IMG/VR virus record: IMGVR_UViG_3300031746_000051
Coordinates: 1 to 42,856 of that record
Origin: a virus
Length of the DNA stretch: 42,856 nucleotides
Direction: 5' to 3' (one strand)
In this document: piece by piece, positions 1 to 42,856 of the stretch
Layout of the letters: every line of letters begins with the position of its first letter
Position numbering within the stretch: the first letter of the stretch is position 1
Position numbers and translations under genes: made by a program
Notes under the pieces: model-generated
Database searches by the model: none
The model's input: only the letters and a program-made list of their open reading frames with translations
What the model was told of the DNA's origin: nothing

Positions 1-238
1 TATCCATGATAGTCGCGGCAGGAACAGGCTTGGATGGTCCAGATTTTTCCATGATTTGCCCATCCACGACCTCGTGATGAACATCACTGATAGCCTGCCA
101 TTGATCCTTTGATACTTCCATACATTCATCATCTACTGATGACCGTTGTTTGTCCGCCAATGATTTTGAGCAACGTACCCGTTTCTTGATCTTGCCGGTG
201 TTCTCTTCGTATATGATGTAGTAACTCATATCTCTCAC
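1..238 (-). CDS. Partial second copy of the 108-aa tail-region protein
   Basis: This is the N-terminal 79 codons of the gene annotated in full at 42515-42841, repeated because the contig ends overlap. It starts with GTG at 238 and shares GTGA with the stop of the upstream gene at 235-237, a usual sign of translational coupling. It should be counted once after circularising. Confidence 0.85.
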   Translation of the reverse strand, partial: MRDMSYYIIYEENTGKIKKRVRCSKSLADKQRSSVDDECMEVSKDQWQAISDVHHEVVDGQIMEKSGPSKPVPAATIMD

Positions 239-253
239 TTCCCAACGTGTTCG
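1..253. repeat. Left copy of the 253-bp terminal overlap
   Basis: These bases recur at the right end of the window with one difference: position 127 is C, its partner 42730 is G. The overlap shows that the contig closes on itself, either as a circular replicative form or as a circularly permuted packaged genome. It falls inside a coding gene, so it is not a dedicated terminal repeat with its own features. Confidence 0.95.
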
Positions 254-720
254 ACGGTACCGAGTTTTCGATTGTAGGCATACGCAGTGTTACTCCCCGA
301 TACGTCAAAGTAAGCCAACAGATAATAGGTATGTTCACCCGCGTCGGCCAAATCATCATCCCATGTCGTATGTGCCACTATGCTATCTGGAGGAATATCA
401 TCCGTGAAAGACAGCACAAGTGGCCCAGATGTGGAATCTCGTCTTACTTCTACGTGAATTGTCGTGTCACCACTGTTTTCAACAGGCGTTCGCAGATAAA
501 TGCGAGCCCAGATCTCTACTATGTTGCCCTCGCTGTTCACAGTGAGTTCTTGCACTGTGTTCGTCGACGAGGTTGTCAGTTGGACTTCCTCCTCAGTGAA
601 AGCTATGACCGAATCGTGTATAGCTTCATCGCACACGTTTGTCCTGCTGATCCACTCGCCCGACATCACCTGTTTGAGACGATTCAACTTCAAAATGGAT
701 TTGCTGTCTAATACATTCAT
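235..720 (-). CDS. Tail-tip-region protein, paralogue B
   Basis: 161-residue protein of no family I can name. It is a diverged tandem duplicate of the gene just upstream (738-1235): both have LKLNR(L/F)KQVM near the start, EWxxR, AFTEEEV, TVQEL in the middle, DAGEHTYYLLA and YAYNR(K/R)LGxVEHVGK at the very end. The 17-bp spacing and the position between the NlpC/P60 tail protein and the gpJ-like tip gene suggest a tail-tip or fibre-associated virion protein. The repeated AGEHTYYL motif looks like a beta-sandwich edge, but that is inference. Confidence 0.8.
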   Translation of the reverse strand: MNVLDSKSILKLNRLKQVMSGEWISRTNVCDEAIHDSVIAFTEEEVQLTTSSTNTVQELTVNSEGNIVEIWARIYLRTPVENSGDTTIHVEVRRDSTSGPLVLSFTDDIPPDSIVAHTTWDDDLADAGEHTYYLLAYFDVSGSNTAYAYNRKLGTVEHVGK

Positions 721-737
721 GCCGATCTTCTACATTC

Positions 738-1235
738 TCACTTGCCGACGTGTTCTACCACGCCAAGCCTTCTGTTGTAAGCGTATCCGATATCTTCTGT
801 AAACATGTCTGCCTTGTGAGCCAATAGATAATAGGTATGTTCACCTGCGTCGGGCAAATTGATACCGGACAACACTACCTCCTGCACAGTACCTGGGGGG
901 ATGTAGTACATGTCCCATACCACATATCCTCCGCCTATATAGTCCATTTTTATCCCTACTATAACCACCAGATCATCAGCGTTCTCGGCAGGCGTTCTTA
1001 TGAAAACATGAAGCCAACCTCGCACGAAATTGCCTTCGGTGACCAAAACAAGTTCTTGTACCGTATGCGACGGCAGATAATGTAATTCAACCTCCTCCTC
1101 GGTAAAAGCTACGGCTGAATTATGCACAGATTCATCGCAGAAGCTCGCCCTGTTGGCCCACTCACCCAGCATGACCTGCTTGAAGCGATTCAATTTCAAA
1201 TCAAAATCGCTACCCAATATACTCGTAGTAGCCAT
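738..1235 (-). CDS. Tail-tip-region protein, paralogue A
   Basis: 165 residues from ATG at 1235, which has GAGAGG five bases upstream. The open frame continues to 1259, but that start lacks a comparable ribosome site. It overlaps the end of the NlpC/P60 gene by 26 bp. It is a paralogue of the next gene (235-720), with the C-terminal VEHVGK and the DAGEHTYYLL block conserved and the central strand region most diverged. Function unknown; probably structural from its place in the tail operon. Confidence 0.8.
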   Translation of the reverse strand: MATTSILGSDFDLKLNRFKQVMLGEWANRASFCDESVHNSAVAFTEEEVELHYLPSHTVQELVLVTEGNFVRGWLHVFIRTPAENADDLVVIVGIKMDYIGGGYVVWDMYYIPPGTVQEVVLSGINLPDAGEHTYYLLAHKADMFTEDIGYAYNRRLGVVEHVGK

Positions 1236-1584
1236 CAATCCTCTCTCGCCAATCCTCAAGGTTCTCGATGCACACTGACATGTCTCTGACCGCGTGAATG
1301 AAACGCTGGCAATCCTTGAGCACCACGCCGATATGCGTTACTAGTCTGCCACGCATCCGCAAGGTCACCAGGCAGAAAGGTTCCGGTCGATCAAGTTTCA
1401 GAAAACGACCACTGGTACTTTTGATCGCCGAGTCCCGCTCGATAGGATCCGTCACTGATGGTACTGCAGGTAATTCGATCCCCGCCCGGTGCGACACCTC
1501 TCTGCACAGATGCCAGCAATCATATTCCGCGGGGCCGGCAGCTCCGAGTCGAAAGGGCTTGCCTATCAGATCATCGATTTGCAT
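1210..1584 (-). CDS. NlpC/P60 tail assembly protein (gpK-like)
   Basis: 124 residues, cysteine peptidase of the NlpC/P60 fold as found in lambda gpK-type tail tip proteins, which sit in the distal tail and open or remodel peptidoglycan during DNA entry or act in tip assembly. The pattern LIGKPFRLGAAGPAEYDCWHL holds the catalytic Cys in the YDCWHL motif; THIGVVL supplies the catalytic His, and RFIHA follows as in the family. I placed the start at 1584, one base after the TAA of the gpL-like gene. The frame stays open to 1656, but that would overlap the previous gene by 70 bp and add residues absent from the family. The gene order L-K-J is the lambda one. Confidence 0.87.
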   Translation of the reverse strand: MQIDDLIGKPFRLGAAGPAEYDCWHLCREVSHRAGIELPAVPSVTDPIERDSAIKSTSGRFLKLDRPEPFCLVTLRMRGRLVTHIGVVLKDCQRFIHAVRDMSVCIENLEDWRERIDGYYEYIG

Positions 1585-1585
1585 T

Positions 1586-3145
1586 TTACGCAATTTGCAC
1601 CCCTCCGGGAATGAGTCCCCAAAAACCACCGAAACGAATGTCTTGTCCGCGGGCAACGCAATCGCTCAAGGTACGACTGCATTCGTAATAGCCGACGATC
1701 CCACCGCTGGTATAGGCGCTGAAGTCCGCTCCATCGGTATCGTCCAGGGTGAACGTGTTACTGTCCTGCACGTGGATCGAGTAGTGGTTGCCATTCAATT
1801 CCACTGTCCCTCCGACCTCCGCGAAATAGACGACGTCGCCCGTTACAAACCCGTGACCGTTCGCCTGAACCTTTACATACTCATTGGAACTGATTGTGAT
1901 ATTGTTGATCGTCTTTCCGACATAACCGCACTCAGTGCTGACCAGGTTATTCGCATCTCGAAAGAGCCACCTGCAGCTCCTCGCAAAATAACGGTTCAGT
2001 GGAAAACGTCTCGTCAATGGATTCGATGCGCCGAGGATGCATGTGATCCAGTCTTCGGTTGCAATCGTCTTGACCAACTCATATTCAAAGGTCAATGCCG
2101 AGTAATCTTCGTAAAGCAAGCCGCTATTGACGTAGGTCAAGGTGACGATCGATCCCCGGCCGCCATCCAGCTCATCCAAGTACGACTGGAGCAATCTGGT
2201 GATGTTGCCGATCTGCACTCTCAACTGCGGTATCTCGCCGCTGTTGCTCTGCTCGATCCGATCTATCTGGATCGGAAAGGCCGTGTACTTGATCGGTACG
2301 AGCTCCGTTCCCACCCCGGAATTGTAGAGGTACTGCCGCTCTTTTTCACCAATAACCCTGTCGTAGATGCGCACGTCATCTATGATGCCATCAAACTTGT
2401 ACGCATAGCTATCTACCGGATAGACACCTATTCGCACCGGCGTGCCTGTATGGCTGGTCAGGCCATTGAAACTGCCTGCTTTATCCACCGTGACGTCGAC
2501 CTTTCGGCCGTCGATGTAGATCGCCATGCCTCCAGTATCGAATGTGCCGTCCCATGTTGCGATGAGGTAATGCCACAGACCGTCGTCGAATCGATCTATG
2601 GTCTTTATTCCGATTCGATGCGACCATTCGTTGGTCATCAAGTAGAATCGAATCTTCCCCGAATCGTACATGTCGATGAACCATTCTCGCGTCACATCGC
2701 TGATACCGTAGTTGTCTTTGGCGATCAGACACTGTGTGCCGGAATCGCTGGTCTTAAACCACAACGGAATTGTCAGGGCAGCCAATCCGCTGAGACCCGC
2801 TACAGATGATATGGTGATGTAGTCATTGGCACCATCCAGGTCTTGGGCGACATCAACCTTGCCTCCAGTCATCGTCAGCGACGTATTACGCTGGGCGGTG
2901 CCGTCGAGTTTCAAATCACCATTGTCCACAATGATGGTACCTGACGTCTCATCGAGTCGCCAGTGAGTCAGGCAATCCATCTCGGAATAGTCGGTATCAT
3001 TGCCGATGCAGATGTCTTCAGTATTGCGGACGAGTCGTTCAATCGAACCATCGGAGAATTCGATCTTGACGCACTTGAGCCATGCACTACTCGTGTGCAA
3101 CAGGTTCTTGGCCGTAATCAGATTGGCGGGCAAATCCAGGGGCAT
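1586..3145 (-). CDS. Minor tail protein, gpL-like, with LamG and FCCH-type insertions
   Basis: 519 residues. The C-terminal frame matches lambda gpL, the tail-tip protein that carries an iron-sulphur cluster: four cysteines at 391, 406, 489 and 496 and the closing RFGGFWG. Between Cys406 and Cys489 an inserted module reads ANGHGFVTGDVVYF ... NTFTLDDTDGADFSAYTSGG, the FCCH-like beta module common in phage tails. Residues about 58-285 form a concanavalin/LamG domain (THWRLDETSG, LDGANDYI, LWHYLIATWDG, IYIDGRKV, IDDVRIYDR). Its start overlaps the gpM-like stop as TGATG, with GAGGAAG upstream. Expected in the baseplate hub; LamG domains usually bind glycans, so a role in adsorption is inferred. 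Confidence 0.82.
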   Translation of the reverse strand: MPLDLPANLITAKNLLHTSSAWLKCVKIEFSDGSIERLVRNTEDICIGNDTDYSEMDCLTHWRLDETSGTIIVDNGDLKLDGTAQRNTSLTMTGGKVDVAQDLDGANDYITISSVAGLSGLAALTIPLWFKTSDSGTQCLIAKDNYGISDVTREWFIDMYDSGKIRFYLMTNEWSHRIGIKTIDRFDDGLWHYLIATWDGTFDTGGMAIYIDGRKVDVTVDKAGSFNGLTSHTGTPVRIGVYPVDSYAYKFDGIIDDVRIYDRVIGEKERQYLYNSGVGTELVPIKYTAFPIQIDRIEQSNSGEIPQLRVQIGNITRLLQSYLDELDGGRGSIVTLTYVNSGLLYEDYSALTFEYELVKTIATEDWITCILGASNPLTRRFPLNRYFARSCRWLFRDANNLVSTECGYVGKTINNITISSNEYVKVQANGHGFVTGDVVYFAEVGGTVELNGNHYSIHVQDSNTFTLDDTDGADFSAYTSGGIVGYYECSRTLSDCVARGQDIRFGGFWGLIPGGVQIA

Positions 3146-3501
3146 CAGACTTCCTCAAGGATCACTTTGGCTTGCCACAAGGTGAAATCCTCGGGCTCGC
3201 GCTGAAAGGATATCTTCTCAGCCAGGCGTACTTCGTATGTATCGTTCGTCGGCACATCAACCCAATTGAACGACTCGGCCCCAACATTCAATTGTGATTG
3301 AAATATCTCGATCAGCTCCTTTTCCGACTGCTGCAGGTATCTGAACATACGAACGAATCGTTTCTTGGCCAGCGTGTAAGATGCGCGTGTTAGGACGTGA
3401 CCGTCAGCATACGGAGATTTCAACGTCGGGTCCGCTACCAAATCATCGGTGAACTCATCGGTAAATGAGGGTCCTTTCGACAGTGACGGAAAATTCAGCA
3501 T
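3145..3501 (-). CDS. Minor tail protein, gpM-like
   Basis: 118 residues starting MLNFPSLSKGPSF, as in lambda gpM and related tip proteins that bridge the tape measure and gpL. I chose the ATG at 3501 because GAGGAG lies seven bases before it. A second ATG at 3516 overlaps the tape-measure stop (TGATG) and would add five residues. Contains a predicted helix FRYLQQSEKELIEIFQSQL and ends in beta strands. Sits in the conserved order tape measure, M, L, K. Confidence 0.75.
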   Translation of the reverse strand: MLNFPSLSKGPSFTDEFTDDLVADPTLKSPYADGHVLTRASYTLAKKRFVRMFRYLQQSEKELIEIFQSQLNVGAESFNWVDVPTNDTYEVRLAEKISFQREPEDFTLWQAKVILEEV

Positions 3502-3515
3502 CTGGATGCTCCTCA

Positions 3516-6146
3516 TCAGGCTTGATGGCCCGCAATCAGCTCCCGCATCTTGCCTCCTCGATGATAGTCATCGGCGATGACCTCGATCACCCACTGGCGG
3601 CCATTGAATTTTGGGGCCGCCTCCTGCCTCAAGGCTGTACCACTGTTGTTGATGATGATCGTAGGAGCCGACATGCCCGCGGGGGCCGACACGCCCACAC
3701 CGGCTGGGAGCACAGTCTCGCCTCGCTCCAGGATGGCAGGATACTCGCTCGGCGCCAATCCCTCATGCAATCTGGGCGCTCCCTCAAACAACCAGGCCGA
3801 CACCGAACGATGAACTCGACCCTCCCCGACTACGCCGCCGCTATGAAACACGCCGCCGAGGTATGATCTTCCCGCTTCGCTTCCACCACCACTTTTCCCA
3901 CCGCCGAATATACCCCCGAATATGCCGCTAACAGCCGTTGTCAAAGATGGAGCCAGACTTTCCGATATCGGTCTTATCGCTTGTATCCTCATTATATCCA
4001 TCGCAATTTGTTGAAAGAGCGATTGCATTACATCGCCGAACTTGCCCCCTTCGAACAGGATCTGCTCGAACGCCCCGGCAAATGCATCTTCCATGCCGCG
4101 TGCCACCTCCATCCAGCGCTGGGCCATCTCGAGCTGCTCGATGCGCATGTCGAACTGCTCCATGGCCGCGGCGGCTTCTAACGTGCCTTCACCGTAACGG
4201 ATGGCTGCCATGCGGGCAAACTCGGTGCGATCCCGTGCGTGCTCCCACGACTGGCCGATGCGCCCCACCATCTCGATCTCGCTGATCATCCGCTGGTTCA
4301 TCTCGTCCATAGCGGTAATGGCGTCCCGCCGCTTCTGAACCTGGTCAAGCTCTTTGAGTTGGGCGGCATACGCACCAGTCATTTCAATTGATTCGGGAGT
4401 ACCTTTGCCACGAGCTTTTTCAGCCCATCCATGAAACTTGACAATCTTCTCGGTATTCGGCCCGAACTGCTCATACTGCTTAGCAACCTCCAACTCCTCC
4501 TGGAGAGCGTCGGTCATCTTCCTGATCTCGAGTTCCGCATTTTTCGCATCCACACTGTCTAATGCTTCCTGATAATGATTCATCATGTCTGTGGTCTGAT
4601 TGATCGCCTCACCACAAAGCGATTCTATCTGGATCATCATCTGAGCCTGTTCGACAGATTTTGCCCTACCGGCGATGACCAAATCGAGGGCCTGAGCCTC
4701 CGCCTCCAACTTGGCGATCACCTCATTGACCTGCTTGACCTGCTCGGCGCGATTAAGATCATCAAGAGTTTTCCCATATTCGGCAATCTTATCGATCGAT
4801 ATCTGCGTTTTGGCGCCGCATGCCTGCTCGATCGCTATCATCGCTTCGGCCAGTTTGATAGATCCGGCCCTGCCTGAATTGACCATATCGAGGACTTCAA
4901 CCTGCCGCTTTATCGAATCGGTCAGCTTATCAACAGCATCAGATTGCTCTATATCAACAACTCCGGCATAACCAGGACCTCCACCGATCCTCATATTACC
5001 CAATTTGGATTCTTCAAGTTGTCCCGCAGCGGTCTCGATCCGGATGTCCCTATAGAATTTTGCAAAGATTTCGTGAATGTCTCTTTCTTTCGGCAAGAAT
5101 CCTTTGTCAACAGCAGTACTCTTCAATAGCTTATCGTAGAGCAATTTGTCTTTTGGTTCTTGCGGTAATTTACCGCCCAAAAAACCCTTAACAGGTACCC
5201 TCTCAAAAGCAAATAGATCTTTGTCTCCCATTATCATCTTGTATTGTTCTTGTGCAGATTTCTCCGTCTCATGGACGTTCTTCTCGGTCTCAAGCGGACT
5301 GATGACTCTTCCTGTTGCTCTTATAATGCCATCTATCGCCTCAGCAACCGCCATGATGCTCTCGGTTACAACCTCCATCACCTTTACCATGCGGACGCCC
5401 ATACCTTCGCCTGACATGGCTGCCTCGTTAAACCGCGTCGCCAGAACCTCTACCACCGGGGCCATTTGGATCAAGGCCTTTTGCCATATCCCTTTGAAGA
5501 CCACGCCCATCCGCTCGAGGGCATCATTCGCCGCCTCGACCTGGGCGGCATCGAAACGACTGAACGTACCACCGAGCAATTCAAGCTCGCGTTGAGATTT
5601 CCGAATGCCTGCTGAACCCTCCGCAAGGAAGTTGGCCATTTCTCGACTCGATCGTCCGAAGAGCTTGTTGGCAACCGCAGCCTTGTCGGCTTGAGTGCTC
5701 AGTTTTGACATCCGGTCCGACACCAGGCCCAGGGCCTCGCTGGGGCTGAGCATAACCAGGTCGTTGGCGCTGAGGCCGAGTAGCTTGAGGGCATCCTTGG
5801 CCTCTCCGGTGCCCATGCGGACCTCGCCCAGCCGCTGGTTGAATGTCTCCAGGGACTTATTGAGCGTCTCGGTGCCGACACCTGCCAACTTGGCCCCGTA
5901 CTGAAGGCCGAGCAGATCTTCCGTAGCGATGCCCAGGCGATCCGAGAGTTTGGCCGTCGCATCGATGGCGTTCATGGTCGATTTAATCATGTAGGTAAGG
6001 CCACCTACGCCGGCCAGTGCCATGGCCCCGCCGACCAGCGACTTCAGGCTGCTGGTCGTCTTGCCGACAATGCCGCTGAAGCTCTGTAGCTCCCTGGAGG
6101 CCCTGTCTCGCACGTACAGTTCGAGCCCGACTTTGGTTTCGCCCAT
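3516..6146 (-). CDS. Tail tape measure protein
   Basis: 876 residues. Sets tail length and is ejected into the cell envelope during infection. An N-terminal hydrophobic stretch (about 35-57, LVGGAMALAGVGGLTYMI) is followed by long coiled-coil helix (alpha-rich, with repeated IxxxEAxxxDLVxxGRAxSxxxAxxMIxIExxCG units around 440-530), and a Gly-rich C-terminus (GIFGGIFGGGKSGGG ... YLGGVFHSGGVVG) as in lambda gpH. At the usual 0.15 nm per residue the tail would be roughly 130 nm, an inference. Lies just after the G/GT chaperone genes, as in most siphoviruses. Confidence 0.93.
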   Translation of the reverse strand: MGETKVGLELYVRDRASRELQSFSGIVGKTTSSLKSLVGGAMALAGVGGLTYMIKSTMNAIDATAKLSDRLGIATEDLLGLQYGAKLAGVGTETLNKSLETFNQRLGEVRMGTGEAKDALKLLGLSANDLVMLSPSEALGLVSDRMSKLSTQADKAAVANKLFGRSSREMANFLAEGSAGIRKSQRELELLGGTFSRFDAAQVEAANDALERMGVVFKGIWQKALIQMAPVVEVLATRFNEAAMSGEGMGVRMVKVMEVVTESIMAVAEAIDGIIRATGRVISPLETEKNVHETEKSAQEQYKMIMGDKDLFAFERVPVKGFLGGKLPQEPKDKLLYDKLLKSTAVDKGFLPKERDIHEIFAKFYRDIRIETAAGQLEESKLGNMRIGGGPGYAGVVDIEQSDAVDKLTDSIKRQVEVLDMVNSGRAGSIKLAEAMIAIEQACGAKTQISIDKIAEYGKTLDDLNRAEQVKQVNEVIAKLEAEAQALDLVIAGRAKSVEQAQMMIQIESLCGEAINQTTDMMNHYQEALDSVDAKNAELEIRKMTDALQEELEVAKQYEQFGPNTEKIVKFHGWAEKARGKGTPESIEMTGAYAAQLKELDQVQKRRDAITAMDEMNQRMISEIEMVGRIGQSWEHARDRTEFARMAAIRYGEGTLEAAAAMEQFDMRIEQLEMAQRWMEVARGMEDAFAGAFEQILFEGGKFGDVMQSLFQQIAMDIMRIQAIRPISESLAPSLTTAVSGIFGGIFGGGKSGGGSEAGRSYLGGVFHSGGVVGEGRVHRSVSAWLFEGAPRLHEGLAPSEYPAILERGETVLPAGVGVSAPAGMSAPTIIINNSGTALRQEAAPKFNGRQWVIEVIADDYHRGGKMRELIAGHQA

Positions 6147-6155
6147 ATAAGACCT

Positions 6156-6826
6156 CTATCTCTTGGAGAACATGTCCTTCATCGCATCCTGCATCTCGTC
6201 GATACTCATCGGAGAGCGCGGCTCGAACAGTCGAAGGAAATCCTCAATCCTTGGCCTGCGGCCCTTCTTGCCCGACCACACTTGGGCAACCAGGCACATC
6301 AAGGCGCTGAACCGCAGGTTCTGGGCCGATTCTCCGAACGGCTCGATCCGTTCAAGTATCTGCCACGAATGCAACTCAAGCGATGTCAGGCGTTCGCCTA
6401 ACTCGGCGACCGTCAACCCGAGATGGCCGGCGAGTCGGTACCTGAATCGCAGCTCGGGTTCGTCAACGAGTTTTTTTCGATTTGCTCCTGAGCGCCACTG
6501 GTCACGCCGGATAGGCGCAGAATCGCCTCGGCGATCGGCTCGGCAATCGCCGCCGGCAACTCATCGCACTTGGCGATATCGGCGGCACCGAACATTCTCG
6601 TGCCGTCGGGATTACGCAGACCCATCGTCAAAAGAATGGCACGTGAATGCTCGAACTTCACTGATCGTCGATTCCCGGAGCCCGAGGTAATCTCATCCTG
6701 GTATTGGCCGTATTCGGCGGCAGTCAGGCCGGCCACAAGCACCTGGCCGCCGGGTATGTCGATCCACTCAGTCGGCACCTTCAGACGCTGAGCCAGCAAT
6801 TGTTCCTTGGTTATCTGATTCATCAT
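6156..6826 (-). CDS. Tail assembly chaperone GT, made by -1 frameshift
   Basis: Fusion product of 223 residues: 119 codons of the G frame from ATG 6826, a -1 slip at the A AAA AAC heptamer (6476-6470), then 104 residues in the overlapping frame. The frame after the slip reads CTC GTT GAC GAA ..., giving LVDEPELRFRYRLAGH then LGLTVAELGERLTSLEL, which is the arrangement of lambda gpGT. The downstream frame has an ATG at 6416 but no good ribosome site, so the fusion is the likely product. gpGT coats the tape measure and recruits tail tube subunits during assembly; it is not in the finished virion. Confidence 0.85.
6413..6826 (-). CDS. Tail assembly chaperone G (zero-frame product)
   Basis: 137 residues from the ATG at 6826, preceded by AAAGGATTG; the open frame reaches TTG at 6838. 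Product of ribosomes that do not shift. Starts MMNQITKEQLLAQRLKVPTEWIDIPGG and ends SPAISG with TGA at 6413-6415. It works with GT as the soluble chaperone pair for the tape measure. The 5' end overlaps the preceding gene by 59 bp. Confidence 0.82.
   Translation of the reverse strand: MMNQITKEQLLAQRLKVPTEWIDIPGGQVLVAGLTAAEYGQYQDEITSGSGNRRSVKFEHSRAILLTMGLRNPDGTRMFGAADIAKCDELPAAIAEPIAEAILRLSGVTSGAQEQIEKNSLTNPSCDSGTDSPAISG
6470..6476 (-). promoter_or_regulatory. Programmed -1 ribosomal frameshift site, A AAA AAC
   Basis: On the minus strand the zero frame is ATC GAA AAA AAC TCG, giving the X XXY YYZ heptamer A AAA AAC. It lies 54 bases before the G-frame stop codon and joins the G frame to the T frame exactly where siphovirus chaperone genes shift. 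No strong downstream stem was found by eye. Confidence 0.85.
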
Positions 6827-7244
6827 CAATCCTTTCAACTTGTTTCGATTCGACCGCCACTGACGGGGCGACAGTCATTCCATTTGGGGATGGCTCACGC
6901 CATTTCAAATCCTTATCTTCAACGAGCCTGACAAAACCTTGTGCCGCCAACTCCAAACCTCGCGATCGATCGAGTGCGCGTATCTCGCCCACCTGGCCGC
7001 GAACATCCAACGGGTGGAACACATCCCGCAGGTACTCGAACTGTGCAACGTCAGGATGCAACTCACCTGTGGCCGATCTCTTATCGGCGCCCGGGCAATA
7101 TGAGTCATCGACCACTTCGATATAACCGGATCGAATCAACTGCTCGATGTCCGCCTGACTCGGCAGCTCCTTGATGTCACCTTTCTTGCCGCTGACGGCC
7201 AGGGGGTACTCTATCGTTCGTAAGTATCTGTACAACCTGCCCAT
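6768..7244 (-). CDS. Unknown tail-module protein with an internal duplication
   Basis: 158 residues, start ATG 7244 with AAAGGGGAC upstream. I do not recognise a family. It contains two copies of a ~42-residue unit: YRYLRTIEYPLAVSGKKGDI...LIRSGYIEVV (about 5-46) and FEYLRDVFHPLDVRGQVGEI...LAAQGFVRLV (about 69-110), each with YLR, PLxVxGxxGxI and a final GxxxxV. The 3' part contains a 24-bp GMAYA element in frame (read here as WREPSPNG), after which the sequence is poorly structured and overlaps the start of G, so the original gene may have ended near the element. Confidence 0.7.
   Translation of the reverse strand: MGRLYRYLRTIEYPLAVSGKKGDIKELPSQADIEQLIRSGYIEVVDDSYCPGADKRSATGELHPDVAQFEYLRDVFHPLDVRGQVGEIRALDRSRGLELAAQGFVRLVEDKDLKWREPSPNGMTVAPSVAVESKQVERIDDESDNQGTIAGSASEGAD
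6879..6902 (+). repeat. GMAYA element in the 158-aa tail-module gene
   Basis: 24-bp copy TCCATTTGGGG + ATGGCTCACGCCA; read on the coding strand as WREPSPNG. Lies 53 bp upstream of the chaperone G start. Confidence 0.8.
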
Positions 7245-7288
7245 GATGTCCCCTTTCTTTTGAACGGATATATCCGGACCCGCCGTGA

Positions 7289-7315
7289 CTCATCCCCTTG
7301 TCTTCTGGGGATGGG
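7289..7315. repeat. Degenerate GMAYA hairpin before the 158-aa gene
   Basis: CATCCCC-ttgtcttct-GGGGATG: 7-bp arms that look like two inverted element cores. In the gap between the tail tube stop (7334) and the 158-aa gene. Confidence 0.45.
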
Positions 7316-7333
7316 CCAACTCGATAAAGACTA

Positions 7334-7729
7334 TTATGCGGCTGGCGTAAACGTAGGCTGACCGGTCAATTCGATCGTGAGACTGCCAGCCACGGGGTCT
7401 TCAAGGGCGCCGCCGCCGTGAGGACCTTCAACAATGAAGCCGCTACAGACAAGTGTGCTGGTGTCAGGAAGAGTCATCGTCCAGTTCTCAGGCGTCCCGC
7501 CGATCGCTGTGACGATGCTGTTCCACAAGGCCTTGGCAAACATCAGGTCAACCGTGAGTCGGCCGGCATCTTTAAGACCCGGTATTTTCTCCCTCCACTT
7601 GTTGGTACTCGACGAGCTTGTGCAGTCGATGACTCCCGCGCGTGGGCCGTCCCATTCGATCCGGGTAAGATAGCCGATCGCACCCGTGCTTGCTCCACTC
7701 AAAGTGATGTTCATACCTGCGTATCCCAT
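7334..7729 (-). CDS. Tail tube protein
   Basis: 131 residues; ATG at 7729 with AAGGAGACAG upstream. Position directly before the G/GT chaperones, length and the pattern GYAGMNITLSGASTG ... TRIEWDGPRAGVIDCTSSS ... AGRLTVDLMF ... NWTMTLPDTSTLVCSGFIVE ... GSLTIELTGQPTF fit the beta-barrel tail tube subunits (gpV N-terminal domain type) that stack as hexamers. No C-terminal Ig-like domain is present, unlike lambda gpV. Confidence 0.82.
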   Translation of the reverse strand: MGYAGMNITLSGASTGAIGYLTRIEWDGPRAGVIDCTSSSSTNKWREKIPGLKDAGRLTVDLMFAKALWNSIVTAIGGTPENWTMTLPDTSTLVCSGFIVEGPHGGGALEDPVAGSLTIELTGQPTFTPAA

Positions 7730-7763
7730 GATCTGTCTCCTTGAAAAAGGTGATGTTCTTCAG

Positions 7764-7787
7764 TCCTCTTAGGGATGGCTTGTGCCA
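7764..7787 (+). repeat. GMAYA element upstream of the tail tube gene
   Basis: CTTAGGG-type 24-bp copy with GGCTTGTGCCA end. In the 114-bp gap before the tube gene, which also holds a direct repeat of ACTCCGGACTC (about 7815-7840). Confidence 0.8.
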
Positions 7788-7843
7788 TTACATTTTTGGC
7801 CCAAAATCTCCAGACTCCGGACTCTACACTCCGGACTCAGAGA

Positions 7844-8341
7844 CTAGTCTATTCCGATTGCGATGATGTCGTAGGTCAGGGTTGAACTGCCGGTCCCATC
7901 GTGGGCGAGCTTGAGGTTCTTATTCGTCGTCAAATCCAAACCCGCAGCATTGGGTGCAGTCCACTCGAACTGTCCCCCTGGAGGTAACTTCAGGATGTCG
8001 CTGGCATCGCTGAACAGACCGACCGGCGTGGTCCCCCCACCTATCAATAGATTCGCATCGGCACTGCCGTTCTTGATGAACAAAAACTTCAGCTTCGCCA
8101 GGGTCAAAAGAGTGCCGAGCGGATCTTTGAGAGTACCGCTGGCATAAAGATCAAGCACCTCGTTGGCCGCATCGGCCAAGGGCCGTTGGTCGTGAAAGAT
8201 CATATTGGCCTGATTAGCGCCGGTGCCGTTGGCGAACACGATGCTGCGGTCGAGATTCAACTCATCGATCGGTGTGGACAAATCGAGAGGACCGGTAAAC
8301 TGGGTCAGAAACTTCTTATTTATGGTCGCTGTCAATGCCAT
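7844..8341 (-). CDS. Probable virion structural protein
   Basis: 165 residues, start ATG 8341 with AGGAGATAG. Family not recognised. The second half (LKLPPGGQFEWTAPNAAG then LDLTTNKNLKLAHDGTGSS) resembles single-jelly-roll or small beta-barrel phage proteins in which a bound ligand value is reported, but I cannot name one. It lies between the tail terminator and tail tube genes, so a tail or tail-sheath accessory role is inferred. Alternative: a second tube-like protein. Confidence 0.65.
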   Translation of the reverse strand: MALTATINKKFLTQFTGPLDLSTPIDELNLDRSIVFANGTGANQANMIFHDQRPLADAANEVLDLYASGTLKDPLGTLLTLAKLKFLFIKNGSADANLLIGGGTTPVGLFSDASDILKLPPGGQFEWTAPNAAGLDLTTNKNLKLAHDGTGSSTLTYDIIAIGID

Positions 8342-8352
8342 GTTTCTATCTC

Positions 8353-8829
8353 CTAAATCGCAAGAGTGTATGGGTCATTCACACAAACTGAATAGCGTAT
8401 TGTCACCGTCATGCTGAAGCCCGTCGCCCGCTCGGTGTCGAAGTACTTCGGCGTTCCAAGTTGGATAAATTCCGCCAGACCGCCGCAGTATTTGCCGGCA
8501 ACCGGATTCAACAGCTCGAGACCCAGCCGCTTTTCGATGTCACTGCGCACCAAGTTGATCTGGGTCTCGATCGGATCACTGGTGTTATCATAGACCATTG
8601 TCAGAAGTAGAAACGGCTGTTCCCAGGTGATTGCCTGCGGCGTAAGACCGCTTTGGTTCGGGTCATCTTGAAAGATCAGCACATTGCCCTGCTTTAAGAG
8701 ATCATCGGTCAGATTGATCTGCTTGGGCCTGACTGCAATCAAATCACAATTGTAGACGTCACCAATCCTGATCTGATTGATCGCGGATTTGAGCCATTCT
8801 GCTATCTGTTCGATGATCGGCGTACTCAT
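8353..8829 (-). CDS. Tail terminator-like protein
   Basis: 158 residues. The start ATG overlaps the stop of the gpZ-like gene (ATGA). Order (after gpZ, before the tube) and overall pattern (N-terminal helix IIEQIAEWLKSAI, central strand WEQPFLLLTMVYD, helix DPIETQINLVRSDIEKRL, final strand FSMTVTIRYSV) match tail terminator proteins of the gpU type, which cap the tail tube and attach it to the head. Confidence 0.75.
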   Translation of the reverse strand: MSTPIIEQIAEWLKSAINQIRIGDVYNCDLIAVRPKQINLTDDLLKQGNVLIFQDDPNQSGLTPQAITWEQPFLLLTMVYDNTSDPIETQINLVRSDIEKRLGLELLNPVAGKYCGGLAEFIQLGTPKYFDTERATGFSMTVTIRYSVCVNDPYTLAI

Positions 8830-9464
8830 CGCGGCACCTTCGCCAACTGGCGTTTTACCTGATCCTCAATGTGCTGCTCGAGGCTTCCGAGTGCATATTT
8901 TTCAACCTGCTGGACAATCTGAGGCATATCTTTATAAAGGTCGGTCAGGGCTGGACCGAATAATTTGAAGATGGGCAGTCGCGGCACGAGCTTGCCTTGA
9001 CCGCTTAATATCTCGCCGGTTCGCCAGTCGAGAACGGGTTTGCCCCCGCCGGCAAGGCCTCGGATAAACGCCGATTTACCCCGTTCGCCTTTTTTAACCA
9101 TCTGAAAGGCCCGTCTGGCCATCAGACGTCCACGCGACCGAAGAACCATGAACGGCACCCCTTCCTCGGTCTGGCGATAGGTGAAATATCGTAGTGATAT
9201 CGGATGGTAACTCAAAAGAATGCGACCAACCCATCGCCGAAACGTCGCCTTATCTATCTTCAAGGCAGCCTTGATCCCACCAATTGTCAACCGCGGCACC
9301 TCGGTTTTGACCTCTCGGGCCATGTTCGCCCGGGCCGAGATCAGCGTGCGATTTATGCCCTGGCTGACCGCTCTCGGCATGGCACCAGGTATGCCGCTCA
9401 ACACCCGCTCGAACAGCGTGAGCTTTTGCTGGTCATAGCGAATTGTTATCAGTGGCTCCGCCAC
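8826..9464 (-). CDS. Minor tail protein Z-like (tail completion)
   Basis: 212 basic residues resembling the prophage minor tail protein Z family: amphipathic N-terminus, INRTLISARANMAREVKTE, then LRYFTYRQTEEGVPFMVLRSRGRLMARRAFQMVKKGERGKSAFIR and a PIFKLFGPALTDLY block followed by a C-terminal helix. GTG start at 9464 overlaps the previous stop (TAGTG). Acts with the terminator at the head-proximal tail end. Confidence 0.82.
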   Translation of the reverse strand: MAEPLITIRYDQQKLTLFERVLSGIPGAMPRAVSQGINRTLISARANMAREVKTEVPRLTIGGIKAALKIDKATFRRWVGRILLSYHPISLRYFTYRQTEEGVPFMVLRSRGRLMARRAFQMVKKGERGKSAFIRGLAGGGKPVLDWRTGEILSGQGKLVPRLPIFKLFGPALTDLYKDMPQIVQQVEKYALGSLEQHIEDQVKRQLAKVPR

Positions 9465-9829
9465 TACTGCACCTCAAGGGTTACCATTCCTGCATCCTGG
9501 CTGACGATCCGCAATATCCGACACCACTTGGCCGCGATTCCTGAGCGTGGAGGCAACTGGACTGAATCACCTATCAACTTGCCATCATCGGCGGTGCTTA
9601 TCCCGTGGGTGACATCATTCCTGACCGTGACGTTTATCCGAGGCCCTGCCAGGCGAGGCGATCCGAGACCGGATTCACCAGGCTTGTCCGTCACATGGTC
9701 CACAATGGCCTCGATGCTCCGGACTGCCCCGCCGGCGGACTTCTGATAGACGATGGTCTGTCCTCCCAGCGCAGTTAAAAAAACCTGTGCCTGATTTCGC
9801 AGGACGTCATCGAATGATAGAACGGCCAT
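9464..9829 (-). CDS. Head-tail connector or head completion protein
   Basis: 121 residues; lies between the major capsid gene and gpZ, the slot of lambda FI/FII. Mostly beta-strand in appearance (QTIVYQKSAGG, RINVTVRNDVTHG, VQLPPRSG, MVTLEVQ), compatible with the FII barrel that closes the head for tail joining. Assigned from position and size rather than a motif. Confidence 0.65.
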   Translation of the reverse strand: MAVLSFDDVLRNQAQVFLTALGGQTIVYQKSAGGAVRSIEAIVDHVTDKPGESGLGSPRLAGPRINVTVRNDVTHGISTADDGKLIGDSVQLPPRSGIAAKWCRILRIVSQDAGMVTLEVQ

Positions 9830-9872
9830 TGAATCTATCCGCCGCGGGCGAACTCAAAACCACAGTCGGACC

Positions 9873-10832
9873 TTATATTGTTGTGATGTTGCTCAACAGG
9901 TACGCACAATCGATAGCGATCAGCTCTTCGTCGGTGTGCTGCCTGACTCGCATGATATCGCTGCGGATTTGCTCTTCGCGGTATGATTCGACGATGAAAT
10001 TATCCGCCGAATCCTCAGTCCACAGGAACGTGCGGCCGATGCAGGGAATCTCAGTCAGGTCGGGACTCTCGCTGACATGGCAGAGCATCGCGTATTCCTT
10101 GTACCACACCGCCCCCATCGATGCAGCCTGACCTTGCTTGGCCGCGTTATACATCGCATCGCCGACCAAAACCTGTTTGACGCCGAAGGCCTGGGCGAGC
10201 AACTCGGTCGAGATGTTGCCACGCTGCACCGCCGGGTTGGTGTACTTGATCCGTTCCACAAGCTGGTTGCACAAGCCGAGGTCGTGGAATGTGCTATAAG
10301 CGATGATCAACGTGTTCGGCTCGATCCCAATCAGATCGTGAACAGCCTCTTTGGCGGCATTGACGTCCTTGATAGGTACTGCATTCGTCGCGTCGTCCCA
10401 TTCGTGTGTAATGGGATGGGCCGTGAAGTTCCCCGCATTGAAGAGTATGTCAGCGACGCGCTTCTCTTGAGTCCGCAGGATGATGCCCCTAGCTCGCTTG
10501 GTGGCGGCAAGTTCGGCGTCGAAGAATCGCGAGTACAAGGCCCGCTCAACGTCATCCACCGCCTCTTCCCAGCCGTGCTCGACGCAAGCATAGTTATCGG
10601 TCTCGAACTCCCAGTCGCCTCGCTTATAGGCGGCCCGCATCGCACGCCTGGTGTCAGGCACAGAGGTAAACGCCTCGCGCGGAAAAACCGGATAGTCGGC
10701 GCTTTGCTTGGCCACCGGGAAAGGTGGCATTACTTGCAGACCGATGTACCGCAGTGCATCGTCGGCGAACTCACTTACGACCGCTGCCAAATCCGGCCGC
10801 TGAATGGCAGTTGCACTTGTTGGTCTTGGCAT
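9873..10832 (-). CDS. Major capsid protein
   Basis: 319 residues from ATG 10832, with AAAGGA nine bases upstream (the frame is open to 10868 but upstream codons lack a ribosome site). Position after protease-scaffold and decoration genes and the pattern SADYPVFPREAF ... RRAMRAAYKRGDWEFETDNY ... HGWEEAVDDVERALY ... PNTLIIAYSTFHDL ... GVKQVLVGDAMYNAA ... VWYKEYAMLCHV ... SYREEQIRSDIMRVRQHTDE ... IAIDCAYLLSNI fit the HK97-fold capsid proteins of the lambda E / Mu-like type: a long alpha-beta P domain with an A-domain end. It is the product of one of the two segments separated by a terminator-like hairpin upstream. Confidence 0.87.
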   Translation of the reverse strand: MPRPTSATAIQRPDLAAVVSEFADDALRYIGLQVMPPFPVAKQSADYPVFPREAFTSVPDTRRAMRAAYKRGDWEFETDNYACVEHGWEEAVDDVERALYSRFFDAELAATKRARGIILRTQEKRVADILFNAGNFTAHPITHEWDDATNAVPIKDVNAAKEAVHDLIGIEPNTLIIAYSTFHDLGLCNQLVERIKYTNPAVQRGNISTELLAQAFGVKQVLVGDAMYNAAKQGQAASMGAVWYKEYAMLCHVSESPDLTEIPCIGRTFLWTEDSADNFIVESYREEQIRSDIMRVRQHTDEELIAIDCAYLLSNITTI

Positions 10833-10879
10833 TGCTGTTTTCCTTTCAAAACAAGGTTTTTGTCTCAAAATTGGGCAAT

Positions 10880-10920
10880 AAAAAAGGCAAGCTGGTGAGT
10901 TGGCACCAACTTGCCTTCTT
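10880..10920 (-). terminator. Intrinsic terminator-like hairpin between decoration and capsid genes
   Basis: Minus strand: GGCAAG-T-TGGTG, six-base loop, CACCA-G-CTTGCC, then TTTTTT (10885-10880). The arms are 10886-10897 and 10904-10915 with one internal mismatch. The plus strand also has a U-rich tail (TTCTTT), so it could act both ways. It interrupts what otherwise looks like a head operon. Confidence 0.8.
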
Positions 10921-11043
10921 TATTCTTGCGTCACCCTCATGCCTGCCGGCACGAGCGCGAACCCGTTATTCTTATGTCCTGATTTTGTCGCGGTTACGAC
11001 AGTGTTAGCCGTCCCTCAGGGAATGTGACTCAACACATCCCTC

Positions 11044-12105
11044 CTATCGATCGGCACGGACCTTGACGTAATCGATCCAGGCCGTCTGGACTGCTGCCGC
11101 TCCTGTGTGCGTCTTGATCTCACAGACCGGCGAGAGCGCCTCGTCGTCAGGTACCACGATCGTAGTACCATTATCAGTCATCGTGACCTTCAAGACGTCG
11201 TTGACGAGGAAGTATACCTTACCGGCACCATCCCAAAGGAATCCGAGTTTGACAGCCTTCGTGGCGAAGTTGCCGATCGCGCTGCAATCGAGCAGATCAA
11301 CCGTGGTATCGACGTTGTACTCGGTGTTATCCTGCTCAATCAACGCCTTGAGATTGCCGTCGTGGAGATTCTCGAAGCCCACGCGATCGGTCACGCCGCC
11401 GAGGATACCCGTATCGGCGATCGCCAGACCGATGAAAAAGTCGCACTTATCGACATCGAGCAAGGCAACCTTGGTCTCAAAGTAAACAGCCTTGCCCGTT
11501 GCCAGTTTGATAGATTCTCCATTCATCTGGATGCTTTCCAGGTCGGCGTTTGCATCGTTGCAGGTCAACTGCAACAACCCACCGGGTCCATCATCGGCTA
11601 CCTTGCAGACGTCGGCCTGATCAGGGCCACCATCAGTGCTGCTCTTGAGCCAGTCGGCCTTGTCGGCCGACTCGGAGAACTTGTGACCATCCTCGGTCAC
11701 GCCCGTCAGGAAATCCTCCATCAGCACAACCGGTTCGGTGCTCAAGGAGGTAACATCGGCTCCGCAAAGCAGTACCTCGATGATGTCGCCGTCAGCCGTG
11801 GCAGCCTCGATCGCATAGCCGTTGCAACCGCCAACCACATCGGCCGCCACCTTGCCGTCCAGGGCACCGTATATCTTGGCCCCTGCAGCGATCGGGCCAG
11901 CGGCGGTCACCTCAAAGCTGCCGGCATCAGTTCGAATCCGAAGAGCCACATCGGCCCCGTTGGCCACCCCATACTCGGTCACACCGATGAATTCCTCCCC
12001 AGCATCGGAATAAACCACCGTCGCGCCGGATAACTTGACCCTGCGACGAGCTGCAAGCGCTTCGCCGGCGACCAGCGTAATTTTCCCACATTCAGTAAAT
12101 CCCAT
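11044..12105 (-). CDS. Capsid decoration protein fused to a concanavalin-like domain
   Basis: 353 residues; ATG 12105 with AAAGGATACG. The first ~115 residues (GKITLVAGEALAARRRVKLS, GVTEYGVANGADVALRI, GPIAAGAKIYGALDGKV, AIEAATADGDIIEVLL) match the small beta-tulip decoration proteins of the DUF2190 type that bind the capsid surface. From about 130 on, DFLTGVTEDGHKF ... GGLLQLTCNDANADLESIQM ... KAVYFETKVALLDVDKCDFFIGLAIADT ... VYFLVNDVLKVT ... IDYVKVRADR looks like a LamG/concanavalin sandwich, displayed on the head. Such head-borne Ig-like or lectin-like domains are thought to bind surfaces weakly; here that is inference. Confidence 0.77.
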   Translation of the reverse strand: MGFTECGKITLVAGEALAARRRVKLSGATVVYSDAGEEFIGVTEYGVANGADVALRIRTDAGSFEVTAAGPIAAGAKIYGALDGKVAADVVGGCNGYAIEAATADGDIIEVLLCGADVTSLSTEPVVLMEDFLTGVTEDGHKFSESADKADWLKSSTDGGPDQADVCKVADDGPGGLLQLTCNDANADLESIQMNGESIKLATGKAVYFETKVALLDVDKCDFFIGLAIADTGILGGVTDRVGFENLHDGNLKALIEQDNTEYNVDTTVDLLDCSAIGNFATKAVKLGFLWDGAGKVYFLVNDVLKVTMTDNGTTIVVPDDEALSPVCEIKTHTGAAAVQTAWIDYVKVRADR

Positions 12106-12214
12106 GTTCGTATCCTTTCATTCACGTTTTGATTGTTGAACTCAGTTTGGCCCGCTGTTGACGGACCACTATCTCCTTAGGGATGGCTTACGCCATTATC
12201 GGGCACACCCGCTA
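12106..12214. other. Short gap holding a GMAYA element
   Basis: 109 bases between the zinc ribbon and decoration genes. It contains one 24-bp element at 12172-12195 (plus orientation, CTTAGGG type) and the ribosome site of the decoration gene; no hairpin with a U-run was seen. Confidence 0.7.
12172..12195 (+). repeat. GMAYA element between zinc ribbon and decoration genes
   Basis: CTTAGGG-type copy, otherwise exact in the GGGATGGCTTACGCCA core. Confidence 0.85.
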
Positions 12215-12451
12215 CTAACGTCGGGATTGTTTGCGGCCATCAGTGCCCTGCTCTACTTCTTCAGGTTCTCCTTTCACTTTGCCGGTTTGTTTGCCAGCGT
12301 CAGTCGAATCAGGTGTCACGCCGGTTTGCTTCGTGTCTTTGATGGATGGTGAATCGGCGGATAACCAGGTTCCGCACCGACGACAGCGCTTGCGCTTGTC
12401 CGACGTCACCACTCGAACGGTACCACATTGCGAACATGTTACTCGTGCCAT
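12215..12451 (-). CDS. Small zinc-ribbon protein of the head module
   Basis: 78 residues, start ATG 12451 with AAGGA six bases upstream. Cys pairs CSQC (6-9) and CRRC (23-26) form a treble-clef or zinc-ribbon knuckle; the rest (about 30-78) is charged and disordered (Lys, Glu, Thr, Asp). No known family. It lies between the scaffold and the decoration genes. Confidence 0.7.
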   Translation of the reverse strand: MARVTCSQCGTVRVVTSDKRKRCRRCGTWLSADSPSIKDTKQTGVTPDSTDAGKQTGKVKGEPEEVEQGTDGRKQSRR

Positions 12452-12528
12452 ACTATTCCTTGCCCTCTCTCATCTTCTGGTCTGCCTCTGGATGCAAGTT
12501 GATACAAGCGTCGACCGCCTGATCCCTA

Positions 12529-13011
12529 TTATTCTTTGCCGTCTCTCATCTTCTGGTGTGCATCGGGGTACAGAGTGGCACAAACCTCGACCGCCTGAGC
12601 CCTTGAGCACTTATGCTCTGCAGCATGTTCCGTAACCAGGGTCATAAACGGTTTGGTCTTCTGCACCGCCGATTCCCGTTCCTTCTGTTTCTGCTCGCTG
12701 TCGCTGAATTCCTGATAAGCTGGGTCTGGAACAGTTGATCCTTTCGCCTTACTCATCTTGTCCTGGAGTTGCTTATTTTCATTTTCAAGCTTGGCAAGAC
12801 GCTGCTCGAGGGCCTGCTGGGAAGTCTGATTCTGCTTATAGCAATTGACGAGCAGTGCAGAATCGTCACCACAGGCCTTTTCGAGGTCGGCAAAGGATTG
12901 CCGCTCCATCTCATGGCCTTCATTGCGGGCCTGCTCGACGATTACCGAATAGATCTCAGGGTACTGCTCGGCAAAGGTCTCTACTGTAAATTGTTCTGTT
13001 TCTTTGCCCAT
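12529..13011 (-). CDS. Nested scaffold protein (internal in-frame start)
   Basis: An internal ATG at 13011 (codon 293 of the protease gene) follows AAGGAG with a nine-base gap, a better ribosome site than most in this genome. It would yield a free 160-residue scaffold, MGKETEQFTVETFAEQ to RDGKE, with a coiled-coil at ALEQRLAKLENENKQLQDKM. Lambda C/Nu3 has the same nested arrangement. Confidence 0.75.
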   Translation of the reverse strand: MGKETEQFTVETFAEQYPEIYSVIVEQARNEGHEMERQSFADLEKACGDDSALLVNCYKQNQTSQQALEQRLAKLENENKQLQDKMSKAKGSTVPDPAYQEFSDSEQKQKERESAVQKTKPFMTLVTEHAAEHKCSRAQAVEVCATLYPDAHQKMRDGKE

Positions 13012-13887
13012 AATGTCATTCTCCTTAATCATGCTAAACTTGATACTATGTTGATTTTGATCGTGTGCGGCTGAGATGGTATTGCTGTCCATCCCAAAGA
13101 CGCACATGCTGACCTCTTTGATTAGCGACTTGCGGAACACCGCCCCGGGCCCTTTGAGTTTCTGACCGTTCACCTCTACGGTCTCGCCTTGTTGTACCTG
13201 CTCGATCACCGTAGGCGGTATGAAGAGGGATGCCTCCATTGGAAAACCCTGAGTCATATCTGCCGCGAGCTCCTGGGCAACCTGATTGTCGAGAAACTCA
13301 CCCTCAAAGGTCACCTTGTCGGTAATCTCTTGCTTTGTGGCAAATCCGATCCGCCGGTTGGTGAAGTGCTCCTCAAGGACGGGAGTATTCTTCTTGGCAA
13401 ACTTCATGCCAGTCAAGTCAAAGGCGATATTGCCCCAGTACCAGTGACCTTCGATGATGCGGCCTGAATACCCGACGATACTGAACGTCTTCTTATTCTG
13501 ACCATCATTGGAACCTTTGGTAAACTCCGCCTCGGCAAACACACAAGCCTGGCAAGGTGCAGTATTTCCATCGATACTGGCCAGCGTGTGTTTGTCGGCC
13601 TTTGACTCACCCGATGCCGGCTCGAAACTCTGGTACTTGATCCCGTTGGTTTTGAGCCATTGCTTGGCCTTATCGGCAGTCCAATTCTTTGTAGGAAATC
13701 TCAGGGCCTGCGGCAAAGGTGGGTCGCTCGGTTTGGCCTTGCCCTTGAGCTTGGCCCAGATGATGCTGATCGTCTTCGGCACTTTGATCTTACCGTAGAT
13801 CGTGCCCCCATCGGTACGTCTGTAAGTCTTTGCGTCAAAATCGTCCGGGTCTCTCAAACGTGCGCTGTGCTCATTCGGCATTGGCAT
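12529..13887 (-). CDS. Head maturation protease with C-terminal scaffold domain
   Basis: 452 residues, ATG 13887, AGGGG upstream, overlapping the portal end by 17 bp. N-terminus RDPDDFDAKTYRRTDGGTIYG is shared with many phage head proteases. Middle region has the S78/U35-like protease signature: VLEEHFTNRRIG (His174), FPMEASLF (Ser220) and LIKEVSMCVFGMDSNT (about 255-270, the usual xEVSxV strand). From ~293 the protein is helical, Gln/Glu/Lys-rich and coiled-coil, i.e. a fused scaffold. The protease cleaves scaffold and capsid during prohead maturation. Catalytic assignment is from motif spacing and needs a structural model. Confidence 0.83.
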   Translation of the reverse strand: MPMPNEHSARLRDPDDFDAKTYRRTDGGTIYGKIKVPKTISIIWAKLKGKAKPSDPPLPQALRFPTKNWTADKAKQWLKTNGIKYQSFEPASGESKADKHTLASIDGNTAPCQACVFAEAEFTKGSNDGQNKKTFSIVGYSGRIIEGHWYWGNIAFDLTGMKFAKKNTPVLEEHFTNRRIGFATKQEITDKVTFEGEFLDNQVAQELAADMTQGFPMEASLFIPPTVIEQVQQGETVEVNGQKLKGPGAVFRKSLIKEVSMCVFGMDSNTISAAHDQNQHSIKFSMIKENDIMGKETEQFTVETFAEQYPEIYSVIVEQARNEGHEMERQSFADLEKACGDDSALLVNCYKQNQTSQQALEQRLAKLENENKQLQDKMSKAKGSTVPDPAYQEFSDSEQKQKERESAVQKTKPFMTLVTEHAAEHKCSRAQAVEVCATLYPDAHQKMRDGKE

Positions 13888-15316
13888 TTTTGTTACCCCT
13901 TATAGGTGGTCCGCCCTCTTTGTCCAACTGCCGGGCGACATCTTCGTAGTCACGGCCTTGACGGGCACAGATATCGCGCCTGGTCGTTGTGGCATTCTCC
14001 AGCTCAGTTCTATCGGCCATTGCCTCCTTGAACGGGTCCACATAAGTCCACCGCCGGCATTGAACTAGGTGTTTATAGGCATCGGCTCGTTGAGACAGTT
14101 TGTCCTGCAGGATCATCCGATCGACGTGCCATCGCCAGGTCCGCGACACCATCGGATTCAGCACCCATCTCTGTTCCCGCTGCCATCGGGACCGAGCCTG
14201 CTGCAGGGCGATTCGCGCGTTCATAAAGGTGGCGCCTGAGTAATCACCCGTGATCAACATCAAGGGCAGCGCCAACGGCCGGCCGATGTATGCTGAAACT
14301 CGATCGACGAATAAGTTGAAGTTCGTGCCCGGTCTCTCCATCCCGACACCCTTGATGTCTTCCCCGGGCTGGAGATATTCGATCGTACCAGGCTCCATCT
14401 TTTCAAGACGATTGCCGAACTCATCCTCTCCGGTCGAACTGATCCCACCGGTGAAAGCAGGCGGAATAGCACCCGCATCCTTGCGAATCACAGCTAAGGC
14501 ATAGGAAGCATTAAGACAGGCGCCGATAAGTTCTGCGTCGATATACTTTTCATTTTTGTCAATGTGTGAGATCGCAGCTTTCAAAACCGGCTCTCCGCGA
14601 CTCTGACTCACACGCTGCGGACTGAAAACGTGATGGACCTGCTCCGCCAGATATTGACGATAACTTTCGGCCCGAATGTAACAGGAATCCTTGCGATCAG
14701 GCTGACCGATATAGTAACCGATGACCCGGCCAGTCTGCTTGCTGTAGGCGATGCCATTCACAACGTCATAATTCTGGGCGGCAATGCCGCCGTATGGTGT
14801 GCCTACCTGGTCACCCTCGATCAGTTGAATGGCGTCATCCAGATATATTATGAACGAGTCGCCATCGCGCAGATATCCCAAATACTGAAGACCATGAGCC
14901 TGATTGATGTTGAACCTACCCGTGACATCACACGGCTTAACTACCATCTCGTCCTGCCAGAGTTGCTCAGCCTGCTCGTTCCATTTCGGATCTTCTGTTT
15001 GAGCTTGAACTTTCACCTCTTCCCCGAATATCTCATCGAGCACCGTCAACAACATGCCCTCGATCAGCGGGTTGTTGCGCATGTAGTCGCGGTGGATCTC
15101 TCTCAACTGGGACAGGGACGAACCTGTCAACTGACTATCGCCCGTTCCACCCGTGCCAGATCGTTTCTTTCTGATCCGCGATTGATCGAGTGCCTCGTAT
15201 GCCGCGCGGAACTGTGCCCGTCGAAAGGCGGCCTTGGGATTGAACACGCCGACAAGCCGGTCATAGATCAGAGAGATTTGTTCCGAGAAATTTCTGCCGT
15301 TTCGTTTAGTCATCAT
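13871..15316 (-). CDS. Portal protein (lambda gpB family)
   Basis: 481 residues from ATG 15316, which overlaps the upstream TGA (TGATG). Dodecameric ring at the capsid vertex for packaging and tail attachment. Family landmarks: N-terminal KAAFRRAQFRAAYEALDQSR, SQLREIHRDYMRNNPLIEGML, YLRDGDSFI, GYYIGQPDRK, HHVFSPQRVSQSRGEPVL, EDIKGVGMERPGTNF, RPLALPLMLITGDYSGATFMNARIAL, and the terminal helix-rich VDPFKEAMADR ... CARQGRDYEDVARQL. Length is close to lambda B. Confidence 0.92.
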   Translation of the reverse strand: MMTKRNGRNFSEQISLIYDRLVGVFNPKAAFRRAQFRAAYEALDQSRIRKKRSGTGGTGDSQLTGSSLSQLREIHRDYMRNNPLIEGMLLTVLDEIFGEEVKVQAQTEDPKWNEQAEQLWQDEMVVKPCDVTGRFNINQAHGLQYLGYLRDGDSFIIYLDDAIQLIEGDQVGTPYGGIAAQNYDVVNGIAYSKQTGRVIGYYIGQPDRKDSCYIRAESYRQYLAEQVHHVFSPQRVSQSRGEPVLKAAISHIDKNEKYIDAELIGACLNASYALAVIRKDAGAIPPAFTGGISSTGEDEFGNRLEKMEPGTIEYLQPGEDIKGVGMERPGTNFNLFVDRVSAYIGRPLALPLMLITGDYSGATFMNARIALQQARSRWQREQRWVLNPMVSRTWRWHVDRMILQDKLSQRADAYKHLVQCRRWTYVDPFKEAMADRTELENATTTRRDICARQGRDYEDVARQLDKEGGPPIRGNKNANAE

Positions 15317-15834
15317 CAAAACTCTACTACTCGCCGAGTTCCGCTCCGGCCTCTTGCAACACTATTATGTAATCTTTCCTCACGATCGTAAAGCGTGCGC
15401 AGATCCGCGTTTGTGATCGTCCGGCCTTGCACCGAAACCGCCTGGGCGCCTGATTCGATCGCCAGGATGGCAAGTTGAACGCTCAATAGCTGCTGGGCCA
15501 GCGTAGGGCTCGTACCGGTCAAATAGCTGTAGACGCCGGTCACCTGCTGGCTGGACCCGCTTGCAACGGTCTCTGTGCTCAAGGTGACATTCAACGGTAT
15601 GGCGTTGTCGGCGGTGATCAGGAATCCGACCACCGATGCCCCCATATCGTTTGTCGTTGCCGCAAAGTTGTACTGCCCGTTGCCTTTCTCGGTGATGATC
15701 CCTTCGGCCGTCTGCTGGCTGCCACCATCCAGACATCGCCTGACCGTGACCGCGGCACCCGTCAGGGCCTGGCCGGTAGTCCGATTCACCAGGGCGAAAG
15801 GTATGTTCGTAGCAGTATTTCTGAGCCAAGCCAT
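15316..15834 (-). CDS. gpW-like head-tail joining protein with N-terminal beta domain
   Basis: 172 residues from ATG 15834, GGGGAA upstream, and start overlaps the preceding stop (TAATG). The last ~60 residues (LLSVQLAILAIESGAQAVSV, GRTITNADLRTLYDREERLH, GRSGTRRVVEF) match the gpW type: two helices around a QSVSV-GRxIT strand, ending in a basic tail. The first ~110 residues (NIPFALVNRTTGQALTGAAVTV ... GNGQYNFAATTNDMGASVVGFLITADNAIP) form an Ig-like or CUB-like beta domain often seen fused in phages. The portal follows immediately, as gpW usually does. Confidence 0.75.
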   Translation of the reverse strand: MAWLRNTATNIPFALVNRTTGQALTGAAVTVRRCLDGGSQQTAEGIITEKGNGQYNFAATTNDMGASVVGFLITADNAIPLNVTLSTETVASGSSQQVTGVYSYLTGTSPTLAQQLLSVQLAILAIESGAQAVSVQGRTITNADLRTLYDREERLHNSVARGRSGTRRVVEF

Positions 15835-15983
15835 TACTCGTTCCCCAAGAACACGTTTGTTTGAGCGCCCCACGCCGGCTGAAATGCGAAGGCGCCGGTC
15901 ATGTCAAGATCGAAGATCATCCCCCAGAAGAACGCTCGATCGTGATGGTCTATCGTTCCATCAACCAAACCGAATAATCTCAT
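15834..15983 (-). CDS. Small 49-aa protein coupled to gpW-like gene
   Basis: Short frame MRLFGLVDGTIDHHDR ... FFWGMIFDLD ... AQTNVFLGNE. Its ATG overlaps the stop of the repeat protein (ATGA) and its TAA overlaps the gpW-like start (TAATG), so both flanks show coupling. Contains a hydrophobic run FFWGMIF of too little length to span a membrane. No family recognised. Confidence 0.65.
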   Translation of the reverse strand: MRLFGLVDGTIDHHDRAFFWGMIFDLDMTGAFAFQPAWGAQTNVFLGNE

Positions 15984-17350
15984 GTCGCCACCTCCTGAGT
16001 TTGCGTATTGGCGTCTTCCGATATCACCTGGGTCGTAGCGACAGAACCATCATCTTTGTAGCACTTCAGGGTTCCATCCGTCTTACTGATCACAGCCTTT
16101 TTGAAAGATCGCCGCCAATCTTGAACGCTCATCTCCCGGAAATTCGACGCCACACCCACTGGTTCGGTGATCGAAATTGAATCCAATCCATCGGCGGCCA
16201 GTTTGACCTTCCCACTACTCACCGTGATCGCTGACCCGTCGCTGGTTCTTGCAACAGCCGTGGCCGCGGCGTCCGCCTGCTTCAACGGGAACGCCGTTGT
16301 TTCATCGAACTTTGCCGCTGTGATCGCATCATCGGCGAGCGTCATCGCACTGCCAACCGCCGCCGGACTGGCTGGCAGATTATCCGTCTTGGCTTTTATG
16401 GCCGCTACCTCCGTATCGAGGTACCCTGCTATGGTCGCCAGTTGTGCATCAATGTCCGAGTCATCAGCGGGATCTGCCGGCAGGTTGTCGGTCTTGGCCT
16501 TTATGGCCGCTACCTCTGTATCGAGATATCCTGCTATGGTCGCCAGTTGTGCATCGATGTCCGAATCGTCGGCGGGATCCGCTGGCAGGTTGTCCGTCTT
16601 GGCCTTTATAGCTGCCGTATCTACCTTGACTGCCGCCACATCTGTATGGATGTCAGCCAACCCGCCAGCCGCATCGTCAAGTAGGTCAATACAGGTCCTT
16701 TCAGTGGCTCCATAATCAGCGGTGATATGACCATCAATCGTTCCGACGTGGACGTGGACGGCTGCAACATCAGTAGCGATTCCATCAACTACTGTGTCCA
16801 CGGTTGCCACCGGTGCATTGAGGTTATCGGTTATGAGCTTGGCGGCACTGTTGGCTACGGCGTGACCTGTATTTACTACTTCGTCCCAGATGGCATCCAC
16901 GCCGGCGGCAGAAAGGGCGGGTGTCGCCGCATTGAGACTTGTCTTCTGCAATGCGCCAAAGTCTATATTCGCCTGCTCGGCAACAGCAACGTCGAGTTTA
17001 TCCGTCCCCATCAAAGAATCATAGACGTTGGCGGGAAGAACCATATAGTCATCCCACACTGGAAGGAATGTGGCCGCCTCCGCCATCATTACCCGCAGTA
17101 TTCCCACAGTGTTCATATCAGTAGCATCTAATGTGACTTTGAACATGCCGTAAGCATCGAGAACACTCGCCGTTACCGTTTGGTGTCTAATGGCGCCCGC
17201 AGCACCATTCTTGCTTAGGAATATGCCGGTTGTGGCGTGATCTATCGAGGTTATGATACCAGTCCCAATTTCGAGAGAAACACCATCCGTTTTGTCCAGA
17301 AACGGCCCGAACATTATGGTACACGCAGTACTCTGTTTCAAAACCTTCAT
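15980..17350 (-). CDS. Virion fibre-like protein with 35-residue repeats
   Basis: 456 residues, low in aromatic residues. The N-terminal ~110 residues look like a beta domain (VSLEIGTGIITSIDHATTGIFLSKN ... VLDAYGMFKVTLDATDMNTVGILRVMMAEAATFLPVWDDYMVLP), a pattern seen in phage proteins of unknown role. The middle carries repeats of the form AAIKAKTDNLPADPADDSDI then DAQLATIAGYLDTEV (about 2.5 units of 35). The C-terminal part contains KVKLAADGLDSISITEP and WRRSFKKAVISKTDGTLKCYKDDGSVATTQ, a common C-terminal tag of such proteins. Likely a fibre or spike; position upstream of the portal makes a head location possible. Function is inference. Confidence 0.75.
   Translation of the reverse strand: MKVLKQSTACTIMFGPFLDKTDGVSLEIGTGIITSIDHATTGIFLSKNGAAGAIRHQTVTASVLDAYGMFKVTLDATDMNTVGILRVMMAEAATFLPVWDDYMVLPANVYDSLMGTDKLDVAVAEQANIDFGALQKTSLNAATPALSAAGVDAIWDEVVNTGHAVANSAAKLITDNLNAPVATVDTVVDGIATDVAAVHVHVGTIDGHITADYGATERTCIDLLDDAAGGLADIHTDVAAVKVDTAAIKAKTDNLPADPADDSDIDAQLATIAGYLDTEVAAIKAKTDNLPADPADDSDIDAQLATIAGYLDTEVAAIKAKTDNLPASPAAVGSAMTLADDAITAAKFDETTAFPLKQADAAATAVARTSDGSAITVSSGKVKLAADGLDSISITEPVGVASNFREMSVQDWRRSFKKAVISKTDGTLKCYKDDGSVATTQVISEDANTQTQEVAT
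16377..16615 (-). repeat. 105-bp tandem DNA repeat in the fibre-like gene
   Basis: Two complete and one partial 105-bp units encode 35 residues each (TEVAAIKAKTDNLPADPADD then SDIDAQLATIAGYLD). Units differ mainly at third codon positions. Copy number could vary by slippage or recombination. Confidence 0.85.
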
Positions 17351-18126
17351 GTGCTTCTCTTGCGCCTATTGTACATTGCCATCGCCACCGGAATTGACAG
17401 CCCGCCTGCGGGTACGGAGTAAGACATCAGATGTATCGGCATTTGTCTGAACATCGCAAACGGCTCACGATAATGTTGGGCAATCTCGGAGGCGGAAAGG
17501 GCACGATTCCAAAATCGGATGCCATCTATTACCCCATTAAATATAGCCGTTGTTGTGGTCGATCCCCCCAATATGGCAAGCCCTGTCGTGAAAGTGTAAG
17601 CACCAGTAGTATTATTGTCCAATCCTCCATTCAAATAAACGCTTCTGTTTGTTCCGTCATAAACCACTACTCCGTGATACCAAGTGTCAATTGCAAGAGT
17701 AGTAACGCCCGTTGTCAACCAAGCAGTAGCACTTGCGGCAAATGCTAATTTATTTGCATAAAGTGCCATTGCTGGATACTTTGTGCCAATAGTTTTCCCA
17801 TTTATATAATGATTTCCTGTCACTGAATTGGTTTTGAACCAGGCACTTATTGAAACCGATCCGCCCACTGGTATTATGTCTTTACCAAAATCAACATAAG
17901 TACCACTAACCCCATCAAAACTCAGGCAAGAACCAAATTTGCCAGGAGTCCACAAAACACCCCCCACAAAAGTACCTGTATTCCCATTCCCACTTAGGTC
18001 ATAGACTTTACTTTTGCCGCCTTCGTTCATCAAGTAACAGCCGCTCTGACCTTTGACAAGGGAATGCCCTTTGTTAAGGGGCGTTCCAAGTCGCGGCTTT
18101 ATCAATCTGCGATAAGGATAGGCCAT
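17347..18126 (-). CDS. LamG/concanavalin-like virion protein
   Basis: 259 residues: basic start MAYPYRRLIKPRLGTPLNKGHS, then a LamG sandwich from about 28 to 220 (CYLMNEGGKSKVYDLSGNGN, CLSFDGVSGTYVDFG, SVSISAWFKTNS, TWYHGVVVYDG, SVYLNG, AIFNGVIDGIRFWNRALSASEIAQHYREPFAMF), then a hydrophobic tail. LamG domains of this kind bind glycans. It lies between other virion accessory genes. Overlaps the repeat-protein start by 4 bp. Confidence 0.8.
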   Translation of the reverse strand: MAYPYRRLIKPRLGTPLNKGHSLVKGQSGCYLMNEGGKSKVYDLSGNGNTGTFVGGVLWTPGKFGSCLSFDGVSGTYVDFGKDIIPVGGSVSISAWFKTNSVTGNHYINGKTIGTKYPAMALYANKLAFAASATAWLTTGVTTLAIDTWYHGVVVYDGTNRSVYLNGGLDNNTTGAYTFTTGLAILGGSTTTTAIFNGVIDGIRFWNRALSASEIAQHYREPFAMFRQMPIHLMSYSVPAGGLSIPVAMAMYNRRKRST

Positions 18127-18127
18127 G

Positions 18128-18568
18128 TTAGAACTCTATGCAGCAAGCCCGGCCTTCATCAACGGCATCCGTTGACATGTTGAGCCTGGCCAAGAGGACA
18201 CAGTCCATAGTGACATCGAAGTCTTCCTGGTCGCTGGGCCAGTTGGTATTGTCAGGTGAACACTCCAGATACAAGTCAACAGTACCGTCGGTCGATGTGA
18301 CATTGGCAATCACCTGAAATATCCCCGTGAAGCCGATATACAGATTTGATGTGTTGTCCTGAACCGTACCCTCGACCTGAGCGGCAGCAGCCAACGAACC
18401 ACCCGTAGTCAAAAACGCCGCCGCATCTGTAATGTTTGCACCATAGGTCATCGCTCCAGAAGCCATCTTCCAAGGCGTGACTATCGCGGATATCATCGCA
18501 GCTTCGTTGTAAGTCAACGTCTGGTCTGTGCTGTTTACAACTCGTAGTCGCCAATATGCAGGTAGCAT
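18128..18568 (-). CDS. Probable structural protein, unknown
   Basis: 146 residues; start ATG 18568 overlaps the preceding TGA (TGATG) with GGGGAGGAC upstream. Beta-rich: MLPAYWRLRVVNSTDQTLTYNEA ... NLYIGFTGIFQVIANVTSTDGTVDLYLECSPDNTNWP. The phrase YLECSPDNTNWPS is typical of phage head-fibre or Ig-like domain proteins. Family not named. Confidence 0.68.
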   Translation of the reverse strand: MLPAYWRLRVVNSTDQTLTYNEAAMISAIVTPWKMASGAMTYGANITDAAAFLTTGGSLAAAAQVEGTVQDNTSNLYIGFTGIFQVIANVTSTDGTVDLYLECSPDNTNWPSDQEDFDVTMDCVLLARLNMSTDAVDEGRACCIEF

Positions 18569-18849
18569 CAGAGAGTCCTCCCCTCAAGGTTGGCTTTTGC
18601 CGCCAACTCCAAAGCGGTAATCTCACCAGCGATGGAATCTAACAATGTTTGTTCCGCTCTTTTCTTCACATACTTATTCCACAAGGTGTTCAAGACCTCA
18701 GTCTTTTTTGCGGTCGTTGATATGTCCGCGTTCGCCATGTTTACAGTGTACGTTCGCAGATCGATGCTGTCCGTCGCCGTCGCAACGATACCGACTATCC
18801 TTCGCGGAACGTCAATCGGTGTAATCTTTACCTCCCATGTAACAGCCAT
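18568..18849 (-). CDS. Small conserved-looking structural protein
   Basis: 93 residues. Start ATG 18849 is clear: AAAGGAG seven bases upstream. MAVTWEVKITPIDVPRRIVGI ... IVATATDSIDLRTYTVNMANADI ... helix TAKKTEVLNTLWNKYVKKRAEQ then TLLDSIAGEITALELAAKANLEGRTL. Function unknown; forms one unit with the next two genes. Confidence 0.65.
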   Translation of the reverse strand: MAVTWEVKITPIDVPRRIVGIVATATDSIDLRTYTVNMANADISTTAKKTEVLNTLWNKYVKKRAEQTLLDSIAGEITALELAAKANLEGRTL

Positions 18850-18938
18850 AGATTCTCCTTTTGAGACTGCTATAGGCGCAGTCGGAACCCATTTATGGTC
18901 AGAATACAGGAGCAACCGATCAAACATCAAGAAGGTCA

Positions 18939-18955
18939 TTGCTAATAATTAGCAA
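18939..18955. promoter_or_regulatory. 17-bp dyad TTGCTAATAATTAGCAA
   Basis: Perfect palindrome around a central A, in the 122-bp gap between the RuvC-like gene and the 93-aa gene. It could be an operator or a short terminator stem; a T7 run (18967-18973) lies downstream on the plus strand only. No clear promoter was read beside it. Confidence 0.45.
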
Positions 18956-18971
18956 CGAGTTGAAGATTTTT

Positions 18972-19472
18972 TTAAGGTAAGAAAAGACGCCACTGTAGCC
19001 AAAAAACAGCCAAACCGATCGCATCGGCTATGTCGCCGCCCAGATCCATCCCGCTTTTGTACTGCGGATATTTCTGCTCGATCACCTTTTGTCTGACCTC
19101 TTTCGGCACTCCTCGCGTCCAGTCATTTTCGAGCACGGCAATCACCGGGACGAGCGGCTGGCGTTGTTGACTCCAATTATCAGCTTCGGCGGCGATCGCC
19201 CCGACGCCGGCGCCGTAAACAGCCAATCCCGCACCCTGACCGAGATGCCGGCGGTGCCCGACTTTGCCTTTCGTCCACTCCACCAGGATCGTATCCGGGT
19301 TCAATTCATCGAGTAACGTTCGCAGGTCGCGGCGAAGCGAGCAGATGCGCTCGTATGAAGAAGCACTTGCTTTGTCAGGTTTGATGACGCCGCCTGCGAG
19401 CAAACTTTTGTCGCGGGCCAATAAGGCGTACCCGACACAAGTGCTCGATGGGTCAAGAGCCAATATCTTCAT
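18972..19472 (-). CDS. RuvC-like Holliday junction resolvase
   Basis: 166 residues, RNase H fold. Motifs: LALDPSSTCVGYAL (Asp7), DTILVEW (Glu65), and C-terminal GGDIADAIGLAVFW (Asp147, Asp150), the four acidic residues that bind two magnesium ions. The region RRHLGQGAGLAVYGAGVGAIAA matches phage RuvC-like proteins. It resolves branched DNA, needed before packaging of recombined or concatemeric DNA; its place next to terminase supports that. Confidence 0.87.
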   Translation of the reverse strand: MKILALDPSSTCVGYALLARDKSLLAGGVIKPDKASASSYERICSLRRDLRTLLDELNPDTILVEWTKGKVGHRRHLGQGAGLAVYGAGVGAIAAEADNWSQQRQPLVPVIAVLENDWTRGVPKEVRQKVIEQKYPQYKSGMDLGGDIADAIGLAVFWLQWRLFLP

Positions 19473-19503
19473 GGTAAATCAACGCCGGTCGCATCCATTG
19501 CCT

Positions 19504-19677
19504 TTACGGTTGATGGACTGTTTTTCTGTCGATTTGATCATTATCTGGTTCAAACTGTTCCAGAATATCCAATCGCAAGGCGTTCAATTGTTTCGTTATC
19601 TCTCCCTTTAAAAATTCTTCAATTTTTGGAATTTTCAAGTCTAACAAAATTTCAAGTTTTTGTTGCGTAATCATCAT
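19504..19677 (-). CDS. Small helical protein
   Basis: 57 residues from ATG 19677 (or the next codon), AGGTGA upstream. MMITQQKLEILLDLKIPKIE then EFLKGEITKQLNALRLDILE: an amphipathic helix pair, acidic C-terminus. Between the HNH nuclease and RuvC genes. No family recognised. Confidence 0.6.
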   Translation of the reverse strand: MMITQQKLEILLDLKIPKIEEFLKGEITKQLNALRLDILEQFEPDNDQIDRKTVHQP

Positions 19678-19730
19678 AGTTCACCTATTCGCTCTGAAAA
19701 ATGCCTGAGCGAAAGCAGGTGGCGGTAGAG

Positions 19731-20282
19731 TCATCGGTCACTTTCTCGCACAGAATGTTGCGAACAGTTCCGGCGATTCTGATGCCATTGTTTCGTTCGC
19801 TCTTTATGACACCGCAGGCAGAGAAGGCGGTAATTTTCAAGGCCGCAACAACCGCCGCCGTCCTTGACTGCTACAATGTGGTCGGCCTCCCAAAGTTGAT
19901 AATTGTTTGTCCACCAGGGCCCCCATTGTTGGCGATAGGGAATATCTTTGTAATAGAGTCTGGAAGGATTACACCAAGAGCCTTGCCATCGTTCAAAATT
20001 GATTTTCTGCAACCACTCAGTGATATAGCCAACGTCTATGCCACAAAATTGACAAATACCTTTCTCTTGTTTGTATATGAGAAAAGAAGCATGGCCGCTG
20101 AAGCATCTCACTGCAAACTCATTATAGCATTCATCGGAGCACCAGACCCTTCTGCCTTTCGGCTTCAGAGCGCCGCACCACTTGCATATTCCTTTCGCTG
20201 GTTTGGGCAAATCCCTACTTGTTAAGAGCCGCTTAAAACGAAGGCGATGCAGCACGGCGGCGACTTCTGGTGTCGACGTCAT
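19731..20282 (-). CDS. HNH endonuclease
   Basis: 183 residues, ATG 20282 with AAGGAG. Catalytic ADHIVAVKDGG (Asp134-His135), Asn150 in GLENYRLLC and the closing CLRCHKERT (Cys155, Cys158, His159) form the beta-beta-alpha metal site. Extra knuckles CKWC (33-36), CSDEC (48-52) and CQFC (77-80) add zinc ribbons. HNH nucleases next to terminase often assist cos cleavage or packaging; homing is the alternative, but the gene is not inserted in another gene. Confidence 0.87.
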   Translation of the reverse strand: MTSTPEVAAVLHRLRFKRLLTSRDLPKPAKGICKWCGALKPKGRRVWCSDECYNEFAVRCFSGHASFLIYKQEKGICQFCGIDVGYITEWLQKINFERWQGSWCNPSRLYYKDIPYRQQWGPWWTNNYQLWEADHIVAVKDGGGCCGLENYRLLCLRCHKERTKQWHQNRRNCSQHSVRESDR

Positions 20283-20316
20283 TATGCTCTCCTTCTTACA
20301 CTCGGGATTGGTTCAG

Positions 20317-20538
20317 TCATGGCTTAACCTCAATACTCTTGAAAGTGCAACCACAATCCCTGCATCGGTGATAACGAATAGGCAAGTGGCTGCTGCTGTA
20401 AACGGGCACCCGACGACTACCACATTGGGGACAATGTGCTCTGTCATACAGGAGTGGTTGCTTGGCGGACTTGGTCCTCTTGTGATCATCGATCGGCAAG
20501 TCCAGGTCAGGCAGGTCATCTAAGAATCGATCCATCAT
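20317..20538 (-). CDS. Zinc-ribbon protein, possible transcription regulator
   Basis: 73 residues; the start overlaps the TerL stop (ATGA). Cys motifs CPQCGS (36-41) and CRDCGCTF (59-66), preceded by YHR and followed by KSIEV, resemble the zinc ribbons of small phage and NrdR-like regulators. DNA binding is inferred. Confidence 0.68.
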   Translation of the reverse strand: MMDRFLDDLPDLDLPIDDHKRTKSAKQPLLYDRAHCPQCGSRRVPVYSSSHLPIRYHRCRDCGCTFKSIEVKP

Positions 20539-22493
20539 AGGTGAGGTATGTCATCCAGCCAACCTTCTTGTAAACCACGCTTGATCCTATTCACGCGTGG
20601 GTTCCGTGATTCGAGCCTTTGCAGCAATCGCGCCCCACAAACCTCAGCCGCGAATGCAGCATACACCTTGCAGTCCCACAAGTGGTTGGCTCGATACTCA
20701 CTTTTCAAAACCCAAATCAATCGGTCACGGCCTCGGATTCTCATCACCCGTTGCTCTTCGCTCGACAACTGGATCAAGACGTCATCGGTGGTATCTCTGT
20801 GCAGGTGATAGTACCCGGACCCGGGATTCGTCGCTTCAAACAACAGGCGGTACAGCCGGTTCTTCAGGTCATCCACATTGAGGTCATAACGAGTCAAGGT
20901 GCCCCCTGCGACCTTGACGGCCCTGAACAGCCGCATGCGAACCGTATCATCTCCGCGAACCGGAACAATCGGCAGTTCGGCGCACTGGCGACAAAAATCC
21001 AACACGACGTCCGGCCTGAATCCGCAATCAACTCCAATCTGTCGCAAAGGTAGTGACCGCATCGGGTCGTTAGCCAACGGCCAGGGTCTCCCCAAAAACT
21101 CGCGAACGATCTGGTAGTTGTCGAGCTCGCTCGTATCGCCAGTTTCCAATCGTCCCTCCCAGATCGACCACGCCTCCGACAGGTAGCCCCAGCCTTCGAC
21201 TGAGATCCATACATGGTCCATCTGAATGTCAACGCCGGCGGTCAGCATCTGAACACCGGCCGGCACAATACCCGCAGGATACTGCCCGATGTGCGTAAGC
21301 AGCCTGCTTTGTTCCGTCGCCTTCTCTGATTCCTTCCACGAATCCGACAGTTGCGAGTTGATGAAGTCCTGGCGGCCTCCAACATTGCCGGCCTTCATCA
21401 ACCGCATGGCATCGGACCAGTCCGCGGCAAGATCATCTACGGTCTGGATCGCGGGGTGGAGCATCAAAGCGGTAATGCGAAAACTGCGATATGTTGTTTG
21501 CGCCGGCTGACCCGTGAGCAACCCATGCTCGTCGAGGCTACATGATGATGGTACGTATCGACCGGCACAGGTCGCCAGCCAACGGTCCGTCTCAGACCAT
21601 TTGTGATGACAATGGCAGCAGGCATAGTTGGCCCGACCTCCACGCCGATAGACATCCGCCGACAAAAGCTCGCCGGACTCACTCTTATCGAGAATCACGC
21701 ACGCCCAACTCGGCCGCTGCCAGCGATTGCAGTGAGGACACGGCACCCACCATTCACAGCAATCACCCTTTTTCCATTCACGGTCGAATAGGTCATCCAG
21801 CAGCACCGGTGTGCTGAGAGCCAACAACTTCGACCGACCCCTGAACGTTCGCAACCGTTTGCGACCGAGGTTCACCGCGTCGCCCTCTCGGCCCGTTCTC
21901 TCCTCGTACTTGCCGACCTCGTCCAAGCACAGGCGACAGATCGGCTTGCCGGCCATCTCGGCAGCCGAGCCTGCAAACAGCAGGTAAAAGGCCATGTTGT
22001 CAAACATCGTCATCTTGCCGATGTTGATGTTCTTGACGTTGCCGGCGGTGTGCTTGAGCAATCGTAGATTTTCCTCGAACATAGGCTTGATGTTCGTCTC
22101 CACACGTTCAGACGCATCTTTCTCACGCGGCATAACCAGTCCCATCGGCACCGGGTCGCAATCGACTGTGTATCCTACCCAGCCCGTTGCCACCGTTGAC
22201 TTGCCCGATTGACTGCAGGCTGAAACCCATATTTCACGAGTGGCTGCATCGTTGAGACATTCAATGATCGGTACCCAGAAGGGTCCGTATTCTTGCGACC
22301 AATGATCGGATAGGCCATGAACCTTTTGCGACAGAAAATAGTCACTTTCCATCCAATCCAACAACCGCTTGCGGCCGCCCAGCGTCAAGACCTCCAATTC
22401 CTCCGGCTGGATCGCTAATGGTCGTATCGATCGTCTCTTCGTGTCCATTGGCGTAAGCCATCCCCAAGCGGACTTCCCTAACGGATTCGACAT
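20535..22493 (-). CDS. terL: Terminase large subunit (gpA family)
   Basis: 652 residues. ATPase: SACSQSGKST (91-100, Lys98, a deviant Walker A typical of the gpA family) and ICRLCLDE (185-192, Asp191-Glu192, Walker B). Extra Cys sites CPHC (252-255) and CCHC (292-295). Nuclease domain starts LTAGVDIQMDHVWISVEGWG (Asp422). N-terminal LSDHWSQEYGPFWVPIIECL is the gpA-type entry region. The start is uncertain: ATG 22493 (GGAAAG upstream) or ATG 22448. A 24-bp GMAYA element (22449-22472) separates the two, and in this frame it reads SAWGWLTP. Translocates DNA into proheads and cuts it. Confidence 0.93.
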   Translation of the reverse strand: MSNPLGKSAWGWLTPMDTKRRSIRPLAIQPEELEVLTLGGRKRLLDWMESDYFLSQKVHGLSDHWSQEYGPFWVPIIECLNDAATREIWVSACSQSGKSTVATGWVGYTVDCDPVPMGLVMPREKDASERVETNIKPMFEENLRLLKHTAGNVKNINIGKMTMFDNMAFYLLFAGSAAEMAGKPICRLCLDEVGKYEERTGREGDAVNLGRKRLRTFRGRSKLLALSTPVLLDDLFDREWKKGDCCEWWVPCPHCNRWQRPSWACVILDKSESGELLSADVYRRGGRANYACCHCHHKWSETDRWLATCAGRYVPSSCSLDEHGLLTGQPAQTTYRSFRITALMLHPAIQTVDDLAADWSDAMRLMKAGNVGGRQDFINSQLSDSWKESEKATEQSRLLTHIGQYPAGIVPAGVQMLTAGVDIQMDHVWISVEGWGYLSEAWSIWEGRLETGDTSELDNYQIVREFLGRPWPLANDPMRSLPLRQIGVDCGFRPDVVLDFCRQCAELPIVPVRGDDTVRMRLFRAVKVAGGTLTRYDLNVDDLKNRLYRLLFEATNPGSGYYHLHRDTTDDVLIQLSSEEQRVMRIRGRDRLIWVLKSEYRANHLWDCKVYAAFAAEVCGARLLQRLESRNPRVNRIKRGLQEGWLDDIPHL

Positions 22494-23595
22494 CCTTTGA
22501 CTTTCCGGGTAATCCTTGTGTCAATAATTCATATATGCCGTCAAGTATCTTAAGCGCCTGATTCGGCAGCAACAGCTCATCAGGTATCTTCTGCTGCTGC
22601 ACTATCATATCTCTGCGCCACATATCGAGTATTTCTTTGACCCGTTCAAGGGGTTGATTGACGATCATCATAGGTAGTTCCCGCACGAGCCGGTCCAGAC
22701 TGTGGATCAGGTTTTGATACCGCGCCACTTGACCTTCGATCACGATGGTGCGGTCCAAGAGATCGCCCCTGTGCTTCTGTAATTCGAGCGCCAACTTTTC
22801 GGCCTTGATCGCCCGCAAGGGGTCGCGGTCGCCCAAGATGTCTTTTGTTCGGGATAGTTTCTTCGCAACGAATTCTCCATACCAATTGATCGTGCTTTTC
22901 AGATCAAACGTGGCATCAACGTTTCGCGGCAACTGTTGTTTCGTGAACCATTCATATATGGTCTGGCGAGTGGTCGAAAAGAGGTCTGCCAACTGACTGA
23001 TGGTCACCCGATCGTAGTTGCTCTTGTCGGCAGAAGCCTCGCCCTCGTCGCGCAGAAATATCTCTATCGCTCGAATCGCGGCCTGGTTGCCTTCTTTTGC
23101 CGCATCGACCAAGGCTTTCTTGCTCGCCACTATAGTGACGAGTCGGGCTTGCCCCCAGAGGTTGCTCGCCTCGATGTCGCTGTCGAGTAACTCCCGCAGT
23201 TGCTGGCCATGTTCAAAGTCGAGTTTCTTGGCAGCCTGGCTGATCGTCAAGATCGCGCTGGCACACTCCTCGAGATTCTGGAGGAATTGACCTCTTTCCC
23301 ACGCCTTGGCCAGCACATCGTATCGCTCAATCAGCTCAGCTAACGGCTGATCGAGACCCGCCACCTTATCGGCCGCCGTCAAATTTACACAACCGTAAGC
23401 AAGCGACTTGACTCTGACCGCAGAGATCGGCAGACGCATTCGCTTGCGACGCTTTTTGCCCGACCGCGGACGTGAATTTTTTCCACTTGTGGCATAGGCC
23501 ATCCCTGAGTGGAGGGATGCCTTACGGCACTTGCGTGCGACCGGAGGTTGATCATCAATCGCTTTCTTCTTCACGGTGGCATCCTTGCTCATCAT
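22342..23595 (-). CDS. terS: Terminase small subunit-like DNA-binding protein
   Basis: 417 residues, long for TerS. A helix-turn-helix sits near the middle (RVTISQLADLFSTTRQTIYE then WFTKQQLPR, about 193-221), as in gpNu1-type proteins, flanked by helical regions. The N-terminus (1-60) is Lys/Arg-rich and includes a GMAYA pair (SGMAYATSG). The C-terminal ~47 residues after LGMAYANG overlap TerL in another frame and lie beyond a second element, so the pre-insertion gene may have ended near 22470. The first ATG (23595) has no Shine-Dalgarno and is six bases from the first GTCNN array. Start and end are therefore uncertain; the core assignment rests on the HTH and its place before TerL. Confidence 0.7.
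   Translation of the reverse strand: MMSKDATVKKKAIDDQPPVARKCRKASLHSGMAYATSGKNSRPRSGKKRRKRMRLPISAVRVKSLAYGCVNLTAADKVAGLDQPLAELIERYDVLAKAWERGQFLQNLEECASAILTISQAAKKLDFEHGQQLRELLDSDIEASNLWGQARLVTIVASKKALVDAAKEGNQAAIRAIEIFLRDEGEASADKSNYDRVTISQLADLFSTTRQTIYEWFTKQQLPRNVDATFDLKSTINWYGEFVAKKLSRTKDILGDRDPLRAIKAEKLALELQKHRGDLLDRTIVIEGQVARYQNLIHSLDRLVRELPMMIVNQPLERVKEILDMWRRDMIVQQQKIPDELLLPNQALKILDGIYELLTQGLPGKSKDVESVREVRLGMAYANGHEETIDTTISDPAGGIGGLDAGRPQAVVGLDGK
22449..22472 (-). repeat. GMAYA element at the terS/terL junction
   Basis: 24-bp element, identical to those at 23742-23765 and 37634-37657. It is open in both the terS frame (RLGMAYA) and the terL frame (SAWGWLTP), and lies in the overlap of the two genes. 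Confidence 0.85.
23490..23529. repeat. Inverted pair of GMAYA elements inside the terS start
   Basis: A minus copy (23490-23513) and a degenerate plus copy (23506-23529) share eight bases and together form a hairpin (CATCCCT, GAGTGG loop, AGGGATG). Encodes part of the N-terminal KASLHSGMAYATSG of the terS product. Confidence 0.75.
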
Positions 23596-23601
23596 AAAAA
23601 G

Positions 23602-23686
23602 GTCTTGTCATGTCTTGTCGCGTCAAGTCATGTCTGGTCGCGTCGCGTCATGTCCTATCACGTCGTGTCAGGTTCAGTCGCGTCGC
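23602..23686 (+). repeat. GTCNN array 1 (17 units)
   Basis: Strict 5-bp period of GTC followed by two variable bases; 15 units have GTC, one has ATC (23657) and one GTT (23672). Preceded by AAAAAG and followed by GTGTAAGATTCTTC. The array ends six bases before the terS ATG, so it forms the leader of the terS mRNA if transcribed from upstream. Confidence 0.93.
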
Positions 23687-23697
23687 GTGTAAGATTC

Positions 23698-23723
23698 TTC
23701 CCTTAGGGATGGCTAACGCTGTC
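23698..23723 (+). repeat. GMAYA element in the array 1-2 spacer
   Basis: CTTAGGG-type copy with a modified end (GGCTAACGCTG). The 23 bases 23701-23723 are absent from the otherwise matching spacer between arrays 4 and 5. Confidence 0.85.
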
Positions 23724-23741
23724 ATTCGTTCGCGGCGGCAC

Positions 23742-23765
23742 TCCGCTTGGGGATGGCTTACGCCA
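23742..23765 (+). repeat. GMAYA element, second in the array 1-2 spacer
   Basis: Exact consensus copy. The 24 bases are absent at the matching place in the array 4-5 spacer, where GGCGGCAC joins ATTGTCACCC directly. Confidence 0.9.
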
Positions 23766-23791
23766 ATTGTCACCCGTTCTTGTTGAAAAAG

Positions 23792-23871
23792 GTCTTGTCA
23801 TGTCGGGTCTTGTCATGTCCCGTCGAGTCTGGTCTCGTCAAGTCCAGTCAGGTCTGGTCGAGTCCGGTCGC
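23792..23871 (+). repeat. GTCNN array 2 (16 units)
   Basis: Sixteen units, all with GTC, no two neighbouring units alike. Begins GTCTT GTCAT like arrays 1, 3 and 4, after GTTGAAAAAG; ends GTCGC GTGTAAGAGTCTT. Confidence 0.93.
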
Positions 23872-23929
23872 GTGTAAGAGTCTTTATCCTCTGGCGGCGG
23901 CACATTGTCACCTGGTCTTGTTGAAAAAG

Positions 23930-24024
23930 GTCTTGTCATGTCTTGTCAGGTCTTGTCTTGTCATGTCTTGTCATGTCGCGTCCGGTCGGGTCTTGTCAAG
24001 TCTCGTCTTGTCTGGTCGGGTCTT
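23930..24024 (+). repeat. GTCNN array 3 (19 units)
   Basis: Nineteen units, all with GTC, the longest array; rich in the TT dinucleotide (8 of 19). It runs into the 3' end of the 62-aa gene on the minus strand, whose last residues (DPTRQDET) and stop codon it encodes. It lacks the GTGTAAGA trailer. Confidence 0.93.
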
Positions 24025-24184
24025 GCTGTTTGAGACGGTCCAAGCGGCGTTTCCGCTCCCAGTTGCGGTGTTTCAGCTCCCGGCTCAAGACTAAGGCTTC
24101 GTAAAGATCGTCGGGGGGCAGAATTTTTCTTGTCGCTTCAAGAGCTCGCCGCAGTTGCCGTGTTGACATATCTTCGATCTTCAT
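23996..24184 (-). CDS. Small helical protein ending inside GTCNN array 3
   Basis: 62 residues, ATG 24184 with AAGG ten bases upstream. MKIEDMSTRQLRRALEATRK ... ILPPDDLYEALVLSRELKHRNWERKRRLDRLKQQ is a charged, helical sequence. The array supplies its last ~8 residues. It is the first gene upstream of the arrays and terS; unknown function, possibly DNA binding from its charge. Confidence 0.6.
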   Translation of the reverse strand: MKIEDMSTRQLRRALEATRKILPPDDLYEALVLSRELKHRNWERKRRLDRLKQQDPTRQDET

Positions 24185-24505
24185 ACGGAAAAACCTTCAA
24201 AAACACGTTCCTGGGTCACAAAAAGTGGCATCACCGGCCTAACCTTGACTTTTTCACGCTCATAAGTGCTGCTGACTCAGTGATTTATGTATGTAAGGTC
24301 GCATAAAAAATTTTGGGGCGTCCCCAGGAATCGCACGTCATTGACCCGCAATAGCGTAGTCTGGCGGAGGACCCATGACCGTAAACCATTCTGCCATAAC
24401 ATCTTACCACGTCTGTGCATCCTGACTTATCACATGCCCTTGCGGGGTTCTGTTTGCCTCGAAGTAAGCTAACCTGTGAGTTTACACAGGCTTACATCAC
24501 ATCGC
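24185..24505. other. Intergenic region with a hairpin and a tRNA-end-like sequence
   Basis: About 320 bases without a convincing gene. At 24464-24495 a hairpin (GTAAGC/GCTTAC outer, CTGTG/CACAG inner, four-base bulge) lies just after the replication-initiator stop, without a U-run. At 24314-24335 the minus strand reads GCGATTCCTGGGGACGCCCC A, like the T-loop and acceptor end of a tRNA, but no matching 5' half is present, so it is not called as a tRNA. Confidence 0.5.
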
Positions 24506-25849
24506 CTAAACGGCATTAGCACGCACGGTCGGCCGGTCTCGTGGTTTTATCCGCCGTCGCAGGTCGGCGGCCAGATTGTCGAAGGTCTTGCGCATGTACG
24601 CCTGCGAGTTGCTGTTCCCCGACCGTGCAGAACCGATTCGAGTCGCCCGCTTGAGCAACTCCCGATCGAACCAAGTCATCGCCTCTGAGCCGAAACCCTC
24701 AGCCAGAAGGTCGTGATAGGCCCGGGCGAAGTTCGCTCGTTCACGTTGCATCTCGGCTTGCGAGGACGAATGAAAACCAACCGCCGCCAATATCCTCTCC
24801 GCCATGTCTTTCGCTGCAGGGTCGTAGCGGAACATGGCCGACTGAATCACGTCACCAAGTCTTGCACAGTTGGTGGTTTGCCTGGTTGGAGCACGAACTG
24901 ACCCACCTTGCGATGGTGGTGCGTGCGCGTGTGTTTGCCGGTCAAAGGCGATTCGATGGGGAGCATCAGCGTGTAGCGACGTATGGGGAGTTACCGGCCC
25001 CTGCTTTGGCTTTCGCTCCCCTGCGTCGGTTCTCGTCGGCGAAGTCGACGTCGGCGTTGGCGGGGTGGTGGTCGGGGAGGGATTGCGTTTAGCAATCCCG
25101 GTGGAGGCTGATTCGGATTTGAACCGCGCTGTTTGAGCCCCTTTATCTATCGAACGATTACTAACCATTCCCCTTTGTCGACGTCGACTATTTCTTTCTT
25201 TCTTCTTTCCAACTTTTACTTTGGTTCCTTTAGTTACTTTGGTTCCTTTAGTTACTTGGTTCCTTGGTTCCTTTATTTGCCGACTTCCGCGGCGCGCGTG
25301 CGCGCGCGCCCGCGTTCTAGTAAAGGGTTTCCGCCCGGTTCCGCCCGGTTCCGCCCGGTTCCGCCCGCGGGCGGAAAAATGTCTATCCTTTATATCCACA
25401 TTGTCCGGTATCTTATTCTTGTCCAAATCAAAGATAGGCAATCGCACTTGCTCTAAAAGCTTAGCTGATGCCAACTTACGCATAATCGTCGGCATCTTTC
25501 GCCGATCAACATGTAGAAGGGCAGCAATCTGTGAATCATTGAGGGGTTCATTATCGATGTCGAGCAGAAATCCACGATATGCCCGCGACCTCTTGGCCGA
25601 CATGTTGACCAGCAAACGATAGATGCCATACAATTGAGCAAACTCAAGACCGTCCCCGTTCGACAACATGTTCATCTGATGATGATAGCTGACTGCCTCA
25701 TCACCACCTGAGTCGCCAACAAAGTCTCGCGTATATTCCAGACTCGACATGCGACATTTCCGCATATCGTCAGGTAGCTCATAGCGCTCTTGGAAATGAT
25801 AAATCCGCCAGACCTTCCTTGTTATCCGTCGCTTCCTTGCAGCCTTCAT
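24506..25849 (-). CDS. Replication initiator, replisome-organiser-like
   Basis: 447 residues, ATG 25849 with GGGGAGGAGT upstream. The first ~140 residues form a winged helix as in phage replication initiators (GLEFAQLYGIYRLLVNMS ... RGFLLDIDNEPLNDSQIAAL then LHVDRRKMPTIMRKLASAKLLEQV). Residues ~155-330 are low-complexity and basic (Arg, Lys, Pro, Thr, Ser), with a VTKGTKVTKGTK repeat. The C-terminal ~110 residues are helical (FARAYHDLLAEGFGSEAMTW). Expected role: bind the origin and load the host helicase. Assignment rests on the N-terminal fold and neighbours. Confidence 0.65.
   Translation of the reverse strand: MKAARKRRITRKVWRIYHFQERYELPDDMRKCRMSSLEYTRDFVGDSGGDEAVSYHHQMNMLSNGDGLEFAQLYGIYRLLVNMSAKRSRAYRGFLLDIDNEPLNDSQIAALLHVDRRKMPTIMRKLASAKLLEQVRLPIFDLDKNKIPDNVDIKDRHFSARGRNRAEPGGTGRKPFTRTRARAHARRGSRQIKEPRNQVTKGTKVTKGTKVKVGKKKERNSRRRQRGMVSNRSIDKGAQTARFKSESASTGIAKRNPSPTTTPPTPTSTSPTRTDAGERKPKQGPVTPHTSLHADAPHRIAFDRQTHAHAPPSQGGSVRAPTRQTTNCARLGDVIQSAMFRYDPAAKDMAERILAAVGFHSSSQAEMQRERANFARAYHDLLAEGFGSEAMTWFDRELLKRATRIGSARSGNSNSQAYMRKTFDNLAADLRRRIKPRDRPTVRANAV
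25329..25376. repeat. 10-bp tandem repeat ending in an 18-bp palindrome
   Basis: Three TTCCGCCCGG units followed by the perfect palindrome TTCCGCCCG CGGGCGGAA (25359-25376), inside the low-complexity linker of the initiator gene. Phage origins often lie within the initiator gene as such repeats; that role is inference. Confidence 0.8.
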
Positions 25850-25855
25850 ACGCTT

Positions 25856-26245
25856 TTACTCCTCCCCGGATTCGTTATCATCAAACTCCATCTGCTTTTC
25901 ATCGTCAGACAAGGGTCTCTCCTCCACAACCTGGCCAGTATCCGTACGTACCAGAACCATCTGTCCCTTCGTGTAGTTGGTGATCCTGTTACACTCGATG
26001 CTTCGCTGCTCTTCCCCTATCAGTACGGAAGAACCAAGATAGGCAATTTTCCTCTTCAAACCATCACACTTAGTCTTGAAGCTTGAATTGACCACCTTTC
26101 TCTCTTTCTCGATACCCTCTAATTCAGACAACGTCTTGGCCAGTGAGTTGGCTGCGACCCTTCGTTCTTCGTCAGTAAGTGCGTGAGAGAATGGATGCCA
26201 TTCCTTCGCTTCTTTGATTTGATCAACTTTCTGTTTCTTCGCCAT
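25856..26245 (-). CDS. Early protein with central helical region
   Basis: 129 residues from ATG 26245 with AAAGGAAC upstream (frame open to 26263). MAKKQKVDQIKEAKEWHPFS, HALTDEERRVAANSLAKTLSELEGIEKERKVV, then a strand-rich part (GLKRKIAYLGSSVLIGEEQR ... TKGQMVLVRTDTGQVVEERPL) and an acidic end. Unknown family. Cotranscribed with the replication initiator (6-bp gap). GTCNN arrays 4 and 5 lie upstream. Confidence 0.7.
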   Translation of the reverse strand: MAKKQKVDQIKEAKEWHPFSHALTDEERRVAANSLAKTLSELEGIEKERKVVNSSFKTKCDGLKRKIAYLGSSVLIGEEQRSIECNRITNYTKGQMVLVRTDTGQVVEERPLSDDEKQMEFDDNESGEE

Positions 26246-26311
26246 TGTGTGTTCCTTTATCAAAAAAGATGTTTGTGTCTTCAGGGTCCCATCCTTGCTT
26301 TTGAAAAAAAG

Positions 26312-26396
26312 GTCTTGTCATGTCTTGTCAGGTCAGGTCGCGTCACGTCAAGTCAAGTCGCGTCAGGTCGGGTCTCGTCGGGTCGTGTCGTGTCGC
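26312..26396 (+). repeat. GTCNN array 4 (17 units)
   Basis: Seventeen units, all with GTC. Begins GTCTT GTCAT GTCTT after a run of A and ends GTCGC GTGTAAGATTCTTC exactly as array 1. Sits 67 bp upstream of the 129-aa early gene. Confidence 0.93.
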
Positions 26397-26455
26397 GTGT
26401 AAGATTCTTCATTCGTTCGCGGCGGCACATTGTCACCCGTTTCGGTCTTAAAAAG

Positions 26456-26535
26456 GTCTTGTCGTGTCTTGTCATGTCACGTCATGTCTTGTCAGGTCCG
26501 GTCACGTCTTGTCAAGTCTGGTCATGTCGTGTCGT
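26456..26535 (+). repeat. GTCNN array 5 (16 units)
   Basis: Sixteen units, all with GTC; second unit GTCGT instead of GTCAT. Preceded by TTAAAAAG. Ends in TTTTAG without the GTGTAAGA trailer, like array 3 at the other locus, so in each locus the last array is the one without a trailer. Confidence 0.93.
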
Positions 26536-26925
26536 TTTAGTTGCGCCTATCCCAGTGTCGTCCGCGACGCGGGCCGACATAGCCACTATAAAAGCATCGT
26601 TTCGACTTGGTTAAGGGTAGGATCATGTGACTTTTGGGTTCTCTTTGTTTATCCTTTTGGGACCACCAAAAACACACGTAATCGTAACATCTCAAATGCC
26701 TGCCCCAGACCCAATTCCACATTGATGCAAACGATGTGCGCCTGTTCTCGATCATCCTTCATTCTAAATTCAAACAGTCCGCTCTGTTCTGATATCCGCA
26801 TCCTGCAACAGAGCGGACGCCGTCCTTGAGATATTGGCAGGCATTTACTCCTTGATGTGTGTATTATAGATGGGGCGGTTTGGAAGAGCTTATGGGCACC
26901 GCCCCACCATCGGGAGGAAACGGGT
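26536..26925. other. Intergenic region with two inverted repeats
   Basis: A 72-codon minus-strand frame (26537-26755) ends at the array border; it is Trp/Arg-rich and unlikely to be a gene. GTCCGCTCTGTT (26777-26788) and AACAGAGCGGAC (26807-26818) form a perfect 12-bp inverted repeat with an 18-base loop. GGGGCGGT/ACCGCCCC (26872-26905) lies just after the lipoprotein stop and may terminate it, though no clean U-run follows. Confidence 0.6.
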
Positions 26926-27474
26926 TTATGCTACTCCACTTTTGTCTTTGCGATCCTTGATAGCTAAGTACAGCGCATTAGCTATCTCTGGCTGAGATAT
27001 CGCTTTGAACTTTTCGACGCCTTCCTTCTCAGCCGTCAATTTGACTTGCGTTGCGTCGGCCTTTCGTTTGTTCAAAAGCCACATGACCGCCGTAATGGTG
27101 TTAGTTGCAAGCAGTCCTATTGACGAAGGGTCTGCCCAATCAGTCTTGGCGGCTTGACCAACGACCGCGACGCCCTGCTGCATCGTCTCGACCTGCTCGA
27201 TCTTTTTCTTGAGAGCGGCGTTCTTCGCGATCAGTATCTCTTTGTCGGTCTCATCCGTCGCCGTCTCAAGCTGTTCAACATTCGCTTTTAACTCCGCCAA
27301 GAGTTGCTGCTGGCGGGCCGTCAAATCCTTCTGAGCGCCCGCGAAAGTCTGACTCAGCGCCCCTCCCGCCGCCGCCCCCCCTGCGAATGCCCCGCCGGTC
27401 GGCGTACATCCCCCTGTCGTCAACATGCCCATGATCAGACAGAGCACAACCCATTTGAACATTTTTCTAAACAT
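26926..27474 (-). CDS. Lipoprotein with coiled coil and C-terminal membrane segment
   Basis: 182 residues from ATG 27474 with AAAGGAG. Signal peptide MFRKMFKWVVLCLIMGMLTTGGC, with lipobox TTGGC, then small-residue-rich GAFAGGAAAGGALSQTFAG, a coiled coil (ARQQQLLAELKANVEQLETATDETDKEILIAKN ... KKKIEQVETM, about 50-105) and a hydrophobic segment SSIGLLATNTITAVMWLLNKRK. Could be a spanin-like lysis protein, or an exclusion lipoprotein; neither is proven. Confidence 0.72.
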   Translation of the reverse strand: MFRKMFKWVVLCLIMGMLTTGGCTPTGGAFAGGAAAGGALSQTFAGAQKDLTARQQQLLAELKANVEQLETATDETDKEILIAKNAALKKKIEQVETMQQGVAVVGQAAKTDWADPSSIGLLATNTITAVMWLLNKRKADATQVKLTAEKEGVEKFKAISQPEIANALYLAIKDRKDKSGVA

Positions 27475-27506
27475 AGTGACTCCTTTCAAGATTTTTTGAA
27501 ACCTGG

Positions 27507-27827
27507 TTATCTGCGAGGCATCAAATCGCTCGCATCCTTTTCACGCATAGGCCTCATCAGTCGCTGATGGATACATTCATCAATAGGATAGTCGCGACAC
27601 ATCTCTGGCTTGGCAGCCCTGCCCCAGACACTCTCAATCTTGCACGTAGCAATACCGTTGGCGACCTTCAGCATTTCGCACGGCAGTCCATCATCCACTG
27701 CCTCTGTCTGCTCGGCCCGCCAAAACGTGCGACCGACGGAGATGCAGCACTGGCCGCATCTGAGGCACTCAAATGTGTCAATCTTGGGTAGCATCGATGC
27801 CATGGCCACCAGAGCTGAGTCGGTCAA
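27507..27827 (-). CDS. CxxCxxCC metal-binding protein
   Basis: 106 residues with TTG start at 27827 (GAGGTG upstream); GTG at 27848 is an alternative that overlaps the Spo11-like stop. FECLRCGQCC, then LPCEMLK, ATCKIES and MCRDYPIDECIH are the conserved cysteines of the YkgJ/CxxCxxCC iron or zinc cluster family (PF03692 type). In phages these are of unknown function. Located between the lipoprotein and the Spo11-like gene. Confidence 0.75.
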   Translation of the reverse strand: MTDSALVAMASMLPKIDTFECLRCGQCCISVGRTFWRAEQTEAVDDGLPCEMLKVANGIATCKIESVWGRAAKPEMCRDYPIDECIHQRLMRPMREKDASDLMPRR

Positions 27828-27840
27828 TCTTACACCTCTA

Positions 27841-28770
27841 TCATTCACGGTAACGCCGTTTCTTCGCCCGTTTGATTTGCGCAACGACAAAGTTCCACTT
27901 ATTTGCTACCATCAATATATCCTCTCGGTGTGAATCTTGGGTCGCTATCAATGCGTCTCGTTTTTCTTCGTCCGTCAAATGCTCAACCTCATCCTGAATC
28001 AATCGTGTTATCGTGTGGGGATCTAACGCATCAAGCTCCCAGGATTCTTCGCCATGCTCGGCGATATAGGTCTTACAACGGCTGTCTGTGATTTTTGCGG
28101 GGTTCGGCGGGGGATTATATTCTTTTACTTGCTCCATTGTCAGAGCGATACGGTCCACCTCACATCTGCTTAGAAATAATTGCAGCCTGTCTTGTATATC
28201 TCTGGTCATATCAATCCCACTGGGGTCGTGATCTCCAAGATGAATCAAGTGGGATTCTTTGCCTTTTCTTTCCTGTCCGATGAATCGCTGGGCCGCTTCC
28301 CACATACTACTTTGACTGACATATCCTCGAGAAGAGAAGTAGGGAACATCTATCTCGATGCAGATTCGTTCGAGCACGCCGATCAAAGCATCTTTCTCAA
28401 CCCAAACTTCAACATAACACGCCTGATCTGCGCGAGTGTCTATCTTGAATTGCCTGCCAATGGCAGTGATGATGTCTTGTGGACTACGCCAATGTTGATT
28501 GCCCCTGCTCGGCCTCGTCCGATCTACAATCGCGTCCCAATCAATCAAACCAGCCAATCGAGCATCGTTTACAATCAAACCAAGTTTTTTGTACTCTTTG
28601 TCGTTGTTGGGGAGTATCCCTCTCGCCACAAATTGATAGTAGAGTTGCCTAAGTGTGAGATCGAATCCGTCGGCCAGATACTCCCGTACTATCGCCACTG
28701 CTCGGTCAATGATCTCAAGAGAGGGTTTTTGAAATCGACATTTCCTGTATTTTATCTTCGGCACTATCAC
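27841..28770 (-). CDS. Spo11/TopoVI-A-like protein with Toprim domain
   Basis: 309 residues, GTG start 28770 with GGGGAGG. An N-terminal winged helix with LTLRQLYYQFVARG (Tyr44-Tyr45, the position of the TopoVI-A/Spo11 nucleophile) is followed by a Toprim domain: WVEKDALIGVLERI (acid) and LIHLGDHDPSGIDMTRDI (Asp-x-Asp). The intervening SSRGYVSQSSMWEAAQRF matches the family. Such stand-alone A-subunit-like proteins occur in many phages without a B subunit; they may cut DNA or act in replication or repair. No TopoVI-B partner is encoded here. Confidence 0.85.
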   Translation of the reverse strand: MIVPKIKYRKCRFQKPSLEIIDRAVAIVREYLADGFDLTLRQLYYQFVARGILPNNDKEYKKLGLIVNDARLAGLIDWDAIVDRTRPSRGNQHWRSPQDIITAIGRQFKIDTRADQACYVEVWVEKDALIGVLERICIEIDVPYFSSRGYVSQSSMWEAAQRFIGQERKGKESHLIHLGDHDPSGIDMTRDIQDRLQLFLSRCEVDRIALTMEQVKEYNPPPNPAKITDSRCKTYIAEHGEESWELDALDPHTITRLIQDEVEHLTDEEKRDALIATQDSHREDILMVANKWNFVVAQIKRAKKRRYRE

Positions 28771-29034
28771 TTACCTCCCCTGGGGACGGCTAACCCCGTT
28801 AGAGGCTGGGCCTCTAATGGGGCTAACGCCGTTTTGAGTTCGAGCCGATAAAACCTGGACGTCCGTGTAACCCTTGCTTTCGGCTATCTGTATGGCCTCC
28901 CGCACCGTCTTCGCCGATATGTCACACTCTTGAGGCAGAGCAGTAAAAAGTGTAGCGGTGGGAATCGTCACTCTCAAGTGCACAATCAACTTGCTGGATT
29001 TCAAATGGTCACCAACGCACGTTGGGTTTTTCAA
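28771..29034 (-). CDS. Small unknown protein, C-terminus built by element sequence
   Basis: 87 residues from TTG 29034 with GAGGTG upstream. Core DHLKSSKLIVHLRVTIPTAT ... LPQECDISAKTVREAIQIAESKGYTDVQVLSA is an alpha-beta fold of unknown family. The tail RTQNGVSPIRGPASNGVSRPQGR is encoded by two GMAYA-like sequences in opposite sense (28779-28830). The stop overlaps the Spo11-like start region. Confidence 0.6.
   Translation of the reverse strand: MKNPTCVGDHLKSSKLIVHLRVTIPTATLFTALPQECDISAKTVREAIQIAESKGYTDVQVLSARTQNGVSPIRGPASNGVSRPQGR
28794..28822 (-). promoter_or_regulatory. Hairpin just upstream of the Spo11-like start
   Basis: CCCC-G-TTAGAGGC, loop TGG, GCCTCTAA-T-GGGG: 12 paired bases and one mismatch, formed by two inverted degenerate GMAYA-type sequences. 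It lies about 10 bases before the ribosome site of the Spo11-like gene, so it could control its translation. Confidence 0.6.
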
Positions 29035-29111
29035 GGATCACCTCGAACGTTTGATTTTGACTCATCCGCCTGATGCAGTCATTTGAGTCCGCTGCAAGAA
29101 ATGGCCTTTTT

Positions 29112-29258
29112 TCAGAACTCTCCGTCCCGTTGGCTGGGGTTTGAATGGGATGTAGATATCCTATCAATCTGCCAACCCGATCGCTCGCTCGCTCCAATAG
29201 CAAATCCAAACGCGAATACGATCAGCAAGATGTACACCTTGTCTATCAGCCGTTGCAC
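29112..29258 (-). CDS. Small single-span membrane protein
   Basis: 48 residues from GTG 29258 with AAGG six bases upstream: QRLIDKVYILLIVFAFGFAI followed by a soluble tail GASERSGWQIDRISTSHSNP. One N-terminal membrane helix, positive residues inside. A different frame (29009-29209, TTG start, 66 aa) overlaps it and ends MSQNQTFEVILEKPNVRW; which of the two is used is undecided. Confidence 0.45.
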   Translation of the reverse strand: MQRLIDKVYILLIVFAFGFAIGASERSGWQIDRISTSHSNPSQRDGEF

Positions 29259-29266
29259 TGCAAACC

Positions 29267-29500
29267 TTATGGTCTTCCTGACGCAGGAGTCGGTATATAT
29301 GGATTTAACAATCGGATACCGTCTTTCCTGGCCAACCTTAGAGCCTTCTCTACCCGCTGGCGGCGTTCCTTCGCTGACAATCTTTCAAACCATTGGCGAT
29401 GGCGTTCCTTACAAAGTTCACATCTTTTATAAGGTCCCGGAATCGCCTCGGCAGTGAATTCTTTCCCACAATCAACACACCTCATGCTTACTGTTTCCAT
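29267..29500 (-). CDS. Small zinc-ribbon protein
   Basis: 77 residues, ATG 29500 with GAGGAAG four bases upstream. MRCVDCGKEF and YKRCELCKERHRQW provide four cysteines; the remainder is basic and helical (ERLSAKERRQRVEKALRLARKD). Typical of HNH-lacking phage zinc ribbons; nucleic-acid binding inferred. Confidence 0.7.
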   Translation of the reverse strand: METVSMRCVDCGKEFTAEAIPGPYKRCELCKERHRQWFERLSAKERRQRVEKALRLARKDGIRLLNPYIPTPASGRP

Positions 29501-29554
29501 CTACTTCCTCATTTCTCAACAAACTTTCCTTAAAATTACCCATTCAGGGACTGA

Positions 29555-29806
29555 TTATGCCTTTAACTTTTTTTGTTCTTGTAAAGTAGCGAATTTCTCT
29601 CTTTGTTCCTGCATTGCCTCTCGACTCATCAATATGCGCTCTGAGGCAATAGAAACCTGCGAAGGTTCTATGTGAATCGATCCACAGTTTGAACAATGTG
29701 GTCTGGCTGCTCGAGTTCTCTCACAGCGATTCAGATAAATTGTGTGGCCACAGTCACAACAGATATATTTATACCTTCCTCTCGTTTGTTTGTTCCCGTC
29801 AACATC
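29555..29806 (-). pseudogene. Zinc-ribbon frame without a usable start, probably frameshifted
   Basis: The frame from the TAG at 29809-29807 to TAA at 29555 encodes RYKYICCDCGHTIYLNRC, then PHCSNCGSIHIEPSQVSIAS and a charged helix (REAMQEQREKFATLQEQKKLKA): a clear four-Cys ribbon. No ATG, GTG or TTG precedes the ribbon in this frame. An ATG at 29817 opens the neighbouring frame (MKPRMLTGTNK), so one base lost or gained near AACAAACAAACG would join them. Either a frameshift, an assembly error or a recoded gene. Confidence 0.5.
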
Positions 29807-29904
29807 CTAGGTTTCATTAGAGTGCGACTCGGTGCACCAGGACATGGCTGCCAACTCCTCCATGGTGCAATCTGCACCGCCACCTATTTAATCACTTGTG
29901 AAAG

Positions 29905-29950
29905 AGAAAAATGGGGCACGTCGCTGGGGATTTCATAGCTTCCGTGCCCC
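29905..29950 (-). terminator. Intrinsic terminator
   Basis: Minus strand GGGGCACG (29950-29943) pairs with CGTGCCCC (29920-29913) and is followed by ATTTTTCTCTTTC. It lies downstream of the integrase gene and upstream of the small zinc-ribbon genes. Confidence 0.7.
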
Positions 29951-30280
29951 GTTCGGAGGAGGTGATGAAAAGTCTGCGCACCTGCAGGATATCAATCAAC
30001 AATATGTGGACTGCGTGCGCGAGAATCCATTCTCACCATCCATCCATACAATTCAACTGATGGGTGAGGTTTTTCTGCCTCACTTGATGTTCTGCCTGCA
30101 CGCAGGTTATGACCAGTCTGAACGATCACAGACAGATGGCATAGACAGACAGCGCGCAGGCAAAAAAAGGAGGTACTACTCAAATGTGGCTTGCAAGCTG
30201 TCCGATAACAAGTCCGTTAATCTGTCCGATAGCGCCGCAAAAGCGTCTCTTAACCAGACCCAAAACATATATTATCGGGC
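29951..30280. other. Non-coding stretch downstream of integrase
   Basis: Contains a hairpin GTGAGG-tttttctg-CCTCAC (30064-30083) and repetitive CAGAC/GCACGCAGG-like motifs. Phage attachment sites usually lie beside the integrase, so attP may be here or on the other side; no host sequence is available to prove it. Confidence 0.4.
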
Positions 30281-31249
30281 CTAAGTTTTATAACATTGTT
30301 CGGCTATTCGGCCCATGTCGGCAACCAACGACATCTCTGTGAATCTGTGATACCGTCTGGTAGTTTCAACGCTCGAATGTCCCGCGGCCTCGGCAGCACG
30401 CGATAAGTCGGTATTCTCAATCATCTTTGTGATGAATGCCGCCCGCAATTCGTGAAAACGTCGCAGCTCCCTAAGACCCGCTCGACGCTGAAGGTTGCGG
30501 AACATCCGTTGAAAATTGCCCGTTGGATCCGCCGCGTGAATGTCCGTGAGGATTGCCTCGGACTGCAAACGTATCAGCTTCTGCCAGTACCGAGTCTCAA
30601 GGCATAAATACGGCTGACTCTCAGGCAATTGCTCAATCTCTGCGACCACGTCATTGTGCAGTTCAATCACGACGTCCTCGAAGGACATCCGTTCGGGCAA
30701 GGCGACCATTCGCATCGCATGATCTTTGATCTGCCACGACCAGGTGTTCGTCGTGGCCGTTTTGGGCGACAGCAAAATGTGAGGATGCGGGGCCGACAGG
30801 TTTATGTCGCGCACCACTACATTCAACATCTCTCCTCGCCGGCAGCCAAGCAACCCGAAACAGGTACGTATTCTCCAGAGCCGCGAAGCGACTCGTAACA
30901 TCTGACTCAGTTCCTGAGCCGTGAATGTTGACCGCTTCGATTCGGTTATCCGAAACAACCGTACTGCATCAAACGGATTGCTTGCGATCAAGCCATGCTT
31001 ATGCAACCATACCCAGAACGGCTTGAAATTGGCCAGATAGCCATTCACCGACACCTTGGACCGCCCTTTCGTCAACACCATCCGATAATCCTCGGCGATC
31101 GCAGGCGTTACCGTTTCTACCGCCAGGTCGCCAAAGGCCCTGAGAAAATGGGCTAGGGCCATTCTCTTGAATCGAATAGACGATGGTCGAAGATCAGACC
31201 GTTGCAAGTAGAGTTCGAATTGACTTGCGACCGATTTGTCTTGTGACAT
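30281..31249 (-). CDS. int: Tyrosine recombinase (integrase)
   Basis: 322 residues from ATG 31249 with AAGGAGGTG five bases upstream. Core-binding domain 1-90 (YLQRSDLRPSSIRFKRMALA ... VSVNGYLANFKPFWVWLHKHGL). Catalytic domain: Arg in LLGCRRGEML (Arg137/138), Lys163 in SPKTATT, HELR (His266, Arg269), GHSS (His291), nucleophile Tyr300 in RRYHRF. The pentad is complete, so the enzyme should be active. Implies a lysogenic life style. No excisionase was identified. Confidence 0.9.
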   Translation of the reverse strand: MSQDKSVASQFELYLQRSDLRPSSIRFKRMALAHFLRAFGDLAVETVTPAIAEDYRMVLTKGRSKVSVNGYLANFKPFWVWLHKHGLIASNPFDAVRLFRITESKRSTFTAQELSQMLRVASRLWRIRTCFGLLGCRRGEMLNVVVRDINLSAPHPHILLSPKTATTNTWSWQIKDHAMRMVALPERMSFEDVVIELHNDVVAEIEQLPESQPYLCLETRYWQKLIRLQSEAILTDIHAADPTGNFQRMFRNLQRRAGLRELRRFHELRAAFITKMIENTDLSRAAEAAGHSSVETTRRYHRFTEMSLVADMGRIAEQCYKT

Positions 31250-31378
31250 AGTACACCTCCTTTTCATCTATCGGCCAGCTTTGCAAGCCACGCCGACAGA
31301 ATAACCAGGGAGGTCGTCGGTTGCAAGTTATGTCTCACTCATCGTATTCAATTGTCAAAGAGCAGGTTGACAGGCAGA

Positions 31379-31437
31379 GGTGAGATTGTTTGGTGTTTGC
31401 CCGGGGGCAAGACCCGCACCAGACTTCAGTGCTCACC
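31379..31437. ncRNA. Structured element upstream of the integrase gene
   Basis: Three nested helices: GGTGAG/CTCACC (31379-31384, 31432-31437), TGGTG/CACCA (31391-31395, 31417-31421) and TTGCCC/GGGCAA (31397-31402, 31405-31410). Seen in DNA only; could be a small RNA, an attP-arm cruciform or a leader of the integrase mRNA. A TTGACA lies on the minus strand at about 31354-31359. Confidence 0.4.
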
Positions 31438-31515
31438 TATTAACCGTATGACACACACGCTTGTCAGCTTCTGTCACCGCTGCTGCCAACCTCAATATCC
31501 TGTAAGCCAAGGCAA

Positions 31516-31767
31516 TCAATTAGCAGGCTCATATACCTTAGCTATCGACTGCATTATCTGACGTGTAATGACTATCCAAGCAACGTCAACAAGCAAGGCT
31601 GTCATCATCTTTTCCATCTCAATCAGAATCGCAGCCGTTCTGGTATGGTCCTCCTCGAGGATTGCCTTTACCATCATTTGCTGCATCGCCTCAATTGCCC
31701 CCGCTGACTGCAGCAACTCCGTCCGCGTCTTCATGCCAGGTATCTTTATTTCTGTCGATGTTGCCAT
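31516..31767 (-). CDS. Small helical protein, possibly membrane-associated
   Basis: 83 residues. ATG 31767. MATSTEIKIPGMKTRTELLQ, then helices SAGAIEAMQQMMVKAILEEDHTRTAAILIEMEKMM and a hydrophobic TALLVDVAWIVITRQIM. Lies eight bases after the previous gene. No family recognised. Confidence 0.55.
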   Translation of the reverse strand: MATSTEIKIPGMKTRTELLQSAGAIEAMQQMMVKAILEEDHTRTAAILIEMEKMMTALLVDVAWIVITRQIMQSIAKVYEPAN

Positions 31768-31775
31768 ATTGTTAA

Positions 31776-32003
31776 TCAGCCAACGCAGGATCTGCTAATA
31801 TGAAGTCCGCATATCGCGAGAAAACTCGGCCTATCGAATGTACAAGAGCCATCAGATGCGTGACTGTCCAAAAAAAGACCTATCTTTACGGCGATCTTTA
31901 ATAGGACTAGCTCAACCAGGTCTTGTGTCTCTGCCTCGGTGGATGACTCCCGGTCTTCCTTGATGATCTGAGCCAACTCATTCGGTTCAAACTCGAACTT
32001 CAT
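31776..32003 (-). CDS. Small acidic protein
   Basis: 75 residues, ATG 32003 with AAAGGAG. MKFEFEPNELAQIIKEDRES, STEAETQDLVELVLLKIAVKIG, and a C-terminal region that is unlike a folded core. Unknown function, in the int-ligase interval. Confidence 0.55.
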   Translation of the reverse strand: MKFEFEPNELAQIIKEDRESSTEAETQDLVELVLLKIAVKIGLFLDSHASDGSCTFDRPSFLAICGLHISRSCVG

Positions 32004-32060
32004 ACCTCAATCTCCTTTACCCCTGCTATCATGTCTGCCCGTTTATCCGTAGCTCACTAG

Positions 32061-34088
<2,028 letters not shown>

Positions 34089-34171
34089 TTATCTTGCCCA
34101 TCTACCCAATTTTTGCTATCATCAAGGCGGACTATGCTCACACCCCTGCCAATAGGCGGGATGGATCCCTC

Positions 34172-34195
34172 TGGCGTAAGCCATCCTCAAGCAGA
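34172..34195 (-). repeat. GMAYA element
   Basis: 24-bp minus-orientation copy with two changes from the consensus (CATCCTCAAGCAGA end). Nearest of the region to the ligase start. Confidence 0.8.
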
Positions 34196-34202
34196 GAAGA
34201 TA

Positions 34203-34243
34203 TGGCGTAAGCCATCCCCTGGCATAAGCCATCCCAAAGCGGA
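34203..34243 (-). repeat. Truncated plus complete GMAYA element in tandem
   Basis: A 17-base truncated copy (34203-34219, TGGCGTAAGCCATCCCC) runs directly into a complete 24-bp copy (34220-34243). This looks like one copy inserted into the end of another, or slippage. Confidence 0.8.
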
Positions 34244-34248
34244 AATCA

Positions 34249-34321
34249 GAAAGAAGGCCCGCCCTGCGGCTTATCGCCTCTGCCGACAGAGGCGACTCGG
34301 ACAGCGGCCGGACGGGCCCTT
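34249..34321 (-). terminator. Terminator-like hairpin 1
   Basis: Outer arms GGGCCC-region (34314-34319) and AAGGCCCG (34254-34261), inner perfect hairpin CGCCTCTG-CCGA-CAGAGGCG (34275-34294); followed on the minus strand by TTCTTTC. Confidence 0.6.
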
Positions 34322-34350
34322 GTATGGAGGAAGCATACGACGGAACTGTC

Positions 34351-34399
34351 GAAAGAAAATAGCCCGCTCTATCTGGTCTGGCATCCGCAAGAGCGGGCT
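34351..34399 (-). terminator. Terminator-like hairpin 2
   Basis: AGCCCGCTCT (34361-34370) pairs perfectly with AGAGCGGGCT (34390-34399), 19-base loop; minus strand continues ATTTTCTTTC. Confidence 0.7.
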
Positions 34400-34432
34400 G
34401 GGCAATGAGGATTATGCCGAGGAAAAAACCAG

Positions 34433-34456
34433 TGGCGTAAGCCATCCCCAAGTGGA
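34433..34456 (-). repeat. GMAYA element abutting hairpin 3
   Basis: Minus-orientation 24-bp copy differing from the consensus only by A/G at the variable base. Its end merges into the A-run that is the U-run of hairpin 3. Confidence 0.85.
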
Positions 34457-34521
34457 AAAAAAGACGGCCCGCTATGGTTTGATTTCTCGCCTGGGGCGAG
34501 TTGGCATCAGCACGCGGGCCG
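34455..34521 (-). terminator. Terminator-like hairpin 3
   Basis: Outer CGGCCCGC/GCGGGCCG (34465-34472, 34514-34521), inner CTCGCC-TGG-GGCGAG (34486-34500), followed on the minus strand by TCTTTTTTT. The best terminator of the three. Confidence 0.72.
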
Positions 34522-34709
34522 AGGTTCGCTATCAGGTTGTCCGAGCAAGTTGATATTGCTGATGCCATGACTATGAATCCTTTCCGTTAAACCATGAACC
34601 TATGATCCCCAATTCGCGGGGAGAAGTCAAGGAAAATCTTGGGTTTCCAAGAAGAAATCTCTAATTTCATGGGCGACAGTGACTTACAAAGACAATAGAC
34701 AATCAAATC

Positions 34710-34988
34710 ATGGCACGTGCAAAGGATAAAATCGCGTTTTCTCAAGACTTGAATGCAGCAATCATGGGTCAATTTGAGCGTCTGTGTCAGCAACTGCCGG
34801 GCAAGAAATTTGAAATTCTTGAGGCAGCTTTAAGAGCCTACATGGCTTTGCCAATGGACTATCAACTCTGTCTTTTGAGTCCCCAATTGGATTTACAGAA
34901 GCAAGCTTGCGATATTTTAATGAAGCTTCGACGATTGCGCATAGCACTGCCACCTGATGATTCGGCAAAGACCTTAACTGCTGGTTAA
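34710..34988 (+). CDS. Small protein, RHH-like in appearance
   Basis: 92 residues, the first of two plus-strand genes. MARAKDKIAFSQDLNAAIMG, then QFERLCQQLPGKKFEILEAALRAYMALP resembles the strand-helix-helix of small DNA-binding regulators, followed by LSPQLDLQKQACDILMKLRRLRIAL. No Shine-Dalgarno before ATG 34710. Could be a repressor of the accessory region; not proven. A minus frame of 128 aa across the same bases is rejected. Confidence 0.55.
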   Translation: MARAKDKIAFSQDLNAAIMGQFERLCQQLPGKKFEILEAALRAYMALPMDYQLCLLSPQLDLQKQACDILMKLRRLRIALPPDDSAKTLTAG

Positions 34989-35067
34989 TGCGGAAGATAT
35001 AGACTTCTTTCTTGTAATCCAGTATCTCCATCTGACACCCTCGCTGTCTCCCCCTTTGTGATATTTG

Positions 35068-35096
35068 TTTGACTAAGTAATAGCCGTTTGCTATAC
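35068..35096 (+). promoter_or_regulatory. Sigma70-type promoter for the lipoprotein gene
   Basis: TTGACT (35068-35073), 17-base spacer, TATACT (35091-35096). The transcript would begin near 35103 and carry a 10-codon frame (MEIGLLIFS, after GAGGTGGTG) before the lipoprotein ribosome site. Confidence 0.8.
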
Positions 35097-35232
35097 TGGA
35101 TCGTAGCATAAATTCCGAGGTGGTGGTGATGGAAATCGGCTTGCTCATCTTCTCGTGATTGATCTGTGGAGATCAAAGGCCTGCAACGAAAAACCAATCG
35201 TCCCACCGAACATATTTTTGGAGGTATTGGTG

Positions 35233-35724
35233 ATGCAAAAGACAATTTTGGTACTGCTGACTATTGTTTCCGGATGTGGTTCGGTTAGCCATAAGCTAAC
35301 CCTCTCGGAGAGCTACAAACCAGAAACCGGCGCACTAATCGAAGTAGGCAAAGTGACCAATGAGACCGGCAAGGTATTCGACATTGACCTGGAGCAGATG
35401 CTAACGGATGCACTTACTAACGCTCTGAGAAAAGAAAAACTATTACCCGTAGATGGGGATGGTCACAGACTGGTACTGACCAGTAGAATCGTGGAATATA
35501 ACAAAGGAAGCGCGTTCAAGAGGTGGCTGCTTCCGGGATGGGGAACTACCGTAATAGCCATAGAAGGTGATTTGGTGGACGGGCAACAAGTGGTAGGCTC
35601 TTTTCGAGCCAAGCGCACTATCTCCGTCGGTGGCGGCTACACGATAGGCGCGTGGAGAACAGTTTTTGCAAGTATAGCGCGAGACGTGGTAAAAGATTTT
35701 CGCTCTAAGCGATTAGTCAAATAA
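35233..35724 (+). CDS. DUF4410-like lipoprotein
   Basis: 163 residues from ATG 35233 with GGAGG eight bases upstream. Signal peptide MQKTILVLLTIVSGCGSV with lipobox VSGC. The mature part (GALIEVGKVTNETGKVFDID then LEQMLTDALTNALRKEKLLP ... HRLVLTSRIVEYNKGSAFKR ... GWGTTVIAIEGDLVDGQQVV ... ARDVVKDFRSKRL) matches the DUF4410 type of periplasmic lipoproteins. Divergent strand and private promoter mark it as a moron, likely expressed from the prophage; a role in envelope change or superinfection exclusion is inferred. Confidence 0.82.
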   Translation: MQKTILVLLTIVSGCGSVSHKLTLSESYKPETGALIEVGKVTNETGKVFDIDLEQMLTDALTNALRKEKLLPVDGDGHRLVLTSRIVEYNKGSAFKRWLLPGWGTTVIAIEGDLVDGQQVVGSFRAKRTISVGGGYTIGAWRTVFASIARDVVKDFRSKRLVK

Positions 35725-35753
35725 CCCCCGCGGCATATTGAACAGGTGATCGA

Positions 35754-35806
35754 CGCTTGGTGATAGGCGAACCAAGCGAAAATGGCATTATCGGTTAGAC
35801 CGATAA
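35754..35806. terminator. Two hairpins between convergent genes
   Basis: CGCTTGG/CCAAGCG (35754-35760, 35772-35778) and TTATCGGT-TAG-ACCGATAA (35788-35806). They lie between the stop of the plus-strand lipoprotein and the stop of the minus-strand 91-aa gene. No strong U-run on either strand. Confidence 0.55.
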
Positions 35807-35827
35807 GAAGTCCTCTGGCTGGCCTGA

Positions 35828-36103
35828 TTATTCCAGTCCCAATCGTTTGTCATATTCGGATAGAGCCGCTTCGGCGAATTGACATAGCGCAAGGAACTCC
35901 TGCTCATCAGTAACTGGTTCATCATACCAGACAAATCGACTGAAAGTTTGATCAGATCGGCAACTATATTCGATCTCGCCAATCACGGGCGAATCTTCAT
36001 CAAACACTTCGCAAATAAATACTGGATGCTGGCTGTGAATTATGTAAGTGCGTGAGCCTGTTTCATTCTCCCCTATGAGCCACTCGTCAATTCGCGGTAA
36101 CAT
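35828..36103 (-). CDS. Small acidic protein, unknown
   Basis: 91 residues, overlapping the preceding gene by 17 bp. MLPRIDEWLIGENETGSRTY then IIHSQHPVFICEVFDEDSPV ... FSRFVWYDEPVTDEQEFLAL ... AEAALSEYDKRLGLE. Looks folded (alternating strands then helix). No family recognised. Second gene behind attenuator leader 1. Confidence 0.65.
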   Translation of the reverse strand: MLPRIDEWLIGENETGSRTYIIHSQHPVFICEVFDEDSPVIGEIEYSCRSDQTFSRFVWYDEPVTDEQEFLALCQFAEAALSEYDKRLGLE

Positions 36104-36680
36104 TTTGCACCTCCACCGGCTTATATTTGAGACCGTGACCCCCCTCTTTGTAAAGATTCATCCAACCACAGTTGACGTATTGATATACTTCAGCCCACTT
36201 GCTCTGTTTCTTTTTGCGGAGAATGTTGCCCTGATGCTCAAATTCAAACATTGCACCACCTTTATCAAGTACATCGGTGAAACATTCGTATTCACAGGCC
36301 TGTGGATGATTGCGGGTACCTGACCATTCAACCCATCTAACTCTGCAATTATGGTATATCTTAGTCGCCTTTGCGACTGCTTTAATGGATCTTTGACGCA
36401 TCAGAACAAGTTCTTCGGCAGTCTCATAAACTGATTCGTCAATTCCATCGCCGCCAATTTCAAATTCGCCCGCCAAAATCGCAAGGTGGGGACGAATGTC
36501 AAAGAAGTCAGTTACGTTATAATGACAACTTGTGTGGTGCCATTCAGCGGGCGATAAGGTTTCTCTCAATGCCTTAACTGTCACTTTCAACACCTTCGCC
36601 GCCTTGCTCGCCGGCAACAAACCACAGTGATATGCTTCAATTGCGTTATTGCTCATCGCGTAATTGCTATACCCACTCAT
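36087..36680 (-). CDS. SGYSNYAMSNNA-type phage protein
   Basis: 197 residues, ATG 36680 with AGGAGG. The opening MSGYSNYAMSNNAIEAYHCG is shared with a group of phage proteins of unknown function. A helix-turn-helix-like LLPASKAAKVLKVTVKALRE follows, then a strand-rich half with conserved-looking Cys and Trp (YHNCRVRWVEWSGTRNHPQA, CEYECFTDV). Its expression is expected to depend on the leader and terminator unit just upstream. Confidence 0.72.
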   Translation of the reverse strand: MSGYSNYAMSNNAIEAYHCGLLPASKAAKVLKVTVKALRETLSPAEWHHTSCHYNVTDFFDIRPHLAILAGEFEIGGDGIDESVYETAEELVLMRQRSIKAVAKATKIYHNCRVRWVEWSGTRNHPQACEYECFTDVLDKGGAMFEFEHQGNILRKKKQSKWAEVYQYVNCGWMNLYKEGGHGLKYKPVEVQNVTAN

Positions 36681-36694
36681 CGGCCCAGCCTCCT

Positions 36695-36842
36695 AAAAAA
36701 GATCGCCCGCGGCATCTGAGCTGGACACTCGAAGATAGTCCGCGGGCGGTCAGTTATTCTCTCTACTTGACTTGTCGTGATTTGAGTGTCCAGCTCATAA
36801 TTTACCACTGGTAATCATATCCCAAGAGCGCCCCGGCGTCAA
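36695..36842 (-). promoter_or_regulatory. Promoter, leader peptide and attenuator 1
   Basis: Minus strand: -35 TTGACG (36842-36837), 17-base gap, -10 TATGAT (36819-36814); leader frame MSWTLKSRQVK (36798-36763); terminator stem GACCGCCCGCGG/CCGCGGGCGATC (36751-36740, 36712-36701) and T6 (36700-36695), directly before the AGGAGG of the 197-aa gene. A second 13-bp stem, GAGCTGGACACTC/GAGTGTCCAGCTC (36796-36784, 36730-36718), crosses the terminator, so the two cannot form together as simple hairpins. Confidence 0.78.
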
Positions 36843-37096
36843 GAAAATTCAGGCCAAAATCTGAAAAATCAGAAAATTTCGCATTCTTTTTTTAATAACC
36901 ATCCAGACTGCAAAAAGTCTCTCTATAAGGGATAAGAAGGCCTCTGGCTGGCCCGCTGCTGGCCGATCCCTCCACAGGGCACATTCTTCCCGTAACTCAG
37001 TTCCTCGCAGCCGCCGGCTTAGCCGTTGATTTGCCTGGGCCAACGTAGAAGGTGGTCTAACTGAATCCGGGAATTGGTTAATGGCATGAGCCATCC
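36843..37096. other. Intergenic region between the two leader units
   Basis: No gene accepted. An 81-aa minus frame (36849-37094) begins inside a GMAYA element and is Arg-rich. GATAAGAAGGCCTCTGGCTG (36931-36950) repeats, with one change, a sequence at 35802-35821 just after the hairpins there. Confidence 0.6.
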
Positions 37097-37105
37097 CTAA
37101 GTGGA
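37082..37105 (-). repeat. GMAYA element at the end of the 69-aa gene
   Basis: CTTAGGG-type copy; its TAG supplies the stop codon of the 69-aa gene (HQST then stop). Confidence 0.8.
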
Positions 37106-37306
37106 TTGGTGATTCCTATCTTCACGCCAATACCGTTGTCCTTCCGCATTTATAATCAGTTCTTTATGGTTTTCATCTTCCCAGATTTCTTCCGGCGTAA
37201 GGATTTGGGTCGTTCCTTCCCAAATTATGGAAACAATAAAATCCTGCTTGTATTTCTTGAGTTCCTCGATAAGTTGACCAACCGTCATTGCATTTTTCGG
37301 TATCAC
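37097..37306 (-). CDS. Small protein behind attenuator 2
   Basis: 69 residues from GTG 37306 with GGAG six bases upstream: start IPKNAMTVGQLIEELKKYKQ, DFIVSIIWEGTTQILTPEEI, WEDENHKELIINAEGQRYW. The frame extends to 37351, but that would run through the terminator stem. Resembles small phage proteins with a MTVGQLIEELKKY helix. Ends in the GMAYA element. Confidence 0.68.
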   Translation of the reverse strand: MIPKNAMTVGQLIEELKKYKQDFIVSIIWEGTTQILTPEEIWEDENHKELIINAEGQRYWREDRNHQST

Positions 37307-37316
37307 GTCTATCTCC

Positions 37317-37453
37317 AAAAAGCGATCGCCCACGGTCTTTAAGTTGGACACTCGAAGATGATCCGTAGGCGATCAGTTAGAATCATTGCCTGTCGTGACT
37401 TGAGTGTCCAACTCATAAGGTCATATTCTACCTCGATGAGCAGACGACGACAA
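37317..37453 (-). promoter_or_regulatory. Promoter, leader peptide and attenuator 2
   Basis: Homologue of leader 1. -35 TTGTCG (37453-37448), 17-base gap, -10 TAGAAT (37430-37425); leader frame starting MSWTLKSRQ and ending 26 codons on (37416-37339); terminator stem GATCGCCTACGG/CCGTGGGCGATC followed by GC and T5 (37321-37317), then GGAG of the 69-aa gene; crossing stem GAGTTGGACACTC/GAGTGTCCAACTT. Base pairs differ from leader 1 in compensating pairs. Confidence 0.78.
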
Positions 37454-37470
37454 GAACAATTCAAGGAGAT

Positions 37471-37776
37471 TTATTGTGGATTGCCTGGCGGGCCTGCCCG
37501 GGTGGGCTCAGGCCATGATGGCGTGAAGCATCCCTGCGTGGATTGATGAGTCCGTTTTGCCCGTCCGAACGTTGAGGTACGCTCCTTCACGAGTCTTAAG
37601 AAGCACTGGTAGCACGGGTAGCGATTCAAACCTTCCGCTTGGGGATGGCTTACGCCAATGGCGGATTCGCCGACATCGACAAAGCCGGGCTTGCCACACG
37701 CACACCGGTATCGAGTGCCCTCGTTCCCACCTTCGGGCAGATGAATCCCTACGGCGGAGTCTGCCTGATCTGCCAT
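37471..37776 (-). CDS. Zinc-ribbon protein interrupted in frame by two GMAYA elements
   Basis: 101 residues from ATG 37776, overlapping the holin-like stop (TGATG). CACGKPGFVDVG and CYQCFLRLVKER supply the two halves of a ribbon. Between them the element at 37634-37657 is translated as GVSHPQAE, and near the C-terminus a second (37519-37542) as STQGCFTP. Without the first element the two Cys pairs would be about as far apart as in ordinary ribbons. Confidence 0.65.
   Translation of the reverse strand: MADQADSAVGIHLPEGGNEGTRYRCACGKPGFVDVGESAIGVSHPQAEGLNRYPCYQCFLRLVKERTSTFGRAKRTHQSTQGCFTPSWPEPTRAGPPGNPQ
37519..37542 (-). repeat. GMAYA element, degenerate
   Basis: 24-bp minus copy with changes at the GGGATGG core (GGGATGC, TTCACGCC). 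Inside the 3' part of the zinc-ribbon gene. Confidence 0.7.
37634..37657 (+). repeat. GMAYA element inside the zinc-ribbon gene
   Basis: Identical to the copies at 22449-22472 and 23742-23765. In frame between the two Cys pairs. Confidence 0.9.
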
Positions 37777-38129
37777 CAATGAGTCCCGCCGCCCGTCTTA
37801 TAGAGGTACATCAACCAGAAGACCAGAGCGACTATCAATGCAGTCGCTACTCCGCCGGCGACCCGCCATAGCCAATCCTGCCAGCGACGGGTAGCAATGG
37901 TACCGCCATTCCGTACTGCCTTCATCTGCTTGAGGCAACTTTCAATCTCACGCACGCGGTACGTAACACCGCCGTCGTTGGCGAATAAGGTCTCGTCAAC
38001 ATGATTGGTGAACTCACTTATGGACTTGTGAGCTTCCTCGTGGGCACTCTTCCAGTTCAAAAGTTCATCGCACTTCTCATTGACGTCATTCAAGAGGTCT
38101 ACTACTAATCCTATCCGGTCATCTGTCAT
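37776..38129 (-). CDS. Holin-like protein (XhlA-type layout)
   Basis: 117 residues: N-terminal coiled-coil helices (DDRIGLVVDLLNDVNEKCDE, LLNWKSAHEEAHKSISEFTN, YRVREIESCLKQMKAVR) and one C-terminal membrane helix (WLWRVAGGVATALIVALVFW then LMYLYK). This layout is that of XhlA-like holins and holin-associated proteins. It follows the gpJ-like gene at the end of the tail operon, where lysis genes are usually found. A tail-tip inner-membrane role cannot be excluded. Confidence 0.68.
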   Translation of the reverse strand: MTDDRIGLVVDLLNDVNEKCDELLNWKSAHEEAHKSISEFTNHVDETLFANDGGVTYRVREIESCLKQMKAVRNGGTIATRRWQDWLWRVAGGVATALIVALVFWLMYLYKTGGGTH

Positions 38130-38147
38130 TGGTCTTCTCTCTAAATT

Positions 38148-41100
38148 CTATGCGGCGAAGACAACCTCGCCAGCATACACTTCTTCATCGTATTTGATGG
38201 CGGTGATGGTCGCTCGATCGTCCGACGTTCGCTCGACCTTTTGCACGCGGAACTTGCGAGCCACCAGGTTCTGCTCGCCGATCACCCAGATGCTGTCCTT
38301 GGCAGGCGTGGCCGTTGCAAAACTGCCGTCGAGAGTTATCTGACGTCCGCTAACGCTCTTGATCGTCCTGGTCTCTATCTTATCGGCCGAGTCCCGGACC
38401 ATCAGCTCATAAGTCTTGCCGGCCGGAAGGCCGGCGGCTATATCGCGGTCGATCGTCACTACGTCGTCGGCCCCCGACATATCCACCGAAACAAGCCGGC
38501 CCGTCGGGTCGTAGGAATCAGAGCCGGACCCGATCTTTCCCCAGTTGATGAAGTTACCCTGCACCCATACCACATCACCGATGGTGCACACGATCGAATC
38601 GATATCGGCTTCATATTTCACCCGCATCGTCAAGAGCCTGTTCTCCGCTAGCCGCAGGGCCGCGGCGCGTTTGGCCTGGTAAGACGAGGTGATGCCCATC
38701 ATTTCAACCGACACCTTGCTGCTGGGATTGTCGATGCCCGCGTCGAAGTATTCGTTCACGGTGCGTTCGTAGTTGTCCTCCTCGCTGTTGTAATGTATTT
38801 CAAGCTCACTGGCCCTGTCCTCCAGCGGGATCCACTCCACCTCCATGCTGCCAGCGATGATGTTGGCACTGCTGAAGAGTTGTACCGGGTCGCTGCTCTT
38901 GTCGATGGCCAATCGCAGGACGTTGCCAGCCCAATAAGGCATGGCTCGACCGATCTGGCAGATTCGCAGCAAGGCATCCCACATCGACGATTCAAGATCA
39001 AACATGCCGTTGAAGTCAACCCGTCGAACGAGTCGTTGTACTACCCCGGATGACGGTGCAATCTCGACCAATGGTACTGTTGCAGATTCAATCCACCCCT
39101 TGCAAATAGCGAGCTCATCCATGCACCCTATGAATCGTTTATTACCCTCACCATCAGCTCCTATCTGCAATTGACCGCTGCTGTCCGGCATGGCCGCGGC
39201 TTGAGTTTGAGTCCCACCTACGGCGACTCCATTGACGATGAACTCCCAATCCGATCCGGTTCGACGGATAAAACACCAGTACCAAGTGTCATAAGTTGGT
39301 GTCCAGGACCATGAAACCGTGTACGATGTGCCGGCGGGATTCTGCCACTCGACTTTCATCGCATGTGCAGTATTGTCAAAGTACACAGACCATTTTTTGT
39401 TGTTGCCCGCTCCGTCGCTTTGCCCCAAGAACGCCGCTGTTGTAACGGGCACAAACCAACGAATGAAAAACCGCAGGGTGAAGTTTCCTGACCCAAAATT
39501 GTAATCGGCGTTGTCACCGGTATAAACATAGGTACCTGCTGCACCCGAAAGGTGCAAAGATGATTCACCCAATTGTTTTTGAGCAGTATTCAGGTGCGCT
39601 TCACCGGAAAAAAAGAGGACATGATCTCTGAGCGAGGAGTCAATACTCGATTTTTCTCCATCATACCCGTTGAAATGACACAGCAACACAGGCGGATAGA
39701 CGAACACGCCGTAGCCTGTCGTGTCCAGATTGATTATGAATTCGGTCGCACTGTTGACTGCAACAACTGGTGCAATATCGCCGTCGTTCAAGCTGGTCAT
39801 CAGGATGTTGTTGCCGAACGACACGGAATCACCTACTGATAAGCCGTGTTCCGTATGTGTGCTCACCACCGCTTGGGATTGTCTGGTTATCTCCAACACA
39901 TAACGGGCGAGCGAAGGCTCGTAAGTAGGCGCCTCAGTATATTCGGCAAGAGCAGCGAAGTCTTCCAATCTGATCCTGCTTGGTGCGAATCCCTTGAATG
40001 CCACCACCTCATATGAATTGTTGCCGCTCAAGACCTGGATTTGCTCCCAGGTCAAGGCAATATCCCATATCTTCAGGTTATCGATGTCCGCATCCGCATA
40101 CTGGTTGCTGCCGAAGCCGTATCGGCCGCCCCAGCAGTCACTGTCGTTGGCGTTACCAATACGTCGGGCCGTGTACGTTCCACTGTACGCTGTCGTCGCA
40201 ACACCTAAGTTGCCCTCGCCGGCCCAAATCCCATTGATGTAGATCGTGACCTTCCTGCCTTTTTTCACCACCACGATCCAGTTCCACTGATTGAGCGTGA
40301 CAGTCTTCTCACTTTTGATATTCCGTTGATTGGCGGGCAGGGCCGTCGAGTTGTTGCCGGTACAGAATACGACTTGGCCGGCATCGTTGGTCTGGAGGTG
40401 ATAGCCGCATGACAGATTGGTCCCTGCAACGAAGTTGAACCGATTATCGAGGATGATATTGTTCAGCCGACTCGGGTAGATATGACATGCGATCGTCATG
40501 TCGCCGGTGATGTCCAGGTTGCTGGCAGTAGTCGGTATGACGATTCGATCGCTACTCGATGTGTCAAGCGAAAGAGCCCCATCTCTGTAGCCGGTCGCAT
40601 CGTGCAGGTCAGTATTGCTGGGTGAACCACCCGCTTGAAATTGACCATCATAATTAGCCCCGCCTGTAATCGTCTCAACCACGGTTGCGTTGGCTGCGTT
40701 ATCATTCATCTTGTACCAGGCGACCAGATCGCCGGCAGTCAGATCGTCGCTATCCCACTTGCCGCCGTCACCGCCCGTGACCAACGGCTGAGTAGCCACG
40801 TCAAAGGCAATATGAGCCGGGTTGCTGGAACTCTCCAAGCTGAATTGTCGAACAATACCGCCCCGGCGATATGTTGAAAACTCGGTGCTGTTGATGTTGA
40901 CCGTGATGGTTGTCGAGGTCGTGGCAGTCACTCTTACGAGCCTGTCGTTGATCTCGGTCATCCCCCGCACGCCCGTAACCAGGGCATAATCGCCCGTTGA
41001 GAAACCGTGACCGGAGCCAACGGTCAAGACAGCCGAGCTCGCTTTAGTTATCCCCGCTACATCCCGGCTATTGTCCTGGTAGCACGGCACCACCCGACCA

Positions 41101-42518
41101 TGACCGATGCAACTGAAACCAATGTTGCCCGACAATTGATCCGTGGCCAGGGCACGCACGCCGACACAGGCCAGGCCGGGGTAGATGAAGTTCACATCCA
41201 ACACCTCTTTGATGGACTCGATATAGACGTCATCACCGTAAGTATCCGATTGGTCGGCTGTCGTCTTTTCAAGTTGTACCTCATACTGCTTGCCCCTGGT
41301 CGTCGCAAACTCCAAGTCGATTCGATAGACCTCGGCATTATTGCCGCTGCAGTTGCCGTCGAACAGGGTCGTCCAACTGCCAAAACCACGTTCACGATAC
41401 TTGACGCGGATACCTATCGAGTATGCCGCCAGGTTGTTGTGGATGCCGTATGGGAACGCCACGCCGACGATGCAGTGGTCCATGTAATCACCGGTCGTCA
41501 CGGCCTCGGCAATCATCCCGCTTGCTTCGGAGGCAAGCACATTCACGCGATGCTCCGTTATCGTCCGATTAAACCATTCGAACGAACCTGGTGAATTGAT
41601 GCCTGATCGGAATTCCAAGCCGACGTTTTGGAGCGTCTCTATCGGCTTGTCATTTAGTTTGACGTCGCTGATATCGGCGATTGGCCCTTCGCCCAGGGCG
41701 ACGATGCAGTATAGCAATTGCCGTGTGCCCAAGGCCTTGATCGCCAGACCTCCTTGTGAATAGGTGCTGTAACTTGTGGTGTCTATCCCTATCGTAAACG
41801 TGTTTGTCCCTGTACTGGTTACTTTGTACATTCGGTCGTTGACCTGTGTCATCCCGAGTACGCCCGCAATCTTCACGGCAGTGCCGGTCGCAAAGCCGTG
41901 ATCCTTGCACGTAACCACGCCTGGGGTGGCCTTCGAGATACCGGTGACAGGCTTCGGCTCATCCGTTTCGCCCCAATAAGGCTCTGTCCAGGCGGCAATC
42001 ACATTGCCGCATATCTTGCTGAGACCGTAATACCTGGGGATCACGTAGCCTTGTCGCTGAGTTGTCTCTGGATTCCAACTATAGCTCTGACTGCGATCGC
42101 TGTCGTAATCCGGCACCTTGCCGCTCTTCTGCGGGACAGGCATCAAGGCATTTATCAACATGCCGCCAGCCAGGATAACAGCAGTAGTTCCGAGGCCGTA
42201 AAGAAAACCAGAAGTAAGCCCGGTCATACCGGTCACAATCCCACCGCTAACGACCGCCAGGGTGATGAAGGCTATCGATCGCAATATCGTATTGTCACCA
42301 CCGCTTAGGACCGGTACAAAGAGCACGTGGTCGCCGGGTTGCACCTTGACTACATCTAACTGCTCATCAGGTATTTGTTGACCGTTGACAAAGACCTGAA
42401 CCAGTGTATCAGGTGGAAAACTGTTCCTCGCCAATTGTCCCAACGTCTCGCCCGTGATCACCCAGATCGCCTCTCGCTGGTCAGATTGGAGCGGATTGCG
42501 AATCAACTCTGCTTTCAT
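38148..42518 (-). CDS. Tail tip / central fibre protein (gpJ-like) with LamG and FCCH modules
   Basis: 1456 residues. N-terminus 1-70 is like gpI-type ubiquitin-fold (VQVFVNGQQIPDEQLDVVKV, GDHVLFVPVLSGG), then a hydrophobic stretch 78-127 (two membrane-like helices), as in fused I-J proteins. Tip-J body around 150-480, interrupted by an FCCH-like module at ~191-258 (DHGFATGTAVKIAGVLGMTQ ... YSTYSQGG). A second (~490-555) and third (~880-945) FCCH-like module flank a LamG domain (~590-840, ENITGGANYDG... WNWIVVVKKGRKVTIYINGIWAG ... DIDNLKIWDIALTWEQI); a second LamG lies at ~950-1110. The C-terminal ~300 residues return to the J fold (RRVDFNGMFDLESSMWDALL, VEWIPLEDRASELEIHYN, VWVQGNFINW). Receptor binding and DNA ejection. 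Confidence 0.88.
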   Translation of the reverse strand: MKAELIRNPLQSDQREAIWVITGETLGQLARNSFPPDTLVQVFVNGQQIPDEQLDVVKVQPGDHVLFVPVLSGGDNTILRSIAFITLAVVSGGIVTGMTGLTSGFLYGLGTTAVILAGGMLINALMPVPQKSGKVPDYDSDRSQSYSWNPETTQRQGYVIPRYYGLSKICGNVIAAWTEPYWGETDEPKPVTGISKATPGVVTCKDHGFATGTAVKIAGVLGMTQVNDRMYKVTSTGTNTFTIGIDTTSYSTYSQGGLAIKALGTRQLLYCIVALGEGPIADISDVKLNDKPIETLQNVGLEFRSGINSPGSFEWFNRTITEHRVNVLASEASGMIAEAVTTGDYMDHCIVGVAFPYGIHNNLAAYSIGIRVKYRERGFGSWTTLFDGNCSGNNAEVYRIDLEFATTRGKQYEVQLEKTTADQSDTYGDDVYIESIKEVLDVNFIYPGLACVGVRALATDQLSGNIGFSCIGHGRVVPCYQDNSRDVAGITKASSAVLTVGSGHGFSTGDYALVTGVRGMTEINDRLVRVTATTSTTITVNINSTEFSTYRRGGIVRQFSLESSSNPAHIAFDVATQPLVTGGDGGKWDSDDLTAGDLVAWYKMNDNAANATVVETITGGANYDGQFQAGGSPSNTDLHDATGYRDGALSLDTSSSDRIVIPTTASNLDITGDMTIACHIYPSRLNNIILDNRFNFVAGTNLSCGYHLQTNDAGQVVFCTGNNSTALPANQRNIKSEKTVTLNQWNWIVVVKKGRKVTIYINGIWAGEGNLGVATTAYSGTYTARRIGNANDSDCWGGRYGFGSNQYADADIDNLKIWDIALTWEQIQVLSGNNSYEVVAFKGFAPSRIRLEDFAALAEYTEAPTYEPSLARYVLEITRQSQAVVSTHTEHGLSVGDSVSFGNNILMTSLNDGDIAPVVAVNSATEFIINLDTTGYGVFVYPPVLLCHFNGYDGEKSSIDSSLRDHVLFFSGEAHLNTAQKQLGESSLHLSGAAGTYVYTGDNADYNFGSGNFTLRFFIRWFVPVTTAAFLGQSDGAGNNKKWSVYFDNTAHAMKVEWQNPAGTSYTVSWSWTPTYDTWYWCFIRRTGSDWEFIVNGVAVGGTQTQAAAMPDSSGQLQIGADGEGNKRFIGCMDELAICKGWIESATVPLVEIAPSSGVVQRLVRRVDFNGMFDLESSMWDALLRICQIGRAMPYWAGNVLRLAIDKSSDPVQLFSSANIIAGSMEVEWIPLEDRASELEIHYNSEEDNYERTVNEYFDAGIDNPSSKVSVEMMGITSSYQAKRAAALRLAENRLLTMRVKYEADIDSIVCTIGDVVWVQGNFINWGKIGSGSDSYDPTGRLVSVDMSGADDVVTIDRDIAAGLPAGKTYELMVRDSADKIETRTIKSVSGRQITLDGSFATATPAKDSIWVIGEQNLVARKFRVQKVERTSDDRATITAIKYDEEVYAGEVVFAA

Positions 42519-42841
42519 TTTTTATCCTTGGACGATTTCTCGAGGGCCTCGATGCGGGCAACCAAATTCGACCAGACCTTCCGTGTGATCGTCATCTTGG
42601 GGTTATCCATGATAGTCGCGGCAGGAACAGGCTTGGATGGTCCAGATTTTTCCATGATTTGCCCATCCACGACCTCGTGATGAACATCACTGATAGCCTG
42701 CCATTGATCCTTTGATACTTCCATACATTGATCATCTACTGATGACCGTTGTTTGTCCGCCAATGATTTTGAGCAACGTACCCGTTTCTTGATCTTGCCG
42801 GTGTTCTCTTCGTATATGATGTAGTAACTCATATCTCTCAC
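42515..42841 (-). CDS. 108-aa tail-region protein (complete copy)
   Basis: Start GTG 42841 overlaps the stop of the preceding paralogue gene as GTGA (seen in the left copy at 235-238); ATG 42832 is the alternative. MSYYIIYEENTGKIKKRVRC, SKSLADKQRSSVDDQCMEVS, KDQWQAISDVHHEVVDGQIM, and a C-terminal helix RKVWSNLVARIEALEKSSKDKK. Stop overlaps the gpJ-like ATG. Function unknown; similar small proteins sit beside phage tail fibres and may be chaperones. Confidence 0.8.
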   Translation of the reverse strand: MRDMSYYIIYEENTGKIKKRVRCSKSLADKQRSSVDDQCMEVSKDQWQAISDVHHEVVDGQIMEKSGPSKPVPAATIMDNPKMTITRKVWSNLVARIEALEKSSKDKK

Positions 42842-42856
42842 TTCCCAACGTGTTCG
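42604..42856. repeat. Right copy of the 253-bp terminal overlap
   Basis: Same sequence as the first 253 bases except G at 42730 in place of C at 127. The difference changes one codon of the 108-residue tail-region gene (Gln here, Glu in the left copy), which suggests a polymorphism in the sampled population or a read error. Confidence 0.95.

What the first reader, a model, noticed from the sequence alone, without database searches (positions are those of the whole stretch)
23602..24024. Arrays of GTCNN: fixed triplet, freely varying dinucleotide, exact 5-bp period (locus A)
Three arrays of 17, 16 and 19 units keep GTC at every fifth base (50 of 52 units exact) while the next two bases vary. 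Ordinary tandem duplication gives identical units; here three positions are held and two are free, which points to selection on GTC spacing, for example by an oligomeric protein bound every half helical turn, or by a repeat RNA. The first unit is always GTCTT and the second GTCAT in all three. Array 1 ends six bases before the terS ATG, a usual place for a pac or cos site. I know of no described element of this form.
Basis: partly seen in the sequence, partly recalled or inferred. Interest (0 to 1): 0.95.

Follow-up and report, generated by a model that had tools for sequence, protein, structure and literature searches.

The report
Phage guide-RNA arrays without their protein
The five-base repeats are very probably guide RNAs of VIPR, a CRISPR-like phage system first reported in 2026, in a variant spelling (GAC) and in an apparently complete phage genome that lacks any recognisable partner protein.

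Summary
Locus A holds arrays of 17, 16 and 19 GTCNN units (50 of 52 exact), and two more (17 and 16 units) lie at 26312-26535. The working strand is minus: (NNGAC)n followed by a constant 3' tail (AAGACCTTTTT...). Such arrays are not unknown. They match vrRNAs of VIPR systems (preprint PMC13142463), in which a Cas7-like RAMP protein, Vipr, reads the NN pairs as a gapped guide against DNA of rival phages. Among IMG/VR records picked only for NN-diverse GTCNN arrays, 42 of 50 encode a Vipr, against 1 of 40 records with low-diversity GTCNN runs. In one pair of near-identical phages the GAC triplets are unchanged while NN differs in 32 of 39 units. Two things depart from the published form: the fixed triplet is GAC rather than GGY (GAC and GGC swap repeatedly on the Vipr tree), and this genome, complete by a 253-bp terminal repeat, has no detectable Vipr or Vap. 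The most likely reading is orphan guide arrays that act in trans with a Vipr supplied by a host or co-resident element. The pac/cos idea is not supported. No target was found for the four arrays searched; expression and trans-action are inferred.

The parts
23602..23686 (-). Array A1: 17 NNGAC units (GTCNN on +), variable tract of a vrRNA-like RNA; its tail overlaps the start of the terS-like ORF
23687..23791 (-). Linker A2 to A1: constant tail AAGACCTTTTT..ACGGGTGACAAT, an inserted GGCGTAAGCCATCCCC-type repeat, and leader AAGAATCTTACACGC
   Evidence: alignment
23792..23871 (-). Array A2: 16 NNGAC units
23872..23929 (-). Linker A3 to A2: constant tail CTTTTTCAACAAGACCAGGTGACAATGTGCCGCCGCC plus leader AAAGACTCTTACACGC
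23930..24024 (-). Array A3: 19 NNGAC units
26312..26396 (-). Array B1: 17 NNGAC units; tail of the same type as A1 (..AGCAAGGATG..)
26397..26455 (-). Linker B2 to B1: constant tail ..CGGGTGACAATGTGCCGCCGC.. plus leader AAGAATCTTACACGC, near-copy of the A3 to A2 linker
26456..26535 (-). Array B2: 16 NNGAC units

Best explanation
The arrays are vrRNA-type guide RNAs of the VIPR kind, transcribed leftwards (minus strand) as (NNGAC)16-19 plus a constant 3' tail. By analogy with the published mechanism, Vipr (RAMP) subunits sit on the RNA one per five bases, GAC marks the register and does not pair, and the NN pairs base-pair with one strand of a DNA target with one base skipped between pairs, silencing genes of competing phages or plasmids. 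This phage carries five guides but no recognisable Vipr or Vap, so its guides most likely load onto a Vipr made by a resident prophage, co-infecting phage or host. Shown: arrays, tail, NN hypervariability in a related pair, association with Vipr in other phages, absence of a detectable Vipr here. Inferred: transcription, use of the skip code by GAC guides, action in trans.
For: 42 of 50 NN-diverse array records encode a Vipr (36 with A3, six more with the divergent profile A5) against 1 of 40 controls; Fisher p = 2e-16. The family flanked by arrays in those phages folds as a Csm3/Cas7-type RAMP: best PDB hits are type VII and III CRISPR subunits, E 2e-7. Its HMM hits the SUSP1 vipr-locus protein at E 1e-14, and the adjacent family hits the SUSP1 vap at 8e-8. 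Same-position arrays around this Vipr family are NNGGC in 23 loci and NNGAC in 13. L248/L249: vipr 5 of 558 nt different, NN different in 32 of 39 units, GAC in 0 of 39. Constant 3' tail and linker shared by both loci of the window. PMC13142463 describes GGY/NN vrRNAs with variable tract and invariant tail.
Against: No Vipr or Vap in the window with any profile tried. Units are GAC, not GGY, and 16-19 per array against 9-16 in the preprint. Tail structure is not more stable than shuffles. No convincing targets: 8-unit skip-1 patterns of A1, A2, A3 and B1 gave 21, 8, 2 and 17 IMG/VR hits whose extensions match only at about chance; one 3-mismatch hit in 294 genomes of one phylum, within chance; no excess for any skip rule in 2.5 Mb of fetched loci. 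Expression unknown.
Confidence: 0.86

Rival explanations
1. The guides work with a Vipr encoded in this genome that is too divergent to recognise, so the system is complete and not orphan.
For: Six of 14 array records negative with the first profile became positive with a divergent one; the preprint reports seven types and says sequence searches fail between RAMPs.
Against: Most mid-size ORFs of the window have other identities: Laminin_G, neck, head-tail adaptor, RuvC, HNH, spanin-like lipoprotein; no G-loop motif in any ORF of 110 aa or more. A few ORFs (36087-36680, 25856-26263, 235-1259) stay unassigned.
Confidence: 0.25
2. DNA-level element: a protein binds double-stranded DNA every half turn through GTC (packaging site, replication iteron or partition site).
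For: Array A1 abuts the terS-like gene; period 5 is half a helical turn; array pair B lies near the replication-initiator-like ORF.
Against: Arrays in unrelated phages follow vipr and vap genes rather than terS; constant tail on one end only; NN turnover far beyond flank divergence is not expected of a DNA-binding array; the triplet switches GGC/GAC within one Vipr family.
Confidence: 0.06
3. Mere microsatellite: slippage products with drifting NN.
For: Low-diversity GTCNN tandem repeats exist in several bacterial genomes.
Against: GTC entropy about 0 against about 1.85 bits at NN; NN differs in 32 of 39 units between near-identical phages while GAC never does; link with Vipr, p = 2e-16.
Confidence: 0.03

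Closest known systems
VIPR vrRNAs (Viral Interference Programmable Repeat; bioRxiv 2026.04.26.720920, PMC13142463)
   Same: Phage-borne, pentanucleotide tandem repeat of fixed triplet plus hypervariable NN, invariant 3' tail, several guides in series with constant linkers; arrays of the same form flank Vipr/Vap genes in other phages
   Different: Fixed triplet GAC instead of GGY; 16-19 units; no Vipr or Vap gene found in this complete genome; no stable tail structure predicted; targets not found
Phage-borne CRISPR mini-arrays without cas genes (from general knowledge)
   Same: A virus carries guides but not the effector, presumably borrowing one to exclude rivals
   Different: No CRISPR repeats or contiguous spacers here; the code is 2 bases in every 5
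Class 1 CRISPR Cas7/Csm3 backbone
   Same: The Vipr family that accompanies such arrays in other phages has this fold
   Different: No Cas7-like gene found in the window

Membership tests
VIPR system | Tandem pentamers of a fixed triplet and hypervariable NN | tested here: met
   83 of 85 triplets exact, NN 1.85 bits; form met, but the triplet is GAC
VIPR system | Triplet is GGY or a related consensus | tested here: inconclusive
   GAC here; in one Vipr family GGC 23 and GAC 13 loci. The preprint's list of related consensuses is in a supplement that could not be read
VIPR system | 9-16 repeats per vrRNA | tested here: inconclusive
   16, 16, 17, 17 and 19 units, slightly longer than the published range
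VIPR system | Invariable 3' tail after the variable tract | tested here: met
   AAGACCTTTTT after all five arrays, and a linker shared by both loci
VIPR system | Conserved secondary structure in the tail (shown for the SUSP1 clade) | tested here: inconclusive
   z 0.21, 1.11 and -0.45; pseudoknots not modelled
VIPR system | vipr gene (RAMP homologue) in the element | tested here: not met
   none in the 42.9-kb record, which has a 253-bp terminal repeat
VIPR system | vap accessory gene | tested here: not met
   the fam2/Vap1-like profile finds nothing in the window; other vap types were not tested
VIPR system | NN string matches DNA of rival elements with a 1-nt skip | tested here: inconclusive
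   no target above chance for A1, A2, A3 or B1; B2 was not searched in the collections; the databases may lack the rivals
VIPR system | vrRNA is transcribed and binds Vipr | not testable with these tools
   needs small-RNA sequencing and pull-down
pac/cos site | Element conserved next to terminase genes in relatives | tested here: not met
   TerL relatives L328-L330 (fragments) have no arrays; arrays elsewhere follow vipr and vap genes

The most novel reading that the evidence does not exclude
Orphan guide arrays: a complete phage genome with an integrase carries five GAC-spelled VIPR guides but no effector and programs a Vipr made by other elements in the cell. The register triplet is exchangeable (GGC/GAC) across the Vipr family, so guide and effector could form separate compatibility groups.
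Probability: 0.5. Interest if true: 0.8.

Novelty: new variant of a known kind. Interest (0 to 1): 0.62.

Why it matters
VIPR is proposed as the precursor of CRISPR. A phage that keeps only guides implies that Vipr can be shared between elements, as with cas-less CRISPR mini-arrays, and makes 'who supplies the effector' a testable question. The GAC form, with repeated GGC/GAC switching on the Vipr tree, gives natural material for finding how Vipr reads the fixed triplet. It also gives a label to an unnamed family (phrog_4652) and to an intergenic feature seen here in dozens of IMG/VR records.

Tried and rejected
Exact tail pattern GAAAAAGGTCTTGTCATGTC in IMG/VR: no other record. TerL relatives: three fragments at about 50% identity, none with arrays. 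Rfam over the window: nothing up to E 5, so no hammerhead ribozyme found. Skip-rule test of 277 arrays against 2.5 Mb of fetched loci: no excess for any skip over shuffled arrays; database too small. Target scans for A1, A2, A3 and B1: chance-level extension. Host assignment by the GGGATGGCTTACGCC repeat: 1 of 99 genomes of the phylum tried, so the host stays unknown. Low-diversity GTCNN runs in bacterial genomes: ordinary microsatellites. GTCNN and NNGGC as literature terms led nowhere; 'pentanucleotide repeats' plus bacteriophage found the VIPR preprint. Near-copies of the window may be hidden by the collection tools.

Full report
Observation. The arrays exist as described and there are five, not three: 23602-23686, 23792-23871, 23930-24024, 26312-26396 and 26456-26535, with 17, 16, 19, 17 and 16 units. 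83 of 85 triplets are exact GTC, while the two following bases carry about 1.85 bits each. No shuffle of the window contains even six consecutive units.

Strand and anatomy. The main genes around the arrays run on the minus strand. Read that way the unit is NNGAC, and every array ends in AAGAC followed by CTTTTT. Between arrays lies a conserved linker, tail AAGACCTTTTT..AAGA.CGGGTGACAATGTGCCGCCGC and leader AAGANTCTTACACGC, shared by locus A and locus B 2.4 kb away; the A2-A1 linker also carries an inserted GGCGTAAGCCATCCCC-type repeat. The plan, variable tract then constant tail, repeated in series, is that of a guide array. The linkers do not fold better than shuffles.

Elsewhere. A scan of IMG/VR for (GTCNN)7GTC gave 119 stretches (list truncated); many have high NN entropy and several arrays per contig. 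The reading frames that follow such arrays cluster into two main families: fam1 (about 187 aa; 19 of 108 ORFs, some counted more than once) and fam2 (about 165 aa; 26 of 108), usually in the order fam1, fam2. Starting from fam1 instead, 80 loci were fetched. Of 63 examined, the best period-5 triplet near the gene is GGC in 23, GAC in 13, other triplets in 8, and none in 19. So the element is NN plus a fixed triplet, mostly GRC.

What fam1 is. An AlphaFold model (pLDDT 86) matches type VII and type III CRISPR Cas7/Csm3 subunits (E 2e-7, probability 1.0). A literature search found PMC13142463: VIPR systems, a phage RAMP called Vipr plus vrRNAs of alternating GGY/NN that recognise dsDNA by the NN bases with a 1-nt skip, repress rival phages, and are reprogrammable. 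I took the SUSP1 locus from its public record (the preprint text gives no accession, so I placed vipr and vap by position and arrays). The fam1 profile hits that protein at E 1e-14 and the fam2 profile hits its neighbour at 8e-8. fam1 is therefore Vipr and fam2 a Vap1-like protein.

Are GTCNN/NNGAC arrays vrRNAs? 50 records chosen only because they hold NN-diverse GTCNN arrays were searched whole: 36 have a Vipr with profile A3 and six more with the divergent profile A5, 42 of 50. Of 40 records with only low-diversity GTCNN runs, 1 has one; 35 of those were also searched with A5, none positive. Fisher p = 2e-16. Caveats: some A3 and A5 members came from these same records, and several records are close relatives of each other, so the p-value overstates the independence.

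Speed of change. L248 and L249 are 99.6% identical over 7.5 kb and differ at 5 of 558 nt in vipr. Read from the 3' end, their two arrays differ at NN in 22 of 26 and 10 of 13 units and at GAC in none. Array lengths differ, so part of this is rearrangement rather than substitution. It is one pair only.

The triplet. On a Vipr tree of 43 sequences the GAC/GGC label needs 8-10 changes (at least 2 forced by well-supported branches), for example L306 (GAC) among L286, L298 and L315 (GGC). The preprint's main text says GGY 'or a related consensus'; whether GAC is listed in its supplement could not be read.

The window has no detectable Vipr. Several profiles, including a divergent set that recovers Viprs missed at first, find nothing, and most other mid-size ORFs have identities. 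The record's first and last 253 bases are identical but for one, so the genome of about 42.6 kb is taken as complete. It also has an integrase, a terminase, a topoisomerase and a DNA ligase. Eight of the 50 array records likewise lack a detected Vipr, but they may be fragments. Orphan guides acting with another element's Vipr is therefore the favoured reading, with a hidden divergent Vipr the main rival. Viprs do occur in cellular genomes: 7 of 294 in the one phylum sampled.

Targets. 8-unit skip-1 patterns from A1, A2, A3 and B1 gave only chance-level extensions in IMG/VR, and a 12-unit pattern with 3 mismatches gave one hit in 294 genomes, within chance by my estimate of roughly one. This neither supports nor refutes, as the host and its rivals are unknown. 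No self-target showed up.

Verdict. VIPR-type guide arrays, a variant in spelling (GAC) and in being effector-less; not a packaging site and not a microsatellite.

Noticed in passing
window 1-253 and 42604-42856: Terminal direct repeat of 253 bp, 252 identical: the record looks like a complete, terminally redundant assembly of about 42.6 kb.
   Followed up: yes
window 25216-25367, inside ORF 24506-25849 (-): Short iteron-like repeats (TTACTTTGGTTCCTTTAG x2.8; TTCCGCCCGG x3.9, perfect) inside a replication-initiator-like ORF; a candidate replication origin.
   Followed up: no
window 23722-23770, 34203-34235 and others: Interspersed GGGATGGCTTACGCC / GGCATAAGCCATCCCC elements, one inserted in the A2-A1 linker and some read into ORFs as GVSHPQA/GMAYAT; rare in the 99 genomes sampled.
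   Followed up: partly
L058, L121, L124 records (G129, G154, G155): Vipr genes with one in-frame TAA inside the matched frame: possibly decayed effectors next to arrays that persist.
   Followed up: no
L247 (Phage DSL-LC04) 3809-4426: A Vipr relative annotated as 'helix-turn-helix transcriptional regulator' in a named phage; phrog_4652 of 'unknown function' matches Vipr.
   Followed up: partly
L107, L120, L091: A third family (phrog_15946, about 150 aa) follows arrays in some phages; it may be another accessory type.
   Followed up: no
window 12447-12603 and 16374-16609: 76-bp and 105-bp tandem repeats, the second at 89% matches, near head genes.
   Followed up: no

Follow-up and report, generated by a model that had tools for sequence, protein, structure and literature searches.

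To our knowledge, repeat units as small as the 24-mer described here were known before mainly from cyanobacteria. The small dispersed repeats (SDRs) of Nostoc, reportedly described by Elhai et al. in 2008, are said to be 21 to 27 nt long, to form hairpins with compensatory changes, to nest within one another, and to reside in short tandem (heptamer) arrays. An RNA route was earlier suggested for these cyanobacterial SDRs. Three papers cite SDRs of Nostoc and its relatives (PMC4390886, PMC3116915, PMC2884548), and the first of them describes the insertion of SDR5 as precise and located within HIP1 (PMC4390886). Other short elements include REPs of 20 to 40 bp, which are mobile as REPINs (PMC3116915), and tagged REPs (PMC3733652). 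Rickettsia palindromic elements (~100 to 150 bp) insert in frame into unrelated conserved genes (PMC2229807, PMC10969869). Mitochondrial GC clusters, or double-hairpin elements, are short and palindromic, display occupied and empty sites, and have units that merge (PMC4478555); GC42, for example, has 42 nt and AG or ACT flanking repeats (PMC4478555).

The window, i.e., the whole stretch of DNA that was analyzed, corresponds to a phage record from IMG/VR with a length of 42,856 bases. The same 253 bases, apart from one mismatch, are found at both of its ends, it carries terminase, portal, capsid, and tail genes, and a Pfam scan identified a phage integrase (30281-31267) and an NAD ligase (32061-34088). 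These features make an almost complete temperate phage probable. NNGTC pentamer arrays, in which the first two bases vary freely, are present at 23607-24030 and 26317-26540. Three spacers between these arrays were compared:

23687-23791, plus strand: spacer separating array 1 from array 2, with an insert at each of the two sites
23872-23930, plus strand: outgroup, a more divergent spacer that separates array 2 from array 3 and has no insert at either site
26397-26455, plus strand: spacer separating array 4 from array 5, with no insert at either site

According to the sequence-only reading, spacer 1-2 is spacer 4-5 with two inserts of 23 and 24 bases. The comparison confirmed this, since removal of 23701-23723 and 23742-23765 left no mismatch between the two spacers over their first 45 bases. 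Both inserts had been assigned to the same family, which held for the 24-base insert; this insert has a unique placement, and its sequence recurs. The 23-base insert, with three equivalent placements (start at 23699, 23700, or 23701), is a degenerate copy and scored only 14.3 bits (E = 0.15) when submitted alone to the covariance model described below. The spacer pair had also been taken as direct evidence for the precise gain of a 24-bp unit. Gain is borne out at many independent sites (nests, lipA, XerD, and GH2), but gain and loss are symmetrical in the spacer pair alone and become separable once spacer 2-3 and the host genomes are considered. Spacer 2-3, which differs by 8 to 11 bases from the other two, was likewise empty at both points. 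One gain per site is a simpler account of this pattern than two losses, and the alignment of the three spacers favors insertion.

The 24-mer, read as TGGCGTAAGCCATCCCCAAGCGGA, is composed of two adjacent 12-base hairpins with 4-bp stems and the successive consensus sequences YGSC-GTAA-GSCR and TCCC-YAAG-NGGA. Among 53 distinct 24-mer sequences, pairing was found in 90% of the cells, and 29 cells were compensatory in comparison to a mean of 9.7 for shuffled alignments, with none of the 500 shuffles scoring as high. In hairpin 1, G-C was replaced by C-G at pair 3-10 in 22 sequences and T-A by C-G at pair 1-12 in 5 sequences. In hairpin 2, two pairs had one compensatory sequence each, and the fourth pair was formed in 16 of the 53 sequences. 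Covariation thus backs hairpin 1 strongly and hairpin 2 weakly. Folding of the RNA version of the 24-mer yielded both hairpins. A single long hairpin was rejected as the conserved fold, its covariation being no higher than that of the shuffles, and a search of the window against Rfam at E ≤ 1 gave no match. The 24-mer corresponds to eight codons and is open in five of six frames, which enables it to survive inside genes.

A covariance model built from window and host copies gave 13 matches in the window at E < 1e-3, leading to a total of ~15 elements with the degenerate 23-mer and one split copy. These copies are mostly intergenic or at gene ends, and those at 22449, 23742, and 37634 are letter-identical:

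6879-6902, plus strand: element within ORF 6768-7244, close to its 3' end and in frame (covariance model)
7764-7787, plus strand: intergenic element (covariance model)
12172-12195, plus strand: intergenic element (covariance model)
22449-22472, minus strand: element at the junction of the small and large terminase genes, open in both overlapping frames (covariance model)
23482-23529, plus strand: outer element TCCACTTG^GGGATGCCTTACGGCA, split by the inner one into 23482-23489 (left) and 23514-23529 (right)
23490-23513, minus strand: inner element TGGCATAGGCCATCCCTGAGTGGA, inside the outer element at 23482-23529 and in the opposite orientation
23701-23723, plus strand: degenerate 23-base element with a loop of three bases in hairpin 2, TCCC-TTA-GGGA (alternatives, 23699-23721 and 23700-23722)
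23742-23765, plus strand: 24-base element TCCGCTTGGGGATGGCTTACGCCA, placeable in one way only, with no duplication of the target
34172-34195, minus strand: element (covariance model)
34203-34250, minus strand: outer element split after base 17 (34203-34219, with a diverged remainder at 34244-34250)
34220-34243, minus strand: inner element of this second nested pair (covariance model)
34433-34456, minus strand: element (covariance model)
37082-37105, minus strand: element overlapping the end of ORF 37097-37351 (covariance model)
37519-37542, minus strand: degenerate element (covariance model)
37634-37657, plus strand: element with the same letters as those at 23742 and 22449 (covariance model)

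Other structured sequences are present in this part of the phage. At 34244-34530, 24-mer copies separate three GGCCCG..CGGGCC hairpin modules. A pseudoknot-like structure is present in two copies (36690-36800 and 37313-37418; 73%), each near the start of a minus-strand ORF. In this structure, GATCGCCCGCGG pairs with CCGCGGGCGGTC and the loop GAGCTGGACACTC pairs with the downstream sequence GAGTGTCCAGCTC, with matching changes in copy 2. The structure is a possible riboregulator.

The covariance model detected the 24-mer in 53 of the 161 genomes of one Phycisphaerae order, the richest containing at least 34, at least 31, and at least 27 copies. These copy numbers are lower bounds, and the host genomes are apparently draft assemblies. 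A search of species-representative genomes with the core sequence returned matches in only two assemblies, both from Phycisphaerae (STB_133 and STA_45), and a class-wide sample gave only single weak matches, in genomes absent from the results of the order search. The exact core is almost missing from the rest of the phylum. In IMG/VR, the exact full 24-mer was not found outside the window, and the shorter core gave only single matches per contig. Copy density is ~1 per 3 kb in the phage versus ~1 per 77 kb in host genome G154. Genomes of this Phycisphaerae order also contain relatives of the large terminase (TerL) that share up to 51% identity with it, from which we infer that the host range of the phage includes this order. 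The 24-mer is a host-order repeat also carried by a phage and is not phage specific. Three TerL relatives from IMG/VR had no 24-mer at the matching positions, and the terminase junction could not be aligned with phage relatives. In genome G001, most copies lie inside a composite repeat of ~90 bases (GGAGCGAAGCGACGAATCAATCT..AGATTCTTCGTCCGCC, e.g., L026-L048), along with which they may have spread. Short tandem arrays holding 24-mers are made of NNGTC pentamers or, in G034, G040, and G041, of NACAGAA heptamers.

Two other palindromic sequences were observed in the course of these comparisons. Sibling phages L009 and L010 from IMG/VR, 99.2% identical over 9.15 kb, differ through a single large gap, which corresponds to a palindromic insert of 30 bases (GCTGTCCCGAGCGAAGTCGAGGGATCTCGC) located just upstream of the large terminase match. 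In G071 and G072 (L136-L149), the 24-mer interrupts a different double hairpin, AGTCCTAAGGACTC^CTTACGGAG, which is a candidate second family.

Nests were detected by removing one element and rejoining its flanks, which restored another element. In the window, rejoining 23482-23489 and 23514-23529 produced TCCACTTGGGGATGCCTTACGGCA, a perfect 24-mer, and the reversed orientation of the inner copy rules out tandem slippage for that nest. More nests were found in several genomes (L097, L101, L103, L111, L112, L113, L114, L135, and L137). Some of the G071 and G072 nests are weaker evidence, since both copies have the same orientation and could be tandem duplications. The outer copy was split after base 16 or 17 in nearly all clear nests, the exceptions being L133 (after base 14) and L152 (after base 18). 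Nested copies imply insertion into a pre-existing element.

A target logo was established for 58 non-redundant sites. C was found at position −4 in 50% of the sites (p = 7e-6), A or T at −2 in 79% (G in 3%), C at −1 in 45%, and A or T at +2 in 80%; fainter preferences were seen at +3 and +6. The signal extends mainly from −4 to +3, and the flanks are otherwise unrelated. The preferred bases at −4, −2, −1, and +2 thus make up a weak target motif of the 24-mer, and its localization on both sides is the expected trace of enzymatic insertion. No target-site duplication was found at lipA, in the spacers, or in the nests. The absence of duplication and a preference residing largely within the four nucleotides 5' to the unit are reminiscent of single-strand transposition of the IS200/IS605 type. 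Copies did not always travel with longer flanking homology, as they occupy unrelated sites with unrelated flanks, the composite repeat of G001 apart. A hairpin is not needed at the target, the rate of hairpins at targets being that of the controls; L119 and the nests lie at a stem/loop edge.

Half of the copies fetched from G154 (10 of 20) are open in frame inside long ORFs. In lipA of this genome, the 24-mer TGCCGTAAGGCATCCCCCAGCGGA is translated as CRKASPSG in the context PDF-CRKASPSG-QNCQ, and an exact 8-residue gap was present at this position in 29 of the 29 other orthologues examined from the order. Exact 8-residue gaps also coincided with the element in XerD, in comparison to solved structures 5dcf and 1a0p, and in a GH2 enzyme, in comparison to 7sf2. 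MutS and a GltD-like gene were dropped as proof of insertion, because the gaps at the element were not of exactly 8 residues. One surface loop of LipA is a hotspot for in-frame inserts, at least three other palindromic element types being present in different lineages (L190, L193, and L215-L220, in G158, G152, G060-G064, G072, and G161).

Based on sequence comparisons, the 24-mer is very probably an SDR-like, very small mobile repeat that inserts as a whole unit, belongs to one Phycisphaerae order, and is carried by a phage. Its structure, insertion, and exactness, its target bias and distribution, its presence in both orientations, and its self-nesting are shown by these comparisons. The 24-mer resembles SDRs in its length, in its copy number (at least 34 in the richest genome and ~15 in the window), in its compensatory hairpins, in its self-nesting, in the occurrence of occupied and empty orthologous sites, and in residing in short tandem arrays, which are heptamers for SDRs and NNGTC pentamers or NACAGAA heptamers for the 24-mer. 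It apparently differs from SDR1 to SDR8 in its sequence and belongs to a different phylum, and unlike SDRs as described it is carried by a phage, occurs in frame in conserved genes, and has a weak target motif instead of HIP1. In-frame intragenic insertion is common to the 24-mer and Rickettsia palindromic elements, although the latter are far longer (~100 to 150 bp versus 24 bp). Occupied and empty sites and the merging of units are also shared with GC clusters, but these are organellar and have flanking repeats, whereas the 24-mer generates no target duplication. The 24-mer is not a MITE as defined by terminal inverted repeats and target-site duplication, as no duplication was found at any of the sites listed above. 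The sequence-only reading had placed 24 bp well under the size of all transposable elements known so far, which is wrong, because SDRs of this size and mobile REPs are known. What is new is a phage-borne, gene-inserting family similar to SDRs as these are described, and our literature search found no earlier phage-borne, gene-inserting, order-wide 24-mer family.

Two explanations dispense with mobility or with gain. Precise loss, in which ancestral elements were cleanly deleted from spacers and genes, agrees with the symmetry of spacers 1-2 and 4-5 but is extremely unlikely in view of the empty, diverged third spacer, of the eight codons missing from all 29 lipA orthologues examined, and of the nests, which require an earlier element as the insertion target. 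Unequal recombination among arrays or tandem slippage is just as hard to believe and is not viable as the sole cause: the spacers do lie within repetitive NNGTC arrays and some same-orientation nests could be duplications, but copies are found at unrelated sites with unrelated flanks and in conserved genes, and one nest combines opposite orientations. The repeated gain of a selected, non-selfish cis-regulatory hairpin would account for phage copies that are mostly intergenic or at gene ends. We consider it quite improbable, because copies in both orientations, in-frame copies in housekeeping genes, and nests fit selfish insertion better and because the three TerL relatives from IMG/VR lack a copy at the matching positions.

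The identity of the mobilizing activity is a separate matter. REPs, which are mobile in trans, have a size (20 to 40 nt) similar to that of the 24-mer and are likewise palindromic and dispersed, and mobilization by a RAYT (Y1/HUH) transposase would agree with the hairpins, with the absence of target duplication, and with the presence of Y1_Tnp genes in 14 of the 14 host genomes tested. However, the 24-mer was within 1.5 kb of only 1 of the 42 Y1_Tnp loci of these genomes, which is about the chance level and provides no RAYT linkage. In addition, it has no unpaired GTAG/CGTC tag beside the stem-loop (alignments A1 and A2), has two stems of only 4 bp instead of one long stem, and is often intragenic, as are half of the copies fetched from G154. 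In G152, a palindrome of a different type, TTAGCCCTGCCAT..ATGGCAGGG, borders the Y1 locus on both sides, and lipA of this genome contains a relative of that palindrome. A RAYT proper is therefore doubtful as the mobilizing enzyme. This G152 locus (L160), with its Y1_Tnp gene and palindromes, is likely a RAYT with its own REP. RNA-mediated copying, in which a GUAA-capped hairpin RNA would undergo reverse splicing or ligation followed by reverse transcription, has somewhat better prospects but is still unlikely. It would be consistent with the GNRA-type loop, the exact ends, the formation of both hairpins in the RNA fold, and a size and habits reportedly similar to those of SDRs, but no reverse transcriptase was present among the window proteins scanned; the Pfam scan of ten window ORFs detected neither HUH nor reverse transcriptase genes. 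The remaining weight is left to another, putative enzyme.

In the reading that we favor, the mobile repeat enters new sites as a complete unit and in both orientations. It has a weak preference among targets, does not duplicate them, and brings no neighboring DNA along. A host function would provide the movement in trans, and we judge it most likely that the hairpin is copied either as a single strand, in a HUH/Y1-like manner, or from an RNA template. The temperate phage has gathered ~15 copies in this way, most of them intergenic or at the ends of genes. A bolder and less probable possibility is an undescribed, dedicated transposition system for which the 24-nt double hairpin alone would be the mobile unit, with a motif at its targets, a self-insertion point after base 16 or 17, phages as the vehicle between hosts, and in-frame copies that give core enzymes eight-residue loops.

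How DNA units of ~20 nt move has been an open question since SDRs were described. The 24-mer family offers exact, polarized insertions in the universal gene lipA, a target logo, and a preferred self-nesting point, and the mechanism can be tested by relating the genes present in each of the 161 genomes of a single order to the number of copies found there. The element-dense phage is a possible vehicle, which can also be tested, and 24-bp inserts can give housekeeping proteins eight extra residues.

What the first reader, a model, noticed from the sequence alone, without database searches (positions are those of the whole stretch)
26312..26535. Second locus of the same arrays beside the replication genes (locus B)
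Two more arrays (17 and 16 units, all 33 with GTC) lie 2.3 kb from locus A. The arrays flank the replication initiator and early genes. Both loci share leader (A-run then GGTCTTGTC), trailer (GTCGC GTGTAAGA) and spacer (GGCGGCACATTGTCACC) sequences, and in each locus the final array lacks the trailer. This shared organisation implies a composite unit that was duplicated as a whole while its NN content diverged. Roles to test: origin iterons, partition site, packaging signal, or a source of small RNA.
Basis: partly seen in the sequence, partly recalled or inferred. Interest (0 to 1): 0.9.

Follow-up and report, generated by a model that had tools for sequence, protein, structure and literature searches.

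The report
Phage guide-RNA arrays lacking their protein
Two tandem arrays of a five-letter repeat (GTC plus two freely varying letters) in a bacterial virus look like guide-RNA arrays of the recently described VIPR system, by which phages silence competing phages, but this virus appears to lack the VIPR protein, so its guides may be read by a protein from another element.

Summary
26312-26396 holds 17 and 26456-26535 holds 16 perfect GTCNN units; locus A has 17 (two imperfect), 16 and 19. Simulated sequence never exceeds 4 in a row. Origin, partition and packaging readings are not supported: GC skew is flat, and terminase relatives (one also with the rep gene) lack arrays. The 'small RNA' option fits. 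Diverse GTCNN arrays recur in many viral contigs next to a ~190-aa protein (phrog_4652): 48 of 62 stretches, against 2 of 57 low-diversity controls. It folds like Cas7/Csm3, and its profile finds SUSP1 gp39, which I infer is the Vipr protein of the 2026 VIPR preprint (RNA-guided inter-phage silencing). On the gene strand the repeat reads GACNN, a variant of the published GGY/NN, shared by one Vipr clade; the window's five arrays carry that clade's 3'-terminal AAGAC unit (5/5). Across 131 arrays the NN letters fit codon positions 1-2, as the published one-base-skip code predicts. No Vipr or accessory gene was found in the window, and no target. Verdict: new variant of a known kind; VIPR-type guide arrays, probably vipr-less.

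The parts
26312..26396 (-). Array B1: 17 units, GTCNN on the + strand, GACNN on the inferred RNA (minus) strand
   Evidence: strand inferred
26456..26535 (-). Array B2: 16 units, first array of locus B on the gene strand
26397..26455 (-). Block between B2 and B1, shared with locus A
   Evidence: no significant RNA fold
23602..23686 (-). Array A1: 17 units, two imperfect
23792..23871 (-). Array A2: 16 units
23930..24024 (-). Array A3: 19 units, overlapping the 3' end of a 62-aa open frame (23996-24184)
26585..26614 (-). Promoter-like site (TTAACC-18-TATAGT) about 50 bp upstream of array B2 on the gene strand; weak, 5 such sites found in the region against 2.4 expected
25856..26263 (-). 135-aa gene after array B1 (phrog_12688, unknown function); not RAMP-like in a low-confidence model
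24506..25849 (-). 447-aa gene between the loci, possible replication protein (not confirmed by any family)
22342..23595 (-). Probable terminase small subunit gene that starts just after array A1

Best explanation
Locus B (and locus A) are guide-RNA arrays of the VIPR kind. Inferred mechanism: the minus strand is transcribed with the phage genes; each array gives an RNA of 16-19 NNGAC repeats ending in AAGAC plus a short tail; a Vipr protein (Cas7-like RAMP) polymerises along it holding the fixed trinucleotides; the NN pairs read double-stranded DNA with one base skipped between pairs, usually the wobble base, and so repress genes of a competing phage or prophage. Shown here: the arrays, their link in other phages to the Vipr family, the clade-specific GAC motif and AAGAC end, and a codon-phase signature in NN. 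Taken from the preprint: RNA production, skip code, silencing. Inferred: that these five arrays are functional guides and, because no vipr gene is detectable in the window, that they act with a Vipr supplied by another element in the same cell. The confidence is for VIPR-type guide arrays; action in trans alone I put near 0.4.
For: Cas7-like protein beside diverse arrays in 48 of 62 viral stretches against 2 of 57 low-diversity controls; RAMP fold; SUSP1 gp39 beside GGT arrays found by the same profile at 4e-20 and by phrog_4652 at 1e-96; period-5 GGC/GGT arrays beside the family in named phages; gene-strand trinucleotide clusters on the protein tree; TT first unit in 46 of 88 GAC-type arrays and 5 of 5 in the window; NN composition fits codon positions 1-2 over 131 arrays; published mechanism.
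Against: No Vipr, Vap1-like or c5-like protein in the window by profile, hhalign or pattern; no target found; trinucleotide is GAC rather than GGY; no significant folded tail; no expression data.
Confidence: 0.85

Rival explanations
1. An ordinary cis-acting VIPR: the phage does encode a Vipr, but it lies in a missing piece of the contig or is too divergent for sequence profiles.
For: The record is classed linear and may be incomplete; the preprint describes seven types and RAMPs share little sequence; several window proteins of 130-200 aa have no known family.
Against: In GAC-type loci vipr usually lies within about 600 bp of an array, yet none of the neighbours of the five arrays resembles it; the profile is broad enough to find SUSP1 gp39 and still finds nothing.
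Confidence: 0.35
2. Remnant: the phage lost vipr and the arrays are decaying.
For: No vipr in the window; array A1 has two imperfect units and its spacer two insertions.
Against: Four of the five arrays keep GTC in every unit, and both loci keep the same caps.
Confidence: 0.15
3. Anti-VIPR decoy: array RNA without a useful target soaks up the Vipr of a rival phage.
For: Arrays without vipr; no target found.
Against: Five different guides and a codon-like NN composition in the whole set argue for specific targets, although the five window arrays alone are too few to test.
Confidence: 0.12
4. Origin iterons, partition or packaging site: a protein binds double-stranded GTC every 5 bp (half a helical turn).
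For: Strict spacing; position beside rep-like and terminase genes.
Against: No skew change; terminase and rep relatives lack the arrays; same arrays elsewhere are tied to a Cas7-like protein.
Confidence: 0.07

Closest known systems
VIPR (Viral Interference Programmable Repeat), PMC13142463, phage SUSP1 and P. fulva prophage systems
   Same: Tandem pentanucleotide repeats with a fixed trinucleotide and hypervariable NN, several arrays per locus, phage-borne; homologous Vipr beside the same kind of arrays in other phages.
   Different: GAC in place of GGY on the gene strand; 16-19 units against 9-16; no vipr or vap gene detected in the window; no significant folded tail. The paper allows 'a related consensus' (its fig. 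S17, not held), so the GAC dialect may already be included there.
Class 1 CRISPR-Cas effectors (Cas7/Csm3)
   Same: RAMP fold of the linked protein.
   Different: No cas genes found and no palindromic repeats or unique spacers; the unit is 5 bases.
Iterons and centromere-like repeat arrays of phages and plasmids (general knowledge)
   Same: Short tandem direct repeats near replication genes.
   Different: Known iterons conserve most of the unit; here three of five bases are fixed and, across the whole set, the other two follow a codon-like composition.

Membership tests
VIPR | Tandem pentanucleotide repeats alternating a conserved trinucleotide and hypervariable NN | tested here: met
VIPR | GGY as the conserved trinucleotide, or a related consensus | tested here: inconclusive
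   Not GGY; the gene strand reads GAC. GAC arrays stand beside Vipr homologues in 26 loci and cluster on the Vipr tree, so it is a related consensus in that sense; the paper's own list could not be read.
VIPR | vipr gene (RAMP) in the locus | tested here: not met
   No hit in the window record with controls ringing; so the window is not filed as a complete VIPR system, only its arrays as VIPR-type guide arrays.
VIPR | vap accessory gene | tested here: not met
   No hit to the Vap1-like (c1) or c5 profiles; other vap types were not tested.
VIPR | NN pairs specify a DNA target with a one-base skip | tested here: inconclusive
   Codon-phase composition fits over 131 arrays; no target found.
VIPR | Invariant structured 3' tail | tested here: inconclusive
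   Conserved AAGAC end and intervening block; no significant fold.
VIPR | Arrays expressed as small RNAs of about 100 nt bound to Vipr | not testable with these tools
   Needs RNA sequencing and pull-down.
CRISPR array | Repeats of tens of bases separated by unique spacers, with cas genes | tested here: not met
   5-base unit; no cas-like gene among the proteins scanned.
Replication origin | GC-skew change at the site | tested here: not met
   skew stays negative throughout; nearly all likely genes lie on one strand, so this is weak evidence.

The most novel reading that the evidence does not exclude
Phages carry solitary VIPR guide arrays without a vipr gene and use, in trans, the Vipr of a co-resident prophage or of the host, turning another element's silencing machine on new targets; the GAC and GTC dialects would set which Vipr can read them.
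Probability: 0.4. Interest if true: 0.8.

Novelty: new variant of a known kind. Interest (0 to 1): 0.62.

Why it matters
VIPR was described only in 2026 as a possible ancestor of CRISPR guides. This window adds a GAC/NN dialect whose motif follows the Vipr phylogeny, a codon-phase signature that supports the skip code across 131 arrays, and arrays without a detectable vipr gene in a phage whose nearest relative found in a host genome is in Planctomycetota. If solitary arrays work in trans, guide RNAs alone would be mobile weapons or shields between phages, and the dialects would be a natural test of which Vipr reads which array.

Tried and rejected
Period-5 arrays of other trinucleotides in the window: none. 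Structured RNA in the intervening blocks: no significant fold in either strand; no Rfam family. Divergent Vipr in the window: profile search at maximum sensitivity, hhalign against open frames of 90-700 aa, a RAMP glycine-loop pattern and a structure of the 135-aa neighbour, none convincing. Relatives by the 447-aa or 135-aa protein: none in viral contigs. Other viral contigs with the same leader or spacer: the leader pattern gave none; the 17-mer spacer hits were five unrelated stretches without arrays. Targets: the A2 hit (L286/L287, a DnaB-like N-terminal region by eye) matches 9 units exactly, but the pattern demanded that, the flanking units match little better than chance and the skipped base is codon position 1, so I treat it as chance. 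Host by the dispersed 16-bp element: 1 of 119 Planctomycetota genomes, uninformative.

Full report
Observation. One search finds uninterrupted (GTCNN)n runs on the + strand at 26312-26396 (17 units) and 26456-26535 (16 units), and at locus A 23602-23656 (11 perfect, 17 to 23686 with two imperfect units), 23792-23871 (16) and 23930-24024 (19). Simulated sequence of the same composition never gave a run above 4. All five are preceded on the + strand by an A-run and GGTCTTGTC, and three of five are followed by a block that begins GTGTAAGA and contains GGCGGCAC...ATTGTCACC. Read on the gene strand (minus), the block lies between successive arrays, so the array that lacks it is the 5'-most of each locus. 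The window is a 42.9-kb virus record; the genes with a recognisable family lie on the minus strand.

Other viruses have the same thing. Grouping the proteins of these contigs without prior assumption gave one family of about 190-210 aa in 39 of 63 stretches, a median of 37 bp from an array, and a second of about 170 aa in 24. With profiles the first family is in 48 of 62 viral stretches with diverse arrays, against 2 of 57 with low-diversity repeats and 0 of 119 hits in cellular genomes. The profile was built from members of the first set, so the comparison is not fully independent. All 30 members tested match phrog_4652, unknown function; no member has a convincing Pfam domain.

What the protein is. 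Its AlphaFold model (pLDDT 95, pTM 0.88) matches type VII and type III CRISPR Cas7/Csm3 subunits (Foldseek E 3e-8; best Z 12.3, rmsd 3.7 over 160 residues). Named phages with the family, such as Mycobacterium phage Brocalys, Gordonia phage ODay, Pseudomonas phage LESphi2, Cyanophage Cy-LDV1 and phage DSL-LC04, carry period-5 arrays beside it with GGC or GGT in place of GTC.

The known system. A 2026 preprint (PMC13142463) describes VIPR: a phage RAMP protein, Vipr, with RNAs made of GGY/NN repeats whose NN pairs read double-stranded DNA with one base skipped, usually at the wobble position, to silence competing phages. SUSP1 is its model phage. The text does not give gene numbers, but SUSP1 gp39 lies beside GGT arrays, is found by my profile (E 4e-20) and matches phrog_4652 at 1e-96, while its neighbour gp38 is found by the second profile (E 2e-7). 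I infer that gp39 is Vipr and gp38 is Vap1. No other paper on the system was found in the library.

The GAC dialect. On the strand of the Vipr gene, 26 of 44 loci read GAC, 11 GTC and 5 GGC, and these labels cluster on the protein tree (10 changes against 16.5 in shuffles, 0 of 200 as low). The contigs were found with a GTC/GAC pattern, so the proportions are not a census. GAC-type arrays start on the GTC strand with a TT unit in 46 of 88 cases against a background of 9% (P 3e-25), GTC-type in 1 of 22. The window has it in 5 of 5 (P 6e-6). Arrays of one locus are related, so these P values are optimistic. This, and the direction of the surrounding genes, puts the RNA on the minus strand with an AAGAC 3' end.

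The code. I asked whether NN pairs look like codon positions 1-2. Over 1,447 units from 131 arrays the correlation is 0.74 with codon positions 1-2 (both strands pooled), 0.42 with positions 2-3, -0.17 with 3-1 and 0.34 with overall dinucleotides. Resampling arrays, positions 1-2 beat the genomic background in 99.5%, positions 3-1 in 100% and positions 2-3 in 95%. This fits guides against coding DNA with the wobble base skipped. It is a composition argument, not a target. In the window, TA occurs 0 times among the 85 units of the five arrays.

No Vipr in this window. The broad profile, phrog_4652, hhalign and a glycine-loop pattern find nothing convincing in 42.9 kb, while the profile and phrog_4652 ring in control records. 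Records with diverse arrays but no hit also include those of L048, L051, L053, L066, L105, L107 and L112; in L105 and L107 the array is next to primase or replication-initiation and Sak4-like genes. Some of these records may be incomplete, as may the window. The 135-aa gene after array B1 is predicted, with low confidence, as helices followed by a few strands.

Against origin and packaging. Viral relatives at 48-51% TerL identity (L288-L290) and a Planctomycetota genome with rep, TerS and TerL in the same order (46% TerL identity) carry no period-5 array in the stretches available. They are not close relatives, so this shows that the arrays are accessory in the wider group, not in the exact lineage. 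GC skew is flat. That relative also makes Planctomycetota a possible host group, no more.

Targets. Best matches of the window's guides in 4.3 Mb (both strands) of fetched DNA equal those of shuffled guides, apart from A2, whose best site came from a search that required it. Nine units of B1 have no exact match in viral contigs and its 13-unit core no match with up to 3 mismatches in 382 Planctomycetota genomes. A2 gave two near-identical contig stretches that look like chance.

Conclusion. Locus B is a pair of VIPR-type guide arrays (confidence 0.85), in a GAC dialect, in a phage without a detectable Vipr. Whether the guides work in trans (about 0.4), with an unseen Vipr, as decoys, or no longer, is open.

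Noticed in passing
6887, 7772, 12180, 22457, 23498, 23706, 23750, 34211, 34228, 34441, 37090, 37642: A dispersed element of about 23 bp (core GGGATGGCTTACGCCA / TGGCGTAAGCCATCCC), about a dozen copies in both orientations, two of them inserted in the A1-A2 block; rare in 119 Planctomycetota genomes.
   Followed up: partly
25216-25367: Short perfect and near-perfect tandem repeats (TTCCGCCCGG x3.9; TTACTTTGGTTCCTTTAG x2.8) inside the 447-aa gene.
   Followed up: no
235-720 and 738-1259: Two adjacent genes with similar starts (paralogues by eye) without any PHROG match.
   Followed up: no
27841-28770: Gene matching phrog_6247, annotated DNA topoisomerase (E 1e-108), in the early region of a phage that also has a full NAD-dependent DNA ligase (32061-34088).
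   Followed up: no
L269 4866-5612, L270 4911-5495, L274 3983-4612, L275 4028-4651: Unannotated Vipr homologues with period-5 arrays in Mycobacterium (Brocalys gp45 and 26 related records), Gordonia and Pseudomonas (LESphi2) phages.
   Followed up: partly
L105 826-910, L107 5338-5387, L051 6085-6174, L112 12572-13383: Other diverse GTCNN arrays in records without a detectable Vipr; L112 keeps a Vap1-like gene, L105 and L107 sit in replication operons.
   Followed up: partly

Follow-up and report, generated by a model that had tools for sequence, protein, structure and literature searches.

Leader-peptide attenuators of amino-acid biosynthesis combine a short reading frame with alternative hairpins and a terminator before the gene. 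In leaders of the pT181 type, which form either a terminator (off) or an antiterminated structure (on) ahead of the gene, the antiterminator lies in a 5' hairpin and is described as sequestering the 5' half of the terminator stem, with an antisense RNA driving the switch (PMC4878617). The account of P4 CI immunity that we used presents a processed, trans-acting CI RNA with seqA and seqC as targets (PMC4825925). HK022 put, of about 70 nt, is summarized as two stem-loops; they bind to RNA polymerase and suppress terminators at a distance (PMC9378689). For AbiF in C. difficile, the outlined layout is promoter, structured RNA, terminator, ribosome binding site and gene (PMC12373285).

Here we present two homologous leaders, each about 110 nt long, found on the minus strand of a phage genome (unit 1, 36690-36802; unit 2, 37313-37420). 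Judged from sequence, each leader is apparently able to fold either as a transcription stop or as a rival hairpin, and for this reason the two probably act as small built-in switches.

The phage genome

The window, i.e. the whole stretch of DNA that was analysed, is the virus record IMGVR_UViG_3300031746_000051 of 42,856 bases. It looks complete, since its ends carry a 253-base direct terminal repeat. Most of the genes are on the minus strand, and a GpA-type terminase, a J-like tail protein, an NAD-dependent DNA ligase, a topoisomerase-like protein and a tyrosine integrase are encoded. On the plus strand, a 189-aa ORF with a DUF4410 match (E 6.6e-9) is located at 35155-35724, surrounded by minus-strand genes.

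Two clusters, at 23568-24070 and 26278-26576, are comprised of direct-repeat families of 121-133 nt that are 60-78% alike, and tandem 105-nt repeats (16362-16615, 80-85% alike) lie inside the long minus-strand ORF 15980-17350. The 23-nt repeat GATAAGAAGKCCTCTGGCTGGCC occurs at 35802-35824 and 36931-36953 in copies that are 96% identical, the second being placed upstream of unit 1. In addition, a short dispersed repeat with a consensus of about CCRCTTRGGGATGGCTTACGCCATT carries a TGGC-TTAC-GCCA hairpin. The sequence GGATGGCNNRNGCCA was matched 12 times in the window (expected 0.00 in shuffles), on the plus strand at 6888, 7773, 12181, 23751 and 37643, and on the minus strand at 22463, 23504, 34186, 34217, 34234, 34447 and 37096. 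Several copies are intergenic and four are within ORF 34122-34568. The 23-base core of this repeat was absent from viral_contigs, and phages and plasmids gave no full match to it.

Organization of the leader units

All features of the units and the genes that follow them are on the minus strand. In both units, the 5' to 3' order is arm A, a linker, arm B, arm A', arm B', a T-run and the ribosome site of the next gene. Arms B and B' are the 5' and 3' halves of the terminator stem, while A' sits in the terminator loop and pairs with A. Unit 1 begins with arm A (GAGCTGGACACTC, 36784-36796), located at the 5' end of the leader and overlapping the ATG of a putative leader frame. It continues with B (36740-36751), A' (GAGTGTCCAGCTC, 36718-36730), B' (36701-36712) and a T-run (36695-36700) that adjoins AGGAG at 36690-36694. 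The corresponding arms of unit 2 are A (GAGTTGGACACTC, 37402-37414), B (37363-37374), A' (GAGTGTCCAACTT, 37341-37353) and B' (37324-37335). Its T-run (37317-37321), followed by GGAG, is short and begins two bases past the stem, which counts against reading the unit as an attenuator. Gaps between consecutive arms in units 1 and 2 are 32 and 27 nt (A to B), 9 and 9 nt (B to A'), and 5 and 5 nt (A' to B'). According to their coordinates, the four arms of a unit overlap nowhere.

The arms and their pairing are directly observed in both units. Helix A:A' of unit 1 has 13 bp, or 14 if a flanking U-A is counted, and that of unit 2 has 13 pairs, including one G-U. These helices are the 13-bp stem that the sequence-only reading had drawn across the terminator. 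In B:B', 11 of 12 positions are paired in unit 1, with one C.A, and all 12 in unit 2, with one U.G. A simple terminator scan with a loop limit of 8 listed neither of the two full terminators.

Just upstream of each unit there is a sigma-70-like promoter-like site with a 17-bp spacer, TTGACG-17-TATGAT (36814-36842) before unit 1 and TTGTCG-17-TAGAAT (37425-37453) before unit 2, matching the consensus, by which alone they were identified, in 10 and 9 of 12 positions, respectively. Such sites were not commoner in the scan (24 found) than in shuffles (18.0 +/- 4.3 expected), so that the value of the two is in their position alone. At the sequence level, both units thus have the layout of an attenuator, with a promoter-like site, a leader and an intrinsic terminator directly before the ribosome binding site. 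The two homologous units of the initial description, each with a promoter with a 17-bp spacer and a terminator ending just before a ribosome site, are present on the minus strand. As anatomy, we consider the units to be a well-supported prediction.

Extent of homology and downstream genes

Units 36690-36802 and 37313-37420 align as homologues. Strong homology extends from TTATGAG, near the presumed transcription start, to GGAG of the ribosome site. The 80 nt upstream of the units show weak similarity, with a score that 13 of 1000 shuffles attain, and the 80 nt downstream show none (296 of 1000).

Unit 1 is followed on its 3' side by gene 1 (36087-36680, 197 aa), whose product aligns with an ORF of the unannotated gut phage record MT835946.1 at 38% identity across the aligned part and has a poor predicted fold (mean pLDDT 41). 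Gene 2 (37097-37306, 69 aa), with a GTG start, follows unit 2. Protein comparison found the two products unrelated, in accordance with the earlier statement that the units precede two unrelated genes. Because homology is confined to the leader and the proteins share nothing, the conserved part is the transcribed leader, which speaks for a function at the level of RNA.

Pairing, chance expectation and covariation

To estimate chance occurrence, the window was scanned for the motif A-B-A'-B'-T with exact Watson-Crick pairing, A of at least 13 and B of at least 9, and 250 dinucleotide shuffles were used as a control. One exact motif was found, that of unit 1, compared with none in the 250 shuffles; unit 2 was missed because of its G-U pairs. 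The whole window has three inverted repeats that reach 12 bp within 110 nt, and two of them are the A:A' stems. The core GAGTGTCCA has four copies in the window, all in the units (expected 0.27). Over both units, 98% of cells in the pairing pattern are paired, versus 26-38% when the pattern is slid by 1-3 columns. Both the terminator and the crossing helix are kept in the two copies, as had been proposed.

Direct comparison of the units reveals two fully compensatory pairs, one per helix, C-G to U-A in A:A' and G-C to A-U in B:B', and the co-varying positions noted initially are thereby confirmed. Remaining differences in the arms all keep or gain a pair. With two sequences only, column shuffles reach the observed covariation in 107 of 500 cases, which is not significant. 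Simulations that placed as many transitions in each arm as were observed kept every pair in 1.1% of trials when started from unit 1 (P about 0.011); when started from unit 2, the pair count of unit 1 was reached in 17% (0.17). Taken by itself, covariation between n = 2 sequences is weak support.

Search for relatives

No third copy or relative of the units was found in the viral, genome, phage and plasmid collections searched, from which records very similar to the window may be absent. Neither the exact core in viral_contigs, nor the gapped core with CTTC, nor the longer core in genome_contigs led to a homologue, and the best matches of the units among phages had E values of 0.7 and 8. A Deinococcus plasmid match of unit 1 (H22, E 0.3) was rejected, as it does not contain the arms. 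In Rfam, which holds a C4 family, cmscan of the units gave no family match at gathering score; below it there were 4 chance-level matches at E up to 10, all to families other than P4 CI/C4.

A relaxed dyad pattern disclosed 10 viral and 14 genome stretches. The genome matches, 13 of the 14 having been read, were all rejected as repeats of a different type from Microbacterium or Microbacteriaceae; stretch L029 was covered by covariance models only. Repeats in L017-L028 and L030, from Microbacterium and related genomes, have TGGACACTC...GAGTGTCCA arms and are unrelated to the units. Most repeats of this type are flanked by acacgccg/cggcgtgt-like arms, and they are in tandem in L019 and L020. Among the viral stretches, L009 and L013 were rejected as clusters of short repeats, and in the remaining ones no shared leader was seen.

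When the window and 29 loci were searched with covariance models R1 and R3, good matches were limited to the two units. With R1, their opposite strand scored as well (E 0.0008 and 0.006), as expected from an inverted repeat, and so did L009 (E 0.006), which was rejected as a cluster of repeats sharing the dyad and to which R3 gives E 3.5. Queries with gene 1 alone, with the tail protein, or with gene 1 together with its gut-phage relative revealed no relatives in viral_contigs. The terminase has three relatives there, 48-51% identical, and the motif is absent from all three. One G+C-rich match of the motif scan, in L003, was rejected because it has no T-run. The leader was not found by motif scan in MT835946.1.

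Within these searches, no further copies with compensatory changes appeared, an outcome that the initial reading had named as refuting it; this weakens generality and does not remove the structure. The notion of a portable cassette is upheld only in part, as two copies, 620 bp apart, precede unrelated genes in one genome and none was found elsewhere.

Folding and the proposed mechanism

The full leaders fold better than shuffles (z of -2.98 and -3.68). Forced folds of unit 1 have -37.2 kcal/mol with A:A' and -35.3 kcal/mol with B:B', and those of unit 2 have -36.1 and -37.9 kcal/mol, respectively, i.e. the folds are about 2 kcal/mol apart in each unit and in opposite directions. Each unit therefore has, facing its terminator, an alternative structure (A:A', 13-14 bp) of near-equal energy. 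The folding programs exclude pseudoknots, so that these energies cover one helix at a time and never A:A' plus B:B' jointly; for this reason we infer that A:A' opposes B:B'. In growing-chain folding, the probability of A:A' is 1.0 until most of B' has emerged. At equilibrium with B' out, unit 1 is about 0.98 in A:A' and unit 2 about 0.98 in B:B', and this opposite lean is a point against the attenuator reading.

We estimate at about 60% the probability that each unit is an mRNA 5' leader working as a cis-acting transcription attenuator, with A:A' opposed to the terminator. Transcription would start just upstream of arm A. Arm A' would leave the polymerase before B' and pair with A over 13-14 bp, so that B would already be enclosed in a loop by the time B' is synthesized. 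This enclosure would hinder the 12-bp B:B' stem, and the polymerase would read on into the gene. If A were held by a protein, an RNA or a ribosome, or if A:A' formed slowly, B:B' would fold, the T-run would follow, and transcription would end just before the ribosome site. The switch would presumably be set by an outside signal. With no base common to the arms, the two helices would oppose each other topologically, in the form of a pseudoknot of order A-B-A'-B', instead of competing for one strand. With an A:A' loop preformed around B, the 12-bp B:B' stem, which is more than one turn, would need threading and would be kinetically disfavoured.

The initial reading of the locus as two homologous attenuator-like leaders is borne out to the extent that a predicted terminator and a crossing helix are found in both. 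If the mechanism is right, this would be a compact attenuator in which the helix opposing termination occupies the loop of the terminator and not its stem. Its use twice in one phage, before unrelated genes, would show how RNA leaders are reused by phages as modules, and with two natural copies the cis pairing rule could be tested by swapping arms.

Alternative readings

Unlikely, although it fares best among the alternatives, is an RNA feedback in trans, in which loop A' of a terminated leader would bind nascent A of either unit, free nascent A' and cause termination, much as antisense RNAs do in the attenuators of pT181 and in P4 immunity. Complementarity would allow this both within units (A1:A'1 -24.7, A2:A'2 -20.7 kcal/mol) and between them (A2:A'1 -22.3, A1:A'2 -16.4 kcal/mol), and since A' follows A only after about 60 nt, an RNA acting in trans would have time to bind. 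Also in favour are the integrase of the phage and the fact that the scanned proteins, which represent part of the ORFs, included no recognised repressor. Against this reading, one of the two cross pairings is weakened by the compensatory change, which fits pairing in cis, and cis pairing should also prevail over trans pairing when RNA is scarce. It is improbable, if conceivable, that topological-trap antitermination and trans cross-talk of terminated products through complementary loops (YUGGACA with UGUCCAR) together form a phage RNA control circuit without a protein repressor, for feedback or immunity.

A leader-peptide attenuator also has to be considered, as MSWTLKSRQ opens a putative leader frame in both units. 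In unit 1 the frame is MSWTLKSRQVK*, 11 codons and then TAG (36763-36798); in unit 2 it is MSWTLKSRQAMILTDRLRIIFECPT*, 25 codons that cross B and A' (37339-37416). A ribosome on this frame would cover A, block A:A' and allow termination or, if stalled, prevent it. The nine amino acids are identical and their codons have exactly three differences, all in the third position, as the initial reading had noted; furthermore, the ATG is at the start of A and the TAG of unit 1 is 11 nt before B. Of the three changes, one coincides with the compensatory position in A:A' and is accounted for by that pairing, and the other two are third-position transitions. No Shine-Dalgarno sequence precedes the ATG of unit 1, where the duplex energy (-2.8) is no better than the median for random sites (-2.8). 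The SD-like bases of unit 2 fall within the -10 region, before the point where the transcript is expected to start. The frames part after codon 9 and the stop differs in position relative to the stems, so with 11 and 25 codons one translation-coupled mechanism does not fit both units. In unit 2, a ribosome translating through B and A' would break both helices. Thus, the units resemble the attenuators of amino-acid biosynthesis in having a short frame, alternative hairpins and a terminator before the gene, but differ from them in the absence of a ribosome site, of a run of regulatory codons (neither frame has a run of one amino acid) and of frame conservation past codon 9. We regard this reading as quite improbable, and the proposed selection on the peptide is not upheld, given so few changes and the features above. 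The simplest account is that the nine-codon sequence is kept as RNA and not as peptide, although leaderless translation of the frames may occur.

It is very unlikely that each unit is a small structured RNA, placed with a leaky terminator ahead of a partner gene and binding the product of that gene, as in type III toxin-antitoxin systems or AbiF-RCd22. The order of promoter, structured RNA of ~110 nt, terminator, ribosome binding site and gene matches, and a pseudoknot is possible, but the RNAs are homologous and the two genes unrelated, their products have no toxin match in PADLOC, Pfam or PHROGs, tandem repeats were not seen within a unit, and Rfam matches stay at chance level.

Least probable of all, DNA operators formed by the near-palindrome GAGYTGGACACTC, two inverted copies per unit with half-sites GAGT/ACTC, would bind a phage regulator and make the RNA stem a by-product, in keeping with the confinement of the core to the units, but the centre spacings, 66 and 61 bp, differ by about half a helical turn, both copies in one unit carry the paired change, and the terminator stem, its T-run and its compensatory change are left unexplained.

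Comparison with known systems

Returning to the cis-acting attenuator, its likeness to pT181 consists in a 5' leader ahead of a gene that would form a terminator or an alternative fold, with the putative antiterminator in a 5' hairpin. In contrast to the antiterminator of pT181, which in the available description shares the terminator stem, arm A of the units pairs with the terminator loop and has no base in common with the stem, and the units are not known to have an antisense RNA. Control of a phage operon by RNA pairing and premature termination in a leader would be the feature in common with P4 CI, as far as that account goes; unlike in P4 CI, the units show pairing in cis only and match no Rfam family at gathering score. 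HK022 put, as summarized, likewise consists of two related structured leaders near phage promoters, put being about 70 nt and the units about 110 nt long, but each unit holds its own terminator with a T-run and a crossing helix in the order A-B-A'-B'. Type III toxin-antitoxin systems and AbiF differ from the units, downstream of which no toxin family was found.

Compared by their descriptions, none of pT181, P4 CI, HK022 put and AbiF-RCd22 fits on defining features. The closest working analogue appears to be the pT181 attenuator, with phage parallels in P4 CI immunity and HK022 put and a parallel of layout in AbiF-RCd22. From their sequence, the units are predicted to be transcription attenuators in kind, with a variant layout that places them outside any named family.
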